NCBI RefSeq assembly: GCF_001896135.2
Contig: NZ_MPOH02000009.1
Coordinates: forward strand, 210,082-274,081
Source: Streptomyces phaeoluteigriseus
GTDB taxonomy: Bacteria; Actinomycetota; Actinomycetes; Streptomycetales; Streptomycetaceae
Direction: 5' to 3'
Length of the DNA stretch: 64,000 nt
A model generated the notes under the pieces. That model ran no database searches. It saw nothing but the letters and a program-made list of their open reading frames with translations, and had not been told where the DNA came from. Positions 1 to 64,000 of this stretch are shown one piece after another. Position 1 is the first letter of the stretch, and the number at the start of each line of letters is the position of its first letter. Both the position numbers and the translations under genes were made by a program.

Positions 1-2076
1 CAGGTCGGTCTCCCGGATGATCAGCGTGACCGTGCCGGTCTGGAGACGGGACATGTCCAGGAGGTTCCCGACCAGGTGGTCGAGCCGGTCGGCGCCGTCC
101 TCGATGCCTTCGAGCAGTTCCGCCCGGTCCTCCTCGGACCAGGCCACGTCGTCGGATCTGAGGCTCGACACCGCCGCCTTGATCCCGGCCAGCGGAGTGC
201 GCAGGTCATGGCTTACGGCGGCCAGCAGTGCCGTACGGATCCGGTTGCCCTCGGCGAGGGTGCGGGCCCGGTCGGCCTCCTCCTGAAGACGACGCCGGTC
301 CAGCACGACGACCGCCTGCGCGGCGAAGGCGGCCAGCACCCGCCGGTCCGCCGCGGGCAGTACCCGTCCGGTGAGCGCCAGTGCCAGGCGGTCCCCGACG
401 GGCACGTCCACATCAGCGTCCTCCGGCCGCTCGACGGGCGGCCCCACGCCGACCCGGCCCGCGCAGGTCCACGGCGCCTGGTGGTCCCCGCGCTCCAGCA
501 GGGCCGCCGACTCCATGCCGAAGGTCTCCCGGACGCGCTCCAGCAGCGCCTCCAGGCTGGTCTCGCCGCGCAGCACATTGCCCGCCAGGTAGGAGAGGAT
601 CTCCGACTCCGCCCGGAGTCTGGCCGCCTGGTGGGTGCGCCGGGCGGCGAGGTCGACCACCGACGCCACGGACACCCCGACCCAGACGAAGATCACGATG
701 GCCACGATGTTCTTCGGATCGGCGACGGTCCAGCGGTGCAGGGGCGCTGTGGAGAAGTAGTTCAGCAGCAGGGACCCGAGGGCCGCCGAGGCCAGCGCCG
801 GCAGCAGGCCACCGAGCAGCGCCGCCGCGACCGTCACGGTGAGAAGCAGCAGCATGTCGTTGGCGAGGCCGAGGTGGACCGTGCCGAGCAGCACCGTCAT
901 CAGCGGGGGGCCGGCCAGCCCGACCGCCCAGCCCCAGATGATCCGGGCCCTCCCGAGCCGCGCGCCCCGGGCCACCGGCAGACCCCGCCCCTTGGCCGCC
1001 CCCTCATGGGTGACGATGTGCACGTCGAGGTCGGGTCCCGACTCGCGCGCGATCGTCGCGCCGACGCCGGGCCCGAAGACGTACTGCCAGGCCTTGCGGC
1101 GCGAGGAGCCGAGGACGATCTGGGTGGCGTTGGCGCCCCGGGCGAAGTCGAGGAGGGCGGCCGGGACGTCGTCGCCGACGACATGGTGGAAGGTACCGCC
1201 GAGGTCCTCCACGAGCGTGCGCTGGACCGCCAGTTCCTTGGGCGAGGCGGAGGTCAGGCCGTCCGTGCCCGCGACGTAGACGGCCAGTACTTCGCCACCG
1301 GCGCCCTTCTCCGCAAGCCGCGCCGCCCGCCGGATCAGTGTCCGCCCCTCCGGGCCGCCGGTCAGCCCGACCACGATCCGCTCCCGCGAACCCCAGATCG
1401 CCGACACCCGGTGCTCGCTGCGGTACTGCTTCAGGTACTCGTCGACCCGGTCGGCCACCCACAGCAGGGCCAGCTCCCGCAGGGCGGTGAGATTGCCCGG
1501 CCGGAAGTGGTTCGACAGGGCCGCGTCGACCTTGTCCGGTGCGTAGATGTTGCCGTGCGCCATGCGGCGGCGCAGGGCCTGCGGCGACATGTCGACCAGC
1601 TCGATCTGGTCGGCCCGGCGTACGAACTCGTCCGGGACCGTCTCCTGCTGCCGCACCCCAGTGATCGACTCCACCACGTCACCGAGGGACTCCAGGTGCT
1701 GGATGTTCACCGTGGAGATCACGTCGATGCCCGCGGCGAGCAGATCCTCCACGTCCTGCCAGCGCTTGGCGTTGCGCGAGCCCGGGACGTTCGTGTGGGC
1801 CAGCTCGTCCACCAGGGCGACCTGGGGGCGGCGGGCGAGCACCGCGTCCACGTCCATCTCGGTGCGGGCGGCACCCCGGTACTCCAGCCGCCGTCGGGGG
1901 ACCTCCTCCAGGCCGTGCAGCATCGCCTCGGTACGCGGCCGGTCGTAGTGCTCGGCGAACGCCACCACGCAGTCCGTGCCCCGCTCGACGCGCCGATGGG
2001 CCTCGGACAGCATCGCGTACGTCTTGCCCACGCCCGGTGCCGCGCCGAGGTGGATCCGAAGCTTGCCGCGTGCCAT
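1..2076 (-). CDS. kdpD: KdpD-type sensor histidine kinase, 3' end outside window
   Basis: The gene encodes a membrane sensor kinase of the KdpD family, which in other bacteria controls potassium uptake through KdpE. It starts at ATG 2076 (protein MARGKL...) and stays open to the left edge, so 692 codons are visible and the C-terminal ATPase domain is missing. The N-terminal KdpD domain has a Walker A motif (GAAPGVGKT, residues 11-19). A universal-stress-like domain follows, then about four membrane segments of DUF4118 type, a GAF-like stretch, and a HisKA domain whose phospho-acceptor is His623 in VSHDLRTP. The family is usually 840-900 residues long. No kdpABC genes lie upstream; the nearest gene is a secreted lyase 280 bases away. 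KdpE probably lies beyond the left edge (inference). Confidence 0.93.
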   Translation of the reverse strand, partial: MARGKLRIHLGAAPGVGKTYAMLSEAHRRVERGTDCVVAFAEHYDRPRTEAMLHGLEEVPRRRLEYRGAARTEMDVDAVLARRPQVALVDELAHTNVPGSRNAKRWQDVEDLLAAGIDVISTVNIQHLESLGDVVESITGVRQQETVPDEFVRRADQIELVDMSPQALRRRMAHGNIYAPDKVDAALSNHFRPGNLTALRELALLWVADRVDEYLKQYRSEHRVSAIWGSRERIVVGLTGGPEGRTLIRRAARLAEKGAGGEVLAVYVAGTDGLTSASPKELAVQRTLVEDLGGTFHHVVGDDVPAALLDFARGANATQIVLGSSRRKAWQYVFGPGVGATIARESGPDLDVHIVTHEGAAKGRGLPVARGARLGRARIIWGWAVGLAGPPLMTVLLGTVHLGLANDMLLLLTVTVAAALLGGLLPALASAALGSLLLNYFSTAPLHRWTVADPKNIVAIVIFVWVGVSVASVVDLAARRTHQAARLRAESEILSYLAGNVLRGETSLEALLERVRETFGMESAALLERGDHQAPWTCAGRVGVGPPVERPEDADVDVPVGDRLALALTGRVLPAADRRVLAAFAAQAVVVLDRRRLQEEADRARTLAEGNRIRTALLAAVSHDLRTPLAGIKAAVSSLRSDDVAWSEEDRAELLEGIEDGADRLDHLVGNLLDMSRLQTGTVTLIIRETDL

Positions 2077-2356
2077 GGCCTCATTGTCTTCCGCCGACTC
2101 CTGCCTGCGCAGCGTCGACCTTACGGCCGACGACACGGACAAAGGGGACGAGGGGGAGGGCGCGGGACTCCTTTGACGCAACCCTGACGCGGCGGACACC
2201 CCGCAGGTCGACCCGGTCATACGCCCTCCCCCTCGCTCCCTCGCCGCTTCCCCCTCACCCCTACATCGGACGGGACCCCCCGATCGGTTCACGTCGGAGG
2301 GTCCCGATTTCCGCCCGCCGTGCGGATGCCGTCTCCGGCACCCCGCGGCGCCACTC

Positions 2357-3535
2357 TCACACCGTGCTGTCCCCGTGCGTGAGCGTCTCCCAGGCGACGA
2401 AGAGGTTGTTGCTGCCCGCCGGGCGGTTCTGGAGGGTCAGCGTCTGGGTGTTCGTCATCGCGATGCCGAGCCGGTTGTGCAGCGCGTTGTAGCCGACCTC
2501 GGTGACCGGGCCGAGGCCCAGTTTCAGGGAGCCGCCGCACAGCCAGCCCGGTGCGGCGGTGCCGAGCTGGTAGGTGGCGTGCAGGCCGAGGGCGTGCCGC
2601 AGCCGTTCGCCGACGTCGGTGCCGTACAGGTCCTGGCCCTGGATGCGGCTGGTCTCGGCGATGTGCGCGATGGCTGAGATGCCGTACCCGGTGTGGGTGA
2701 AGTCGCGGCAGGTCTCCTGGCTGAGACCGTTGACGAAGGTGGACTGGCCCTGCCAGTAGGCGACGATCTTCGCCCGGGTGTCGAGGTTCTGGCTCGGGAC
2801 GGTCCTCGGCAGGTCGCCGTCGGACGCGAGGTAGACGTAGGCGGCGGTGCGGGTGCGGAACTTCGCCATGGCCTTGTCGTACGACGTCTTGTCCTCCAGG
2901 AAGACGGAGATGCCGACGGCGGCCTCCATCATCGACAGTTCCCAGTTGCCGTTGGAGTTCGAGCCGTTGATGACCTCGGGGAGGTAGACGTCGCGCAGCA
3001 TGCCGGCGAAGCGCCCGGAGCCGGCCCAGGTGCCGGAGTACGTGTGCTTGATGATCTCGGCCGCCTTGGGCCAGGACGAGCCCGCCCAGCCGGCCTGGAG
3101 GGGCGCGTTGCTGTTGGTGTGGTCCTTGATCACCGCGGACCAGGCGTCCATCAGCTCGATCGCCTTCCTCGCGTGCCGCTCATCGCGCGTCACGTACCAG
3201 GCCAGGGCCTGCGTGTAGGCGGCGATCGCGTCCTCGCGCTCGTCCGTACAGCCGTTGTTGGGATTGGAGTACGAGCCGCACTCGACGATCGCGCGCGGCT
3301 TGGGGACGCGGTTCAGGTCGGCGTACTTGCTCGCGAGCAGCCGGTCGAACGCGCCCTTCCAGGGCTGGGCACCGGCATCGACCTGTCGGCGGGCGAAGTC
3401 GAGCTGGGCCCGGGAGACGGTGACGCCGGGGTGGGCGAAGGCGGCGGGGGCGGCCTCGGCGCGGGTGACGGCGGGCGAGGCGAGGGCGCCCAGGAGCAGG
3501 GCGGCCACGGTCACAGGCAATGCGGGACTGCGCAC
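2357..3535 (-). CDS. Secreted alginate-lyase-family protein
   Basis: This exported protein belongs to the alginate lyase superfamily (polysaccharide lyase with an alpha/alpha toroid); the true substrate cannot be read from sequence. I chose GTG 3535 because GGAG lies five bases upstream. It gives VRSPALPV followed by a hydrophobic stretch and an Ala-rich cleavage region, a normal Sec signal peptide. A TTG at 3562 in the same frame would put charged and aromatic residues before the signal and has no better ribosome site. The mature part carries Asn/Trp-rich motifs typical of the family, for example SNSNGNWELSMMEA. The protein is about 392 residues. It stands alone, 280 bases upstream of kdpD on the same strand. 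Confidence 0.82.
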   Translation of the reverse strand: MRSPALPVTVAALLLGALASPAVTRAEAAPAAFAHPGVTVSRAQLDFARRQVDAGAQPWKGAFDRLLASKYADLNRVPKPRAIVECGSYSNPNNGCTDEREDAIAAYTQALAWYVTRDERHARKAIELMDAWSAVIKDHTNSNAPLQAGWAGSSWPKAAEIIKHTYSGTWAGSGRFAGMLRDVYLPEVINGSNSNGNWELSMMEAAVGISVFLEDKTSYDKAMAKFRTRTAAYVYLASDGDLPRTVPSQNLDTRAKIVAYWQGQSTFVNGLSQETCRDFTHTGYGISAIAHIAETSRIQGQDLYGTDVGERLRHALGLHATYQLGTAAPGWLCGGSLKLGLGPVTEVGYNALHNRLGIAMTNTQTLTLQNRPAGSNNLFVAWETLTHGDSTV

Positions 3536-3640
3536 AGCGACTCCGTTCTCGTACGTGAACAAGGAGCGCCCTTATGAACCAGGCGTTGAGCGGAGACCGT
3601 AGGTACAGACCAATGAGCCGTCAAGGGTGCGCGCATGCCG

Positions 3641-3677
3641 AAAGGGCCGCACCCCCGGGAGGGGATGCGGCCCTTTT
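3641..3677 (-). terminator. Hairpin terminator after the DUF3710 gene
   Basis: An 11-base inverted repeat (AAAGGGCCGCA / TGCGGCCCTTT) with a C/G-rich loop lies 35 bases past the DUF3710 stop. On the minus strand the stem ends in CCCTTTC, consistent with rho-independent termination of the thioesterase-dut-DUF3710 operon. Confidence 0.8.
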
Positions 3678-3710
3678 CTCCGACTGTCTGCCGAGTGCGT
3701 CCGCTGCCGG

Positions 3711-4484
3711 CTAGCGGACTTCCGTGATCTCCGGCCCGCGCTGCAACTGGCCCATGCCGCCGGAGAAGCGGGAACCCGCGTCCTCCTGCTGCACCGTCTC
3801 GGGAACCATCTGGGCGTCGTTGGGCAGCTTCAGGACGATCGGGTCACGGGGCGCCATCGGGCCCTCACCGCGGACCACGACCGTGTCCCGGAAGATCTGC
3901 TCCAGCAGACCCGCGGCCTGCGGCTGCACCGCGCCCTGTCCCGAGATCACCCCACGCAGGAACCAGCGGGGACCGTCCACGCCGACGAACCGCACGACAT
4001 GGAACCCGCTCGTGCCGTCCGGCAGCTGCACGGGCACCTGGGCCCGCAGTTCCCAGCCCAGCGGGCCCTCGACCTCGTCGATGATGCCGCCCTGCTGGGT
4101 GATGCCGGAGCCGATCTCCTCGCGCACCTCGCCCCAGATGCCCTCGCGCTTGGGAGCGGCGAAGGCCTGGAGCTGGATGGCGCTGTCGCGCAGCACGACG
4201 GTGGCCGCGACGATCGCGTCACCGGCGACCTCGACCCGCAGCTCCATGCCGTCGACCCCGGGCACGAAGAGGCCGCCCAGGTCCACGCGGCCCTCTGCGG
4301 GGTCGCGCACCTCCGAGCTGTCCCAGGGTCCGTCGGGCCGCGGCTCCGGCTCCAGCCGTACGCGCTCGCGTCCGCCCTCTGCCTCGTCCGTCTCGTCCGC
4401 CTCAGTGTCGACGCTGTCGACGACCTGCTCGGCCTCGCCGGCCGCGTCCTCGGCGGCACCCTTCTTCTTGCGACGTCCGAACAC
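3711..4484 (-). CDS. DUF3710 protein
   Basis: This is a conserved actinobacterial protein of unknown role (DUF3710), about 257 residues. It starts with VFGRRKKKG and a long acidic N-terminal tail, then a compact alpha/beta domain containing GPRWFLRGVISGQGA and DTVVVRGEGPMAPRDPI. GTG 4484 was chosen because GGAAGGA lies just upstream and the codon sits one base after the dut stop, so translation is probably coupled. An upstream extension would run entirely through dut in another frame and is rejected. The third place in the thioesterase-dut operon suggests a shared housekeeping context, but no function can be inferred. A strong terminator follows. Confidence 0.88.
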   Translation of the reverse strand: MFGRRKKKGAAEDAAGEAEQVVDSVDTEADETDEAEGGRERVRLEPEPRPDGPWDSSEVRDPAEGRVDLGGLFVPGVDGMELRVEVAGDAIVAATVVLRDSAIQLQAFAAPKREGIWGEVREEIGSGITQQGGIIDEVEGPLGWELRAQVPVQLPDGTSGFHVVRFVGVDGPRWFLRGVISGQGAVQPQAAGLLEQIFRDTVVVRGEGPMAPRDPIVLKLPNDAQMVPETVQQEDAGSRFSGGMGQLQRGPEITEVR

Positions 4485-4485
4485 G

Positions 4486-5037
4486 TCACTGTCCTTCCCG
4501 GTCGGATACGACCGAAGCGTATCGATTCCCACCCGTCGCGCCGCCCACGGCGGCTTGACCGTTTGTGCCGCTTCCGCCGTCCACGGCGGCGTGGCCACCG
4601 GTGGACCCGAAGCCCCCCTCGGCCCGCACCGAATCGGGAAGCTCCGCGACCTCCTGGAAGCGGACCTTCTCGACCTGCTGGACAACCAGTTGGGCAATCC
4701 GGTCGAAGCGCTCGAACCGCACGGACTCGCGCGGGTCGAGATTCACCACGATCACCTTGATCTCCCCACGGTACCCGGCATCAACCGTCCCCGGGGCATT
4801 CACGAGGGCGACGCCGCATCGGGCGGCCAGCCCCGACCGGGGATGCACGAAGGCCGCGTACCCGTCGGGAAGCGCGATGGACACCCCCGTGGGCAGTACG
4901 ACCCGCTCCCCCGGCGCCAGTTCACGGCTCTCGGTGGTCCGCAGATCGGCTCCCGCGTCACCGGGATGCGCGTACGTCGGGAGCGGTACGTCAGGGTCCA
5001 CCCGCCGGATCAGCACGGGCACGGGCTCACGGCTCAC
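4486..5037 (-). CDS. dut: Deoxyuridine 5'-triphosphate nucleotidohydrolase (dUTPase)
   Basis: Dut hydrolyses dUTP to dUMP and pyrophosphate in the cytoplasm, keeping uracil out of DNA and supplying dUMP for thymidylate synthesis. All five motifs of trimeric dUTPases are visible in order: HPGDAGADL, HPRSGLA, GTVDAGYRGEIKV (catalytic Asp), RFDRIAQLVVQ, and the Gly-rich P-loop-like EGGFGSTGG. The 183-residue length includes a short Gly/Ala-rich tail after motif five. The GTG start overlaps the stop of the upstream thioesterase gene as GTGA, with GAGGTGA as ribosome site. The next gene starts one base after the stop. Thymidine kinase, a salvage enzyme, lies 15 kb away in the same window. Confidence 0.97.
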   Translation of the reverse strand: MSREPVPVLIRRVDPDVPLPTYAHPGDAGADLRTTESRELAPGERVVLPTGVSIALPDGYAAFVHPRSGLAARCGVALVNAPGTVDAGYRGEIKVIVVNLDPRESVRFERFDRIAQLVVQQVEKVRFQEVAELPDSVRAEGGFGSTGGHAAVDGGSGTNGQAAVGGATGGNRYASVVSDREGQ

Positions 5038-5618
5038 GGGTTCACCTCGAAGGCGCGGGTGCGCCGGACCTGGTCCGGGTCGCTCATGGCGGCGTCGATC
5101 TCCGCCTGGCGGCCGTGCTCGACGAAGTGCTTCACGTCGACCTCGACGAAGAGCGCGTCCGCGCGGACGGCGACGGGCCCCTCGGGGCCGCCGATCCGAC
5201 CGGTGGCGGTGGAGTAGATCTTCCGTCCGGCCACGGCGGTCACCTCGGCCTCGAGATGCAGGGTCGTGCCGACGGGCACGGGCCGCGCGAAGTCGGTCTC
5301 CAGCCGTCCGGTCACGGCGATCGTGCGCAGCAGCCAGTTCAGCGAACCGAGCGTCTCGTCGAGGGCGGTGGCCAGGACCCCGCCGTGCGCCAGACCGGGC
5401 GCCCCCTGGTGAGCGGCCTGGACGGTGAACTCCGCCGTGACGGTCACTCCCTCGCCGGCCCGAGCCTCCAGGTGCAGCCCGTGCGACTGCCCGCCACCAC
5501 ACCCGAAACAGTGTTCGTAGTGCGCGCCGAGCAGGTCGCCGGGCGCGGGCGCATGGGGGTGCCGAACCGGTTTCACGGCGCCGGCCGGAGGCTCAAGAGC
5601 TGAGGAAGTACCACTCAC
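5034..5618 (-). CDS. PaaI-type hotdog-fold thioesterase
   Basis: This is a single hotdog-domain protein of the PaaI/YigI thioesterase group, which hydrolyses acyl-CoA or aryl-CoA; the substrate is not predictable. The family signature HGGVLATALDETLG and the preceding HQGAPGLAHGG loop are clear. An HCFGCGGGQSHGLHL segment near the N-terminus holds two Cys spaced like a small metal knuckle, common in the actinobacterial subgroup. GTG 5618 gives 194 residues. A longer reading to 5876 would run through the divergent DUF3093 gene and is unlikely. It is the first gene of the operon with dut, joined by a 4-base overlap. The 112 bases to the divergent DUF3093 gene should hold both promoters. Confidence 0.85.
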   Translation of the reverse strand: MSGTSSALEPPAGAVKPVRHPHAPAPGDLLGAHYEHCFGCGGGQSHGLHLEARAGEGVTVTAEFTVQAAHQGAPGLAHGGVLATALDETLGSLNWLLRTIAVTGRLETDFARPVPVGTTLHLEAEVTAVAGRKIYSTATGRIGGPEGPVAVRADALFVEVDVKHFVEHGRQAEIDAAMSDPDQVRRTRAFEVNP

Positions 5619-5730
5619 AGCCGCAGACCTTACCCGCCCGCCGGTCGCCCACCCGCACCCCGACCGGCAGCGCTGCGCGCGGGCCACCCTGGCCCGGGCG
5701 GGGTCCGGACACCGTGCCAAGCTTGGTTCC

Positions 5731-6195
5731 ATGCAGCTCTCCGCCACCCCGTACGACGAACGCCTCACCGCTCCCCGCTCCTGGTGGTTCATCTCGTTCC
5801 TCGTGGGCGTCGCCTTCGCCCTGATCCTGCTGCCGTTCGGCACCCTGCCGTCGCTGGGCGGCCTGGTCGGCGGCACCGCGGTCGCCGCGGTCGCCGCCAG
5901 TTCCTACGGCTCGATGCGCATCCGCGTGGTCGGCGACTCCCTGATCGCGGGCGAGGCGAAGATCCCGGTCGCGGCGCTGGGTGAGGCACAGGTCCTGGAC
6001 GCGGAGGAAGCGCGGGCCTGGCGCACGTACAAGGCGGACACCCGGGCGTTCCTGCTGCTGCGCGGGTACATCCCCACCGCGCTGCGCGTGGAGGTCACCG
6101 ACCCGGCCGACCCGACGCCGTACCTGTACCTGTCGACGCGTGAACCCCAACGGCTCGCCGAGGCGCTGCGGGCGGCACGGGAGACCGCGGCGTAG
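5731..6195 (+). CDS. DUF3093 membrane protein
   Basis: This 154-residue conserved actinobacterial protein (DUF3093) has an N-terminal motif MQLSATPYDERLTAPRSWW, two adjacent hydrophobic helices at about residues 18-36 and 39-58, and a cytoplasmic beta-rich domain ending in YLYLSTREPQRLAEAL. Its function is unknown. It starts at ATG 5731 and is transcribed away from the thioesterase-dut operon. The pairing of DUF3093 with dut is, from memory, common in Streptomyces. The downstream neighbour is convergent. Confidence 0.87.
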   Translation: MQLSATPYDERLTAPRSWWFISFLVGVAFALILLPFGTLPSLGGLVGGTAVAAVAASSYGSMRIRVVGDSLIAGEAKIPVAALGEAQVLDAEEARAWRTYKADTRAFLLLRGYIPTALRVEVTDPADPTPYLYLSTREPQRLAEALRAARETAA

Positions 6196-6273
6196 GCGCA
6201 CTTCGCGGGAACACGTCGGGCGGGCGACCGCGGCGCAGGCAGAAGTTCCGCCTCCGCCGCGTGAAGACCTCGC

Positions 6274-7210
6274 TCAGCCCTCGATCTCCCGATCGTCCCG
6301 CAGGGGCAGCGGGTTCTCCGGCTTCTCCAGAGGCGGCAGTTCGGGCAGCGCGTCCCACGGCACCTGCATCCTGCGCAGGTCGGCCCGGACCTTGACGGCC
6401 AGCTTCTTGGTGTCCCGGCGGTTCATGAGCGCGCCCACGGCGGCACCCACCAGGAAGGGCATGAGGTTCGGCAGGTCGCGGACCATGCGCTTCATGATCT
6501 GCTGCCGCAGTTCGCGCTTCATCTGGCCGCCCAGCGCGGAATTGAACGAGGCGGGCTTCAGTACGTCCACCCCGCGTTCGCCCGACCACGAGCGCAGATA
6601 GGCGGAGCTGCGTTCGACGAGGTTCCCGGCGGGTCGTACGCCGTAGACCTCATGCAGTTCGGCGATCAGTTTCAGCTCGATCGCCGCCACGCCGGTGATC
6701 TCCGCGGCGATCTCGGCCGGCATCGCCGGAGGTACGGGCAGCATGGCCGCCGCGCCGACGCCCGCGCCCACGGTGGAGGTGGCCTTCGCCGCGCCCGCCA
6801 CGAGCTTGTCCGCGAGCTGCTCCGGCCCGAGCCCGGGGAACTGCCGACGGAGCGTCCGAAGATCCCGTACGGGGATCCGCGGGGCCATGTCGATGATCCG
6901 GTCCGCGAGGTGGGCGATGCCCGCCCTGGCGCGGCTGCCGCCCCTGCGGGCGCCTTCCTTGGCCAGGTCCACCGCCTTGTGGCGGATCGCCGCAGCCCGT
7001 CGCCTGGCGACGGGCGCGGCGCCCTGAGCCGGTGCCGGGACGTCACCCCGGTCACCCGCCACTTCGAGCGAGGCCGATCCCGCAGGGACAACTCCCCTGC
7101 CGGATGAGCCTCGCTCGTCGTCACGCACGCCGTGAGGGCCGTCGGACGGCCCCTTGTCCGCTCCCGACAGGAGGAAGCGGCGCTTCCGAGGAGGGGTCGA
7201 GCCAGTCACG
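6274..7210 (-). CDS. Hypothetical protein, possibly EcsC-like
   Basis: I do not recognise this roughly 311-residue protein with certainty. Its middle (PVPPAMPAEIAAEITGV...LKLIAELHEVYG) and the later PFLVGAAVGALMNRR resemble EcsC-family membrane-associated proteins, but I cannot confirm this. Visible features are a basic, Gly-rich N-terminus, an amphipathic Arg/Ala helix region, a hydrophobic Ala/Pro stretch and one probable membrane helix near the C-terminus. I chose GTG 7210, 12 bases after the DUF4193 stop, with GAGGGCGG overlapping that stop. The two genes are probably co-transcribed and coupled. Confidence 0.75.
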
Positions 7211-7222
7211 GCCGACCCGCCC

Positions 7223-7519
7223 TCAGTCGCAGTCGCGGCAGATCGGCTGGCCGTTCTTCTCACGGGCCAGCTGGCTGCGGTGGTGCACCAGGAAGCAGCT
7301 CATGCAAGTGAACTCGTCCTGCTGCTTGGGCAGAACCCGGACAGCCAGCTCCTCGTTGGAGAGGTCTGCGCCGGGCAGCTCCAGGCCTTCTGCGGCCTCG
7401 AACTCGTCGACATCGACTGCGGAGGCGGACTTGTCGTTCCGCCGGGCCTTCAGTTCTTCAAGGCTGTCTGAGTCAACGTCGTCGTCGGTCTTGCGTGGGG
7501 TGTCGTAGTCGGTTGCCAT
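7223..7519 (-). CDS. DUF4193 small zinc-ribbon-like protein
   Basis: This 98-residue conserved actinobacterial protein (DUF4193) has an acidic N-terminal half beginning MATDYDTPRKTDDD and a C-terminal pair of cysteine knuckles (CMSC and CRDC, at the very end), spaced like a treble-clef or ribbon zinc site. Between them lies HHRSQLAREKNGQP. The role is unknown; the fold suggests RNA or protein binding (inference). It leads a probable two-gene operon. The long upstream gap to cutS holds its promoter. Confidence 0.92.
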   Translation of the reverse strand: MATDYDTPRKTDDDVDSDSLEELKARRNDKSASAVDVDEFEAAEGLELPGADLSNEELAVRVLPKQQDEFTCMSCFLVHHRSQLAREKNGQPICRDCD

Positions 7520-7914
7520 TTCGCCTCTCCCCCTCTGGGTATCTGCGGTGTCTCCAGCGCACGTAACGCGTGAGAGGCCGGACTTGTGCCCGCCTCGAGG
7601 CGGAGATTTTGCCTCACATCAAGGTCTGTTACTCAATCGACACCCAACCGGACTCATCGAGAGTGATCGGCTTGGATGGCGATCGGGACCGTACACGGTC
7701 CGAACGCCGCACTTCAAAAGCGCCTCACCGTGTACTTCCCGTGATCAGGACCCCGGAAAACCCGGTGTTTCCGGGCTTTCCGGCAGCATTGATGATCACG
7801 GAGCGTAGAGGGCCGGAAATTCGCCCTTGTGATCGATCACACACGGGGAAGCCCGATCAAGGGCCCAAAAATTCCGCGTAAAGCGAACAAGCCCACGTAG
7901 GTAGCGGCATGTTC
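7520..7914. other. Intergenic region, 395 bases
   Basis: This stretch lies between the 5' end of the DUF4193 gene and the 3' end of cutS. It is clearly poorer in GC than its neighbours, especially around 7600-7680 and 7860-7890. It should hold the DUF4193 promoter. I see no convincing gene, tRNA or strong hairpin in it. Confidence 0.6.
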
Positions 7915-9147
7915 TCAGAGCGGCAGGCTGACTCGCATCACGAGCCCTCCTCCCTCGCGCGGCTGGGCCGCGATATGGCCGCCGTGCGCCCGTGCCACTG
8001 AGCGCGCGATCGACAGGCCGAGCCCGACGCCCTTGTCACTGCCCGTACGTTCCGTGCGCAACCGCCGGAAGGGCTCGAAAAGATTGTCGATCTCGTAAGC
8101 GGGGACCACCGGGCCCGTATTGGACACGACGAGGACCGCCTGGCCGTGCAGGACCTCAGTGGTCACCTCGACCCAGCCGTCCTCGGGGACGTTGTAGCGC
8201 ACGGCGTTCTGCACCAGGTTAAGCGCGATCCGCTCCAGCAGGACGCCATTGCCCTGCACGACGGCGGAATCCCGCTTCCCGCGGATCTTCACGCCCTTCG
8301 CCTCCGCCTCGCCGTGCACCTGATCGATGGCCTGCCCTGCGACCTCCGCCAGGTCGACCGGCTTGCGCTCGACGATCTGGTTGTCGCTGCGGGCGAGCAG
8401 CAGCAGGCCCTCCACGAGCTGCTCGCTGCGTTCATTGGTGGCCAGCAGCGTCTTGCCGAGCTGCTGGAGCTCCACCGGCGCGTTCGGGTCCGAGAGGTGC
8501 ACTTCGAGCAGCGTGCGGTTGATCGCCAGTGGCGTTCTCAGTTCGTGCGAGGCGTTCCCGACGAAACGCTGCTGCGCGGTGAACGCGCGCTGCAACCGCT
8601 CCAGCATGTCGTCGAAGGTGTCGGCCAGTTCCTTCAGCTCGTCGTCCGGCCCGTCCAGTTCGATACGGCGGGACAGGTCCGAGCCCGCCACGGAGCGCGC
8701 GGTACGAAGGATCCGGCCGAGCGGGGCGAGCACACGGCCGGCCATCGCGTAACCGAAGGCGAACGCGATCACGGCGAGTCCGAGAAGGGCCAGCAGGGAG
8801 CGGCTGAGCAGGTCGTCCAGGGCGTGCTGGCGCTGCTGATTGGCACACTCGTTCATCGCGCGGTTGAGTTCGCTGGCGGTCGGCTCGTTCGGGAAGTTGC
8901 AGATGTCGCTGGCGACCTGTCCGGCGAGGATCTTGAAGGGCAGATCACTGCCCACGTTCAGCGCGTTCGCCGCCAGCAGATAGATGATCGACAGCAGCAG
9001 GATGCCGGCGATCAGGAACATTCCGCCGTACAGCAGCGTGAGCCGTATCCGGATGGTGGGCCGCAGCCAGGGGAAGGGGGCCTGCGGCCGCCTCGGGTCC
9101 CAGGTGGGCTTGGGCGGCGCCTGGGGAGGCGCTGGAGTCGTGGCCAC
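7915..9147 (-). CDS. cutS: CutS sensor histidine kinase
   Basis: CutS is the membrane kinase partner of CutR. The protein (410 residues, GTG start) has a Pro-rich cytoplasmic N-terminus, a membrane helix at about 36-60, a short extracellular loop, a second helix at about 116-137, a HAMP linker, HisKA with His201 in NASHELRTP, an N-box (LNLVQNAVRYN) and a G-box (GVGLGLSIARSV). The extracellular loop contains exactly two Cys, at about 83 and 101. From memory, such a pair is conserved in CutS and is proposed to report on disulfide formation in secreted proteins. The GTG start is four bases after the cutR stop. It belongs to the conserved Streptomyces cutRS locus, first described in S. lividans in connection with copper and secondary metabolism. 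Confidence 0.95.
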   Translation of the reverse strand: MATTPAPPQAPPKPTWDPRRPQAPFPWLRPTIRIRLTLLYGGMFLIAGILLLSIIYLLAANALNVGSDLPFKILAGQVASDICNFPNEPTASELNRAMNECANQQRQHALDDLLSRSLLALLGLAVIAFAFGYAMAGRVLAPLGRILRTARSVAGSDLSRRIELDGPDDELKELADTFDDMLERLQRAFTAQQRFVGNASHELRTPLAINRTLLEVHLSDPNAPVELQQLGKTLLATNERSEQLVEGLLLLARSDNQIVERKPVDLAEVAGQAIDQVHGEAEAKGVKIRGKRDSAVVQGNGVLLERIALNLVQNAVRYNVPEDGWVEVTTEVLHGQAVLVVSNTGPVVPAYEIDNLFEPFRRLRTERTGSDKGVGLGLSIARSVARAHGGHIAAQPREGGGLVMRVSLPL

Positions 9148-9151
9148 GGGC

Positions 9152-9805
9152 TCAGATCCGGTAGCCGGAACCGGGGACGGTGACGATCACCGGCGGTTCG
9201 CCGAGCTTGCGGCGCAGGGTCATGACGGTCACGCGCACGACGTTGGTGAACGGGTCGGTGTTCTCGTCCCACGCCTTCTCCAGCAGCTGCTCCGCGGAGA
9301 CGACGGCACCCTCGCTGCGCATCAGCACCTCCAGGACGGCGAACTCCTTCGGGGCCAGCTGCACCTCCTTGCCGTCACGGAAGACCTCGCGGCGGTTCGG
9401 GTCGAGCTTGATGCCGGCGCGCTCCAGGACGGGCGGCAGCGGCAGGCTGGTGCGCCGGCCCAGGGCACGCACGCGTGCGATCAGCTCGCTGAAGGCGAAG
9501 GGCTTCGGGAGATAGTCGTCGGCGCCGATCTCCAGGCCCTCGACGCGGTCGCTGACGTCGCCGGAGGCAGTGAGCATCAGCACGCGGGTGGGCATGCCCA
9601 GCTCCACGATCTTGCGGCAGACGTCGTCGCCGTGCACGAGCGGGAGGTCACGGTCGAGGACGACCACGTCGTAGTCGTTCACGCCGATGCGCTCCAGGGC
9701 GGCCGCACCGTCGTACACGACGTCGACGGCCATGGCCTCCCGGCGCAGTCCGGTGGCCACCGCATCGGCGAGCAGCTGCTCGTCCTCGACGACGAGTACG
9801 CGCAC
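9152..9805 (-). CDS. cutR: CutR response regulator
   Basis: This OmpR-family response regulator of 217 residues matches the known CutR length. The receiver domain shows the acidic pair (VVEDEQ), phospho-acceptor Asp51 (VVVLDRDLP), the switch Thr in MLTASG and the Lys in PKPFAFSELI. The winged-helix DNA-binding domain ends in VTVPGSGYRI. GTG 9805 is preceded by GGAAGGA at good spacing. Upstream in-frame extension to 10141 lacks a ribosome site and is rejected. cutR is first in the operon and cutS follows after four bases. The 416-base upstream region holds its promoter. Confidence 0.96.
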   Translation of the reverse strand: MRVLVVEDEQLLADAVATGLRREAMAVDVVYDGAAALERIGVNDYDVVVLDRDLPLVHGDDVCRKIVELGMPTRVLMLTASGDVSDRVEGLEIGADDYLPKPFAFSELIARVRALGRRTSLPLPPVLERAGIKLDPNRREVFRDGKEVQLAPKEFAVLEVLMRSEGAVVSAEQLLEKAWDENTDPFTNVVRVTVMTLRRKLGEPPVIVTVPGSGYRI

Positions 9806-10221
9806 GTCGCTTGTCCTTCCTGTGTCCACCCGCGTAGCGCTCCGAGGGCGCACGCGGGCAGGGGGTTCGGTGAGTGTGTGCTTCCATCCTGCCCTTTTCG
9901 GCCATAAGTCGGCGGTAAGACGGGTGGGAGGGCCCTGAAGGACGGGTGTGAGGCCCGGGAATGCCAGATTTTCTCGTCGGGTTGAGGTTTCTGCGAAAGG
10001 GAGCGGGGGGAGGACGGCTTTACACCCCGCGATCACGCTCTGCATGTGCCGCAGCACCATGCGGCATTCCGCGATCCGCTCGCCGCAGAGTGGGCGTGGG
10101 TGTCCGGCACCGTCGCCGCCCGGCTGGGCAGCGCTGGGCACCTATGGGAGACGTGATCGCCCCTTCCCAACCGGCACACCCCCGTGCCACAGACCCACGA
10201 CCCAGGACGAGGGGGCGCAGC
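9806..10221. other. Intergenic region between cutR and a small gene
   Basis: This is a 416-base divergent gap. It must carry the cutR promoter (minus strand) and a promoter for the 57-codon gene starting at 10222. A moderately AT-richer patch at about 9955-10000 is the likeliest core. I see no conserved operator that I can name. Confidence 0.5.
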
Positions 10222-10395
10222 ATGGACGCATTCACCGCAGGACTTCTGCAGCGCATAAGGGCAACCGAGTCCGACCTGACGCGGGCTCTCGACGAGGGCG
10301 ACGACTTCCTCGTGGAGGTCGAGCAGGGCGAGCTCGACGACCTGCGCCGCCTCGCCGCCGAGCACGGTGTGCAGGTCGGTGTGACGGCGGCCTGA
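10222..10395 (+). CDS. Small conserved hypothetical protein, 57 residues
   Basis: This short acidic protein reads MDAFTAGLLQRIRATESDL and continues as an amphipathic helix (ALDEGDDFLVEVEQGELDDLRRLAAEHGV). I favour a real gene: GAGGGGG sits about six bases before ATG 10222, the codons follow the Streptomyces G/C third-position pattern, and a perfect terminator starts 20 bases after the stop. The family is unnamed to me. It looks soluble and helical, like a small regulatory or partner protein; no function can be assigned. A longer reading from 9961 lacks such a ribosome site. Confidence 0.8.
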   Translation: MDAFTAGLLQRIRATESDLTRALDEGDDFLVEVEQGELDDLRRLAAEHGVQVGVTAA

Positions 10396-10415
10396 GCAGG
10401 TCGCCCGTACGACGG

Positions 10416-10450
10416 AGGGGCCCCGGCGAATCCAGCGCCGGGGCCCCTTC
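10416..10450 (+). terminator. Rho-independent terminator after the small gene
   Basis: A 13-base inverted repeat (AGGGGCCCCGGCG / CGCCGGGGCCCCT) with a short loop is followed by TTCGTGTGTT. It ends the small gene on the plus strand and may also serve the inositol monophosphatase operon approaching from the other side. Confidence 0.85.
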
Positions 10451-10504
10451 GTGTGTTCGCGCCGGACGCCCGGTCGAAAGCCCGGTCGCCGCGGTGCGGT
10501 GCGC

Positions 10505-11320
10505 TCAGTCGTGCCAGGCGCCGAAGTCCTCCAGGAGCCGCTGGAGGGGCTCGAAGACGCCAGGGGTGCCGGCGATCGCCAGCTCGTGTGAGGGCCCCTC
10601 TCCGGGGCGTCCACCGGTCAGGGCGCCCGCCTCCCGGGCGATCAGGTCGCCCGCCGCGAGGTCCCAGGGGTGCAGACCGCGCTCGTAGTACCCGTCGAGG
10701 CGCCCGACGGCCACGTCACACAGGTCGACGGCCGCGGAGCCGCTGCGCCGGATGTCGCGCAGCAGCGGGATCAGTCGCCGGGCGACCTCGGCCTGGTGGG
10801 CGCGGACCGAGGTGACGTAGTTGAAGCCGGTGGAGACCAGGGCCTGCTCGAGCGGTGCCGCCGGCCGGCAGGCGATGCTGCGTTCGCCCTCCCAGGCACC
10901 GGTCGCCCACGCGCCGCCACCGCGTACCGCGCGGTACGTCTCGCCGCGCATCGGGATCGCCACGACCCCGGCGACGGTCTCGCCGTCCTGCTCCGCGGCG
11001 ATGGACACCGCCCAGGTGGGCAGCCCGTAGAGGTAGTTCACGGTGCCGTCGAGGGGGTCGATCACCCAGCGGATGCCACTGCTGCCCTCGCTCGAGGCGC
11101 CCTCCTCGCCCAGGAAGCCGTCGTCGGAGCGGTGCTCGGAGATCAGGCCGGTGATCAGCTTCTCGGCCGCGATGTCCATCTCGGTGACGACGTCGATGGG
11201 GCTCGACTTGGTGGCGGCGACCGCGAGGTCGGCCGGGCGCCCGTCCCGCAGCAGTTCGCCGGCCCGGCGGGCGGCTTCCGCGGCCAGTTCGAGCAGTTCG
11301 GTGTGCAGGGGGTCGGTCAC
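10505..11320 (-). CDS. Inositol monophosphatase family protein
   Basis: The protein belongs to the Mg-dependent inositol monophosphatase/fructose-1,6-bisphosphatase superfamily and removes phosphate from inositol-1-phosphate or a similar small substrate. The 271-residue protein has the metal-site motifs GEEG, WVIDPLDGTVNY (signature DPLDGT) and, near the C-terminus, HPWDLAAGDLIAREAGA. GTG 11320 has GAGGAG six bases upstream and lies eight bases after the hemH stop, so hemH and this gene form an operon. The precise substrate is open; SuhB-like and histidinol-phosphatase-like members share these motifs. Confidence 0.92.
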   Translation of the reverse strand: MTDPLHTELLELAAEAARRAGELLRDGRPADLAVAATKSSPIDVVTEMDIAAEKLITGLISEHRSDDGFLGEEGASSEGSSGIRWVIDPLDGTVNYLYGLPTWAVSIAAEQDGETVAGVVAIPMRGETYRAVRGGGAWATGAWEGERSIACRPAAPLEQALVSTGFNYVTSVRAHQAEVARRLIPLLRDIRRSGSAAVDLCDVAVGRLDGYYERGLHPWDLAAGDLIAREAGALTGGRPGEGPSHELAIAGTPGVFEPLQRLLEDFGAWHD

Positions 11321-11328
11321 GGGGCTCC

Positions 11329-12456
11329 TCACGCGTACGGGCTGTCGGCGCCCGCGGCGGCGGGCTTCGGGGCACGGGACGGACAGCAGCCGACGGGACA
11401 GAGGTGGTGGCTCGGGCCGAGGGCGCCCAGGGCGCACGGGGTGACGGACCGGCCGCTCTCGACGGCGGCGCGCTCCAGGACGAGTTCGCGGATCGCGGCG
11501 GCGAAGCGCGGGTCGGCGCCGACGGTGGCCGAGCGGCGCACCGGCAGGCCCAGTTCCCCGGCCTTGGCCGTGGCCTCCGTGTCGAGGTCGTAGAGGACCT
11601 CCATGTGGTCGGAGACGAAGCCGATGGGGGCCATCACGACGGCCGGCGCCCCGGCGGCGTGCCGCTCCTCCAGGTGGTCGCAGATGTCGGGCTCCAGCCA
11701 CGGGATGTGCGGGGCGCCGGAGCGGGACTGGTAGACGAGCTGCCAGGGGTGGTCGACGCCGGTGCGCTCGCGGACGGCGTCGGCGACGAGCCGGGCCACC
11801 TCCAGGTGCTCCGCGACGTACGCCCCACCGTCGCCGTGGCTCTCGACGGGGCCGGAGGTGTCCGCGGCGGCCGTCGGGATGGAGTGGGTCGTGAAGGCGA
11901 TGTGGGCGCGGTCCCGAACGTCCTCGGGGAGGTCGGCGAGGGAGCGGAGCACGCCGTCGATCATGGGCTCCACGAAGCCCGGGTGGTTGAAGTAGTGCCG
12001 CAGTTTGTCGATCTTCGGCGGCTCCAGCCCTTCGGCCTCCAGCGCGGCCAGCGAGTCGGCGAGGTTCTCGCGGTACTGACGGCAGCCCGAGTACGAGGCG
12101 TACGCGCTGGTGGCGAGGACGAGGATGCGGCGGCGGCCGTCGGCGACCATCTCGCGCAGGGTGTCCGTCAGGTACGGGGCCCAGTTGCGGTTGCCCCAGT
12201 AGACCGGCAGGTCGAGCCCGTGGTCCGCGAAGTCCTTGCGCAGAGCGTCCAGCAGGGCTCGGTTCTGGCCGTTGATGGGGCTGATCCCGCCGAACAGGAA
12301 GTAGTGCTGCCCGACCTCCTTGAGGCGTTCCTTGGGGATGCCGCGACCGCGCGTCACGTTCTCCAGGAACGGGACCACGTCGTCCGGGCCTTCCGGTCCG
12401 CCGAAGGAGAGCAGGAGCAGGGCGTCGTAGGGGGTGGCGTCGAGCGCGTCTCGCAT
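11329..12456 (-). CDS. hemH: Coproporphyrin/protoporphyrin ferrochelatase
   Basis: Ferrochelatase inserts Fe2+ into a porphyrin. In Actinobacteria the physiological substrate is thought to be coproporphyrin III (CpfC route), so the product would be coproheme. The 375-residue protein has [14 protein letters not shown] at the N-terminus, the active-site His in FTTHSIP, the Glu motif in [12 protein letters not shown], and a C-terminal tail with Cys residues ([19 protein letters not shown]) that fits the [2Fe-2S] ligands of actinobacterial enzymes. It starts at ATG 12456. A possible iron box at 12546-12561 lies about 90 bases upstream, which would tie heme synthesis to iron supply. It is co-transcribed with the inositol monophosphatase gene. 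Confidence 0.95.
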
Positions 12457-12545
12457 GTCTCGATCCTGCCACCCGTCACCGACAGCCCGGAAACGCCGGG
12501 TGGCGTGGCGGGCGGCTCCCGCGCGAAGAGGCGAACGGGAGGTGC

Positions 12546-12561
12546 GTTAGGGTTGCCTAAC
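12546..12561. promoter_or_regulatory. Possible DmdR/DtxR-type iron box between hemH and the MFS gene
   Basis: GTTAGG-GTTG-CCTAAC is a perfect 6-4-6 palindrome. It resembles the core of the DtxR/DmdR operator (TTAGGTTAGCCTAACCTAA), with about 13 of 19 positions matching when aligned. It sits about 90 bases upstream of hemH and 140 bases upstream of the divergent MFS gene, so it could control either or both. Confidence 0.45.
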
Positions 12562-12702
12562 TCGTAAGCTGTATCAGCTGCGTACACGCCTTACCGGGCC
12601 CGCAGCACGCGTCGCATGCCTTACCGAGCCCCGCAGAGCCACCTCTTCCTCGCGCCGTGCCGAGCCGAAACGCACGCGTGACCGGACCCGACGGAGACTT
12701 CC

Positions 12703-13941
12703 GTGCCCAGCCCCTACCGCGCCCTGTTCGCCGCCCCCGGCTCCAGGAGTTTCTCCGCCGCGGGGTTCCTCGGTCGGATGCCGCTGTCGATGATGGGCAT
12801 CGGCGTGGTCACGATGGTCTCCCAGCTCACCGGGCGCTACGGCCTCGCGGGCGCCCTCTCGGCGACCATCGCGCTGTCGGCGGCGGCGATCGGGCCGCAG
12901 ATCTCGCGCATGGTGGACCGGCACGGGCAGCGCAGGGTGCTGCGGCCGGCCACGCTGGTGGCGCTCGTCGCGTCGGCGGGGCTGCTGCTGGCCGCGCACT
13001 TCGAGTGGCCGGACTGGGTGCTGTTCGTGTGCGCCGCCGCGATCGGTTCGGTGCCCTCGCTCGGCGCGATGATCCGGGCCCGCTGGGCGGCCGTGTACCG
13101 GGGGACTCCGCAGTTGCACACCGCGTACTCCTTCGAGTCCGTGGTGGACGAGGTCTGCTTCATCTTCGGCCCCATCATCTCCATCGGCCTCTCCACGGCC
13201 TGGTTCCCCGAGGCCGGCCCGCTGCTGGCGGCCTGCTTCCTCGCCGTCGGCGTCTTCTGGCTGACCGCGCAGCGGGCCACCGAGCCCGAGCCCCACCCGC
13301 AGGATCGGAAGGGCGGCGGTACGGCGATGCGCTCGCCCGGTCTGCAGGTGCTGGTGGCGACGTTCGTGGCGACGGGGACGATCTTCGGGGCGGTCGACGT
13401 GGTCACCGTCGCCTTCGCCGACGAGCAGGGGCACAAGGCCGCGGCGAGCCTGGTCCTGGCCCTGTACGCGGCCGGTTCCTGTGCGGCGGGCCTGGTCTTC
13501 GGTCTGCTGCGTCTCCGAGGAGCCCCGGAGCGACGCTGGTTGCTGGGCGTGTTCATGATGGGCGTGAGTATGATCCCCCTCCTACTGGTCGGGAACTTGC
13601 CGTTTCTGGCCGTGGCGCTCTTCGTCGCGGGCCTCGCCATCGCTCCCACGATGATCACGACGATGTCCCTCATCGAAGAGCACGTACCACGCGCGCAGCT
13701 GACCGAGGGCATGACCTGGGTGAGTACCGGGCTCGCGGTCGGGGTCGCGCTGGGCTCCGCGATCGCCGGCTGGGTCATCGACTCGGCGGGTGCGCGGGCC
13801 GGGTACGGGGTTCCGGCGGTGTCCGGGGCCGTCGCGGTCGCGGTCGGTTTCCTCGGGTACCGCCGGCTCAGCAGGCCGGCGCCGGGTCGTGGAGGCACCG
13901 TTGAGCAGCACAGCGAGCGGGAAGAGCGGCACGTGGCGTAA
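12703..13941 (+). CDS. MFS transporter
   Basis: This is a major facilitator permease of 412 residues with about twelve hydrophobic segments. The first half carries the RQGxR-like loop DRHGQRRVLRPA between helices two and three. The N-terminus is MPSPYRALFAAPGSRSFSAAGFLGRMPLSMMGIG. The substrate is unknown; drug or sugar efflux is most likely for this subgroup. GTG 12703 has GGAGA seven bases upstream. The following oxidase gene overlaps its last 41 bases, so the pair is translationally coupled. A possible iron box lies in the upstream divergent region shared with hemH. Confidence 0.9.
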   Translation: MPSPYRALFAAPGSRSFSAAGFLGRMPLSMMGIGVVTMVSQLTGRYGLAGALSATIALSAAAIGPQISRMVDRHGQRRVLRPATLVALVASAGLLLAAHFEWPDWVLFVCAAAIGSVPSLGAMIRARWAAVYRGTPQLHTAYSFESVVDEVCFIFGPIISIGLSTAWFPEAGPLLAACFLAVGVFWLTAQRATEPEPHPQDRKGGGTAMRSPGLQVLVATFVATGTIFGAVDVVTVAFADEQGHKAAASLVLALYAAGSCAAGLVFGLLRLRGAPERRWLLGVFMMGVSMIPLLLVGNLPFLAVALFVAGLAIAPTMITTMSLIEEHVPRAQLTEGMTWVSTGLAVGVALGSAIAGWVIDSAGARAGYGVPAVSGAVAVAVGFLGYRRLSRPAPGRGGTVEQHSEREERHVA

Positions 13942-15220
13942 CTGGGGCGGCAATGTCGCCTCCCGGCCGGCGCGGGAGGTCACGCCCGCGTCCGTCGACG
14001 AACTGACCGCGGCCGTGCGCCGGGCGGCCGAGGACGGGCTGACGGTCAAGGCGGTCGGCACGGGCCATTCCTTCACGTCGATCGCCGCGACGGACGGTGT
14101 GTTGATACGCCCTCAACTGTTGACCGGCATCCGCGACATTGATCGCGACGCCCTGACCGTCACCGTCGAGGCGGGCACCCCGCTGCGGAGACTCAACCTG
14201 GCGCTGGCGCGCGAGGGGCTGTCGCTCACCAACATGGGCGACATCATGGAGCAGACCGTCTCCGGAGCCGTCAGTACGGGCACCCACGGCACGGGCCGCG
14301 AGTCGGCCTCCATCGCCGCGCAGATCAAGGGACTGGAACTGGTCACGGCGGACGGCTCGGTCCTGACCTGCTCGGAGAAGGAGAACCCGGAGGTCTTCGC
14401 GGCGGCCCGGATCGGTCTCGGCGCCCTCGGTATCGTCACCGCGATCACCTTCGCCGTGGAGCCGATCTTCCTGCTCACCGCGCGCGAGGAGCCGATGCCG
14501 CTCGACAGGGTCCTCGCCGACTTCGACGAACTGTGGGCGGAAAACGAGCACTTCGAGTTCTACTGGTTCCCGCACACCGGCAGCACCAACACCAAGCGCA
14601 ACAACCGCAGCGCGGGCCCGCGCAGGCCGGTGGGGCAGCTGGCCGGCTGGTTCGAGGACGAGTTCCTCTCCAACGGCGTCTTCCAGGCGGCCCAGTGGGT
14701 CGGCCGGGCGGTACCCGCCACCATCCCGGCGATAGCCCAGGTGTCCAGCAAGGCGCTCTCCGCGCGCACCTACACGGACATCCCCTACAGGGTCTTCACG
14801 TCGCCGCGCCGGGTCCGGTTCGTGGAGATGGAGTACGCCGTGCCGCGCGAGGCGGTGACCGAGACGCTGCGCGAGCTGAAGGCCATGGTCGAGCGCTCCC
14901 CCCTGCGGATCAGCTTCCCCGTCGAGGTGCGCACGGCGCCGGCCGATGACATCACCCTGTCCACCGCCTCCGGCCGCGACAGCGCGTACATCGCCGTCCA
15001 CATGGTCAAGGGTGCTCCGTACCAGGGCTACTTCACCGCGGCCGAGCGCATCCTCACCGCGCACGAGGGCCGGCCGCACTGGGGCAAGATCCACACGCGG
15101 GACGCGGAGTACTTCGCCGGGGTCTACCCGCGGTTCGGCGAGTTCACGGCGTTGCGGGACCGGCTGGATCCTGACCGGCGGTTCCAGAACGACTACTTGC
15201 GGAGGGTTCTGGGGCAGTAG
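13901..15220 (+). CDS. FAD-linked sugar-lactone oxidase (D-arabinono-1,4-lactone oxidase family)
   Basis: The protein is a two-domain flavoprotein: an N-terminal FAD-binding PCMH domain with GTGHSF (the His is the usual covalent FAD site in relatives) and GAVSTGTHGTG, then a C-terminal ALO domain with the family motif RPHWGK. It probably oxidises an aldonolactone or alditol; the substrate is not readable. I chose TTG 13901 because GGAGG lies five bases upstream and gives a 439-residue protein starting SSTASGKSGTWRNWGGN, as in relatives. A GTG at 13889 in the same frame is the alternative. It overlaps the upstream MFS gene by 41 bases and runs tail-to-tail into the opposite gene for 77 bases. 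Confidence 0.9.
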   Translation: MSSTASGKSGTWRNWGGNVASRPAREVTPASVDELTAAVRRAAEDGLTVKAVGTGHSFTSIAATDGVLIRPQLLTGIRDIDRDALTVTVEAGTPLRRLNLALAREGLSLTNMGDIMEQTVSGAVSTGTHGTGRESASIAAQIKGLELVTADGSVLTCSEKENPEVFAAARIGLGALGIVTAITFAVEPIFLLTAREEPMPLDRVLADFDELWAENEHFEFYWFPHTGSTNTKRNNRSAGPRRPVGQLAGWFEDEFLSNGVFQAAQWVGRAVPATIPAIAQVSSKALSARTYTDIPYRVFTSPRRVRFVEMEYAVPREAVTETLRELKAMVERSPLRISFPVEVRTAPADDITLSTASGRDSAYIAVHMVKGAPYQGYFTAAERILTAHEGRPHWGKIHTRDAEYFAGVYPRFGEFTALRDRLDPDRRFQNDYLRRVLGQ

Positions 15221-15929
15221 CGGCCCCCGTGGGCGTGGGCGTCGCCTCCGCTCCGGTTTCCGTCTCCCGGGTCGCACTCGCGCTCGGCGTGGGCTCCGGC
15301 GAGGCCGTACCGCCGTCGTCGTCCTGCGGGGACTCCGAGGCCGTGCCGTCGGCGGAGGGGGTGGCGGCTCCGGTGGCCGCGCTCTCCGGGGAGGTGGGTG
15401 CGGTGCCGGTGCCGTCGGTGGCCGGGGCGTCGTCCGGGTCGGGGTCGGTACCCGAGGACGAGGCGGTGGTGCCGGAGAGGGCGTCGCCGACGGTCGTACC
15501 GCCGTCGCCGCCGGCGGTCAGTTCGTAGGCGGTGATGCCGCCCATGGTGACGCCGAAGACCAGCGCCGCCGCGACGACCGGCCGTCTCCAGCTCCGCACG
15601 CGCGCGCGGTGGACCGTCCCCGCGGAGTACTCGCCGGGTGCGAGGGCGTTCGCCCCGCTGGGCCGGGGAACCACGGCCGCTTCCCGGAACTGCTCGCCGG
15701 TGCGGCTGAAGAAGTGCTGGAAGACGGTGCCGCCGCAGGTGGCGACGACACTCACGACGCCCACGCCGAGGATCGTGCCGTAGACACCGAAGTACGAGGC
15801 GAGCTCGGCGGCCACCACGGCGGCGACGGCGCTGCCCGCGACCTGGGGGACGCTCAGGTCGATCCGCTTCTTCCCCTTCACCTCCTCCTCGACACTCGAC
15901 TCCTGGTCGGCAACGGACTGTTCACGCAT
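15144..15929 (-). CDS. Membrane protein with Ser/Thr/Pro-rich C-terminal tail
   Basis: This 261-residue protein is of unknown function. It has a charged cytoplasmic N-terminus (MREQSVADQESSVEEEVKGKK), a long hydrophobic region at about 28-72 that could form two helices, an Arg-rich linker, another helix (VVAAALVFGVTMGGITAYEL), and about 130 residues of Thr/Ser/Pro/Ala/Asp, probably outside the cell. Its last 77 bases overlap antisense with the oxidase gene. The low-complexity tail is the part encoded in that overlap. It is conserved in Streptomyces near sepH, from memory. Confidence 0.8.
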   Translation of the reverse strand: MREQSVADQESSVEEEVKGKKRIDLSVPQVAGSAVAAVVAAELASYFGVYGTILGVGVVSVVATCGGTVFQHFFSRTGEQFREAAVVPRPSGANALAPGEYSAGTVHRARVRSWRRPVVAAALVFGVTMGGITAYELTAGGDGGTTVGDALSGTTASSSGTDPDPDDAPATDGTGTAPTSPESAATGAATPSADGTASESPQDDDGGTASPEPTPSASATRETETGAEATPTPTGAATAPEPSASSRSGTAGQDPAGPATP

Positions 15930-16411
15930 TCCTGGACCTTGCCTGCCTTTCCCGTACTTGATCGACCTTCCCTACTTGATCAACCAACTGCACGAGAAAA
16001 GGGACGTACGAACGAAACCGATAGTTCCGTTTCTGGCGTTCGCGTGAAGTACGCCACGTCCAAGATCACGGAAAGCGCTTGCCAAGTCGCCAAGTCGCAC
16101 CCCTTGCCTGAAGTTGGGCGGCGAGCCAATCCACGCACGTGGCCCGAATGGAGTACTGTTGCGAGCCCTGGGTCCGGTCTCCCACCAGGATGTCCGGAGC
16201 CTTGACAGGAGGGGGCCGGTTGCACAGGGTTACCGAGTTGGTCACTCAGCGTGGCGAATTGATAACCGTGCCATAACGGCGATCAAGGACCCTCGCGCGA
16301 CACGCCGGGCAACTCGGCAAGGTTGTGGCAGGCTGCACCCGGGCAGGCCACACTCGACTAGCGGAAGCAGCGACGCACGTGACGTCGGCAGGCACCACCC
16401 GGGAGGTCCCC
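15930..16411. other. Divergent intergenic region upstream of sepH
   Basis: This 482-base gap between two divergent genes should hold both promoters. A GACAC at 16299-16303, the core of WhiA binding sites, lies about 110 bases upstream of sepH. This is only five bases, so its weight is low, although sepH is reported from memory to be a developmental target. No RNA gene or ORF with Streptomyces codon use was seen. Confidence 0.4.
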
Positions 16412-17443
16412 ATGCCCGAACTGCGTGTCGTGGCCGTCTCGAATGACGGCACACGGCTGGTGCTGAAGGCTGCGGACAGCACGGAGTACACGCTTCCGAT
16501 CGACGAGCGTCTGCGCGCCGCGGTCCGCGGCGACCGTCCCCGCCTCGGCCAGATCGAGATCGAGGTGGAGAGCCATCTCCGCCCCCGCGACATCCAGGCG
16601 CGTATACGTGCCGGCGCGACCGCGGAAGAAGTCGCGCAGATGGCAGGCATCCCCGTCGACCGCGTACGCCGTTTCGAAGGCCCCGTGCTGGCCGAGCGCG
16701 CGTTCATGGCCGAGCGGGCCCGCAAGACTCCGGTCCGCCGGCCCGGAGAGAACGCCGGGCCGCAGCTCGGTGAGTCCGTGCAGGAGCGGCTGACCCTGCG
16801 CGGAGCCGAGAAGGACACCGTCCAGTGGGACTCCTGGCGCCGCGACGACGGCACCTGGGAGGTCCTGCTCGTCTACCTGGTCGCGGGCGAACCGCACTCG
16901 GCGAGCTGGACGTACGACCCGCCCCGGCGGCTCGTCCAGGCCGTCGACGACGAGGCGCGCTCGCTGATCGGCGAGTCCGACGACCTCGCCGCGCCGGAGC
17001 CCAGCTTTCCCTTCGTCCCACGCATCGCCCGGCTGCCCCGCGACCGCACGATGGACCGTGCGCTCGATCGGCAGAGTCTGCCCGCGCCGCCCTCCGAGCC
17101 GGCCGAGGAGACCACCGGCGAGCGGGAGCGGGACTCGCTGACCAGCCTGCTGGAGGCGGTACCGAGCTTCCGGGGCGACATGGTGGTCCCGGAGATCCCC
17201 TCGGAGGAACCGGAGGAGCCCGCGGAGGAACCGGCCGTCGAGGAGCCGCCCGCGCCTGCCGCGTCCGCCGGTTCCGCCTACGCGGACGTCCTCATGCCCC
17301 GTTCCGTTGGCAGTCACCGCGACCGTCTCATCGGCTCCACCGACCGCCAGGCCGAGGCCGACGGTGTCCGCCCCGGCCGCCGCGCCGCGGTGCCCAGCTG
17401 GGACGAGATCGTGTTCGGCACCCGGCGCAAGAAGCAGGAGTGA
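16412..17443 (+). CDS. sepH: Cell division protein SepH
   Basis: SepH is the actinobacterial protein that stimulates FtsZ filament assembly during vegetative and sporulation septation. The 343-residue protein has the DUF3071 N-terminal domain (MPELRVVAVSNDGTRLVLKA...) with a helix-turn-helix-like segment at about 60-90 (GATAEEVAQMAGIPVDRVRRFEG), then the ESVQERLTLRGAE...VQWDSWRRDDGTW block, a long acidic Glu/Pro-rich linker, and a short conserved basic C-terminus (PSWDEIVFGTRRKKQE). ATG 16412 has a perfect GGGAGG five bases upstream. It is monocistronic, with a strong terminator 84 bases after the stop. Confidence 0.95.
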   Translation: MPELRVVAVSNDGTRLVLKAADSTEYTLPIDERLRAAVRGDRPRLGQIEIEVESHLRPRDIQARIRAGATAEEVAQMAGIPVDRVRRFEGPVLAERAFMAERARKTPVRRPGENAGPQLGESVQERLTLRGAEKDTVQWDSWRRDDGTWEVLLVYLVAGEPHSASWTYDPPRRLVQAVDDEARSLIGESDDLAAPEPSFPFVPRIARLPRDRTMDRALDRQSLPAPPSEPAEETTGERERDSLTSLLEAVPSFRGDMVVPEIPSEEPEEPAEEPAVEEPPAPAASAGSAYADVLMPRSVGSHRDRLIGSTDRQAEADGVRPGRRAAVPSWDEIVFGTRRKKQE

Positions 17444-17526
17444 CGGGAGCGGGCAGCCGTACGGCAACCCGCCCCCCGCAGCCGCCGGTTCGCATAAGTC
17501 GGTTCGCATACAGCTTCATACGTGAG

Positions 17527-17559
17527 AAGGGGCCGCACCTGTTCGGTGCGGCCCCTTTT
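17527..17559 (+). terminator. Strong terminator after sepH
   Basis: A 13-base perfect stem (AAGGGGCCGCACC / GGTGCGGCCCCTT) with loop TGTTC is followed by TTCG. It can end both sepH and the convergent sulfurtransferase gene. Confidence 0.93.
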
Positions 17560-17578
17560 CGTGTCGCACGCGACAGGG

Positions 17579-18427
17579 TCACCGGGGGTCCGGGCCCACG
17601 GCGACCGGACGGGACGGGTCCGAGGACCACTCCGACCACGAACCGACGTACAGGGCCGCCGGAATCCCCGCCACCGCGAGCGCCAGCACCTCATGGGCGC
17701 CCGAGACGCCGGAGCCGCAGTACACGCCCACCTCCCTGCCGTCGGACGCCCCCAGCGACCTGAAGCGGTCCCTCAGGTCCTCGGCGGGCAGGAAGCGGCC
17801 GTCCGGGCCGACGTTGTCCGTCGTCGGCGCCGACACCGCACCGGGAACGTGTCCACCGATCCGGTCGATCGGCTCCACCTCGCCGCGGTACCGCTCGCCC
17901 GCGCGCGCGTCGAACAGCACTCCCGAGCGGGCCAGCGCCGCCGCCGCGTCCGCGTCGAGCAGTCCCGCGCCCGGGCGCGGCTCGAAGTCGCCCTCCGTGC
18001 GCACCGGAACGTCGACCGACAGCTCCCCCTGCCACGCCGTCAACCCGCCGTCGAGGACTCGCACATCCGGGTGACCCGTCCAACGCAGCAGCCACCACGC
18101 GCGGGCCGCCGCCCAGCCCTGACCGCCGTCGTACGCGACCACCGGGCGGGCGGCCGACACGCCCGCCCGGCGCATCGCGGCCCCGAAATCCGCCAGGTCC
18201 GGCAGCGGGTGACGGCCGCCCGCGCCGGACGCCCCGGCCAGTTCCCGGTCCAGGTCGACGTACACGGCGCCCGGTACGTGGCCCGACGCGTAGGCGGCCC
18301 GGCCGTCGAACGACGGCTCGCCGGCCGCCTTCGCCACGCTGAGCTGCCAGCGGACGTCCAGTACGACCGGCGGATTCTCCCCCGCCAGGGCGCTCGCGAG
18401 TTCGGATGCGGAGATGATGGCGTTCAT
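17579..18427 (-). CDS. Sulfurtransferase (thiosulfate/3-mercaptopyruvate, rhodanese)
   Basis: This enzyme has two rhodanese domains and transfers sulfane sulfur from thiosulfate or 3-mercaptopyruvate to an acceptor. The inactive N-terminal domain contains VVLDVRW and GHVPGAVYVDLD. The C-terminal catalytic domain contains VLFDARAGERYRGE, GHVPGAVSAPT and the active-site loop VYCGSGVSG with Cys237. The CGSGVS loop fits the mercaptopyruvate-type group better than classical thiosulfate enzymes. ATG 18427 follows GAGGATGGGGG; another in-frame ATG lies nine bases earlier. It is convergent with sepH and divergent from the VOC gene. Confidence 0.92.
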   Translation of the reverse strand: MNAIISASELASALAGENPPVVLDVRWQLSVAKAAGEPSFDGRAAYASGHVPGAVYVDLDRELAGASGAGGRHPLPDLADFGAAMRRAGVSAARPVVAYDGGQGWAAARAWWLLRWTGHPDVRVLDGGLTAWQGELSVDVPVRTEGDFEPRPGAGLLDADAAAALARSGVLFDARAGERYRGEVEPIDRIGGHVPGAVSAPTTDNVGPDGRFLPAEDLRDRFRSLGASDGREVGVYCGSGVSGAHEVLALAVAGIPAALYVGSWSEWSSDPSRPVAVGPDPR

Positions 18428-18725
18428 GGCCCCCATCCTCGCGCACGTGGTGGCCAGGCCCTCCAGGTCCGGCTACTCTGCTCGGCCGGACAGGCTCGAT
18501 CACGAGGCGTACGGGATCGGGCACATGCTGTTCAGCCGATCAACATCCTTCGGCAATCGCACAGAAACGGATGAGGATCCGCACACCGGGAATCTTCCCG
18601 ACATGCCCGCCACGGTGCGGCGGCGCGCCCGGAGCGCGCGGCACCGTGAGTGGTGCGAGCATCGGCCCGGGGGCCGGAGTGCGGAAGCGACGCGGCCACC
18701 GCGAGTGGCCGAGGAGAGAGTGACG

Positions 18726-19529
18726 ATGCCCGAGGCACGTGGGCCGGCCGGCCTGAACGGCGAAGCACACACTCGGTACGCGCCCGGCACACCCTGCTGG
18801 GTGAGCCTGATGGTGCATGGACTGACGGCGACCCAGGAGTTCTACGGCGAGCTGTTCGGCTGGGAGTTCCACCCCGGTCCCCAGCAACTCGGCCCGTACG
18901 TGAAGGCCCTGCTCGACGGCCGTGAGGTGGCCGGCATCGGTCAACTCCCCCCGGACCGCCATCTTCCCGTGGCCTGGACGCCCTACCTCGCCTCCGACGA
19001 CGTGGACACCACCGCCGAGACGGTGCGCCTGAGCGGCGGCACGATCGGCGTCGGTCCGCTGGACGCCGGCGAGGCCGGACGCCTGGCCATCGGCTCCGAT
19101 CCGGCCGGCGCGGTCTTCGGCATCTGGCAGGCGGCGGAACACCTCGGCACGGACATCACGGGCGTGCACGGCACCCCCGCCTGGAACGAGCTGCTGACCT
19201 TCGAGTCCGCGGGCGTCGTCAAGTTCTACGAGACGGTGTTCGGCTACCGCCGGGAGACGGTGGGTTCCGACGACGTCGACTACGTCACGCTGCACGTCGC
19301 GGACCGGCCGGTCGCCGGAGTCCACGGGCTGGGCAACGCGCTGCCCCGGGACCGGGGACCGCACTGGATGACGTACTTCGAGGTGGGGGACGCGGACGAG
19401 GCGGCAGCGCGGGTGGTCGGCCTCGGTGGGCTGATCCTGGCACCGGCGCACGACAGCGCGCACGGGCGCGTGGCGACGGTCACCGATCCCGAAGGAGCCC
19501 GCTTCGCCCTGATCCAGGAGCCTGCCTGA
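18726..19529 (+). CDS. VOC family protein, two glyoxalase-like domains
   Basis: This 267-residue protein has two vicinal-oxygen-chelate domains. The first begins at CWVSLMVHGLTATQEFYGELFGWEF. The second begins at AWNELLTFESAGVVKFYETVFGYR and ends VTDPEGARFALIQEP. Such tandem proteins in Streptomyces are often called hydroxylase or glyoxalase-like; no substrate can be inferred. ATG 18726 lies nine bases after AGGAG. A GTG six bases earlier is too close to that site. It is convergent with tdk. Confidence 0.88.
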   Translation: MPEARGPAGLNGEAHTRYAPGTPCWVSLMVHGLTATQEFYGELFGWEFHPGPQQLGPYVKALLDGREVAGIGQLPPDRHLPVAWTPYLASDDVDTTAETVRLSGGTIGVGPLDAGEAGRLAIGSDPAGAVFGIWQAAEHLGTDITGVHGTPAWNELLTFESAGVVKFYETVFGYRRETVGSDDVDYVTLHVADRPVAGVHGLGNALPRDRGPHWMTYFEVGDADEAAARVVGLGGLILAPAHDSAHGRVATVTDPEGARFALIQEPA

Positions 19530-19583
19530 GGTGCCGGAGGCCCGCCTGACGCCTGCCGGAGGCCCGCCTGAGGCCCGCGGTGC

Positions 19584-20230
19584 CTAGACCTGCTGCATCG
19601 GCAGCACGTCCGGGGACAGGACCGCCGCATGAGCCGACGCGGCCGTCATACGGCGACGGTGGTGGCGTCGGCACAGGACCTCGTAGCCGACGGTGTCCGC
19701 CTGGTCGACGTCGCCGATGACGACCTGGGCCCCCTCGACGACCATCACTCCCCCGACCGTGCGGGCGTTGTGCGTGGCGCGCGCGCCGCACCAGCACAGG
19801 GCCTCCACCTGGAGGACCTCCACCCGGTCGGCCAGCTCGACGAGCCGCTGCGAGCCGGGGAACAGCTTGGAGCGGAAGTCGGTCGTGATGCCGAAGGCGT
19901 AGACGTCGATCTCGAGGTCGTCGACCACGCGCGCGAGCTGGTCGATCTGCTCCTCCGCGAGGAACTGCGCCTCGTCCGCGATCACGTAGTCCGCGCGGCC
20001 GCCCTGCGAGAGGTGGTCGACGAGATAGCCGTACAGGTCCTGGCCGTCCTGGACCTCCACCGCGTCGGTCACCAGGCCGAGGCGGGAGGACAGCTTGCCC
20101 TCGCCCGCGCGGTCGTCGCGGGTGAAGATGATGCCCTGGAGTCGCGCGCGGAGCGGTTGTGCTCTATCTGGAGAGCCAGCGTGGACTTCCCGCAGTCCAT
20201 GGTTCCGGAGAAGAACACCAGCTCGGGCAT
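19584..20230 (-). CDS. tdk: Thymidine kinase, one-base frameshift near codon 30
   Basis: Thymidine kinase phosphorylates thymidine to dTMP in salvage. The N-terminus from ATG 20230 reads MPELVFFSGTMDCGKSTLALQ (P-loop GTMDCGKST) up to about codon 30. The rest is in another frame: VIADEAQFLAEEQIDQL (catalytic Glu), FGITTDFRSKLFPGS, and the zinc-ligand pairs CWCGA and CRRHH. One C is missing near 20142, where plus-strand GAGTCGCGCGCGG should read GAGTCCGCGCGCGG. The total of 647 bases is one short of a whole number of codons, and restoring it gives a normal 215-residue enzyme. I read this as an assembly error; a real recent mutation is possible. Confidence 0.9.
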
Positions 20231-20285
20231 GGGGAGTCGAGCACCTTTCGGTGGGGTTTCGGTGGCACGGGCGGGGCGACGGGCT

Positions 20286-21476
20286 TCAGGAGCGTACTTC
20301 GAGCAGGGGCACGAACTGCTCCGCCGGGGTCATGGAGCCGTGGTTGCCGACCATGGCCGATTCCTTCGGCTCGCGCTCCGAGGCGATGAGCAGGACGTCG
20401 TCCCGGGCTGCCGCGATCACGTCGCCGAGGCGGCCGTACACGCGCTCGTCGATGTGCGGGCCGAACCAGCCCGCGGCGATCGCCTCGTCCCGCGAGGCCA
20501 CCCAGAACTGCTCGCCGAGCACCTCGCGCCAGCAGGTCAGGACGTCGTCCTGGGCGCCCGGTACGGCGTAGACATGGCGGGCGCGGCCCTCGCCGCCCAG
20601 CAGGGCGACGCCGGCGCGCAGCTCCCAGTCCGCGTCGAAGTCGATGCGGTGGTCCTCGTCGAAGGGCACGTCGACCATGCCGTGGTCGGCGGTGACGTGG
20701 AGCGCGCTGCGCGGCGGAAGCTGCTCGGCGAGGCGCTGGACGAGCCGGTCGACGTACATGAGCTGGCCGCGCCAGGTGTCGGAGGCGACTCCGTAGCGGT
20801 GTCCGGCCCCGTCGAGTTCGGCGTAGTACGTGTAGACCAGGGAGCGGTCGCCGGCCGCGAGCTGCTCGGCCGCGAAGTCCATGCGCTCCTCGCCGGTGAG
20901 GCGTCCGTGGAACGTGCCGCCGCTGAGCGCGACCTTGGTGAGCGGGGTGTTCTGGAAGTGGGGCGAGGACACCTGCGCGGCGTGCACCCCGGCCGCCTCG
21001 GCCAGCTGGAAGACGGTGGGATACGGCTGCCAGGCCTGCGGCGAGGTCCAAGGCTGCCAGCGGAGCTGGTTCATCAGCTCGCCGGTGGCCGGATCACGCA
21101 CGGTGTAGCCGGGCAGGCCGTGCGCGCCCGGCGGGAGGCCGGTGCCGACGGAGGCGAGGGAGGTCGCGGTGGTCGCCGGGTAGCCGGCGGTGAGCGGGCG
21201 CCCGGTGCCGCCGCGGGAGCTGCCGAGGAGGCTGTGCAGGTAGGGCGCCTCGTCGCGGTGGGCCTTGATCTGCTCCCAGCCGAGGCCGTCGATCAGGAAG
21301 ACGCAGTTGCGGTCGGCCGGGGTCAGCTCCGGGATCGCCGCGGTCATGCCCGGGACGCCCATACCGGCGGCCAGCGTGGGCAGCAGGTCGGCGAGCGAGC
21401 CGGAGCCGTACTCGGGGACGGGTGCGGAGGAGACGGCGAGGGGTTCCGGGTCGTCCCAGACGGCGGGCTGGGCCAT
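20286..21476 (-). CDS. Alkaline phosphatase superfamily phosphodiesterase/nucleotide pyrophosphatase
   Basis: The 396-residue protein is of the type I phosphodiesterase/nucleotide pyrophosphatase group of the alkaline phosphatase superfamily. Metal-site motifs are visible: VFLIDGLGWEQ (first Asp), GYPATTATSLASVGTGLPPGAHG (nucleophile Thr in TTAT), YYAELDGAGHRYG and HVTADHGMVDV, with a last His in VGNHGSM. There is no signal peptide, so it appears cytoplasmic. The substrate is unknown. Its ATG overlaps the stop of the upstream DUF5998 gene as TAATG, so the two are coupled. tdk follows 55 bases later and may be in the same operon. Confidence 0.9.
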   Translation of the reverse strand: MAQPAVWDDPEPLAVSSAPVPEYGSGSLADLLPTLAAGMGVPGMTAAIPELTPADRNCVFLIDGLGWEQIKAHRDEAPYLHSLLGSSRGGTGRPLTAGYPATTATSLASVGTGLPPGAHGLPGYTVRDPATGELMNQLRWQPWTSPQAWQPYPTVFQLAEAAGVHAAQVSSPHFQNTPLTKVALSGGTFHGRLTGEERMDFAAEQLAAGDRSLVYTYYAELDGAGHRYGVASDTWRGQLMYVDRLVQRLAEQLPPRSALHVTADHGMVDVPFDEDHRIDFDADWELRAGVALLGGEGRARHVYAVPGAQDDVLTCWREVLGEQFWVASRDEAIAAGWFGPHIDERVYGRLGDVIAAARDDVLLIASEREPKESAMVGNHGSMTPAEQFVPLLEVRS

Positions 21477-22063
21477 TACGCGGTCAGATCCGCGGTCGCC
21501 TCGGAGAGCGACTGGGCGAAGGCGAGGGTCTGGCGCACCGTGTCCGGGCCGTCCCCGGCCTCGCTCACGCGCAGGCTGAGGTCGTCAGCCGTCGAGCTGC
21601 CGGTGTAGCCGTGGTCGGCGTCGCAGTTGGGGTCGCCGCAGGCGGCGGGCTCCAGGTCGATGCGGGAGACCGCGCCCCAGCCGATCGTCAGCACGACCTC
21701 GCGCGGCAGGCTGCCCGGCGTGTACGACTCCGGGTTGGCGACCACGCGGCTGAGGACGACCGACGAGATCCGGCTGAGCTTCACGGACTCGGTGGACGTG
21801 GTGGCGTACGGCGTCGGTGAGGTGGTGTCGGCGGCCTGCTCGTCGGTGTGGCTGACGATGAAGCGGTTGCCGGTGAGCACCAGCACGGTCACATGCCGGC
21901 GCACTTCGTTCTGATCGAACGTGGTCTCCTGGTGGACCAGGTACGACCGGATGGGCTCGCCGCCGACGGCGGCCTCCACCGCCTCGGCCACGAGGGCCGG
22001 GTAGTAGCCGCTGCGCTCGATCGCCGCACGCAGCCCCTGGGTCGTCGTACTGGTCTTGGCCAT
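21476..22063 (-). CDS. DUF5998 conserved protein
   Basis: This 195-residue conserved actinobacterial protein of unknown function begins MAKTSTTTQGLRAAIERSGYYPALVAEAVEAAVG. The core has QETTFDQNEVRRHVTVLVLTGNRFIVSHTDE and an internal CGDPNCDADHGYTG segment that may hold a metal. I chose ATG 22063 (GGATGGAGGG just upstream) over ATG 22072. It ends TAATG into the phosphodiesterase gene, so the products may act together. The DUF5998 name is from memory. Confidence 0.85.
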   Translation of the reverse strand: MAKTSTTTQGLRAAIERSGYYPALVAEAVEAAVGGEPIRSYLVHQETTFDQNEVRRHVTVLVLTGNRFIVSHTDEQAADTTSPTPYATTSTESVKLSRISSVVLSRVVANPESYTPGSLPREVVLTIGWGAVSRIDLEPAACGDPNCDADHGYTGSSTADDLSLRVSEAGDGPDTVRQTLAFAQSLSEATADLTA

Positions 22064-22115
22064 GCCCTCCATCCTACGGGGACCCACTGACTGCGAGGGA
22101 CCGGTGACGGCCCCT

Positions 22116-25008
22116 TCAGTAGGCGGGAAGCGTCCGCGGGCCGAGGTCGTCGCGGACGGGCGGGGGCGCGAGGCGGACGGAGGCGCCGAGAACGCTCAGG
22201 CCGTGCGGGGCGACGACGACCGGCTCCAGCGTGACCGCGGCCACCTCCGGATGGTCGTCGACCAGGCGGGACACCCTGAGCAGCAGCTCCTCCAGGGCCG
22301 GGGTGTCGACGGGCGTCGAGCCGCGCCAGCCGAACAGGAGGGGGGCCGTCCGGATCGACCGGACCAGGGAGGTCGCGTCCCGGTCGGTGACCGGGATGAG
22401 GCGGTGCGCCATGTCACCGAGCAGCTGCGAGGCGGCCCCGGCGAGCCCGAACGACAGTACGGCTCCGGCCGCCGGGTCGATGACCGCCCGGACGACGGTG
22501 TCCACCCCGCGCGGGCCATCGCCTGCACCACCGGGCGCAGCTCCTGCGGGGCACCGAACAGCTCGGTCAACTCGGCGTACGTCCGCCGCAGTTGCTCCTC
22601 GTCGGCGAGGTCGAGGCGGACGCCGCCCAGGTCGGCACGGTGGCGCAGGTGCGGTGCGGTGGCCTTGAGGGCGACGGGGTAGCCGAGGGCGGAGGCGGCC
22701 TGTACGGCCTCGTCCGGGGTGGGCGCGGGGAGGGACCGCCGGACGGGGACGCCGTACCGGCCGAGCAGCTCGCAGGTCTCGTCGGTACCCAGGGTGAGAC
22801 CCTGCCCGCGCGCGAGGAGCCTGCCGATGAGCGCGGCGGCGCCCCTCTCGTCGATGTCCTCGTGCTCGGGCACCTTGCCGGGGTCGGCCGCCTCGCGCCG
22901 CCACTGCGCGTACTTCACGGCCTCGGCGAGGGCGCGGACCGCGCGTTCCGCGGCGGGGGTAGGGCGGGGATGAGGTGAGCACCCTCGGGGCCTCGACGGC
23001 CCGTCGTCCCGGTCGCCGTCGTTTCGGAGGCCGTCGTTTCGGAGGCCGTCGTTTCGGAGGCCGTCGTTTCGGAGGCCGTCGTCCCGGTCCGGGGCGGCCC
23101 GGGCTCGGCCGCTTCCGCGCCCGGCGTCGCCGTGCGCGCGCGGGGGGCCGTGCTCGTCGCCGCCGACAGGGCCGCCGCGAGGCCGCCCAGCTCCACGTGC
23201 ACCACGAGCACCGGCTTGGCGGGGCCGGCGGCCGCGGCCGAGCGCAGGGCCTGTGCCAGTTCCGCGTCGCCGGGGGACGCCTCGCCGATCGCCGGGATCG
23301 CGGTCACCACGACCGCGTCGCACGTCTCGTCGGCCAGGGCGTGCGCCAGGGCGGCGTGGAAGTCGTCCGCCGACGCCTCGGTGGTGAGGTCCAGGGGCGA
23401 CTGCGGGCGCAGTCCTTCGGAGAGGCACGCGTCGTACGTCAGCAGCCCCAGCGACTCCGAGTTGCCGAGGATGCCCACGCGCGGTCCTCGCGGCAGCGGC
23501 TGGCGTGCCAGCAGCAGGCCCGCGTCGACCAGTTCGGTGATGGTGTCCACGCGGATCACGCCGGCCTGCCGCAGGAGGGCGGACACCGTGGCGTGGGGCA
23601 GCCGCGTGGCCCGTACGGCGTGCCCCTGGGGGGCGGAGCCGGCGCCCTGGACCACCACCAGCGGCTTGACCGCCGCCGTGCGTCGTGCGAGACGGGTGAA
23701 CTTGCGCGGGTTGCCGATGGACTCCAGGTACATCAGGGCGACGTCGGTGTCGGGGTCGTCGTACCAGTACTGGAGGACGTCGTTGCCGGACACGTCCGCG
23801 CGGTTGCCGGAGGAGACGAACGTCGACACACCGGTGACCCCGGTGACGCCGCCACCCCGCCGGTGCAGCCGCGACAGCAGGGCGACGCCGATGGCGCCGG
23901 ACTGGGCGAAGAGGCCGATCCGGCCGGGCCGTGGCGTCTGCGGGGCCAACGACGCGTTCAGCCGTACCTGCGGGGAGGTGTTGATGACCCCGAAGGCGTT
24001 GGGGCCGATGATCCGCATCCCGTACGCGCGCGCGTGCCGCACGAGTTCGCGCTGGCGCTCGCGTCCCTCGGGGCCGCTCTCGGCGTATCCGGCGGCGAGG
24101 ACGACGAGTCCCTGCACGCCGTGCTCGCCGCACTCGGTGACGACTTCGGGCACGTGGTCGGCCGGGACGGCGACGACCGCGAGGTCGACGTGTCCGTCGA
24201 TGTCGCGCACCGAGCGGTGGGCGGGCACGCCGTCGAGTTCCGTCAGGCCCTCGGGGAACGCCTTGTTCACCGCGTGGAGGTCCCCGGTGAAGCCGGCCTC
24301 CCGGAGGTTGCCGAGGACGCTGCGGCCGACGCCGCCGGGCGTGCGGCCGGCGCCGATGACGGCGACCGAGCCGGGCACCAGCAACCGCCGTACGGAGTGG
24401 GCCTCGGCGCGCTGCTCCCGCGCGCGCTGCACGGCAAGGGAGCGTTCGGTGGGTTCGAGGTCGAACTCCAGGCGGACGACGCCGTCCTCGAAGCTGCGCT
24501 TCTGGGTGTAGCCGGCGTCCGTGAACACCTTGATCATCTTGTTGTTGGCGGGGAGCACCTCGGCGGCGAACCGTCGGATGCCGCGCTCGCGCGCGACGGC
24601 CGCGATGTGTTCGAGGAGGGCGGAGGCGACGCCCCGTCCCTGGTGGGCGTCCTGCACGAGGAAGGCGACCTCGGCCTCGTCGGCGGGGGCGGTGGCGGCC
24701 ATCCCGTCGGCGCCGATGCGGTCGTAGCGTACGGTGGCGATGAACTCGCCGCCGACCGTGGCCGCGAGTCCCACCCGGTCCACAAAGTCGTGGTGCGTGA
24801 AGCGGTGGACGTCCTTCGCGGACAGTCGCGGGTAGGGCGCGAAGAAGCGGTAGTACTTCGACTCGTCCGACACCTGCTCGTAGAAGCTGACCAGGCGCTC
24901 GGCGTCATCGACGGTGATGGGGCGGATGCGCGCGGTGCCGCCGTCGCGCAGCACCACGTCGGCTTCCCAGTGGGCGGGATACTCGTGGCGGTCCGACGCG
25001 CTCTGCAT
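22116..25008 (-). CDS. GNAT plus acyl-CoA-synthetase-like protein acetyltransferase (Pat-type), two frameshifts
   Basis: This is a large fusion in the order: GNAT acetyltransferase (about 1-190; VQDAHQGRGVASALLEH is the acetyl-CoA motif), CoA-binding domain (VPGSVAVIGAGRTPGGVG), succinyl-CoA-ligase-like domain (IGLFAQSGAIGVAL; the GNSE loop), then ATP-grasp (ALKATAPHLRHRADLGGVRLDL). Relatives acetylate Lys residues, for example of acetyl-CoA synthetase; the GNAT-first order is that of Streptomyces PatA (from memory). Two single bases are missing, at about 22513 (GGG for GGGG) and 22955 (GGGGG for six G). Restoring both gives 964 residues. The linker carries four near-identical 15-base repeats (TTASE). 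ATG 25008 is chosen; upstream in-frame codons would enter the ptsH promoter. Confidence 0.85.
23014..23088. repeat. In-frame 15-base tandem repeat in the acetyltransferase linker
   Basis: The unit GGCCGTCGTTTCGGA recurs four times, with a diverged fifth copy. On the minus strand it encodes repeated TTASE pentapeptides between the synthetase-like and ATP-grasp domains. Copy number could vary without shifting the frame. Confidence 0.85.
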
Positions 25009-25146
25009 GGGGCCCAGAGTACGGCTCGCGTACGACAACGGCGCGAGGCAGTCTGTGGTGGGACGGAGGTCGGATCGAGGCCGCGATCCGACGACCGCAC
25101 CGGGACGGGACACACGGACCGTCCTCACACGCTTCACGTGTGGAAC

Positions 25147-25162
25147 ACTGGTCTAGACAACC
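25147..25162. promoter_or_regulatory. DasR-type (dre) operator upstream of ptsH
   Basis: ACTGGTCTAGACAACC matches 13 of 16 positions of the DasR site (ACTGGTCTAGACCAGT) around the palindromic core TGGTCTAGAC. It lies 25 bases before the ptsH start, in the promoter region. DasR, the N-acetylglucosamine-responsive GntR repressor, is known to control PTS genes including ptsH in S. coelicolor. Confidence 0.82.
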
Positions 25163-25186
25163 TGAGACACTGAAGGGCAGCATCAC

Positions 25187-25468
25187 ATGGCTGAGCGCCG
25201 CGTCAACGTCGGCTGGGCCGAGGGCCTCCACGCCCGCCCCGCTTCCATCTTCGTCCGAGCCGCCACGGCCGCAGGCGTCCCGGTGACGATCGCCAAGGCG
25301 GGCGGCAACCCCGTCAACGCGGCCTCCATGCTGGCCGTCCTCGGCCTGGGCGCCCAGGGCGGCGAGGAGATCGTTCTCGCCTCCGAGGCCGAGGGTGCGG
25401 ACGCCGCCCTCGACCGGTTGGCCAAGCTGGTCGCCGAGGGTCTCGAGGAACTGCCCGAGACCGTCTGA
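25187..25468 (+). CDS. ptsH: Phosphocarrier protein HPr
   Basis: HPr carries phosphate from enzyme I to the sugar-specific IIA proteins of the phosphotransferase system. The 93-residue protein has the His15 phosphorylation loop GLHARPAS and the family helix AASMLAVLGLGAQGGEEI. As in most Actinobacteria, the Ser46 regulatory region reads NAASMLAV with a Ser in place. ATG 25187 is preceded by AAGGG. A DasR site overlaps its promoter region and a terminator follows directly, so it is monocistronic. It is divergent from the acetyltransferase gene. Confidence 0.97.
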   Translation: MAERRVNVGWAEGLHARPASIFVRAATAAGVPVTIAKAGGNPVNAASMLAVLGLGAQGGEEIVLASEAEGADAALDRLAKLVAEGLEELPETV

Positions 25469-25493
25469 GCCGGTTGCCGCCCACAGCGGCCGA

Positions 25494-25536
25494 GGAGCCG
25501 CGTCGCCCGATCCGGGTGGCGCGGCTCCGTTGTTTC
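25494..25536 (+). terminator. Terminator after ptsH
   Basis: A 9-base stem (GGAGCCGCG / CGCGGCTCC) enclosing an inner pairing is followed by GTTGTTT, 25 bases after the ptsH stop. Confidence 0.88.
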
Positions 25537-25682
25537 CGGGCCCGGATGGAATAGCCGGAGCCATGGCGGAAATAGTCCGCGGGCACACGAAGGGCGCGCC
25601 AACCGAAATGCGGGGCGCGCCGGAAAATGAGCAGCGAAAATACCTCTCCGCCGAATTCCCTTCTTTGTATACGGCCCTCTTG

Positions 25683-26375
25683 TTAATGCCGGAGGCCGGA
25701 CATGTTTACGACGTGTTGCGAAGTCCTCACACGGTCCTGACGGTCGCCGCTGGAAAAACGCAGCCGGTGCGCGGAGGTCGCGCGCTCGGCGTGCAGCGCC
25801 GTGACCGCCCGCGCGCGCTCCGCGTCGCCGCGCGCCACCGCGTCCACGATCGCGCCGTGTTCCGCCCAGGACTCCACCGGACTGGCCGGCGCCTCCACCA
25901 CGTACATCCAGGAGATCTTGTGGCGCAGTTGGGTGAGCGTCGAGGTCAGGGCGTGGCTGCCGGAGGCCTGTGCGAGGGTCTCGTGGAACCAGCCCCCCAG
26001 GGAGCGCAGATCCTCGCTGTTGCCGCGCCTGGCGCGCTCCTGGCCCAGCCGGACGAGGCCGCGGAGCACCTTGAGGTGCGCCTCGGTGCGCCGCTGGGCG
26101 GCCCGCGTGGCGCCGAGCGGCTCCAGCAGCATGCGCATCTCCAGCAGGTCGGCGGCCTCCTGCTCGGTCGGTTCGGCGACGCACGCTCCCGCGTGCCGCC
26201 GCGTGACGACGAAGCCCTCCGCCTCCAGCGTGCGCAGCGCCTCCCGGACGGGGACGCGTGAAACGCCGTAGCGGCGTGCGAGGAGTTCCTCGGTGAGGCG
26301 GCCGCCACGCTCGTAGACACCCGCGACGATGTCGTCCCGGATGGCCGTGCACACCGAGTGCGCCGGAATACGCAT
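25683..26375 (-). CDS. GntR family transcriptional regulator (FadR/FCD type)
   Basis: This 230-residue DNA-binding regulator has an N-terminal winged helix (YERGGRLTEELLARRYGVSRVPVREALRTLEAEGFVV) and a C-terminal all-helical FCD ligand domain with metal-type His residues (LGGWFHETLAQASGSHAL, AEHGAIVDAVARGDAE). Such proteins usually sense a carboxylic acid and repress nearby genes; the ligand is unknown. ATG 26375 has GGAGG six bases upstream. Its stop is TAA, and both flanks are far richer in A/T than the rest of the window, which suggests a later arrival or a strong regulatory load. No adjacent metabolic operon identifies the target. Confidence 0.9.
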   Translation of the reverse strand: MRIPAHSVCTAIRDDIVAGVYERGGRLTEELLARRYGVSRVPVREALRTLEAEGFVVTRRHAGACVAEPTEQEAADLLEMRMLLEPLGATRAAQRRTEAHLKVLRGLVRLGQERARRGNSEDLRSLGGWFHETLAQASGSHALTSTLTQLRHKISWMYVVEAPASPVESWAEHGAIVDAVARGDAERARAVTALHAERATSAHRLRFSSGDRQDRVRTSQHVVNMSGLRH

Positions 26376-26515
26376 GACCGACCTCCGCCTTAATCCCCGT
26401 GAAACGTCGACGATTGACGTGTGTTCCGTGACTCTATTGCAATCAGCGGGAATTTCCGATGGCGGGCCGGAATCCATGGATATTTTTTGGACAGCACGGT
26501 CACTGAAACGACGAA
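26376..26515. other. AT-rich upstream region of the GntR gene
   Basis: This 140-base stretch contains TGACTCTATTGCAATCAGC, GGGAATTTCC (an inverted repeat) and TATTTTTTGG, all unusual for this genome. It should hold the GntR promoter on the minus strand. No gene was seen. Confidence 0.5.
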
Positions 26516-26540
26516 AGCCCCGGCCACGAGGGCCGGGGCC
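26516..26540 (-). terminator. Terminator after the M23 peptidase gene
   Basis: A stem of about 9-10 bases (AGCCCCGGCC / GGCCGGGGCC) is followed on the minus strand by TTTCGTCGTTT. It lies 24 bases past the stop of the peptidase gene. Confidence 0.85.
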
Positions 26541-26563
26541 GTACGAGCTGTGGCCGTACGTCG

Positions 26564-27319
26564 TCAGATGTTCACGCCGTGCGCGCGGAGGTAGGCGGCC
26601 GGATCGATGTCCGAGCCGTACTCCGCGCCGGTGCGGACCTCGAAGTGCAGATGCGCGCCGGTGACGTTGCCGGTGGCACCGGACAGGGCGATCTGCTGGC
26701 CCGGAGCGACCTTCTGCCCCACCGATACGCCGATGGACGAGAGGTGGCCGTACTGGGTGTACGTGCCGTCGTTCATCCGGATCACGACCTGGTTGCCGTA
26801 GGCGCCGCCCCAGCCGGCCTCGACCACGGTACCGAGGCCCACCGCGCGCACGGGGGTGCCGCTGGCGGCGTGGAAGTCGATGCCGGTGTGGCTGCCGGAG
26901 GACCACAGGGAGCCGCCGGACCGGTAGCCGGTGGAGATGTGGGAGCCGCTGATCGGCGACACGAAGGCGTTCAGGCGCTCGCGCTCGGCCGCGCGGGCGG
27001 CACGGACCCTGGCCTCGCGCTCCGCCTTGGCCTTCGCCGCGGCCTGGGCGGCGGCCTCCTCGCGCTCGGCCTCCCGCTGGGCGGCCTGCTTCTGCGCGGC
27101 GGCCTGGCCGTCGATCTGGGCGGCGACCGTGTCACCGATGGTGACGACCGGGATGAGACCGGTCTGCTCGGCCGGGTTCGCCGCGGCGAGGGCGGGGCTG
27201 GAGGCGACGGTGCCGATGACACCGGTGGTGGTGAGCGCCGCGATGCCCGCCGCGCGGGCGGTGGTGCGCTTCATCCGGCTGGGACGACGGTGCTTCCCGG
27301 TGGCGCAAGTGGACGCCAT
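26564..27319 (-). CDS. Secreted M23 family metallopeptidase (cell-wall endopeptidase)
   Basis: This exported 251-residue protein is predicted to cut peptidoglycan cross-bridges. It has a signal peptide (MKRTTARAAGIAALTTTGVIGTVASSPALA, preceded by a short basic extension), a charged Ala/Glu/Arg coiled coil at about 75-115, and a C-terminal LytM/M23 domain with zinc ligands in HTGIDFHAASGTPV (His, Asp) and the HLHFEVR motif. ATG 27319 is used; a second ATG 45 bases later is possible. It is preceded by a c-di-AMP riboswitch, a typical arrangement for Streptomyces wall hydrolases, so expression should fall when c-di-AMP is high. Confidence 0.94.
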   Translation of the reverse strand: MASTCATGKHRRPSRMKRTTARAAGIAALTTTGVIGTVASSPALAAANPAEQTGLIPVVTIGDTVAAQIDGQAAAQKQAAQREAEREEAAAQAAAKAKAEREARVRAARAAERERLNAFVSPISGSHISTGYRSGGSLWSSGSHTGIDFHAASGTPVRAVGLGTVVEAGWGGAYGNQVVIRMNDGTYTQYGHLSSIGVSVGQKVAPGQQIALSGATGNVTGAHLHFEVRTGAEYGSDIDPAAYLRAHGVNI

Positions 27320-27344
27320 GTAGTTGAGCGGTCCTTTCCTTCCC

Positions 27345-27515
27345 TCTCGCCTACCGGGTTAGCTGACGGGTTCGGAGCAGGAAGGTCTCCTACGGACCCC
27401 CTCGCGAAACGCGCGGGCGTCCGATTCACCCCAGGGACTGCCTAGTTTGGGTCCCCGGCTCCCCTGGCTCGCGCCATGCGGGGACTCGGCGATGACTGTC
27501 CGGTGCCGCGGTTGC
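27345..27515 (-). ncRNA. ydaO/yuaA-type c-di-AMP riboswitch
   Basis: The minus-strand leader of the M23 peptidase shows the hallmarks of the ydaO-yuaA RNA: GGGGAGCCGGGGACCC, then GGGGTGAATCGGACGCC, then GAACCCGTCAGCTAACCCG followed by GTAGGCG, and a GTAGGAGACC stem. The same RNA lies upstream of rpf and NlpC/M23 wall hydrolases in Streptomyces, where c-di-AMP binding lowers expression. The boundaries are approximate. Confidence 0.9.
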
Positions 27516-27644
27516 GGCGCACTGCCTGACGAACAGCCCGGTTGAAACTAGACGCGGCGGCCGTCAATCCCCAAACAGAACGCGGCTTTTGTAGTGCATG
27601 CCACAGGGCAGACAGGCAACCTTTCCCCCAATTCGGACATCAAA

Positions 27645-27677
27645 GGGCCCTGGTGACACATCCGTCCACCAGGGCCC
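27645..27677 (-). terminator. Terminator after the M16 peptidase pair
   Basis: An 11-base perfect stem (GGGCCCTGGTG / CACCAGGGCCC) is followed on the minus strand by TTTGATG. It lies 120 bases past the stop at 27798, beyond a 7-base tandem repeat. Confidence 0.8.
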
Positions 27678-27719
27678 CTTCACGCGCGTGCGGCGCCGCG
27701 CGCCGGCGCCACGGACCCC

Positions 27720-27775
27720 GATCCGCGATCCGCGATCCGCGATCCGCGATCCGCGATCCGCGATCCGCGATCCGC
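27720..27775. repeat. (GATCCGC)8 tandem repeat
   Basis: There are eight perfect copies of the 7-base unit GATCCGC, 22 bases after the M16 peptidase stop and before its terminator. They are non-coding and would be transcribed as part of the 3' untranslated region. Confidence 0.95.
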
Positions 27776-27797
27776 TCAGCGTTCCTGCTCCGCGGTG

Positions 27798-29185
27798 CTA
27801 CTCCGCGGAGACGACCTTCACCTCACCGATGCCGAGGGCCTCGACCGGCGCCTTGATCGCGGCCGCGTCACCGACGAGAACCGTCACCAGACGGTCCACC
27901 GGGAAGGCGCTCACGACCGCCGCGGTGGCCTCCACGGTGCCGGTCGCGGCGAGCTGCTGGTACAGCGTCGCCTGGTAGTCGTCGGGCAGGTGCTGCTCGA
28001 CCTGGTCGGCCAGTGTGCCCGCCACGGCGGCGGCCGTCTCGTACTTCAGGGGCGCCACCCCGACGAGGTTCTGCACGGCGACGTCACGTTCCGCGTCGGT
28101 CAGGCCGCCCTCGGCGAGAGTGCGCAGCACCTTCCACAGGTCCTCCAGCGCGGGACCGGTGTTCGGGGTGTCGATGGAACCGCTGATGGCGAGCATCGCG
28201 GCGCCCGAGCCGTCCGGCGCGGACCTGAGGACCTGCCCGAAGGCGCGCACGCCGTAGGTGTAGCCCTTCTCCTCGCGCAGGACGCGGTCCAGCCGGGAGG
28301 TGAGGGTGCCGCCGAGGCAGTACGTGCCGAGCACCTGCGCGGGCCACACGCGCGCGTGCCGGTCGGCGCCGATGCGGCCGATCAGCAGTTGCGTCTGGAC
28401 GGCGCCGGGGCGGTCCACGATGACGACCCGTCCGGTGTCGTCGGCGGTCACCGGCGGCACCGGACGCGGCTGGCCCGCGGAGCCCGTCCACGCGCCCAGG
28501 GTGTCACCGAGGAGCGCTTCGAGGTCGACTCCGGTGAGGTCGCCGACGACCACGGCGGTGGCCGTCGCGGGGCGGACGTGCTTCTCGTAGAAGGCGCGTA
28601 CGGCGGCGGAGTCGATCTTCTCCACGGTGTCCGCGCTGCCCTGGCGCGGACGCGACATGCGTACGCTCGCCGGGAACAGCTCCTTGGAGAGTTCCTTGGC
28701 CGCACGCCGGGACGGGTTGGCCAGCTCGTGCGGGATCTCGTCCAGGCGGTTGCGGACGAGCCGCTCGATCTCGTTGTCGGCGAACGCGGGCGCCCGCAGC
28801 GCGTCGGCGACGAGGCCGAGGGCCTTGGCCAGGCGGGAGACCGGGACCTCCAGGCTGAGGCGGACTCCGGGATGGTCGGCGTGCGCGTCGAGGGTGGCGC
28901 CGCAGCGCTCCAGCTCGGCGGCGAAATCCTCGGCGGAGTGCTTGTCGGTGCCCTCGGAGAAGGCCCGCGCCATGATCGTGGCGACGCCGTCGAGGCCGGT
29001 CGGCTCGGCATCCAGGGGCGCGTCGAGGATGACCTCGACGGCGACGACCTGCTGGCCGGGGCGGTGGCAGTGCAGGACGGTCAGGCCGTTGTCGAGCGTC
29101 CTCGCTCGGGGGCCGGGAACGCCCAGGGCCTGGCCTCGCCCGCCCGGGGCTGGGGGTGGAAGTCCATCGCGGCGAGCTCGGTCAC
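27798..29185 (-). CDS. M16 peptidase family subunit lacking the zinc motif, one frameshift
   Basis: This is the second of two adjacent M16 (pitrilysin-like) proteins. It has the fold (VRNRLDEIPHELANPSRRAAKEL, VVVGDLTGVDLEALLG, GGTLTSRLDRVLREEKGYTYGVRA) but no HxxEH, as is usual for the non-catalytic partner of such pairs. GTG 29185 overlaps the upstream stop as GTGA, with GAGGAGG seven bases before. The frame breaks at about 29100 after PAPERG: one base is missing (CC for CCC on the plus strand), and restoring it gives TLDNGLTVLHCHRPGQQ, the expected N-terminal M16 sequence. The corrected length is about 462 residues. I read the break as an assembly error. Confidence 0.88.
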
Positions 29186-30543
29186 TGGGCCGCCTCCTCG
29201 TTCTGGTCCTCGTCGGCGGGGTTCTCGGCGGGCTCGGTGGGCTCGGTGGGCTCGTAGACCAGCACGGCGCGGTTGTCGGGGCGCAGGCGGGCCTTGGCGG
29301 CCTCCCGGACCTCCTCGGCGGTGATCTCCAGCACTCGCTGGACGGCGGTCAGGGCGAGTTGCGGGTCGCCGAACAGCACCGCGTACCGGCACAGTTCGTC
29401 GGCGCGGCCGGCGACCGTGCCCAGGCGGTCCAGCCACTCGCGCTCCAACTGGGCCTGGGCGCGCTCCATCTCCTCGTCCGTGGGGCCTTCCTCGGCGAAC
29501 CGGGCCAGCTCCTCGTCGATGGCCGACTCGATGACGGGCACCTCGACGTCGCCGGACGTCTTGACGTCCAGCCAGCCCAGGGAGGGCGCGCCGGCCAGGC
29601 GCAGCAGGCCGAAGCCGGCCGCCACGGCCGTACGGTCGCGACGGACCAGGCGGTTGTAGAGGCGGGAGGACTCGCCGCCGCCGAGCACGGTGAGCGCCAG
29701 GTCGGCCGCGTCGCACGCGCGCGTGCCGTCCTGCGGCAGCCGGTAGGCGGCCATCAGCGCGCGGGCCGGGACCTCCTCCTCGACGACCTCGCGCAGCTGC
29801 TCGCCGATGATGTCGGGCAGGGAGCCGTCACGGGGCTCGGGCTTGCCGTCGTGGGCGGGGATGGAGCCGAAGTACTTCTCGATCCAGGCGAGCGTCTGCT
29901 CCGGGTCGATGTCGCCGACGACCGACAGAACGGCGTTGTTGGGCGCGTAGTAGGTGCGGAAGAACGCGCGCGCGTCCTCCAGCGTCGCCGCGTCCAGGTC
30001 GGCCATCGAGCCGATCGGCGTGTGGTGGTAGGGGTGGCCCTCCGGGTAGGCGAGGGCGGTCAGCTTCTCGAACGCCGTGCCGTAGGGGACGTTGTCGTAG
30101 CGCTGGCGGCGTTCGTTCTTGACGACGTCGCGCTGGTTCTCCATCGACTCGTCGTCCAGCGCGGCGAGCAGGGAGCCCATGCGGTCGGCCTCCAGCCAGA
30201 GGGCGAGCTCCAGCTGGTGGGTGGGCATGGTCTCGAAGTAGTTGGTGCGCTCGAAGCTCGTCGTGCCGTTGAGCGAGCCTCCCGCGCCCTGGACCAGCTC
30301 GAAGTGGCCGTTGCCCTTGACCTGGCCGGAGCCCTGGAACATCAGGTGCTCGAAAAGGTGAGCCAGGCCGGTACGGCCCTTGACTTCATGGCGCGAGCCG
30401 ACGTCGTACCAGAGGCACACCGCCGCGACGGGGGTCAGGTGGTCCTCGGAGAGCACCACGCGCAGGCCGTTGGCCAGGCGGTGTTCGCTCGCTGTCAGGC
30501 CCCCGGAGCCTGCCTGGGCTGTGGCCGTGTGACCCATGGGCAT
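29182..30543 (-). CDS. M16 zinc peptidase, catalytic subunit
   Basis: This insulinase-type peptidase of 453 residues has the inverted zinc motif HLFEH (His62, Glu65, His66) after EHRLANGLRVVLSEDH, and the partner Glu region downstream (ENQRDVVKNERRQRYDN). The C-terminal half carries the second M16 domain (EVPARALMAAYRLP, GGGESSRLYNRLVRRDR). The tail is acidic and repetitive. No signal peptide is visible, so it acts in the cytoplasm or at the inner membrane face. ATG 30543 has GGAAGGA five bases upstream. It overlaps the next M16 gene by four bases; the two products probably form a clamshell heterodimer. Confidence 0.94.
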   Translation of the reverse strand: MPMGHTATAQAGSGGLTASEHRLANGLRVVLSEDHLTPVAAVCLWYDVGSRHEVKGRTGLAHLFEHLMFQGSGQVKGNGHFELVQGAGGSLNGTTSFERTNYFETMPTHQLELALWLEADRMGSLLAALDDESMENQRDVVKNERRQRYDNVPYGTAFEKLTALAYPEGHPYHHTPIGSMADLDAATLEDARAFFRTYYAPNNAVLSVVGDIDPEQTLAWIEKYFGSIPAHDGKPEPRDGSLPDIIGEQLREVVEEEVPARALMAAYRLPQDGTRACDAADLALTVLGGGESSRLYNRLVRRDRTAVAAGFGLLRLAGAPSLGWLDVKTSGDVEVPVIESAIDEELARFAEEGPTDEEMERAQAQLEREWLDRLGTVAGRADELCRYAVLFGDPQLALTAVQRVLEITAEEVREAAKARLRPDNRAVLVYEPTEPTEPAENPADEDQNEEAAQ

Positions 30544-30877
30544 GTACGTCCTTCCGATCGCGGACGCGGTCGTCGAAACCGCGGTTTTCCTGCCGGTCCT
30601 GCCACTGTATGCAAGCGTGCGGAGCCGCGGCGAAGTTCCCGGGCGGCGTACGCCGAGAGCGAGATCGCGTAGCCTGCGGACAGCCGTGGACGAGGTGGCT
30701 CTCCGGCCGCCCGGTCGCCGACGCCCGGGCCCTGGGACGCGCTGTCAGTGCCACGGTCCACAATGGTCCGCGAGATCCCGTCACACGCCTCAGCAAGAGT
30801 GAGCCGAAGGGCGCGCGTCGACACCGACGTGAGCGCCCCGCAGGCGAGCGACCAGGAAACAGGAGGAGCCGGCAGCG
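30544..30877. other. Divergent region between the M16 operon and parC
   Basis: These 334 bases must carry promoters for both directions. A strong ribosome site (AGGAGGAG) precedes the parC ATG by nine bases. No further gene or recognised operator was seen. Confidence 0.5.
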
Positions 30878-33330
<2,453 letters not shown>

Positions 33331-33334
<4 letters not shown>

Positions 33335-34498
33335 GCCTCCTCCCCGACCTCTTCGTCGGTCTCCTCCACCGTCCCTTCGACGGTCCGCTCCTCGGGGTCC
33401 TGCACGTAGCGAAGGACGCCCCACATGCCGCGCTCGTCGGCGTGCGGGGGCGTCGTTCTCGCACGCCCCCAGTTCCTTGGCGAGGGCGGCGGTGTCGATG
33501 CCGGAGCCGATGAGGACGAGCTGGGTGCGGCGTTCCTCGGTGGGGCCCCAGGCTTCCGGGTAGAAGCGCAGGAAACGCCCCACGGCGTGTACGGCGTACC
33601 GGTTGGCGGGGTCGTACGGCCCGAAGTCGACGTACCCCTTGATGCGGTACAGCCCCTCGGGCCGGCTGTCGAGGAACGGCATCAACCGGCGCGGGTCCAG
33701 CGGGACTTCGGCGACGAAGGACAGGCTGTCGTAGGCGGTGTGCAGATGATCAACATGATCAATGTGATCGCCGGGAGCGTCATGCCCGTCGTGGCCGGCG
33801 CGGCTGGTGCTGCCGTCGTTGCCGTCGTTGCCGTCGTTGCCGTCCTGTCGGTGCAGGTCGTCGAAGGAGAGCTGCCCGACACGCTCCTCGCTCGGTCGGC
33901 AGTCGAAGAGCAGCTCGGGGTCGACACGGCCGTAGGTGGCCGGTACGACGGCTGCCCGGTCGGTGAGGGAGCGGACGAGACCGAGGACACGGTCCGCGTC
34001 GGGCGTCCGGTCGAGCTTGTTCACCACGACGAGGTCGGCGAGGTCGAGGTGCCGGTCGATCTCGGGGTGCCTGGCGCGGGTCTCGTCGAACTCGGCGGCG
34101 TCGACGACCTCGACGAGCCCGCCGTACACGATCCCCGGATGCTCGCTGGCGAGGACCATCCGGACGAGTTCCCCCGGTTCGGCGAGCCCGCTGGCCTCGA
34201 TGACGATGACGTCGATGCCGGCGGAGGGGCGGGCGAGGCGTTCGAGGTAGACGTCCAGCTCACCGGCGTCGAAGGCGCAGCACAGGCAGCCGTTGCCGAG
34301 GGAGACCGTGGAGTCGCCGAGCGCGCCCGCCACGGCCATGGCGTCGATCTCGATGGAGCCGAAGTCGTTCACGATCGCGCCGATACGGCTGCCTCCGCTG
34401 CGATGGAGGAGGTGGTTGAGCAGCGTCGTCTTGCCGGAACCCAGGAATCCGGCGAGTACGACGACCGGGATCTGCTGCGGAGTGCTGCTCTGCGTCAA
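33331..34498 (-). CDS. CobW/COG0523 family GTPase, one frameshift near the 3' end
   Basis: This G3E-family GTPase probably delivers or handles a metal such as zinc or cobalt. It has Walker A GFLGSGKTT, the metal motif GNGCLCCAF (CxCC), VIEASGLAEP, and the NKLD guanine-specificity motif. A low-complexity insert (three DGN repeats, then several His/Asp pairs ending HIDHVDHLH) looks like a metal-binding loop before the C-terminal domain. TTG 34498 has AGAGG upstream. The 3' end breaks at about 33446-33450, where five G stand for four. Correcting this gives a typical CobW tail (HADERGMWGVLRYVQDPEE...) ending at the CTAG shared with parC, for 388 residues. Zinc-dependent control (Zur) is plausible, but I saw no clear box. 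Confidence 0.88.
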
Positions 34499-34819
34499 CG
34501 TGCGACCTCTCTGACACCTACGCGTGCACCGGCTCGCGGCCCGGCGCACGGTCGAGGATTGAATGCGCAGTCAGGATACGAGCCGGAGGAATCGCCGCGA
34601 AGTGAACGATTGTTAGCAGCGTCGGCTGGGCAGACGTTGGGCAAGGCGCCGTGGTGTGCGACCCTCACTTCCCTCCGTGCGCCTCCTCTCCGCCTCCCCC
34701 GCCGATCAGAGCCGCTCGGCACTCTGGGAGACGGCAAGCGCCGCCCACCCGCTCGCCGGTCCCCGTCAGCCGACCCGCAACCGACGACCGGCTGACGGTC
34801 GTTTGATTCGGGGGTTGAC
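34499..34819. other. Divergent region between cobW and the DUF6082 gene
   Basis: This 321-base gap holds two divergent promoters. An A/T-richer patch lies at about 34590-34625 (GAAGTGAACGATTGTTAGC). I see no obvious Zur palindrome, RNA gene or ORF with coding character. Confidence 0.45.
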
Positions 34820-35371
34820 ATGGCCACACGAAAGCACGCTGCGGGGAAGTTGGCATCCGCCACGCTCGGCCTGCTGCTCACCGCCGGCACGGCGGTGCTG
34901 GCAGCCCGGCACCGGTATCTCGAGACGGCCCGCCTGGACCAGCGCCGACTGGAACTCGAGGAGCTGGCGTTCCGTCGCAAGGCGCTGGCTCATCAGCAGC
35001 GCATGCACTGGGAACTGCTGGCCAGGGCGATCGACGACCCGTCCCTCGCCTCGGTGATCGACACCTACGACAAGAGCATCCCGGCGGAGAAGCGCCGCCA
35101 GTTCCTGTACGCCAACGCGTGGTACGCCCATCTGTACCACCTCTACCGCGCGGGCATCGTGGACCGGGAGGAGCTGTACACGTATCTGCGCGAGTTCTTT
35201 CAGAGCCCGCTGTTCCGGGAGTACTGGGAGGCGTCGCGGAGCCAGCGCGCGACCCTGAAGCAGTCGTCCGACGAGGCCAGGATCGGACGCATGGTGGACG
35301 GCCTCGTCAAGGATCTCGACGAAGCGGACACGGACGAATGGTGGGTGGTGGGCAACCCGCCGACCGAGTGA
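34820..35371 (+). CDS. DUF6082 family protein
   Basis: This 183-residue Streptomyces-type protein has a single N-terminal membrane helix (LASATLGLLLTAGTAVLAA) followed by a cytoplasmic helical domain with a heptad-like Arg/Glu/Leu stretch and the block YANAWYAHLYHLYRAGIVDREELYTYLREFFQSPLF, characteristic of DUF6082. Function is unknown; it is a membrane-anchored helical protein. ATG 34820 follows GGGGG at five bases. A small conserved gene follows 150 bases downstream on the same strand. Confidence 0.88.
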   Translation: MATRKHAAGKLASATLGLLLTAGTAVLAARHRYLETARLDQRRLELEELAFRRKALAHQQRMHWELLARAIDDPSLASVIDTYDKSIPAEKRRQFLYANAWYAHLYHLYRAGIVDREELYTYLREFFQSPLFREYWEASRSQRATLKQSSDEARIGRMVDGLVKDLDEADTDEWWVVGNPPTE

Positions 35372-35520
35372 GTGCGGACCGTACCGCCGATCGGGTCAAC
35401 TCCTGAGCGACGGCAATACAACTGAGTGACTTTGAGCGATGCTGACCCAACGACACCACCGGTCCCGGTACTTTTTGCTCTGCACTCTGCCCAGACCCTT
35501 CTGAAGGACCGGTACCCCTC

Positions 35521-35757
35521 TTGAAGATCGTGCGCCGCATCGGTGTGCCTCCGAGCGCCCGAGGCAGTAACTCGGGAGCCAACTGCCCGGACGTGTTCGA
35601 ACTCAGTGACGGCAACTTCGCCGTCATCGGCACCGAGGCCACCGAGGCGCTGGACGGTGAACTGCCCGCGGACGCCGCACGCGCCGACTACGAACGCATC
35701 GTCGTCGTGAGCAGAGAGACCCTGATCCGCGCCAAGGCGGACATCCCCGACGCCTGA
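35521..35757 (+). CDS. Small conserved Streptomyces protein, 78 residues
   Basis: This small acidic protein of unknown function reads KIVRRIGVPPSARGSNSG, then NCPDVFELSDGNFAVIGTEATEAL, ending VVVSRETLIRAKADIP. From memory, similar proteins are widespread in Streptomyces beside regulators of development or secondary metabolism. TTG 35521 is used; GTG 35530 in the same frame is an alternative, and neither has a strong ribosome site (GAAGGA lies about 12 bases before TTG). It is probably a soluble partner or anti-regulator, but this is only inference. Confidence 0.75.
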   Translation: MKIVRRIGVPPSARGSNSGANCPDVFELSDGNFAVIGTEATEALDGELPADAARADYERIVVVSRETLIRAKADIPDA

Positions 35758-35978
35758 TCCCACCGCACGAGCACGGTCCATCCGAAGACCCGTCCCGTCG
35801 CCCACCACCACGGCCGCGCACAACCGTTGAGCGAGCCGGCGGTCACCCGGCGAGCAGCTCGGCACCCCGTCCCTGCTCGATCACCACCGATGAGGCCTGG
35901 CGCCAGAACGGCACCAGGCCGCACGCGTTCTCCGGGCGCCGTCAGGCGGCAGCCACACCGGGACGGTCGCACTTCGGC

Positions 35979-37142
35979 TCAGGTCACCGGCACGGGGACC
36001 GGCGCCCGGGGCCCCACATAGCGCGCCGCAGGTCGGATGATCTTCCTGTCCTCCGCCTGCTCCAGGATGTTGGCGCTCCAGCCGACGACACGGGCCGCCG
36101 CGAAGGTGGGGGTGAACATCTCGCGGGGCAGCCCGCACAGTTCCATGACGACGCCCGCGTAGAACTCCACGTTCGCGTGCAGTTCCCGGCCCGGCTTCAG
36201 CTCGGCGAGGATCGCCTCGACCTGCCGCTCGACCTTCACGGCGAAGTCGACGCGTGGTCCCCCGAAGCGCTGGGCGATCTCGCGGAGCATGCGCGAGCGC
36301 GGGTCCTCGGTCCGGTAGACGGCGTGACCGAATCCCATGATGCGATCACCGGCCAGAACCCGCTCACGGATCCACGAGTCGATGCGGTCGGGCGTGCCGA
36401 TCGCGTCCAGGGTGTCCAGCGCACGGCTGGGGGCACCGCCGTGCAGGGGTCCCGACAGCGCCCCCACGGCGGCGACCAGACACGCGGCCACGTCCGCGCC
36501 TGTCGAGGTGACGACGCGGGCGGTGAAGGTGGACGCGTTGAAGCCGTGATCAATGGTGGAGATCAGATATTGCTCGACGGCACGCGCCCGGTCCGGTTCC
36601 GGCTCGGCGCCGGTCAACATGTACAGGTAGTTCGCCGCGTACGAGAGGTCCTCACGCGGCTCGACGGGATCGAGGCCCTTGCCCAGCCGGTACAGCGCGC
36701 TGAGCAGCGTCGGTACGGCGGCGGCCGCGGCGAGGGTGTCCCTCCGGCGCCGGTCGGCGTCGGTGTCGTACACCGGCCGGAAGCCCTTCGCCGCGCCGAG
36801 CAGTGACAGGGCCGTCCGGAGCCCGGCGAGCGGGCCGGTGCCAGCGCCCGCCTCCGCGATGGCCGGCAGGGCTGCCGCCACCTGGTCGGGGAGGCTCCGG
36901 AGAGCCGCGGTCTCGGCGGCGAAGACGGCGGCGCCGCGCGCGTCCGGCAGGTCGCCGTGGATGAGGAGATGCCAGACGTCCTCGAACGGGCGGCTGCGGG
37001 CTAGGTCGACGGCCGAGTACTGGCGGTAGTGGTAGAAGCCCTCGCGTCCCCGGACGTCACCGACCTCGGTGTCGGCGACGACGACACCGGCAAGTCCTCG
37101 CGGTACCTCGACGACTGTGGCTGCGGACCTGTTGACGGACAT
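35979..37142 (-). CDS. Citrate synthase family protein (citrate or 2-methylcitrate synthase)
   Basis: The enzyme condenses acetyl-CoA (or propionyl-CoA) with oxaloacetate. The 387-residue type-II-like protein has the oxaloacetate His in GPLHGGAP and the second His in GFGHAVYR. The catalytic Asp motif, usually NVDFY, here reads NVEFY, a conservative Asp-to-Glu change seen, from memory, in this actinobacterial subgroup. ATG 37142 has a perfect AAGGAGG. It is divergent from a second citrate-synthase-like gene with an N-terminal HTH, and an AT-rich palindromic region lies between them, so joint control by that protein is likely (inference). Confidence 0.9.
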   Translation of the reverse strand: MSVNRSAATVVEVPRGLAGVVVADTEVGDVRGREGFYHYRQYSAVDLARSRPFEDVWHLLIHGDLPDARGAAVFAAETAALRSLPDQVAAALPAIAEAGAGTGPLAGLRTALSLLGAAKGFRPVYDTDADRRRRDTLAAAAAVPTLLSALYRLGKGLDPVEPREDLSYAANYLYMLTGAEPEPDRARAVEQYLISTIDHGFNASTFTARVVTSTGADVAACLVAAVGALSGPLHGGAPSRALDTLDAIGTPDRIDSWIRERVLAGDRIMGFGHAVYRTEDPRSRMLREIAQRFGGPRVDFAVKVERQVEAILAELKPGRELHANVEFYAGVVMELCGLPREMFTPTFAAARVVGWSANILEQAEDRKIIRPAARYVGPRAPVPVPVT

Positions 37143-37177
37143 GGTTTCCTCCTTGAACTTGATTTCGACTGTCCATG

Positions 37178-37213
37178 ATTGACTAAATCTCTGTCAATAT
37201 TGATTCAGTCAAT
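37178..37213. promoter_or_regulatory. Palindromic operator between the two citrate-synthase-family genes
   Basis: An outer inverted repeat ATTGACT (37178-37184) / AGTCAAT (37207-37213) encloses the perfect palindrome TCAATATTGA (37194-37203). The 82-base gap is very AT-rich. It lies where both divergent promoters must be, so one bound protein could control both genes. The HTH-citrate-synthase encoded next door is the natural candidate. Confidence 0.7.
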
Positions 37214-37242
37214 GTATATGTTCTGTGGATACGGTGACCCTC

Positions 37243-38508
37243 ATGCGCGATCAGGAACCCGGCCCCGGCCACCCGGAACGACGGTTGACCACCAAGGAGG
37301 CCGCCGAGCTGCTCGGCGTGAAACCCGAGACCGTGTACGCGTACGTCAGCCGCGGACAGCTCAGCAGCCGGCGCGTACCGGGCGGCCGGGGCAGCACCTT
37401 CGACGCCCAGGAGGTCGACAGGCTCGCGCGGCGCAACAGGCGGGAGAGCAACGGGAGTCCGGGCACGGGCGCCGAGCAGTCCGTACGCACCCGCCTCACC
37501 CTCATCGACCAGGACCGGTACTACTACCGGGGCGTCGACGCGACCGAACTGGCCGCCCGGCATTCGTACGAAGAGGTCGCCGAGTGGCTGTGGACCGGCC
37601 GACTGCGGACCGGAGCCACCTTCACCGCCCCCCGGGCCTCCGTCGAGGCCGCCCGCCGCGCGGTCGACGCGCTGCCCGAGCACACCGGTCCCACCGACCG
37701 GCTGCGCGTCGCCGCGATCTCCGCCGCGGTGGCGGACCCGCTCCGCTTCGACCTCTCCCAGGACGCCGTGCTCGGCGCCGCCCGCGGCCTCATCCCGACC
37801 CTCGTCGCCGCCCTGCCGCCGAAACTGCCCTCCCACCGGGACTGCGGCTCCCTGGCCCAGCGGCTGTGGGGACGGCTCAGCTGGCAGCCCGCGGCGGAGG
37901 CGCCACTGCACGTCCTGGACACCGCACTCGCCTTGCTCGTCGACCACGACCTGGCCGCGTCGACGCTCGCGGTGCGGGTGGCGGCCAGCGCCCGCGCACA
38001 CGCCTACGCGGCCGTCACCGCCGGTCTCGGAGTGATCGAGGGCCCCCTGCACGGTGCGGCCAGCGGGCTCGCGCACCGGCTGGTGCTCGAAGTGCTCGAC
38101 CAGGGCTCCGCGGGACCCGTGATCGCGGAGGAACTGCGGGCCGGCCGCCGCATCCCCGGCCTGGGACACCGGCTCTACACGCAGGAGGACCCCCGCGCGC
38201 GTGCCCTCTTCGCTCTTCTGGAGGAGATCCCCGAGGCGGCGCCCGCACTGGCGGCCGCCCGCGACATCGTGGCCACGACCGCCCGGCACACCCCGCTGCA
38301 CGCCAACGTCGACCTCGCGCTGGCCGTCCTCACCGCGTCCTGCGGGATGGAGGCGTCGGCGGGCGAGACCGTCTTCGCCGTCGCCCGGACGGCGGGCTGG
38401 ATCGCGCACGCACTGGAGGAGTACGGCGAACGCCCCCTGCGCATGCGGCCGAGCGGCCTCTACGTGGGCCCGAAACCTCCCCGACCGCTCCCGCGACAGG
38501 GCCCATGA
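37243..38508 (+). CDS. HTH-citrate synthase fusion protein
   Basis: An N-terminal excisionase/MerR-like helix-turn-helix (RRLTTKEAAELLGVKPETVYAYVSRGQL, about 15-45) is fused to a citrate-synthase fold. The fold keeps the three catalytic signatures: GPLHGAAS (His), GLGHRLYT (His) and HANVDLALAV (Asp). It could be an active synthase, a regulator that senses acyl-CoA or oxaloacetate, or both. ATG 37243 has GGTGA upstream. A GTG at 37225 in the same frame lies too near the likely -10 (TATGTT, 37217-37222). It is divergent from a plain citrate-synthase gene across a palindromic operator. Confidence 0.88.
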   Translation: MRDQEPGPGHPERRLTTKEAAELLGVKPETVYAYVSRGQLSSRRVPGGRGSTFDAQEVDRLARRNRRESNGSPGTGAEQSVRTRLTLIDQDRYYYRGVDATELAARHSYEEVAEWLWTGRLRTGATFTAPRASVEAARRAVDALPEHTGPTDRLRVAAISAAVADPLRFDLSQDAVLGAARGLIPTLVAALPPKLPSHRDCGSLAQRLWGRLSWQPAAEAPLHVLDTALALLVDHDLAASTLAVRVAASARAHAYAAVTAGLGVIEGPLHGAASGLAHRLVLEVLDQGSAGPVIAEELRAGRRIPGLGHRLYTQEDPRARALFALLEEIPEAAPALAAARDIVATTARHTPLHANVDLALAVLTASCGMEASAGETVFAVARTAGWIAHALEEYGERPLRMRPSGLYVGPKPPRPLPRQGP

Positions 38509-38615
38509 CACCGCGCTGAACGCAGGCGATGCCCCCGGCGTCCGGACCCGCGCGGCACGCGCGCGTGTGCCGCCCGTCGGGACACACGCCTCACCGGAAG
38601 TCGATGCGGGCGAAG

Positions 38616-38634
38616 TCAGGTTAGGCTCACCTCT
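38616..38634 (+). promoter_or_regulatory. DmdR-type iron box directly before the ferredoxin-like gene
   Basis: TCAGGTTAGGCTCACCTCT matches 16 of 19 positions of the Streptomyces iron box (TTAGGTTAGGCTCACCTAA). It abuts the GTG start at 38635, and TAGGCT inside it is a good -10 eight bases before the start. The mRNA is therefore probably leaderless, and bound DmdR1 with Fe2+ would block the polymerase directly. Confidence 0.85.
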
Positions 38635-39576
38635 GTGAGTACGTGCACGACCGTCTCGCGGGACCTCGACGAGCCCATGGCCGGGACCGCGGCCACGGCG
38701 ACGACCTGGCTGCTGCTGGAGCAGCCCGGCCCCTGGGGCGCCAAGGCGCTCACGTCGAGTCACCTGGACCCGGCGCTGGGCCGCGCGCTCGAGGCCGCGG
38801 CGCAGGGCACCGGCGTTCGTGTCGCGCTCATCCGGCGCCCCGGGCCGCACGCCGACCTCGGCACCACTCGCCAACGCCAGGTGTACGCGGCCCACACCGT
38901 TCCCGGCAGGGTGTGGCTGCGCAGCGCCACCACCGACGACCCCGGCCGGCTGGCGGACCTCGACTTCGCCGCGCTCGGCCGAGGCGAGCACCACACCTTC
39001 GACACCGCACTCCACGGCCGCCCCCACACCGGCGACCCGCTCGCCCTCGTCTGCACCAACGGCAAGCGCGACCGCTGTTGCGCCCTTCTGGGCCGCCCTC
39101 TCGCCGCCGAACTCTCCTCGTCGGGCGTCGACGGGATCTGGGAGGTCACCCATCTGGGCGGTCATCGCTTCTCACCGACCGTGCTCGTCCTGCCGTACGG
39201 CTACGCGTACGGCCGCGCCCAGGCCCACTCCGTCAAGGAAGTGCTGCACGGCGCCCAGGAGGGTCGCGTCGTCGTGGAGGGCTGCCGCGGGAACTCGGCG
39301 TGGGAACGGCCCGGTCAGGCGGCGGAGCTGGCCGTGCGGACGGCGACCGGCGAGTACGCGGCCGAGGCTCTCACCGTCGTCCTCACGCGGGGCGAGGCGC
39401 CCCGCTGGGAGGTGACCGTCGCCCACGTGGATGGTCGGCACTGGCGGGTGGTCGTGGCCCAGGGCGCTTCCCTGCCGCCCCGACCGGAGAGCTGCGGGGC
39501 GGCCGTCCTCGGGTCACCCGCGCGGATGGAAGTGGTGGCGGTGCACGCACTCAGGCCGGCGGCTCTGGTCGGCTGA
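38635..39576 (+). CDS. Sucrase/ferredoxin-like family protein
   Basis: This 313-residue protein of the sucraseferredoxin-like (thioredoxin-fold ferredoxin) family probably carries or reduces an iron-sulfur or iron-siderophore cofactor. It has the Cys-rich motif CTNGKRDRCCALLG and GGHRFSPTVLVLPYGYAYGR, with a further Cys in EGCRGNSAWERPGQ; these fit the ligands of thioredoxin-like [2Fe-2S] proteins. The GTG start coincides with the end of an iron box, so it should be expressed when iron is scarce. No siderophore genes are adjacent. A role in iron release or electron transfer is inference. Confidence 0.88.
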   Translation: MSTCTTVSRDLDEPMAGTAATATTWLLLEQPGPWGAKALTSSHLDPALGRALEAAAQGTGVRVALIRRPGPHADLGTTRQRQVYAAHTVPGRVWLRSATTDDPGRLADLDFAALGRGEHHTFDTALHGRPHTGDPLALVCTNGKRDRCCALLGRPLAAELSSSGVDGIWEVTHLGGHRFSPTVLVLPYGYAYGRAQAHSVKEVLHGAQEGRVVVEGCRGNSAWERPGQAAELAVRTATGEYAAEALTVVLTRGEAPRWEVTVAHVDGRHWRVVVAQGASLPPRPESCGAAVLGSPARMEVVAVHALRPAALVG

Positions 39577-39703
39577 CCGGCCGATCCCTCATGATCGATC
39601 TTGCCCTGAGACGATCGCTGAACCGTTTCCTCTTGAGCCGATCAAGAGATCCACACAACACACCCCCTACGGATCCGCGGGCCCGCCCACGTACCGTCGG
39701 GGT

Positions 39704-41373
39704 ATGAGCCCCACTCCCCCCGCCCGTCGCCTGCGCCTCGGGATGCCCCGGCGCGTCTTCTCCCAGATCCTGCTGATGCAGCTGGCGATCGCCGCGGGAG
39801 TCGTCGTGCTCGCGACCGGACTCTTCCTGGCCCCGCTCAGCGACCAGCTCGACGACCAGGCCATGCGCCGCGCGCTCGCCGTCGCGCAGACCACCGCGGC
39901 CGTACCGCAGATCGCCGAGGACCTCCGGCGCACGCCGCCGTCGGTCGACGGGCCCGTGCAGCAGGCGGCGGAGCGGATCCGCAAGGCGAGCGGGGCCGAG
40001 TACGTGGTGGTGATGGACCTCCGCGGCACGCGCTGGTCCCACACCGAGCCCCAGGAGGTCGGCGGCCACGTCTCGACGGACCCCAGCGAGGCCCTGGCCG
40101 GCCGGGACGTCATGGAGATCGACAACGGCACACTGGGCCGCTCGGCCCGCGGCAAGGTGCCCCTGCGCGACGGCGACGGCAGGATCGTCGGAGCGGTCTC
40201 GGTCGGCATCGAGTACGACAGTGTGCGCGCCCGGCTCATCCACGCCATCCCGGGGCTGTTCGCCTACGCGGGAGGCGCGCTCGCCGTGGGTGCGCTGGCC
40301 GCCTGGCTGATCTCCCGGCGGGTCCAGCGACAGACCCGCGACCTCGCGTTCTCCGACATCTCGGCGCTGCTCTCCGAGCGCGAGGCGATGCTGCACGGCA
40401 TCCGGGAGGGCGTCGTGGCCCTGGACCGGGCCGGCCGCGTCCGCCTGCTCAACGACGAGGCACAGCGCCTCCTGGGCATCGGTGAGGAGGCCGTGGGCCG
40501 GTCACCGGACGAGGCTCTCGGCGAGGGCCGTACGTCCGACGTTCTGGCCGGCCGGGTGACCGGCACGGACCTGGTCGCCGTCCGCGGACAGCGTGTGCTC
40601 GTAGTCAACCGGATGCCCACGGACGACGGCGGTGCCGTGGCCACCCTCAGGGACCGCACCGAGCTGGAGCAGCTGGGGCGGGAACTCGACTCCACGCACG
40701 GGCTGATCGACGCCCTTCGCGCCCAGGACCACGAGCACGCCAACCGCATGCACACGCTCCTGGGGCTGCTCGAACTGGAGATGTACGACGACGCCGTGGA
40801 CTTCGTCGACGAGGTGGTCGGCGATCACCGGGCCACCGCGGAGCAGGTGACCGAGAAGATCGGGGATCCGCTGCTCGCCGCCCTGCTCGTCGGCAAGGCG
40901 ACCGTGGCGGCCGAACGAGGTGTCGCCCTGTGGATCTCGGACGGCACGCGGCTGCCCGACCGGCTGATCGACCGCGCGGGCTGGTGACGGTCGTCGGCAA
41001 TCTGGTGGACAACGCGCTGGACGCCGTGGCCGGCACCGCGCACGCGCGCGTGGAGGTCGAGTTGCGGACCGAGGGCCGTAGCGTCGTGCTGCGGGTGCGG
41101 GACACGGGGCCGGGGGTGCCGGCCGAGCATCATGAATCGATCTTCACCGAGGGTTGGTCCACGAAGAAGCCTCCGGCCCACGGCAAACGCGGCATCGGCC
41201 TCTCCCTGGTGCGCAGGCTCGCCGAGCGGCAGGGCGGCGGCGCGTCCGTGCGCGACGCGCTCGGCGGGGGTGCCGAGTTCACCGTCGTACTGCCCGAAGC
41301 CCTGACCGAGGCCGAGCCGGAGCCCGCCCTGGCCGCACCCGCGCAGGGCACCGTCGAGGAGGAGTCGCGATGA
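39704..41373 (+). CDS. CitA/DcuS-type sensor histidine kinase, one frameshift
   Basis: This membrane sensor is probably for an extracellular di- or tricarboxylate. It has a membrane helix at about 25-45, an extracellular PAS-like (PDC) domain with VVVMDLRGTRWSHT, a second helix (AYAGGALAVGALAAWLISRR), a cytoplasmic PAS domain (EGVVALDRAGRVRLLNDEAQRLLG), and the LytS/CitA-type His in LRAQDHEHANRMHTLLGLLE. The catalytic domain (GNLVDNALDAV, GKRGIGLSLVRRL) is in another frame: one C is missing at about 40972 (GACCGCGCGGG for GACCCGCGCGGG). The corrected length is about 556 residues. Its last four bases overlap the response regulator start (ATGA). A weak ribosome site precedes ATG 39704. Confidence 0.9.
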
Positions 41374-42050
41374 TCGAGGTCCTGATCGTGGACGACGACA
41401 CCAGGGTCGCCCGGGTCAACGCGGCCTACGTCGAGAAGGTGCCGGGCTTCCACGTCGCCGGCGAGGCGCACAGCGCGGCCGAAGCGCTCCGCCAGGTGGA
41501 ACTGCTGCCGCGGCTCGACCTGATCCTGCTCGACCACTACCTTCCCGACGAGACGGGTCTTGAGGTCGTGCAGGAGATGCGCAGGCGTGGCCACCAGACC
41601 GACGTGATCATGGTGACGGCCGCCCGGGACGTCACGACGGTGCAGGCAGCGATGCGGCAGGGCGCTCTGCAGTACCTGGTCAAGCCGTTCAACTTCGCGG
41701 GCCTGCGCGCCAAGCTGGAGGCGTACGCGGAACTGCGCCGCACGCTCGACAGCGGCGGCGAGGCCGAACAGGCCGACGTCGACCGCATCTTCGGCGCCCT
41801 GTCCGCGCCCTCGGAGCCCGGGCTGCCCAAAGGGCACTCCCCCACCACGGCGGCGCTCGTGCGCCAGTCCCTGATGCAGGCGGAAGGGCCGTTGTCCGCC
41901 CAGGAGATCGCCGAGCGCACCGGGGTGAGCCGCCAGACCGCACAGCGGTATCTGAAGCTTCTGGAGCGCACGGGCAGAGCCCGGCTCACCTTGAAGTACG
42001 GCGACGCGGGCCGCCCGGAACACCGTTACGTGTGGGCGACCCGCGGCTGA
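41370..42050 (+). CDS. CitB/DcuR-type response regulator
   Basis: This 226-residue response regulator has a receiver domain (LIVDDDTRVARVN; phospho-Asp in LILLDHYLPD; Lys in YLVKPFNF) and a C-terminal HTH (GPLSAQEIAERTGVSRQTAQRYLKLLERTGRARLTLKYGDAGRPEHRY), the architecture of CitB/DcuR/DpiA. It is translationally coupled to the kinase. The convergent acetate/carboxylate-type symporter and its DUF485 partner lie 198 bases downstream and are plausible targets (inference from proximity only). Confidence 0.93.
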   Translation: MIEVLIVDDDTRVARVNAAYVEKVPGFHVAGEAHSAAEALRQVELLPRLDLILLDHYLPDETGLEVVQEMRRRGHQTDVIMVTAARDVTTVQAAMRQGALQYLVKPFNFAGLRAKLEAYAELRRTLDSGGEAEQADVDRIFGALSAPSEPGLPKGHSPTTAALVRQSLMQAEGPLSAQEIAERTGVSRQTAQRYLKLLERTGRARLTLKYGDAGRPEHRYVWATRG

Positions 42051-42248
42051 GGACAGGGCCCTGCTGTGGCGGAGAAGGACCGTGGAGCCGGCCCGTCGAC
42101 CGAAGCATCAACTTGTCGCTTTGTCGATGCCTTTCCTTGTGCAGGTGCTGCCCACGCGGCACGAGGTGACCGAGCGACACCGCTCGCGAGACCGGCGTGA
42201 CGCGCACAACAGGTCCAACGCGGCCCGGCGTGACGCGCACAACGGGCC

Positions 42249-43841
42249 CTACACGGCCCCCGCCCCCGTCAGCGACCGGACCTCGGTCTCCGCGTGCTTG
42301 GCCTCGTCCGCCACCTCCGCCGAGGTGACCGTGCCGAGCCAGCCGGCGAGGAAGCCCAGGGGGATCGAGACCAGTCCGGGGTTCTGGAGCGGGAAGACCT
42401 GGAAGTCGACGTCGGGGAAGATCGACTGGGAGCTGCCCGACACGACGGGTGACAGGGCGACGAGCACCAGGGCAGGGACCAGCCCGCCGTAGACGGCCCA
42501 CACGGCGCCCCGCGTGGTGAAGCCCCGCCAGAACAGCGAGTACAGCAGGACCGGCAGATTCGCCGACGCGGCGACGGCGAAGGCGAGTCCCACCAGGAAG
42601 GCGACGTTGAGATCGCGGGCCAGCAGACCGAGACCGATCGCGACGACGCCGATGCCGACGGCGGCGATCCGCGCGACCGTCACCTCGCTGCGCGGTGCGG
42701 CATGCTTGCGTCGCAGCGAGGCGTACAGGTCGTGGGCCACCGACGCGGAGGAGGCGAGCGTGATCCCCGCGACCACGGCGAGGATCGTGGCGAAGGCGAC
42801 GGCCGCCACGATCGCGAACAACACGGTCCCTCCCGTGGAGCCGGCTCCACCTCCCAGGTCGAGGGCCAGGAGCGGAACCGCCGTGTTCCCCGAGGCGCTG
42901 GAGCCGCGTACGGCGTCCGGGCCGACGATCGCCGCCGCGCCGAAGCCGAGGACGATCGTCATCAGGTAGAAGCCGCCGATGAGTCCGATCGACCAGACGA
43001 CGGATCGCCGGGCGGCCCGCGCCGTCGGCACGGTGTAGAAGCGCGACAGGATGTGCGGCAGGCCCGCCGTGCCCAGCACCAGCGCGAGCCCCAGGCTCAT
43101 GAAGTCGAAGCGGGCGATCCAGTCCCCGCCGTATTTCAGGCCGGGCGCCAGGAACGCGGCACCGTGCCCGCTGCGCTCGGCCGCCGTACGCAACAGCCGG
43201 TCGAAGTCGCCGTGGAAGCGCACCAGGACGAGCACGGTGAGCACGATCGTGCCACCGAGCAGCAGGACCGCCTTCACGATCTGGATCCAGGTGGTGGCCC
43301 GCATCCCTCCCAGCGACACATAGATCACCATGAGGGCGCCGACGCCGATCACGGCCCCCGTCCGGGCCGCCTCTCCGGTGTCGCCGAGCAGGAGCGCAAC
43401 GAGGCTGCCGGCACCCACCATCTGCGCCACCAGGTAGAGAACGGACACGGTGACCGAGGCCGTCCCCGACGCGATCCGCACGGGGCGCTCGTTCATCCGT
43501 GCGGCAATGACGTCGGCGAGCGTGAAGCGCCCGCAGTTGCGCACCAGTTCGGCCACGAGGAACAGCACGACGAGCCAGGCCACGAGAAAGCCCACCGAGT
43601 ACAGCAGGCCGTCGTAGCCGACGAGGCAGATGAGCCCCGAGATGCCCAGGAAGGAGGCGGCCGACATGTAGTCGCCCGCGATGGCAAAACCATTCTCCAT
43701 GGGGGAGAACAGCCGCCCCCCCGCGTAGAACTCCTCCGCCGAACCCTGCCGGCTGCGGCTCACCCACGTCGTGATTCCCAGCGTGATCGCGACGAAGACA
43801 CTGAACAGCAGCAACGCCAGCGCCTGATGGTTGCCGGTCAC
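42249..43841 (-). CDS. Sodium:solute symporter (cation/acetate symporter family)
   Basis: This 530-residue SSS-family permease has about thirteen hydrophobic segments. It has the N-terminal AITLGITTWVSRSRQGSAEEFYAGGRLFSPMENGFAIAGDYMSAASFLGI block typical of ActP-type acetate or short-chain monocarboxylate carriers, and the Ala/Gly-rich GATRATTW-like loop (GGMRATTWIQIVKAVLLLGG). GTG 43841 overlaps the stop of the DUF485 gene as GTGA. The ActP-DUF485 pair is the standard arrangement of acetate/pyruvate carriers. The convergent CitA/CitB pair might regulate it. Confidence 0.93.
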   Translation of the reverse strand: MTGNHQALALLLFSVFVAITLGITTWVSRSRQGSAEEFYAGGRLFSPMENGFAIAGDYMSAASFLGISGLICLVGYDGLLYSVGFLVAWLVVLFLVAELVRNCGRFTLADVIAARMNERPVRIASGTASVTVSVLYLVAQMVGAGSLVALLLGDTGEAARTGAVIGVGALMVIYVSLGGMRATTWIQIVKAVLLLGGTIVLTVLVLVRFHGDFDRLLRTAAERSGHGAAFLAPGLKYGGDWIARFDFMSLGLALVLGTAGLPHILSRFYTVPTARAARRSVVWSIGLIGGFYLMTIVLGFGAAAIVGPDAVRGSSASGNTAVPLLALDLGGGAGSTGGTVLFAIVAAVAFATILAVVAGITLASSASVAHDLYASLRRKHAAPRSEVTVARIAAVGIGVVAIGLGLLARDLNVAFLVGLAFAVAASANLPVLLYSLFWRGFTTRGAVWAVYGGLVPALVLVALSPVVSGSSQSIFPDVDFQVFPLQNPGLVSIPLGFLAGWLGTVTSAEVADEAKHAETEVRSLTGAGAV

Positions 43842-44398
43842 GCCGCACCGCCCCGGGCCTCACGCGTCAGTTCCTGGGTGTCCCAGCGCAGTTCGAGCGC
43901 CGCGCGGTCCCTGTGCAGCCGCGCGTGGCGCGAGTAGGCCCAGGTCAGCAGGAACGTACTGACGAATTGCCCGAGCCCCGCAAGGAGCGCCACGTTCACA
44001 GCGCCCCACACGGGACGGGCCATGAACCCGGGCGCGGCGGTCGCCGTCACGACATAGGCCGCATACCAGAGGAAGAACCCGATGACCGCGGGAATCACGA
44101 ACCGCCGGTATCGGCTGCGGACTTCCCGGAATGCCTCGCTGCTCTGCACCTCGACGTAGACCTGAGCCGCCGCCGCGGCCCTGTCCGTACGCTCCCGACG
44201 CGCTGCCGGAACCTCGGCCACGGGCGGGTCCAGGGTTCCCGCCTCGCCCCACCCCGAGGCGAGCGCGTCGTACCAAGGGTCCTCGTACCGCATGCCCCCC
44301 GGTGTCTCGACGGACGCCGGGCCCATGCCTTGCCGATGGTCGCCCGAACTCTTGGAGCCGCGCTCGCCGCCGCGGGCACGGCCGTTGCTTGACTGCAT
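43838..44398 (-). CDS. DUF485 membrane protein (symporter accessory)
   Basis: The first half of this 186-residue protein is disordered and charged. The second half is the DUF485 domain with the motif SEAFREVRSRYRRFVIPAVIGFFLWYAAYVV and two membrane helices (about residues 110-132 and 143-165). DUF485 proteins are encoded with ActP-type symporters and probably stabilise them. ATG 44398 is chosen; a TTG six bases earlier and internal ATGs are possible, and no strong ribosome site decides between them. Four bases overlap the symporter gene. Confidence 0.88.
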   Translation of the reverse strand: MQSSNGRARGGERGSKSSGDHRQGMGPASVETPGGMRYEDPWYDALASGWGEAGTLDPPVAEVPAARRERTDRAAAAAQVYVEVQSSEAFREVRSRYRRFVIPAVIGFFLWYAAYVVTATAAPGFMARPVWGAVNVALLAGLGQFVSTFLLTWAYSRHARLHRDRAALELRWDTQELTREARGGAA

Positions 44399-44478
44399 GC
44401 CCAAGGATGGACAGAACGGGAAGTTCCCTGACTCTTCTTCCCCCCACGCTTCACCCCATCAGGTGACGGAAGGCCCGT

Positions 44479-44960
44479 TCACACCGTCGCCGACCGCACC
44501 AGCCCTCTCCTGCATGCGTGAGGCACCGCCTGCGCCCGGTCGTTGATCCCGGTCTGCGGGACTCCCGTGCGGTCAGCCCGGCGGACGGGCCGTCGCGCCG
44601 GCCCCGCCGCCAGCTCGGGTTCGGGGGCCGAGAGACGCTTCAGGCGCTGCCCGCTGCATTCGGATGCTGGGTGAGCCTCCCGCGTCCTCAGACAGGAGCC
44701 TCGGCGACAGTGCCGTGCCCCTCCGACAGGACGCTTCTGCACGGCCCGCACGATCTCGTCGCCGCCGGCGTCCTCGGTGACGTCCTCGGTGAGGTACCCG
44801 CGCGCCCGCTCGGAGGCGGGGTGGCAAGGCCTCGGCGTCGCCGCGGGTCGGGAGTACCACGGCGGGCGTGCCGGGATGCTCGGCCCGGATGCGCCCGGTG
44901 GCCTCGACGCCGTGTCAGCGGGACCTTCACAGGTCCATGAGCACCTCATCCGGGGCGGGC
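44479..44960 (-). pseudogene. Decayed NarL/LuxR-type response regulator
   Basis: Pieces of a response regulator are spread over several minus-strand frames. One is a receiver segment (DEVLMDLEGP), followed by IRAEHPGTPAVVLPTRGDAEALP-like text in another frame. Next come ARGYLTEDVTEDAGGDEIVRAVQ (normally ARGYLTKDAGADEIVRAVQ) and the LuxR C-terminal end TGINDRAQAVPHACRRGLV (normally ...DRAQAVVHAYE.GLV). The HTH itself is not recognisable. Several frameshifts and lost motifs, unlike the single-base breaks elsewhere in this window, indicate true decay. The endpoints are approximate, and no intact kinase lies beside it. Confidence 0.6.
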
Positions 44961-45069
44961 TCCAGCGACCGGCCGCACCGCCTCGTCCCCACCTCCGGCG
45001 GCACCCATCACGGGTGGATCTCAGCGTGCCGCGCTCTCCGCCCATGGGTGAGGACGGCCCGGAACCCGG

Positions 45070-45102
45070 GTGGGGCCGACCTGGACACCAGGTCGGCCCC
45101 AC
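45070..45102 (-). terminator. Strong hairpin after parE
   Basis: A 15-base perfect inverted repeat (GTGGGGCCGACCTGG / CCAGGTCGGCCCCAC) with loop ACA lies 50 bases past the parE stop. There is no T-run, but the stem is among the strongest in the window and should end parE transcription. Confidence 0.78.
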
Positions 45103-45151
45103 TCCGCGAACACCACCCGGCCCAGCCGCAGGGCCTACGCGTCGACAGGAC

Positions 45152-47274
45152 CTACGCGTCGATCCGCGACCGGTCCAGCGTCGCCGCCGAGCTGGAGATG
45201 AACTCCTTCCGAGGCGCCACGTCGTTCCCCATGAGCAGATCGAACACCTGCTCGGCCGCCTCCAGGTCGGAGAGGTTGATGCGACGCAGGGTGCGGTGCC
45301 GCGGGTCCATCGTGGTCTCGGCCAGCTGATCGGCGTCCATCTCGCCAAGACCCTTGTAGCGCTGGATGGAGTCCTTGTACCGGACGTTCTTGCTCTGGAA
45401 CTCCATGAGCTTGTCGCGCAGCTCCCGGTCCGAGTACGTGTAGACGTACTTGTCCTGGCCCTTCTTGGGCTGGACCAGCTCGATGCGGTGCAGTGGCGGC
45501 ACCGCCGCGAACACCCGGCCGGCCTCCACCATGGGCCGCATGTAGCGCTGGAACAGCGTCAACAGCAGGCACCGGATGTGGGAGCCGTCCACATCGGCGT
45601 CGGTCATCATGATGATCTTGCCGTAGCGGGCCGCGTCGATGTCGAAGGTCCGCCCGGAGCCCGCTCCTATGACCTGGATGATCGCGCCGCACTCGGCGTT
45701 CTTCAGCATGTCGGTCACGGACGACTTCTGGACGTTGAGGATCTTGCCCCGGATCGGCAGGAGCGCCTGGAACTCGGAGTTCCGTGCGAGCTTCGCCGTA
45801 CCGAGCGCGGAGTCGCCCTCGACGATGAACAGCTCGCTGCGCTCGACGTCGTCGCTGCGGCAGTCCGCGAGCTTGGCCGGCAGGGACGAGGACTCCAGGG
45901 CCGTCTTGCGGCGCTGGGCGTCCTTGTGCTGCCGGGCCGCGATACGCGTGCGTGCGGCGGCGACGGCCTTCTCCATGACGACCCGCGCCTGAGCCGCCGC
46001 GTCCCGCTTGGTGGACGTCAGGAACGCCTTGAGTTCCCTGGAGATCACGGTGTTCACGATGCGGCGGGCCGCCGAAGTGCCCAGGACCTCCTTGGTCTGC
46101 CCCTCGAACTGGGGTTCGGCAAGCCGGACCGTGACGACGGCGGTCAGGCCCTCCAGGGCGTCGTCCTTCACGATGTCGTCCTCGGCGACGCGCAGCAGCT
46201 TCTTGGAGCGCAGCACCTCGTTCATCGTCTTGACGACGGCCTGCTCGAAGCCCGCCACATGGGTGCCGCCCTTGGGGGTGGCGATGATGTTGACGAAGGA
46301 CCGGAGAGTCGTGTCGTACCCGGTGCCCCAGCGCAGCGCGACATCGACGCCCAGCTCGCGGGTGACCTCCGTCGGCGTCATCTGGCCGTGGTCGTCCAGG
46401 ACGGGGACCGTCTCCTTAAAGGATCCCTGACCGGTGAAGCGGAGGACGTCGCAGACGGGCTTGTCCGTGGCCAGGTACTCGCAGAACTCGCTGATTCCGC
46501 CGTCGAAGCGGAAGGACTCCTCGCCCTTGCTGCCCCCCTCCCCCAGCCCGTACTCGTCACGGACCACAATCGTCAGCCCGGGCACCAGGAAAGCGGTCTG
46601 GCGGGCGCGCTGGTGAAGGTGCTCCAGGGAGAGCTTGGCGTCCTTGAGGAAGATCTGCCGGTCGGCCCAGTAGCGCACGCGCGTGCCGTTGCGGGTCTTG
46701 GGGATCCGCTTGGTCTTGCGCAGGCCGCTCGCGGGCTCGAACTTCGCGTCGGCTCCGTCCCCGGCGAACACGCCCGGGACGCCGCGGCGGAAGCTGATCG
46801 CATGGGTGTGCCCACCTCGGTCGACCTCCACGTCGAGCCGGGCGGAGAGGGCGTTCACCACCGAGGCGCCGACGCCGTGCAGACCGCCGGATGCGGCGTA
46901 CGAGCCACCACCGAACTTGCCGCCGGCGTGCAACTTGGTCATGACGACCTCGACACCGGACAAGCCGGTCTTCGGCTCGACGTCGACGGGGATGCCCCGG
47001 CCGTTGTCCCGCACCTCGACGGAGGCGTCGTCGTGCAGGATCACCTCGATGTGGTCGCCGTAGCTGCCGAGAGCTTCGTCGACGGAGTTGTCGATGATCT
47101 CCCAGAGGCAGTGCATGAGACCACGACTGTCGGTCGACCCGATGTACATACCCGGGCGCTTGCGTACGGCCTCGAGGCCTTCGAGGACGAGCAGGTGCGC
47201 GCGGTGTAGTTGGAACCGTCCCGGTCTGCTCCTGCCAGCAGCGCTGTGGACGGCACGGACGTATCGGCGGTCAC
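45152..47274 (-). CDS. parE: DNA topoisomerase IV subunit B, one frameshift near the N-terminus
   Basis: ParE is the ATPase subunit partnering ParC. It has GHKL motifs EIIDNSVDEAL, DNGRGIPVD and GLHGVGASVVNAL, and the toprim motifs EGDSALGTAK (Glu) and DADVDGSHIR (DxD). GTG 47274 has AGGAG eight bases upstream and starts TADTSVPSTALLAGADRDGSNYTAR. There the frame breaks at about 47198: one G is missing on the minus strand (GCGCGCACC for GCGCGGCACC), and the expected HLLVLEGLEAVRKRPGMYIGS follows in the next frame. The length of 2123 bases is one short of whole codons, and the corrected protein has 707 residues. I read this as an assembly error. A strong hairpin ends the gene. Confidence 0.93.
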
Positions 47275-47717
47275 GCGGTTCGCTCCTCGCTGAATTTCAG
47301 ATGGGCCCTCATTGGGTAAGGGCGCGGCTTCGGTCGCCGCAAAGAGGGTACCGAGGCCTGGTAGAGCCGTTGTCACGCCACCCTCCCCCGAACTCACACT
47401 AGTCGAGCGTCGCATGCGTGTTCGATCCCTCGATGGAGTGAAGTACATATCACGTTCCCTTCGGGGCATGAACCATTTAGGCTCCGGGCACGTCCTCTTG
47501 AACAAACCGGCAATCCAGCCGGGAGGACCGGACCCTGACCGACAGCGCGAAACCGTACGACACAGCCAATACGTAATACGGCACATTCGCCGCCAAACCG
47601 GCAGCAGACGGCCGCCTCGGAAGATTTTTTCGAGGAGAAGCCACGAGCGGGAACGTTTTGGGGCTGGTTGGATGTTGACCCTGGTACGACAGCTCGTCGA
47701 GCTAGAGAAGAGGCGAC
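47275..47717. other. Divergent region between parE and the zinc-ribbon gene
   Basis: This 443-base gap includes AT-rich stretches (about 47440-47480 and 47570-47660, with GATTTTTTCGAGG). TTGACC at about 47673 could be a -35 for the plus-strand gene. I see no tRNA or coding ORF. It must also carry the parE promoter. Confidence 0.5.
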
Positions 47718-47942
47718 GTGACTACTGTTCTGACCCCCGCGAGCCCGATGACGGCCGCTGACCGCTGCGACCGCTGCGGCGCCCAGGCGTACGTGCGCGT
47801 CGTCCTGCTCAGCGGCGGAGAACTGCTCTTCTGCGCCCACCACGGTCGCAAGTTCGAGCCGGAACTCAAGAAGATCGCCGCTGAGATACAGGACGAGACG
47901 GAGCGGCTGACTGCCGTTCCCGCCTCAGAAGAAGAGCGCTGA
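47718..47942 (+). CDS. DUF7455 small zinc-ribbon protein
   Basis: This 74-residue conserved actinobacterial protein has CDRCGAQAYVRVVL (CxxC) and FCAHHGRKFEPEL (Cys, His, His), a probable single zinc site, then a charged helical tail. GTG 47718 follows AGAGG. From memory it is regularly found between parE and hrdB in Streptomyces. The role is unknown; nucleic-acid binding is possible from the knuckle alone. Confidence 0.9.
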   Translation: MTTVLTPASPMTAADRCDRCGAQAYVRVVLLSGGELLFCAHHGRKFEPELKKIAAEIQDETERLTAVPASEEER

Positions 47943-48041
47943 CAGATCGCGTTCAACGACGAGCGACCACCGGCACAGGCTGGTAGCGGGCGGCCGCCCT
48001 GCGTCCCAGGCGGGCGCGCCCGCACTCGTTCGAATCCCGGC

Positions 48042-48908
48042 TCAGCTCCCGCCTGACGCCGATGCCGCGCCCGGCAGCGCGGCTTCCCAGCGCAGTGTTC
48101 TGACGATGTCGGACACCCGCGTGTAGACGCCGGGGCTCCCGGCCCGCCCACACCCATCCCCCCAGGACACCAGGCCGATCAGTCGACCCTGGGCGACCAG
48201 CGGCCCGCCGCTGTCCCCCTGACAGGAGTCGCGGCCTCCCTGGGCCTCCCCGGCGCACACCATCGTCTTCGCCCGGTACGAACCGTCGGCCGGCCCGGGG
48301 TACGCGTTCTGGCAGACGCTGTCCCGCAGCACATGCACACGAGCGGCCCGCAGCCCGTGGGCGTAGGAGCCGCCCCCCGTGGTGTCTCCCCAGCCGTAGA
48401 CCATGGCTTCGGTACCGGGGACGTACGCCGGATCGCCGACGCCGGTCATAGCGATGACCGAGGCCGACGGGAGCGGCGTGGCCAGCTTGAGTACGGCGAA
48501 GTCGCCGGAATTGCTGTAACTGTCGTAGGCCGGGTTCACCCAGATCTCACTCACGGTGATCTCCTGACCCGCGTCCGAGTAGAGGTCCGTACGCCCCGCG
48601 ACGACCTTCAGGTCGTGCGCCCGGCCCGGGGGCACCCCCAGGACTTCCTCGCCCATGCAGTGGGCCGCGGTGAGCACCGTGGTCGGGCCGACGGCCACTC
48701 CCCCGCAGAACTGCCCCGAGCGCATACGTCCGAACCGGTCACGGCTGGACAGGGCGACGGTCCAGGGACTGTCCGACACATCGACCGGGAAGCCACCCAC
48801 GACGACACCGTCGGAGGCCGCCGGGGCGGCGGACACCAGTGGTATGGCCATGACCGCGGTCACCAGGACCAGCGGCCTGGTCAGCACCCGGACAAAGGGA
48901 CGACGCAT
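48042..48908 (-). CDS. Secreted trypsin-like serine protease
   Basis: This exported 288-residue S1 protease has a signal peptide in the first 31 residues (RPLVLVTAVMAIPLVSAAPAAS). The catalytic triad is His83 (VLTAAHC), Asp136 (SGDFAVLKL) and Ser233 (GDSGGP). Asp227 (GGRDSCQ) at the bottom of the S1 pocket predicts trypsin-like cutting after Lys or Arg. The activation site VVVGGF replaces the usual IVGG, so processing may differ slightly. ATG 48908 follows GAGGAG. It is monocistronic and lies next to hrdB. Confidence 0.95.
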   Translation of the reverse strand: MRRPFVRVLTRPLVLVTAVMAIPLVSAAPAASDGVVVGGFPVDVSDSPWTVALSSRDRFGRMRSGQFCGGVAVGPTTVLTAAHCMGEEVLGVPPGRAHDLKVVAGRTDLYSDAGQEITVSEIWVNPAYDSYSNSGDFAVLKLATPLPSASVIAMTGVGDPAYVPGTEAMVYGWGDTTGGGSYAHGLRAARVHVLRDSVCQNAYPGPADGSYRAKTMVCAGEAQGGRDSCQGDSGGPLVAQGRLIGLVSWGDGCGRAGSPGVYTRVSDIVRTLRWEAALPGAASASGGS

Positions 48909-48988
48909 GCACGCTCCTCACTCAGGAGTGATCAATGGACACCCAGAGTGATGCAGCTCACGGCACCGCGCACCCGCGGGCCAAGCCG

Positions 48989-49021
48989 AAGGCCCGGCCC
49001 CCCGAGGGGGAACCGGGCCTT
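48989..49021 (-). terminator. Terminator after hrdB
   Basis: A 9-base stem (AAGGCCCGG / CCGGGCCTT), extended by a C/G-rich inner pairing, lies 22 bases past the hrdB stop and probably ends its transcript. Confidence 0.85.
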
Positions 49022-49042
49022 TCGCCGTCGTACGGAGTCGAC

Positions 49043-50587
<1,545 letters not shown>

Positions 50588-50751
50588 GAACAACCTCTCG
50601 GAACGTTGGAAAACGGCTTCCGGCCCCGTCCACTACGGACAGGAGCCGACCACCGGCCTTGGGGGTGGGCCGACGGTGCGGGCGGCGGCCGGGGAAGTTG
50701 CACAGCGCCTTGAACGGCGTCCGTATTCCCTCCGCGGCGGTACCTCTTAGG

Positions 50752-50778
50752 TCATCGCGCTGCTTCCATGAGCGTTAC
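50752..50778 (-). promoter_or_regulatory. Candidate ECF-sigma (ShbA-type) promoter of hrdB
   Basis: On the minus strand GTAAC (50774-50778) and CGATGA (50752-50757), 16 bases apart, lie about 165 bases before hrdB. From memory, the main hrdB promoter in S. griseus and S. coelicolor uses the ECF sigma ShbA with elements of this kind. The motif is short, so confidence is limited. Confidence 0.42.
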
Positions 50779-50902
50779 GCCCAATCTTCGTGGCCCGAGT
50801 CACACCCCGTAAACAATCAAAAACGGGCAGACAAGGGCAGATGAGGTCACCCGCAGTGTCTACCCACACCATTGCAACCCAATCGGCCTCGACGCGCGGT
50901 CG

Positions 50903-50936
50903 GACCCCGCAGGCCCATGGCGGGTCGTGCGGGGTC
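50903..50936 (-). terminator. Possible terminator after whiH
   Basis: A 9-base stem with a 16-base loop and no T-run, 78 bases past the whiH stop. Many Streptomyces terminators lack a T-run, so this is possible but unproven. Confidence 0.4.
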
Positions 50937-51013
50937 GACGGGGAGGGCGAGGAGGGCCAGGGACGACGCGGCAGGGGGAAGGCACCCCCGGCCGCCCCGG
51001 CCGCGGTGTGGGG

Positions 51014-51901
51014 TCAGTGTTCGCGGGGCGCCGGGACGACCCGCTCCACCTCGGGATGGACGGTGAGCAGCTGGCGCATGGCCGCTTCGGCGGCGGCGCC
51101 GTCTCCCGCCGCGAGCGCGTCGGCGATCCTGCCGTGGTGACCCAGGGACGCCTCGGTCGGCCGGTCACAGCCCGTGACCGGACCGCCGGACACCTGAAGG
51201 GCGGAGGAGACGATGCCGGAGAGGTGCTCCAGCATCCGGTTGCCCGCGATCTGGATGAGCAACGAGTGGAACTCGGCGTCGGCCCGGGAGTAGGTGAGCG
51301 CGTCACCCTGACCCATGGCGTGTCCCATGATCTCGACCATGTCCGACAGGCGCTGCTGGACGTCCTCGTGCCCGTGCCCGGCCGCGAGACGGGCGGCGAG
51401 CGGCTCGATCGTCCAGCGCAGCTCGCTCAGCTCGCGCCGCTGACTGTCGCGCTGCGGGCCGAAGGCACGCCACTCGATGATGTCCGGGTCGAGGAGGTTC
51501 CAGTCGCTCACGGGACGCACACGCGTGCCGACGTTCGGCCGGGCGCTGACGAGTCCCTTGGCCTCCAGGACCCGGAGCGACTCACGGACGACGGTGCGGG
51601 AGACCTCGAAGCGCTGGCCGATCTCCTCGGGCACGAGCGGGCGGTCGGCACCCAGATCGCCGGAAACGATCATCTGGCCGAGCTGCTGGACGAGTTGGCC
51701 GTGCAGCCCGCGCCCGCGGCTGCCCGCGCCACGCCGGCCGACACGGCCCAGCTCGGGTTCCGCACCCTCCCAGACAGGGTTGCCGACGCGGTCGGCGGCG
51801 GGGCCCTCCGCGAAGGGGTAGCGGTCGAGTTCGCCCGGGCCGGCCAGACCGGAGTCGGTGGAGCGGGCGGCGGTCATCATGGTGTGCGCAAGGGTACTCA
51901 C
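51014..51901 (-). CDS. whiH: Sporulation transcription factor WhiH
   Basis: WhiH is the FadR-type GntR regulator needed for sporulation septation in aerial hyphae. The protein has exactly the length I recall for WhiH (295 residues from GTG 51901). A variable N-terminal 55 residues precede the winged helix (LHGQLVQQLGQMIVSGDLG...SRTVVRESLRVLEAKGLVSARPNVGTRV), then the FCD ligand domain (ADAEFHSLLIQIAGNRMLEHLSGIV). It lies directly upstream of hrdB, as in S. coelicolor. A sigma-WhiG-like -10 and a perfect palindrome precede the gene, in line with reported WhiG dependence and autoregulation. Confidence 0.96.
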   Translation of the reverse strand: MSTLAHTMMTAARSTDSGLAGPGELDRYPFAEGPAADRVGNPVWEGAEPELGRVGRRGAGSRGRGLHGQLVQQLGQMIVSGDLGADRPLVPEEIGQRFEVSRTVVRESLRVLEAKGLVSARPNVGTRVRPVSDWNLLDPDIIEWRAFGPQRDSQRRELSELRWTIEPLAARLAAGHGHEDVQQRLSDMVEIMGHAMGQGDALTYSRADAEFHSLLIQIAGNRMLEHLSGIVSSALQVSGGPVTGCDRPTEASLGHHGRIADALAAGDGAAAEAAMRQLLTVHPEVERVVPAPREH

Positions 51902-51961
51902 GAATCTTTTGTCGGCGCCCCTTCCAACTCCCTTGAGGTCTTTGGTGAAAAGCACACGAAA

Positions 51962-52001
51962 GGGTGATCGCTCACCCCGTCGCAATTGACGCCTTATCGG
52001 A
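51962..52001 (-). promoter_or_regulatory. Candidate whiH promoter and operator
   Basis: On the minus strand TCCGATAA (51994-52001) resembles the sigma-WhiG -10 (GCCGATAA), though I could not place a clear -35. Just downstream GGGTGA-TCGC-TCACCC (51962-51977) is a perfect 6-4-6 palindrome that would cover about +10 to +25, a good place for a repressor such as WhiH itself. Confidence 0.5.
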
Positions 52002-52063
52002 AAGAAATGGGCTCCATCCGGGGAGTTGCGCACAAATAGGCTCCAGATGGACATGGACGGTCA

Positions 52064-54335
52064 TCATCGGACCCGACTGCGCAGCGTTGTGAGCAGATAC
52101 GCACACAGCAGACCGCTCAGTGACAACGCCAGTGCCCCGCCCACGGGTTGGGTGACCACCCGCAACGCGGCTGCGAGATAGCGGTCTCCCCCGAAGGGCC
52201 ACTGCGAGAGCAGCACCTCCCGCAGCCGCACCGACACCCCGGCGGCGGCTCGAACGGACGCGCTCTCCACGGCCCTTTGTACGAGCGGTACGACGGCCAC
52301 CGGTACGGCGACCACCGCCGCGAGCCCTGCCGTGGTGGACCGGAAGACACCCGCGGCCAGGACACCGGCACAGGCACAGCCGACCGTGAGCGCGAGCCAA
52401 CTCACGCTCAGGTGCAGCCAGTCGGCGGGAACCCGCGCGAGCTCCGGTCCGTAGAAGAGATAGAGCACTTCGGCATTGCAGCCCGCCGTGAGGAAGGCGA
52501 GCGACAGCGCGGTGAGGGCGGAGACGAGCAGCTTGGCGGTGAGCAGACCCAGCCTGCGGGGCACGCCCCCGCGATCCGCCGCCAGGGCGGGGTGGCGGAA
52601 CTCGTCACCGAAGGAGAGCGCACCGAGCAGGCCCGCGCCGAGCGCGGCCGGGGGCAGCGGCAGTTGCACGGGCCAGGCGGCGAGCAGTCGCGCTTGCGGG
52701 GTGTGGCCGATACGGGCCAGAACGAGGGTCGTGAGGGCCGAGACGATCAGGACGACGGCGCCGGTGACGAAGCCGGTGCTGACGCCGCAGGCGCGGCGCA
52801 GTTCGTAGCGGAGAGGGCGGAGCGGCTGGGGCGGAACGAACTGCGATGGGCGGTGGCAGGGCGGGCAGGGCACCCTCGAGGGCGCGGGAAGGGCCCTTGG
52901 CCGGAGTGCTGGTGGGTTGGGCGGTGCCGACCGTTGAGTCGTCGGTCTGTTGACCGACGCTCTCCGTGACTCCGGGCGGGGTCTGTTGACCGGCGGGCTC
53001 CGGCGTGCCGGCGGCGGTGGGTCCTGTCCCGACGGCTCCGGGTCCGGTCGGCTCCCCGACGGGAGCTGTCGCGCCGGCGGGGGGATCCGGAACGGCGAGG
53101 GGATCTGGAACGGCGGGGGGATCTGGAACGGCCGAGGGTGACGGGGGCCGGGTTCCGGTGGGAGTGGAGGCCGCGTTCGGGTCGTCCGGGGTAGCGCCGT
53201 CGGCTGCTGCGACGGGTGTGTCAGCGCGGGGCACAACACCGTCGGACGCCTGGGAGTCACGAGCACCACGGGGGTCCACGTCATGGCAGTCACGGCCGCC
53301 ACGGGGGTCGCGCGTGTCACGGGGGTCACGCATGTCACGGGGTTCACGCGCGTCATGCGGGTCATGCGGGTCACGCGTGTCGGCACGGTTGGGCGCGTCG
53401 CCGGAGCCGCCGGTCTCCTGCCCGGCGGACGTCAGCTCCGCGGGCCGGCCGTCGGCTCCGGGCCCCATGTCGCCCACCTCGTCGGCGAGTTGATGGACGA
53501 GGATGCGGTGCCGGAACGCGGCCTCTCCGATGTCGGCACAGCTACTGCCGTACACGAAGAGGCGGTTGCCGTCCTCCTGCACGACCTCGACGGAGCGTCG
53601 CGCGGTACGGGCCTCTTTGGTGAGCAGAGCGGCCAGACGCACGGCATGCGGGCTGCGGACGGCGACCCGGGGGCGCAGCCGCGTGCGGGCGAAGTGCGCG
53701 ACCTCCTGGTCGGCGGCGAGCCTGCCCTGGTCCAGGGTGACCACCCGGTCCGCGGTGCGGGCGGCCTCCTTCGGGTCGGAGGTGGTCGAGAGGACGGTTC
53801 CGCCTTGGGCCGCGTGCGCGCGCAGCAGGCCGTGCAGCCACCGGCTTTCGCGCTCGGAGAGGCCGTCTGCCGGGTGGTCGAGCACCAGGGTGTGCGGGTC
53901 GGCGAGAAGGGCGCAGGCGAGGCCGAGCCGACGGTCCATGCCGCGGGAGAGCGTGCCGAGGCGTTCGTCGCGCAGGCTGACCAGGCCGACCGCTTCGAGG
54001 ACTTCGTCGGCCCGTCGGCCCGGAACGCCGGCGGCCGCGCACAGCATGCGCAGATGGCCTCGGACGGTACGGGCGGGATGCCCCGGCACGTCACCCAGGA
54101 GGACACCCACCTCGCGTGACGGGTGGGCGATGCGGTGAAGGGGGCGGCCTCTGAAGTAGGTGAGGCCACGGCCCTGTTGCAGTTCGAGCATGAGCCTCAA
54201 CGCCGTGGTCTTACCCGCGCCCGCTGCTCCGAGCAGCACGGTCACCTGTCCCGCGCGCGCCTCGAAGGACACGTCGTCGAGCGCGAGTGGGAGGCCCTTG
54301 CGGGGATTACTGGTCAGTCCGAAGGCCTGGATCAC
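52064..54335 (-). CDS. ABC transporter, ATPase fused to permease by a low-complexity linker, one frameshift
   Basis: The N-terminal ATPase (VTVLLGAAGAGKTTALRLML Walker A; LSRGMDRRLGLACALLADPHTLVLDHPADGL signature and Walker B) is followed by a second small domain, a roughly 190-residue linker of Asp/Arg/His/Pro repeats (RDPHDPHDAREPRD..., VPDPPAVPDPLAVPDPP), and a membrane domain with about six helices (LRYELRRACGVSTGFVTGAVVLIV...). The frame breaks before the membrane part: four C on the minus strand (plus GGGG at 52828-52831) stand for three. Correcting this gives VRSAQPLRPLRYELRR and one 756-residue protein. No usable start precedes the permease, so a true fusion is favoured. GTG 54335 is chosen. 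The substrate is unknown. Confidence 0.78.
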
Positions 54336-54463
54336 CCGTAGCAAGATAGCGCGCTATGTCCCTTTTTTGGGGGATAGCACGGCTGGCTGCGGGACGCCGA
54401 TCGGCCGGGGTACCAACCGCCCTGACCGGTAAGGTGATCGACCCGGACGCGTGGCCCTCGGTC

Positions 54464-54518
54464 GGCGAGCGGCGAGCGGCGAGCGGCGAGCGGCGAGCGG
54501 CGAGCGGCGAGCGGCGAG
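54464..54518. repeat. (GGCGAGC)7-8 tandem repeat
   Basis: Seven perfect copies of GGCGAGC plus a partial eighth lie in the non-coding gap between the NUDIX gene and the ABC transporter gene. The unit length and copy number resemble the (GATCCGC)8 array at 27720. Confidence 0.95.
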
Positions 54519-54600
54519 GGCATGGTAGACGGCCCGAGGCGGGCCGGGCCGCGTCAGCCGCCTCAGTCGCGTCAGTCGCGTCCCGGTGCGTGCGCCCGGA

Positions 54601-55359
54601 TCAGACCTCGGGCCGCAGCATCGGCGGGTTCAGCAGGGTCGCGCCGCCGGCGCGGAAGAGCTGTGCGGGGCGGCCGCCCTGACGGGTGGTGGTACCGCCC
54701 GTGGGAACCAGAAAGCCCGGGGTGCCCGTGACCTTCCGATGGAAGTTGCGCGGGTCCAGCGCCACACCCCACACCGCTTCGTAGACGCGGCGCAGCTCGC
54801 CGACAGTGAATTCGGTGGGGCAGAACGCGGTCGCCAGCGACGAGTACTCGATCTTGGAGCGGGCCCGTTCCACCCCGTCGGCGAGGATCTGCGCGTGATC
54901 GAAGGCGAGTGGCGCCACCGGTTCGCCGTCACGGCCGTAACCACCCTGCTGCAGCAGTTCCTCGACCGGTGCCCAGCGCGCGTTGCTGGCGTCGCCGCCC
55001 GCGCGCGGCGCGGGCAGATCCGGGGCGAGGGCGAGGTGGGCGACGCTGACCACCCTCATTCTGGGGTCCCGCTTGGGATCGCCGTAGGTGGCGAGCTGTT
55101 CCAGGTGAGCGCCGTTGTCCTGGTCCGGGGCGGCGGGGCCATGCGCGCGCAGCCCGGTCTCCTCGGCCAGTTCGCGTGCCGCGGCCTGCGAGAGGTCCTC
55201 GTCGTCCCGCACGAAGCCGCCGGGAAGCGCCCACCGCCCCTGGAACGGCGGCTCGCCCCTGCGCACCGCCAACGCACACAGGGCATGGCGTCGCACGGTC
55301 AGCACGACCAGGTCCACGGTGACGGCGAAGGGCGGAAATGCTGACGGGTCGTAGGGCAT
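54601..55359 (-). CDS. NUDIX hydrolase with C-terminal winged helix (NrtR-like)
   Basis: This 252-residue protein has an N-terminal NUDIX domain with a complete catalytic box (GGFVRDDEDLSQAAARELAEETGL, Gx5Ex7REUxEExGU) and a C-terminal domain of the winged-helix type found in NrtR regulators (FTVGELRRVYEAVWGVALDPRNFHRKV). An intact box suggests real hydrolysis, for example of ADP-ribose or NAD-type substrates; the winged helix suggests DNA binding. I chose ATG 55359 (MPYDPSAFPPF): TATGAT lies just six bases before it, pointing to a leaderless mRNA. An in-frame ATG at 55482 has no ribosome site. Confidence 0.88.
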   Translation of the reverse strand: MPYDPSAFPPFAVTVDLVVLTVRRHALCALAVRRGEPPFQGRWALPGGFVRDDEDLSQAAARELAEETGLRAHGPAAPDQDNGAHLEQLATYGDPKRDPRMRVVSVAHLALAPDLPAPRAGGDASNARWAPVEELLQQGGYGRDGEPVAPLAFDHAQILADGVERARSKIEYSSLATAFCPTEFTVGELRRVYEAVWGVALDPRNFHRKVTGTPGFLVPTGGTTTRQGGRPAQLFRAGGATLLNPPMLRPEV

Positions 55360-55365
55360 GCGGCG

Positions 55366-55391
55366 ATCATAGTCGTCTTCCTGACGATAAA
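55366..55391 (-). promoter_or_regulatory. Leaderless promoter with embedded inverted repeat, NUDIX gene
   Basis: On the minus strand, TATGAT as -10 is followed by six bases and then the ATG. The 17-base spacer behind it contains ATCGTC-AGGAA-GACGAC, an inverted repeat. A repressor bound there would sit exactly over the promoter; the encoded winged-helix protein is the natural candidate. Confidence 0.55.
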
Positions 55392-55488
55392 CACTCCCTT
55401 CGTCGGCCGCTTCGGCGGCTGATCCACCGCGGTCCGGGCGTTCGTCACTCCTCGCCCGGGATGTCGGCCAGTCCTCTGTCATGCCAGG

Positions 55489-57571
55489 TCACGCGCCCAA
55501 TTGCAGCCCTTCGGCCGCTTCCTCGACCATGGCCAGCCCGAGTCGGCTGACCCGTACGGAGAAGGCGGCACCGGAGATCCGCAGTCCCGTGAGGCCGAGT
55601 TCGCCCAGGGGTGCGCTGCGCAGGGGGCGCAGGGTCACGGTGCCGGCCGGGGCATCGGGCCGGATGCCCGCCAGAGTGGTCAGCAGGAGGACCCCTGCGG
55701 CGGCCGCGGTGGCTGCGGGGCGGCATGCGGCGGGGTGCGGCAGCGGAGCGCTCCCCTCGGTTCGCTGCTCCCCGCCGTACATCTCGGGGAGCCGGTGGCC
55801 GAAGGCCTCGGCCGCGGCCAGTACGCCTCGCAGCAGGGACCCCGCCTCCTTCTCGTACCCGGCCGCCGCCAGCCCCGAGACGCCGATAGCCGTCTCATGG
55901 ACCCGTACGGCACCGCCGCGGTGACCGAAGGGGTTGTGACCCACCTCTTTCGCGCCGAGTCCGCGCAGCCCCCAGCCCGAGTCCATGACCGGACTGCCGA
56001 GGAGCCGGGCCAACTGTGCGGTCTGCACCTTGTCGAGAAGTCCCGGGGCGTACTCCCCACCGCCCAGCAGGCCGGTGTCGAGGAGGTGGACGGCGCCCGC
56101 TCCCAGGTGGGGCACCGGGCGACCGTCCGGGGTCCGGGCGGCCGCAGGACGGCCCCCTCCTGGATCGTCGATCCAGAATTCCTTCCGGAACGCGGTCCGC
56201 AGCGCCTGCGCCCACTCCCGGAGCCCGCGGCCGCCCGGTCTGCCCAGGGCGTCGAGCAGGTCGGCGCCGAGCAGTGCCGCACGGTGGGCCTGGGCCTGCG
56301 TCTCGCAGCGGACGGGGCCGCCGGGCTGGGGGTCGCGGAGGTACTCGTCCTCCCCCACGGCGTCCCGTAACCAGGTCAGGCAGCGCTCGGCCGTCGGCAG
56401 CAGTTCCTCCGCCTCGCGTTCGGCCAGTCCCCAGCGGCGGGCCTCGGCCAGGAGGACGGGGAAGAGCAAGGTCGCCTCCGTCCCCCGTGCAGCCCGGGGG
56501 CAGGTGCGCGCCCGCGTCACGCCGAGAGCCCGGGATCATGCCCGTCCGCGGTCCGTCCCGGATCTGGGTGCGGGCGAGGCTGCGCAGGGTTCCGGCGGCG
56601 AGCCGCGTGCCGAGGGACAGCGTCATGCGGGCCGCGGCCAGCGCTTCGGCGGGGGCCCGCCCGCAGCGCCAGGGGACTCCGGCGGCGAGGTGGATGTCCA
56701 TGGGGTGTACGGGATCGCGAACGAGGAGGGCCTCCAGGTCCTCGATGCTGGTGCTGAGGAACTGCCGGACCCGTGGGTCGTCCCCGGTCGCCCGCGCGGC
56801 GGCCAGGGGACTTGTCGCGGCACGTCCCACGCTCCGCACCGGTCCGGCACCCTCCAGGCGGACTCTCAGCTCCACGGTCACGGTGCTGCCCGGTGGCACG
56901 TCGAACTCCCAGCGCAGAAGTCCCGCGGAGGCGAGCGCGTCGACGGGCGGCGGGTCGGCCGTGACGCAGGCGGTCCCGACGGGGCTGGACCAGCGCAGCC
57001 CGGAATCATGGACGCTGGCGGGCAGCTCGGGTCCTACGGTGCCGGCCGCGATGGCGCCCAGGTCGGCCAGATCCGTGCCGAGGGCGACCTCCACCGGCAG
57101 GCGCAGCGGGCGCATGGCGGCGCTGTGCAGCGTGATGCGCTCGACGCCGTCCGCGGTACGGGTCCGCTCGACGAGGAGGTCCGGGTCCGGTCCCCCATGC
57201 GGTGTGGGACGCAGGGTACCGACGAAACGGGCCCGGTCCGCCGACTGCATCCGCGCCTGGACCATGAGCGGTTCGCGTCCGGCGATCCGCACCTGGCAGC
57301 GGGACAGGACGCGTCGGCCCGCCCGGTAGTACCCCTCCAGCCCGCGCCCGGTCAGCTGCCCCTCGTCGGTGGAAATGGCGAGGCCTGGCAGGGCGACGCA
57401 GATCAGCGCCGTGTGGACCGGGGGCAGTTCGGCCGGGCGACGCGGAGGCGCTCCCTGGGCCGGCGGCACCGTGCCCGGCGGGGACTCTCGTGGAGACCGA
57501 GGTGCCGGGGCCCCCCGCTGTGGGAGGCCCGGGCGTTCGTCGGTGACTGAGGGCGGAGTCGGCTGATCCAT
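55489..57571 (-). CDS. Amylo-alpha-1,6-glucosidase/glycogen-debranching-like protein, one frameshift
   Basis: This is a glycoside-hydrolase-like protein with an N-terminal beta domain (VHTALICVALPGLAISTDEGQLTGRGLEGYYRAGRRVLSRCQVRIAGREPL), typical of the bacterial debranching-enzyme N-bis region, and an (alpha/alpha)6 toroid C-terminus (FRKEFWIDD, LLDTGLLGGGEYAPG, SGWGLRGLGAKEVGHNPFGHRGGAVRVHETAIGVSGLAAAGY). It may debranch or trim glycogen-like glucans. The frame breaks at 56482-56486, where five C (plus strand) stand for four; correction joins the halves into 693 residues. ATG 57571 is used. The NUDIX gene starts 130 bases downstream on the same strand. Confidence 0.82.
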
Positions 57572-57846
57572 GAGGTGACTTCTTCTGCTCTCTGAACGCC
57601 TCGGGCAGGGGCGACGGCAGGCTTCGGCAGGGCGCGGCGGCACGCCCCCTGCGGGCTGTCCGCCACACAGGTGAACGGAGCCGGGCTCCACCAGGTCACG
57701 CCCGCGGTCGCGGCGGCCCACCGAATGGCGGTGGGGCGGCCGGTCGGCCGCGATCCTGGCCGGCCGGCCGCGAGCGGTCGCCCAGCCGGCCCGGTGGGAC
57801 AACCGGCCTAGCATGCCCCGCAGTGCGGCGCCGATCCGGTACCGGA
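57572..57846. other. Intergenic region, 275 bases
   Basis: This region lies between the debranching-like gene and the upstream DUF4192 gene on the same strand. It is very G/C-rich, with interleaved GGCCGGCC and CGGCCG pairings at 57720-57790 that may form a hairpin. No gene was seen. Confidence 0.45.
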
Positions 57847-59615
57847 TCACGTCAGCCCGTCGATCTCGTCGCCGTCGGCGCAGCCGCTCCGCCGCCGCGT
57901 GGAGGCCTTGTCGGACGTACGGGTGCGGGAGCGGGACTCGCCCCGTCCGGGAGTGGTGGGGCGCGTCGAGCCCGCGGAACGCACACGGCGCCGCCGTCGG
58001 CCGACAGCCGCTGAAGGGACCGACGCCGATCCTGAACCGCGACCGGTCGCACCGTGGGCATCGGACGCCGCAGCGCGCTCCGCTTCGCCCCGAACGTTGG
58101 TGTCGTCGGCGCCGCTGTCATGGCTCTCGGCCCCGGCGTGGGCTGTGGCTCCAGCCCCACCCCTAGCCCTAGCCCCAGCCTCAGCCTCAGCCTCAGCCTC
58201 AGCCTCAGCCGGATGGTCGGCCCCTTCCCCCGCCTCCTCATCCCCGCGGCCCTCGCGTTCGGCGCGCAGGCAGCGGCGGACCGACTCCGGGTCCAGACCC
58301 TGGTTGCAGGCCTGGTGCAGGAGCCGGGCGAAGAGGTAGCTCGGGTCCGCGCCCAGGGCCATGGCGAGGGCCTCGCGGGCCTCCAGTTCGTCACCGGTGG
58401 ACCATGCGACCCAGCCGGCGAGGGTGAGCGGGGCCGCCGCGTGCTCGCCGTAGGGGCCGACACAGCGGCGGGCCAGCGCTCGCCAGAGGCGCAGAGCGGG
58501 TGCCGCCTCGTCGCCCTCCATCCACTCGGCGGCGCGGTCGCGGGTCACACGGTCCTGGAGTCCGAGGATGAGGGCCGCAGCCTCCTCGGGGGCCAGGAGT
58601 TCGTCGTCCCGGCGGTCGGCGGGGAGGGTGCCGGTCACCGTGGGTGTTCCGGAGAACCGGCGAATGATGCGTGCGGCCAGTGCGATGGTCTCCTCCGCGA
58701 CTGCGGCGCGGCTCACGTCGTGGAGCATCTTCGGGACCAGGGACATGCCCGCCGTGTCGAGGGCCACCTCCTGTTCCACGGCGACGCTCGTTTCCAACGG
58801 AAGCAGGCGGGCCCGCAGCTCCCGAAGCGTGCCGCGCACCTGGATCCCGGCGTATGTGGCCGCCGCGGCCAGAACGGACGTGCCCGGCAGGCCCATCGGC
58901 GCCCCCTCGACCGGGCAGCAATCCGCGCCGGAGCAGCAGTACGACCAGAAGCGGCCGTCCGAGATGCACAGCGCCTCGATCACCGGGATGTCGAGCCGAC
59001 CGCATTCGACACGGAGCCTTTGCGCGAGCGGCTGGAGGCGCTGCCTCACCTGGCCGCCCGTCTCGCCCTTCGCCGGATCCTGGCAGAGGTACGCGACGAT
59101 CTGTGCGGGGCGTGCTCCCCTGCGTTCGCTGCCGGTCACGAGGCCCTGTGCCAGCTGCCTGGCCACCGCGGGCCAGTCGGCCGGGTTGGCGGGGATGCCG
59201 AGGCGCGCGCGCCGCCGAACCTGCCCCTGCCACCCCGGTCATGGAGGGCGACGAGCACGATGCTGTCCTCGGGGCGGTACCCGAGCAGGTAGGGCAGGGC
59301 GTCGGCCAGCTCGGCCGGCGTGCGCAGGGTGACCTGATGCGCGGGCCCTTCGTCGAAGCCGGGGCTTCCGTCGTGCGCGGGGCGTCCGTCGTACGGGACG
59401 TGGCCTTCGTACGAGGCCTCCCGGTCGTACCCGGAGGCGGGTTCGCACTCGTCATCGCCGTGCGCGACCTGACCGTCGTAGGCGGCCCGACCCTCGTAGG
59501 CGGCCCGACCCTCGTAGGCGGCCCGACCCTCGTACGACCCGGGCCCGGTACATCCCTCATGTCCGGTGATGTCGCCGTTTTCGAAGGAACCAGTCGTTTC
59601 GCTGTGATTCGTCAT
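57847..59615 (-). CDS. DUF4192 family protein with internal repeats, one frameshift
   Basis: DUF4192 proteins are conserved in Actinobacteria; function is unknown. The N-terminus has hexapeptide repeats (YEGRAA, 18-base units), then the family block VTLRTPAELADALPYLLGYRPEDSIVLVALHDRGG, then IVAYLCQDPA...LRVECGRLDIPVIEALCISDGRFWSYCCSGADCCPVEG, which defines DUF4192. A helical region and a long low-complexity tail follow (six or more EA dipeptides, then Arg/Ser/Gly-rich). The frame breaks at about 59210: one G is missing (GCGCGCGCCGCC for GCGCGCGGCCGCC). Correction joins both parts into 589 residues. ATG 59615 is used. Confidence 0.85.
58166..58212. repeat. 6-base tandem repeat in the DUF4192 tail
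   Basis: CCTCAG/CCCTAG-type hexamers repeat about seven times; on the minus strand they encode alternating Glu-Ala. They are in frame and likely prone to copy-number change. Confidence 0.85.
59467..59540. repeat. 18-base tandem repeat in the DUF4192 N-terminus
   Basis: The unit GTAGGCGGCCCGACCCTC recurs about three and a half times, encoding YEGRAA copies and a diverged YDG copy on the minus strand. Confidence 0.85.
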
Positions 59616-60043
59616 GCGCAGACGATCTCGCGGAATGCGAGGATCCGGTTGACCCTGTGGATAACTCGGGCCAGGGACACGTCAAATCCCCAGGCGTCGA
59701 GGGTGGCTGCCAATCGATGGGAGGCAGATCGATTGCCCATCAGGACGACCGAACCCAAGCCGGCCGTCCCCGAGCGGGCCGGGGCTTCCGCGCGCCCCTG
59801 AGGCAGGGACGTAGACGTCGCGTGCGGCCGGGACCTCGACATCGACACCGGCACCGACTTCCAGGTCACAGACGAGCTGGAAGGCGGCCAAGCCGAGCGC
59901 CGGCACCCTCACCGGCGGCCAGGGCCGCCGGGTGGACGTCGCATGACCCTGGTCTCCACGAGCCCGAACTGCGGTGCCCGCTCGGGGCGCGCGCCGGATG
60001 CCAGGCGAACCAGTGCAAGAAACAAGCAGGTCAGAAGGAAGGC
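59616..60043. other. Unassigned region between recQ and DUF4192 genes
   Basis: This 428-base gap holds the DUF4192 promoter (minus strand). Between about 59805 and 59945 both strands show G/C-third codon bias without stops for some 40 codons, which may be a gene remnant, but neither reading resembles a family I know and neither has a start with a ribosome site. Confidence 0.4.
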
Positions 60044-62197
60044 TCATCCCGCCGCGGCAAGGATCAGCGGAAGCACCCCCTCGCCGCCTGCCCGGCGCAG
60101 GAGCCGGGCGGCGACCGCGAGGGTCCAGCCGGAGTCGGTGTAGTCGTCGACGAGCAGCACGGGCCCCGGCGAGGCCGCCAGGGCGTCGGCCAGCTCCTCG
60201 GAGACGGTGAAGGCGGCCGAGAGCGCCCTGAGCCGCTGGGCGGAGTTGCTGCGGCGTACCGCGTGGGCGCCGCCCTGCCCGGTGTACGTCAGGGTCCCCA
60301 GGAAGGGGAGACGGCCGACGGTCGCGATGCCCTGGGCGAGGGAGCCGACCAGCTGCGGGCGGGCCAGGGACGGGACGGCGACGACCCCCACGGGGCGGGA
60401 CGAGGCGTCCGGCCCGTCCGCTGCCCAGCCGCCAGGGGAGCGCGCCCAGTCGGCGAGGACGGACACCGCGGCCTTCAGGACGTCGTCGGGGACCGGACCG
60501 TCGGGCGCGTTCTCCGCCAACAGGGGGCGCAGCCGGTTGCCCCAGCCGATGTCCGAGAGCCGACCGAGGGCGCGGCCGGTGGAGCACTGCTCGCGGGCGG
60601 GGATACGCCCCTTGAGGTCGATGCCCAGAGCGGACATGCCCGTCGGCCACATCCGGCGCGGTTCCACCTCCACCCCGGGGCGGTCCAGTTCCTTCGTCGC
60701 CCCCGTCAGGGCCTCGGCCGTGACCGAGGCGTCGATCCAGGCGCCGACGCAGTTGTCGCATCGGCCGCACGGGACCGCGCCCTCGTCGTCCAGCTGCCGA
60801 CGCAGGAACTCCATCCGACACTCGGTCGTACTCACGTAGTCGCGCATCGCCTGCTGCTCGGTGGACCGCTGCCGGGCGACCCAGGCGTACCGCTCGGTGT
60901 CGTACGCCCAGGGCCGCCCGGTGCTCTCCCAGCCGCCCTTCACGCGCTTGACGGCCCCGTCCACGTCGAGGACCTTCAGCATCGTCTCCAGCCGGGTGCG
61001 ACGGAGATCCACCAGCGCCTCGAGGGCGGGCACGGACAGCGGTCGCCCCGCGTCGGAAAGGGCCGCGAGGGTCTGCCGGACCTGCGTCTCGGGCGGGAAG
61101 GCGGTGTCGGCGAAGTAGCGCCAGATCGCTTCGTCCTCCTTGCCGGGCAGCAGCAGCACCTCGGCGTGCTCCACCCCTCGGCCCGCGCGGCCCACCTGCT
61201 GGTAGTAGGCGATCGGCGAGGACGGCGAGCCCAGGTGGACGACGAATCCCAGGTCCGGCTTGTCGAACCCCATGCCGAGCGCGGAGGTCGCCACGAGCGC
61301 CTTGACCCTGTTCTGCTGGAGGTCGACCTCCGCCTGGAGCCGGTCGGCGTTCTCCGTACGGCCCGTGTAGGAGTCCACCGTGAAGCCTCGCTGCCGCAGG
61401 AAGGCGGTGGCCTCCTCGGCCGCGGCGACCGTCAGCGCGTAGATGATCCCGGAGCCCGGCAGCTCGTCCAGGTGCTCGGCGAGCCAGGCCAGGCGGTGGG
61501 CGGCGTCCGGCAGCCGGACGACACCGAGCCGGAGGCTTTCCCTCTCCAGCGAGCCGCGCAGCACCAGGGCCTCGCCGGCGCCGGTGCCCAGTTGGTCGGC
61601 CACGTCCGCGGTGACGCGCGCGTTGGCCGTCGCGGTGGTGGCCAGGACCGGCACGCCGGGGGCGAGGTCGCCGAGCATGGCCCGCAGCCGGCGGTAGTCG
61701 GGACGGAAGTCGTGGCCCCAGTCGGAGATGCAGTGCGCCTCGTCGACCACCAGCAGGCCTGTGGTGGCCGCCAGTTTGGGAAGCACCTGGTCGCGGAAAT
61801 CGACGGAGTTGAGGCGTTCGGGACTGACGAGGAGGACGTCGGTCTCGCCACGCTCGACCTCCTTGTAGATCGTCTCCCACTCCTCCGGATTGGCCGAGTT
61901 GATGGTGCGTGCCTGGATACCTGCTCGCTCCGCCGCCTCGACCTGGTTGCGCATCAGGGCGAGGAGCGGCGAGACGATCACCGTCGGCCCGGAGCCGCGC
62001 CGGCGCAACAGAGCGGTGGCGACGAAGTACACCGCCGACTTGCCCCAGCCGGTGCGCTGCACCACCAGGGCCCGTCGGCGCTCCTCGACCAGGGCTGCCA
62101 CCGCCTGCCACTGGTCCTCCCGCAGCCGCGCCCCCGGCGCACCCACCAGTTCGGCGAGGATGGCGTCTGCTTCGGTGCGGAGCTCCAGGTTGTCCAT
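60044..62197 (-). CDS. recQ: RecQ-family DNA helicase with C-terminal phosphoribosyltransferase-like domain
   Basis: This SF2 DNA helicase of 717 residues has motif I TGWGKSAVY, motif II DEAHCISDWGHDFRPDYRRL (RecQ-type DEAH plus aromatic loop), motif III ATTATAN, motif V ATSALGMGFDKPDL and motif VI QQVGRAGR. The zinc-binding region has CGRCDNC. After the winged-helix region the protein does not end in an HRDC domain but in a roughly 200-residue tail containing GPVLLVDDYTDSGWT, the PRPP-binding motif of type I phosphoribosyltransferases (ComF-like). ATG 62197 is used. This fusion occurs, from memory, in several Actinobacteria; its purpose is unknown to me. Confidence 0.9.
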   Translation of the reverse strand: MDNLELRTEADAILAELVGAPGARLREDQWQAVAALVEERRRALVVQRTGWGKSAVYFVATALLRRRGSGPTVIVSPLLALMRNQVEAAERAGIQARTINSANPEEWETIYKEVERGETDVLLVSPERLNSVDFRDQVLPKLAATTGLLVVDEAHCISDWGHDFRPDYRRLRAMLGDLAPGVPVLATTATANARVTADVADQLGTGAGEALVLRGSLERESLRLGVVRLPDAAHRLAWLAEHLDELPGSGIIYALTVAAAEEATAFLRQRGFTVDSYTGRTENADRLQAEVDLQQNRVKALVATSALGMGFDKPDLGFVVHLGSPSSPIAYYQQVGRAGRGVEHAEVLLLPGKEDEAIWRYFADTAFPPETQVRQTLAALSDAGRPLSVPALEALVDLRRTRLETMLKVLDVDGAVKRVKGGWESTGRPWAYDTERYAWVARQRSTEQQAMRDYVSTTECRMEFLRRQLDDEGAVPCGRCDNCVGAWIDASVTAEALTGATKELDRPGVEVEPRRMWPTGMSALGIDLKGRIPAREQCSTGRALGRLSDIGWGNRLRPLLAENAPDGPVPDDVLKAAVSVLADWARSPGGWAADGPDASSRPVGVVAVPSLARPQLVGSLAQGIATVGRLPFLGTLTYTGQGGAHAVRRSNSAQRLRALSAAFTVSEELADALAASPGPVLLVDDYTDSGWTLAVAARLLRRAGGEGVLPLILAAAG

Positions 62198-62572
62198 GCC
62201 CCCATGCAACCCGATGGCACTGACAATCGGCCACCTCACCCTGTGTGAGCGAGCGCGGCCAAGGCTGTACGGCCGGAGTAAGAGTCGCGCCGCCCGCTCA
62301 CCCGTCGGGAAACGCCGCCTCCCCGGCAGGTGAACGTAGGGTGGAGAGCCGGTGCGCGCGTCACCCCGCGCTGACGGGGTAGGGATATAAGACACTCTCC
62401 GCCACATAAGGGTCTCCGGCCCCAATTGCTCGTTGCCGCATCCAAGTTCGACAGGAAGAATTGAATTCCGCTCCCCGCACGGCTCGCCCGTGGTCCGGCA
62501 GGGCTCTGCTGCGGCGTGCGCGCCCCCGAATCCGACCGCCCGCAGGTGTGGGCCGTAGCCGAAGGGAGGCCC
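62198..62572. other. Divergent region upstream of recQ
   Basis: This 375-base gap holds promoters in both directions. GATATAAGAC at about 62391-62400 and an A/T-rich patch at 62430-62470 are the likely core of the plus-strand promoter. A short C/G hairpin at 62361-62380 precedes it. No gene was seen. Confidence 0.5.
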
Positions 62573-63184
62573 GTGACCCTCGGATTCGCTCCGTCCTCGG
62601 CATCGTTGTCGTCGTCCGCCGCTTCCGCCAACCGCTTGCTCGAACCCGCGGAGTGGGCTTCGGCCGGCATTCCGCTGCTGCGCAGCCCGCGGGAGGTCGT
62701 CAGCGGCCTGCACGCACGTCATCGGCCGAAGCCCGCCACCGCGATCGTGGCCGTGCTCGACCTGGACGAACGGTTGCTGGCCAGCGCCTCGTTCACGCGG
62801 CGCCAGACCCAGGCCGACGGCTGGATGTTCCGCAACGCGCTGCTCGACCAGTTGCGCCGGGTCATCCCGCACGATCTACGGCGCCGCACCCCGGTGCGCA
62901 CCGCCGTGCTGCTCTACTGCCGTGAGGGCGACGGACGCTGGACGGAGGAGGACGGCGCCTGGATGTGGGGTCTGCGGGACGCCTGCACGCTGCACGGGCT
63001 GCGCTGCGGGGCCTACATCACGCTGACCCGGGACGGCTGGCAGGTCCTCGGCGAGGGCCGCGGGGGCCGTCGTCCCCACGCCGATTCGGAGCCGGAGCCC
63101 TTCGCCCTGTCCGAGGCGCCGGCGCCGTTGCCGCGGACCGGCGGCGCAGCCTCGGAGGTGCTGCGCCGCGCGGCCGCCCGCTGA
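62573..63184 (+). CDS. Hypothetical protein, 203 residues
   Basis: I do not recognise this family. The protein has a Ser/Ala-rich N-terminus and a compact domain with REVVSGLHARH...ATAIVAVLDLDERLLASASFTRR, LRRVIPHDLRRRTPVRTAVLLYCREGDGRWTEEDGAWMWGLRDAC, and GWQVLGEGRGGRRPH, followed by a disordered tail. The IVAVLDLDERLL and AVLLYCREGDGR strands look like a RadC-like or nuclease-like alpha/beta fold, but this is a guess. GTG 62573 follows AGGGAGG. A perfect terminator ends the gene. Confidence 0.82.
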   Translation: MTLGFAPSSASLSSSAASANRLLEPAEWASAGIPLLRSPREVVSGLHARHRPKPATAIVAVLDLDERLLASASFTRRQTQADGWMFRNALLDQLRRVIPHDLRRRTPVRTAVLLYCREGDGRWTEEDGAWMWGLRDACTLHGLRCGAYITLTRDGWQVLGEGRGGRRPHADSEPEPFALSEAPAPLPRTGGAASEVLRRAAAR

Positions 63185-63187
63185 GAG

Positions 63188-63215
63188 CTGCCGACTCCCC
63201 CCACCGAGTCGGCAG
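63188..63215 (+). terminator. Terminator after the hypothetical gene
   Basis: A 10-base perfect stem (CTGCCGACTC / GAGTCGGCAG) with an 8-base C-rich loop starts four bases after the stop codon. Confidence 0.88.
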
Positions 63216-63219
63216 TAAC

Positions 63220-63281
63220 GATCCGCCTTGCCGGAGGAACAATCCGCCTTGCCGGAGGAACGATCCGCCTTGCCGGAGAAT
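63220..63281. repeat. Three 21-base tandem repeats
   Basis: The unit GATCCGCCTTGCCGGAGGAAC occurs three times in tandem, the second copy starting AATCC and the third slightly diverged, directly downstream of the terminator. The role is unknown. Confidence 0.9.
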
Positions 63282-63592
63282 CGACCGTCTTCGCCGGACG
63301 GGGGTCCCGGAGGACCGTGACCGGCGTGCACGGCACCGCGCCACACCGCGCCGCCCCATACGGCAGCAGGCACCGAGGACGGAACACCTGGCACCCCTCG
63401 TGACGGTGTCCACGGGCGCCGCAGCGCGCAGCCGCGCGCCCGTGCCCGGTGACGCCAGAGCCCCGTCCGGGCACATGCCAAGGCGGCCGACCCGACTTCC
63501 TCAGGTCCGTGCAGGCGAAGACCCACCGTGGAAACGCCGCGAGGGCGGCGCCTCCCGCATCCGAACGCCCTCCCGGGCGACCGGAAGCCGGC
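63282..63592. other. Intergenic region, 311 bases
   Basis: This region lies between the repeats and the 3' end of the partial minus-strand gene. It is G/C-rich throughout. No convincing gene, RNA or hairpin was seen. Confidence 0.5.
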
Positions 63593-64000
63593 TCAGACGC
63601 CTGTGCCCAGCACCGAGTTGATCTCCTGCGGGTCACCGCAGACGATCAGCAGGGCACCGGCCCGGGCGCGGGCCAAGGGAAGTGCGGTGGCGGCAGCGGT
63701 ACCGGGGCCGCCGTTGACCGCCACCACGACGACGGGACGCACCGCCGCCCGCTCCAACCCGGCGGCACCGGCGTAGAAGACGTCGTCCCCGGTGTCGTGC
63801 TGCGCCCAGTAGGACGCTTCACCGAAGGACAGTTCGTGGGCCGCCCAGGGGTGCAGTTCCCCGGTGGTGATCACCAGCACCTCACCCGGGGCGCGGCCCG
63901 ACTCGAGAAGCAGGTCGACGGCCTCCTCGGCGGCGTCCAGCGCACCCTCGGCCGAGGCCGGGATCAGCTGGATCTGGAGAGTCGCCGAAGCGGAAGCAGC
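63593..64000 (-). CDS. Partial ATPase/helicase-like protein, 5' part outside window
   Basis: The last 135 residues of a protein cut by the right edge. The frame is open to position 64000 without a stop. Visible text includes LLLESGRAPGEVLVITTGELHPWAAHELSFGEASYW, then VRPVVVVAVNGG and ALPLARARAGALLIVCGDPQEINSVLG, reminiscent of the C-terminal end of UvrD-type or AAA helicases (ALTRARxxLxVxGD). The assignment is tentative without the ATPase motifs. Confidence 0.7.
   Translation of the reverse strand, partial: AASASATLQIQLIPASAEGALDAAEEAVDLLLESGRAPGEVLVITTGELHPWAAHELSFGEASYWAQHDTGDDVFYAGAAGLERAAVRPVVVVAVNGGPGTAAATALPLARARAGALLIVCGDPQEINSVLGTGV

Follow-up and report, generated by a model that had tools for sequence, protein, structure and literature searches.

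The window analysed here, a stretch of 64,000 nucleotides from Streptomyces phaeoluteigriseus, contains an open reading frame (37225-38508, plus strand) whose product joins a winged helix-turn-helix (HTH) to a citrate synthase (CS) body. GTG codons at 37225 and 37234 are alternative starts in this frame; the likely start is ATG 37243, 7 nt downstream of TACGGT (37230-37235, plus strand), a -10-like element. Of the 73 orthologous genus loci, 68 have a TAnnGT element 6 or 7 nt before the ATG or GTG of the fusion gene, so the fusion mRNA is probably leaderless. On the basis of this conserved TAnnGT-N6/7-ATG arrangement, the gene, a candidate one-component regulator, was placed at 37243-38508.

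The HTH (37285-37440, plus strand; residues 21-72 of the predicted protein, P0001) is of the HTH_17, MerR_1 and excisionase families by Pfam and NCBIfam profiles. Its matches to HTH_17 (residues 21-72, E 1.3e-9, 38.6 bits against a cut-off of 27), MerR (E 4.4e-7, 30 bits against 28.2) and MerR_1 (29.5 bits against 21.6) give it the MerR-type winged HTH of the MerR family, while the score for HTH_BldC of NCBIfam, 26.9 bits, does not reach the cut-off of 77. The body (37480-38451, plus strand; residues 86-409), a candidate sensor and dimerisation domain, matches Citrate_synt (PF00285) from profile position 7 to 356 out of 357 (E 8e-61, 206 bits against a cut-off of 27) and is thus a full-length member of the CS fold family. 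Two His motifs (PLHGAA and GLGHRLY) and the Asp motif (NVDLA) are all present, as the initial annotation of this DNA, made from the letters alone, had claimed when it described an HTH fused to a CS fold with its catalytic motifs retained. The protein scores under the cut-off of every NCBIfam CS model among the matches listed (25 of 26 families). In an AlphaFold2 model (19-row alignment, sequence read from GTG 37234, pLDDT 88.8), the head shows the element order E-H-H-E-E-H; one helix (model residues 58-71) leads to a low-confidence linker (71-81) and the CS fold. In the MerR family, an antiparallel coiled-coil dimerisation helix follows the HTH. A VIA-align structural search with the fusion, in which one domain fills the list, returned CS chains only among the matches listed, the best of these being 1a59 (Z 37.4, rmsd 3.1, 330 residues aligned). 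The HTH profile gave three weak matches to solved structures, including SoxR (E 8e-4).

Divergent from the fusion, as also described at the outset, lies a plain CS gene (35979-37142, minus strand; Citrate_synt E 1e-111), the candidate target of the fusion. Its product belongs to the PRK12350 subfamily (343 bits against a cut-off of 332), has B. subtilis 2c6x as its best PDB match, and carries Glu in place of the catalytic Asp (NVEFYAG); NVEFYA is also found at the corresponding place in 2c6x. The source genome (G000) has four genes of the CS family. Downstream of the fusion are genes for a Suc_Fer-like protein, a DcuS/DcuR-like two-component pair and an MctC-type monocarboxylate transporter. 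The DcuS-like sensor kinase gene (39431-41373, plus strand) appears frame-shifted, with sensor, PAS and SPOB_a domains up to 40987 in one frame and HATPase_c from 40930 in another; this is either a sequencing error or a pseudogene. The transporter gene (42249-43841, minus strand) adjoins the two-component pair and is also present in genomes that lack the fusion, for example G002 and G004. Its score above the MctC equivalog cut-off ruled out a tricarboxylate transporter as the identity of the gene at 42-44 kb.

The gap between the divergent genes is AT-rich, in line with the initial annotation, but its length, given there as 82 bases, becomes about 100 bp when the fusion starts at ATG 37243 behind the leaderless-looking TACGGT. 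It holds a candidate operator core, TGTCAATATTGATTCAGTCAAT (37192-37213), that consists of a palindrome, RTCAAYRTTGAY, and a third half-site, RTCAA, and that contains TTGACA on the CS strand. On the CS side of the core are a left half-site, ATTGACT (37178-37184), conserved in the genus at a fixed spacing from the core, and a CS-proximal box, CTTGATTTCGACTGTCCATG (37158-37177), which is likewise genus-conserved and resembles TTGACTTAACTGTCCA, the published MtrA EMSA site of S. coelicolor. The ATTGACT/AGTCAAT repeats that had been noticed around a palindrome are real: ATTGACTAAATC (37178-37189) and GATTCAGTCAAT (37202-37213) are 92% complementary, and TCAATATTGA lies at 37194-37203. The concentric arrangement had to be abandoned, since the midpoint of the arms (37195.5) differs from that of the palindrome (37198.5). 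Also rejected was the long-arm palindrome as the unit conserved outside the genus, where conservation extends instead over RTCAAYNTTGAY and a third RTCAA after it. The 64 kb hold a single copy of TCAATATTGA, and none was seen in 100 shuffles. With up to three mismatches allowed, the extended operator pattern has one occurrence in the window and its 22-bp core version has one site in the genome of 8.6 Mb. A strict promoter scan revealed no consensus promoter in the gap. The core was also considered as the -35 element of the fusion promoter and rejected in this role, as only 8 of 34 core-bearing loci have, on the fusion strand, a TTGAYN-16/18-TRNNNT that begins within the core.

Conservation was examined in an alignment of 73 orthologous loci of the genus, comprising 70 divergent pairs and the loci L015, L026 and L065; four loci at which no CS was found on the stretch beside the fusion (L008, L014, L019 and L082) were deliberately excluded. 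The resulting consensus is cTTGaTtcGACtgTCcAtg.TtGAct..at..cTGTCAATaTTGATtgaATCAAt. Conservation of the palindrome at orthologous loci, the check put forward with the original proposal, is borne out: the core is nearly invariant, the left arm and the CS-proximal box (37158-37177) are conserved, and the DNA from the core to the fusion gene is variable, with a distance from the core to fusion codon 20 of 46 to 153 bp. The element carries 1.33 bits per column on average, and the 19 columns that follow on the fusion side carry 0.19.

Presence of the two genes was called in 295 genus genomes (E<=1e-120 for the CS, E<=1e-60 for the fusion). The CS is present in 189 and the fusion in 196; 188 genomes have both, 1 has the CS only, 8 have the fusion only, and 98 have neither. 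A strict core pattern was found in 168 of the 295 genomes, every one of which has both genes, and in 0 of the 107 others, and the reversed-pattern control gave 0 hits in the 295. Joint loss of the two genes could be put down to linkage alone; the consistent absence of a solitary site could not. The sole genome with only the CS (G027) lacks the core and keeps the CS-side ACTGTCCATG. Among the fusion-only genomes, G226 and G275 have a core before the fusion that the strict pattern missed, which weakened the strict claim that the operator occurs only with the CS; G181 and G102 have a partial core. No core was found before the fusion in G013, G107, G110 and G262, where the fusion persists and aligns over its HTH, and thus the fusion may have another role there; a second G262 site, with 2 mismatches, is at an unrelated gene. 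Twenty genomes with both genes lack the strict pattern. Five of these were rechecked with up to three mismatches allowed, and four were positive (G191, G211, G280 and G293), while G136 showed no core even at this tolerance. A match beginning at residue 74 had raised the suspicion of a natural loss of the HTH in G211; reading of the DNA ruled this out and showed an operator variant before a fusion with an intact HTH.

Fusion-level matches (E<=1e-36) were obtained in 54 of 296 class genomes and 15 of 114 genera. Several of the 54 begin after the HTH, and the weakest (G347), which starts at residue 88, is probably a plain CS. Fusion-level matches were also found in other actinobacterial lineages, where rows near E 1e-34 to 1e-39 that start after the HTH are, judging by these alignments, probably plain CSs too, and on large replicons of Embleya, Nonomuraea, Deinococcus, Comamonadaceae, Cupriavidus, Ensifer and Agrobacterium. 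From the distant set, 44 loci were taken and one (L133) was dropped for want of an HTH match, leaving 43. Upstream of the HTH, within 260 bp, RTCAAYNTTGAY is present at 33 of the 43 loci (shuffle mean 0.02 over 200 rounds), and RTCAAYNTTGAY followed by a third RTCAA stands before the HTH-CS gene at 32 of the 43 (0 in shuffles); since several of these loci are close relatives, the counts do not represent independent events. Elsewhere in the 333 kb of distant loci, RTCAAYNTTGAY occurs 4 times, and together with the third half-site once. The operator-bearing loci include Deinococcus and Alpha- and Betaproteobacteria, and their TCAA-to-TCAA spacing is 15-19 bp. The full pattern is missing, in some cases by a single mismatch, at 11 of the 43 loci: L115-L118 have half-sites only, L131 has the third half only, L132, L230, L236 and L246 are near misses, and L134 and L245 show no operator pattern before the fusion.

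At some of the distant loci the gene opposite the fusion is not a CS. The partner at L129 is of the HMGL type, with homocitrate synthase as its highest-scoring model (230 bits, equivalog cut-off 463); tblastn revealed relatives of it, 75-84% identical, at the same place in L126, L130, L233 and L246, and another relative faces the fusion at a contig end (G417:C138). The Deinococcus wulumuqiensis fusion faces an HMGL-like 'pyruvate carboxyltransferase' for which homocitrate synthase is again the top match, below the cut-off; in Comamonadaceae the partner is a 2-hydroxyacid dehydrogenase. A homocitrate-synthase-like (HMGL) gene was seen opposite the fusion repeatedly (L126, L129, L130, L233, L246 and L296); by its sequence it could be a Re-citrate synthase or a homocitrate synthase. 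Of the swapped-partner loci, all but L246, which has one mismatch, have the core pattern. The operator stays with the HTH-CS gene despite the change of partner, and nothing else argues as strongly that the fusion is its reader.

The 296 class genomes were also scanned site-first, with the pattern TCAAYRTTGAYN{2,7}RTCAAYRT and without use of genes. The scan returned 38 sites in 35 genomes, and its reversed-pattern control hit 2 of the 296 (G439 and G473). Twenty-nine of the 38 sites lie within 850 bp of a fusion-level match. A further three sit at a truncated fusion (G529), a contig-end fusion (G417:C138) and a relocated CS (G292); the other six are in G554:C122, G411, G473, G501 and, as two overlapping matches, G417:C188. 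By genome, the site is present in 31 of 54 with a fusion-level match versus 4 of 242 without, G529 being among the four. In G292, a full CS with its own TCAATATTGATTGAATCAATAT is found some 20 kb from the fusion, and a CS fragment and the core remain at the fusion. Inspection by eye of L295 (G417:C188) around 2716 showed a repeat-rich TCAACGTTGACATATGTCAACGTTGA upstream of a secreted-glycoside-hydrolase-like gene, possibly the site of another regulator.

Active-site residues were compared in an alignment of 202 non-identical fusions (154 from Streptomyces-type loci and 48 others) with 181 CSs, in what we take to be pig CS numbering. The fusions keep H238 (201), H274 (201), H320 (200) and R329 (202 of 202), as well as D375 (201 of 201 aligned), R401 (201 of 201) and R421 (199 of 199), so that, if gaps are counted as missing, 199-202 of the 202 fusions, that of the window among them, retain the catalytic His/His/Asp and oxaloacetate-site Arg residues. 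The exceptions are L134, a distant paralog, in two His, and L112 and L114 in the second His. L134 (G003:C22) is a diverged HTH-CS paralog in which two active-site His are gone and which is without the operator. The 181 CS rows keep all of the compared active-site residues with one exception: at D375, 178 of them have Glu, as do 177 of 177 partner-type rows. The three Asp-bearing rows (L083, L085 and L133), none of which faces a fusion, are among the four non-partner rows (L083, L084, L085 and L133). A different picture was obtained on the CoA side, at the positions presumably equivalent to the CoA contacts Arg324 and Lys368 of the pig enzyme. The R324 position is basic in 37 of 202 fusions versus 179 of 181 CS rows, and the K368 position in 7 of 201 versus 181 of 181; the fusion of the window has T at both and in this respect departs from CS enzymes. 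With the oxaloacetate-site residues kept and the CoA-side basic residues mostly lost, the fusion would appear to possess an intact oxaloacetate/citrate pocket without a CoA anchor. Of the two ligands originally suggested, oxaloacetate thus fits the retained site residues, and an acyl-CoA is less favoured. In a tree of CS domains with the HTH removed, built by a quick method, unrooted and with three long branches flagged, 44 fusions fall on one side of a branch and 19 CSs on the other (SH-aLRT 100).

A regulatory interpretation of the fusion and the gap is strongly supported by these comparisons. The protein is likely, in our view, to act as a one-component regulator, with its CS body as the sensor of oxaloacetate or citrate, and to control the divergent CS gene, and probably itself, by ligand-inducible repression. 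Enzymes of the CS fold are dimers. The CS-fold dimer of the fusion would pair two winged HTHs on RTCAAYRTTGAY, with the third half-site helping. The retained oxaloacetate/citrate pocket would serve as the ligand sensor; with CoA contacts mostly lost, oxaloacetate (or citrate) would be bound but turned over slowly if at all, and closure of the domain on the ligand would change the geometry of the HTHs. Bound at the core, where TTGACA lies on the CS strand, the fusion would repress the CS gene, with the ligand acting as inducer. Repression of its own gene is possible, for in short-gap genomes the core lies just upstream of the fusion's -10-like element. The idea of an enzyme-like regulator of both genes, present from the beginning, is supported in that the core is tied to both genes and recurs at distant fusions; control of the fusion gene itself is less certain. 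Since the gap has no consensus promoter and a promoter starting in the core is seen at so few loci, both the repression geometry and autoregulation are put forward tentatively. The full catalytic triad kept in the fusions is odd for a pure sensor and counts against this explanation.

The sign of regulation could be the reverse, with the fusion activating the CS gene in a MerR-like manner, on a poor promoter, when ligand is present. The HTH is of the MerR type, with SoxR as its best solved relative, and the gap lacks a strong consensus promoter; the overlap of the core with TTGACA on the CS strand, however, is a better fit to occlusion, and no MerR coiled coil is apparent in the AlphaFold2 model. 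We regard activation as a real but less favoured possibility, the position of the core weakly favouring repression.

In another reading, the fusion is a genuine (methyl)citrate synthase with DNA binding as an additional activity, a trigger enzyme similar to PutA that regulates by substrate occupancy during catalysis. The near-universal retention of the catalytic His/His/Asp and Arg residues is what such an enzyme should show, but the CoA-side basic residues are mostly lost and the second His is gone in L112 and L114. In addition, Caulobacter citC, a possible counterpart of the fusion gene with a locus tag next to that of functional citB, failed to complement E. coli gltA (PMC7083601). We consider this reading unlikely.

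Alternatively, a regulator other than the fusion could bind the operator, either MtrA or the response regulator of the DcuR type encoded next door, and the fusion would then be no more than an odd enzyme. According to the relevant extracts of PMC12323332, MtrA shifts a TTGACTTAACTGTCCA probe from the SCO5831-SCO5832 gap of S. coelicolor and both genes are higher in an mtrA mutant late in growth, and a DcuS/DcuR-like system adjoins the locus studied here. Yet the MtrA site is similar to the CS-proximal box rather than to the core, and the core follows the HTH-CS gene as far as Deinococcus and Proteobacteria. For the Deinococcus and Comamonadaceae loci, the PLSDB gene tables, which are incomplete, show no two-component genes over a distance of 4 kb, and the core is absent from G027, which has the CS and lacks the fusion. 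We therefore find it very improbable that the core belongs to another regulator; from the resemblance of the MtrA site to the CS-proximal box and the rise of both genes in the mutant, a second regulator probably acts in Streptomyces. That the gap is conserved merely through shared ancestry or divergent promoters, without a dedicated regulator, is hardly credible: the relatedness of the genus loci and the need for a promoter at each gene speak for it, but information drops sharply in the columns adjacent to the element and the core recurs with non-homologous partners across phyla.

Returning to the ligand-sensing repressor, the fusion faces a CS across a site that recurs at its relatives in very different bacteria, and is thus probably a little-noticed gene switch that senses a compound of the citrate cycle. 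With rather less confidence, we lean towards an ancient family of transcription factors, apparently of single origin, in Actinomycetota, Deinococcota and Alpha- and Betaproteobacteria, which would have lost the grip on CoA, become a sensor of oxaloacetate, kept the same RTCAAYNTTGAY operator, and come to control an adjoining enzyme that condenses acyl-CoA with a 2-oxo acid, be it an ordinary CS or an unrelated DRE-TIM homocitrate-synthase-like protein (conceivably a Re-citrate synthase). If this is true, a metabolite at the entry of the citrate cycle has a direct transcriptional sensor built from the enzyme that uses it, and bacteria of several phyla have an operator in common. Genes annotated as (spare) citrate synthases would acquire a testable function, the paralog pair in Streptomyces central metabolism would be accounted for, and an oxaloacetate/citrate biosensor would be on offer.

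Comparison with known systems places the fusion between several families. Its winged HTH is in the same Pfam/NCBIfam families as those of MerR, BldC and excisionase proteins, but it has a CS body where MerR has a dimerisation helix. It shares with CSs, such as B. subtilis CitA and methylcitrate synthases, the whole fold and the oxaloacetate and catalytic residues, and differs from them in its HTH, in the loss of most CoA-side basic residues and in its separate group in the tree. Caulobacter offers a CS, CitA, whose regulatory role does not depend on catalysis; CitA acts on the cell cycle, which sets it apart from the fusion, and an HTH is not mentioned in the extracts of the source at hand (PMC7083601). 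The same extracts give consecutive locus tags to citB, which is functional, and citC, whose product is not functional as a CS (PMC7083601); citC beside functional citB is a possible published hint of a factor of the kind proposed here. SCO5831/SCO5832 (citA3/citA4) of S. coelicolor is the apparent orthologous locus, with SCO5831 near the sucrase/ferredoxin-like SCO5830 and the two-component pair SCO5829/SCO5828 in the part of PMC9739823 that covers it. In the published passages covered, these genes appear only as citrate synthase or CS-like, and PMC12323332 reports MtrA binding. No description of a CS-fold transcription factor, and no binding or expression experiment on the fusion, was found in the open-licence PMC literature among the matches listed. 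The closest parallel is MocR/GabR, in which an N-terminal winged HTH is joined to an aminotransferase fold used for dimerisation and effector binding (PMC5734734). The fusion has the same kind of organisation, a DNA-binding head, an enzyme-fold body and a conserved putative operator at its own locus, and an analogous role of the body in dimerisation and effector binding is proposed; it differs from MocR/GabR in the CS fold, the MerR/excisionase HTH and the operator, RTCAAYNTTGAY with a third half-site. Thus, an enzyme fold acting as a sensor behind an HTH is already known from GabR/MocR, and the version with a CS fold, for which there is strong comparative support, would be new.
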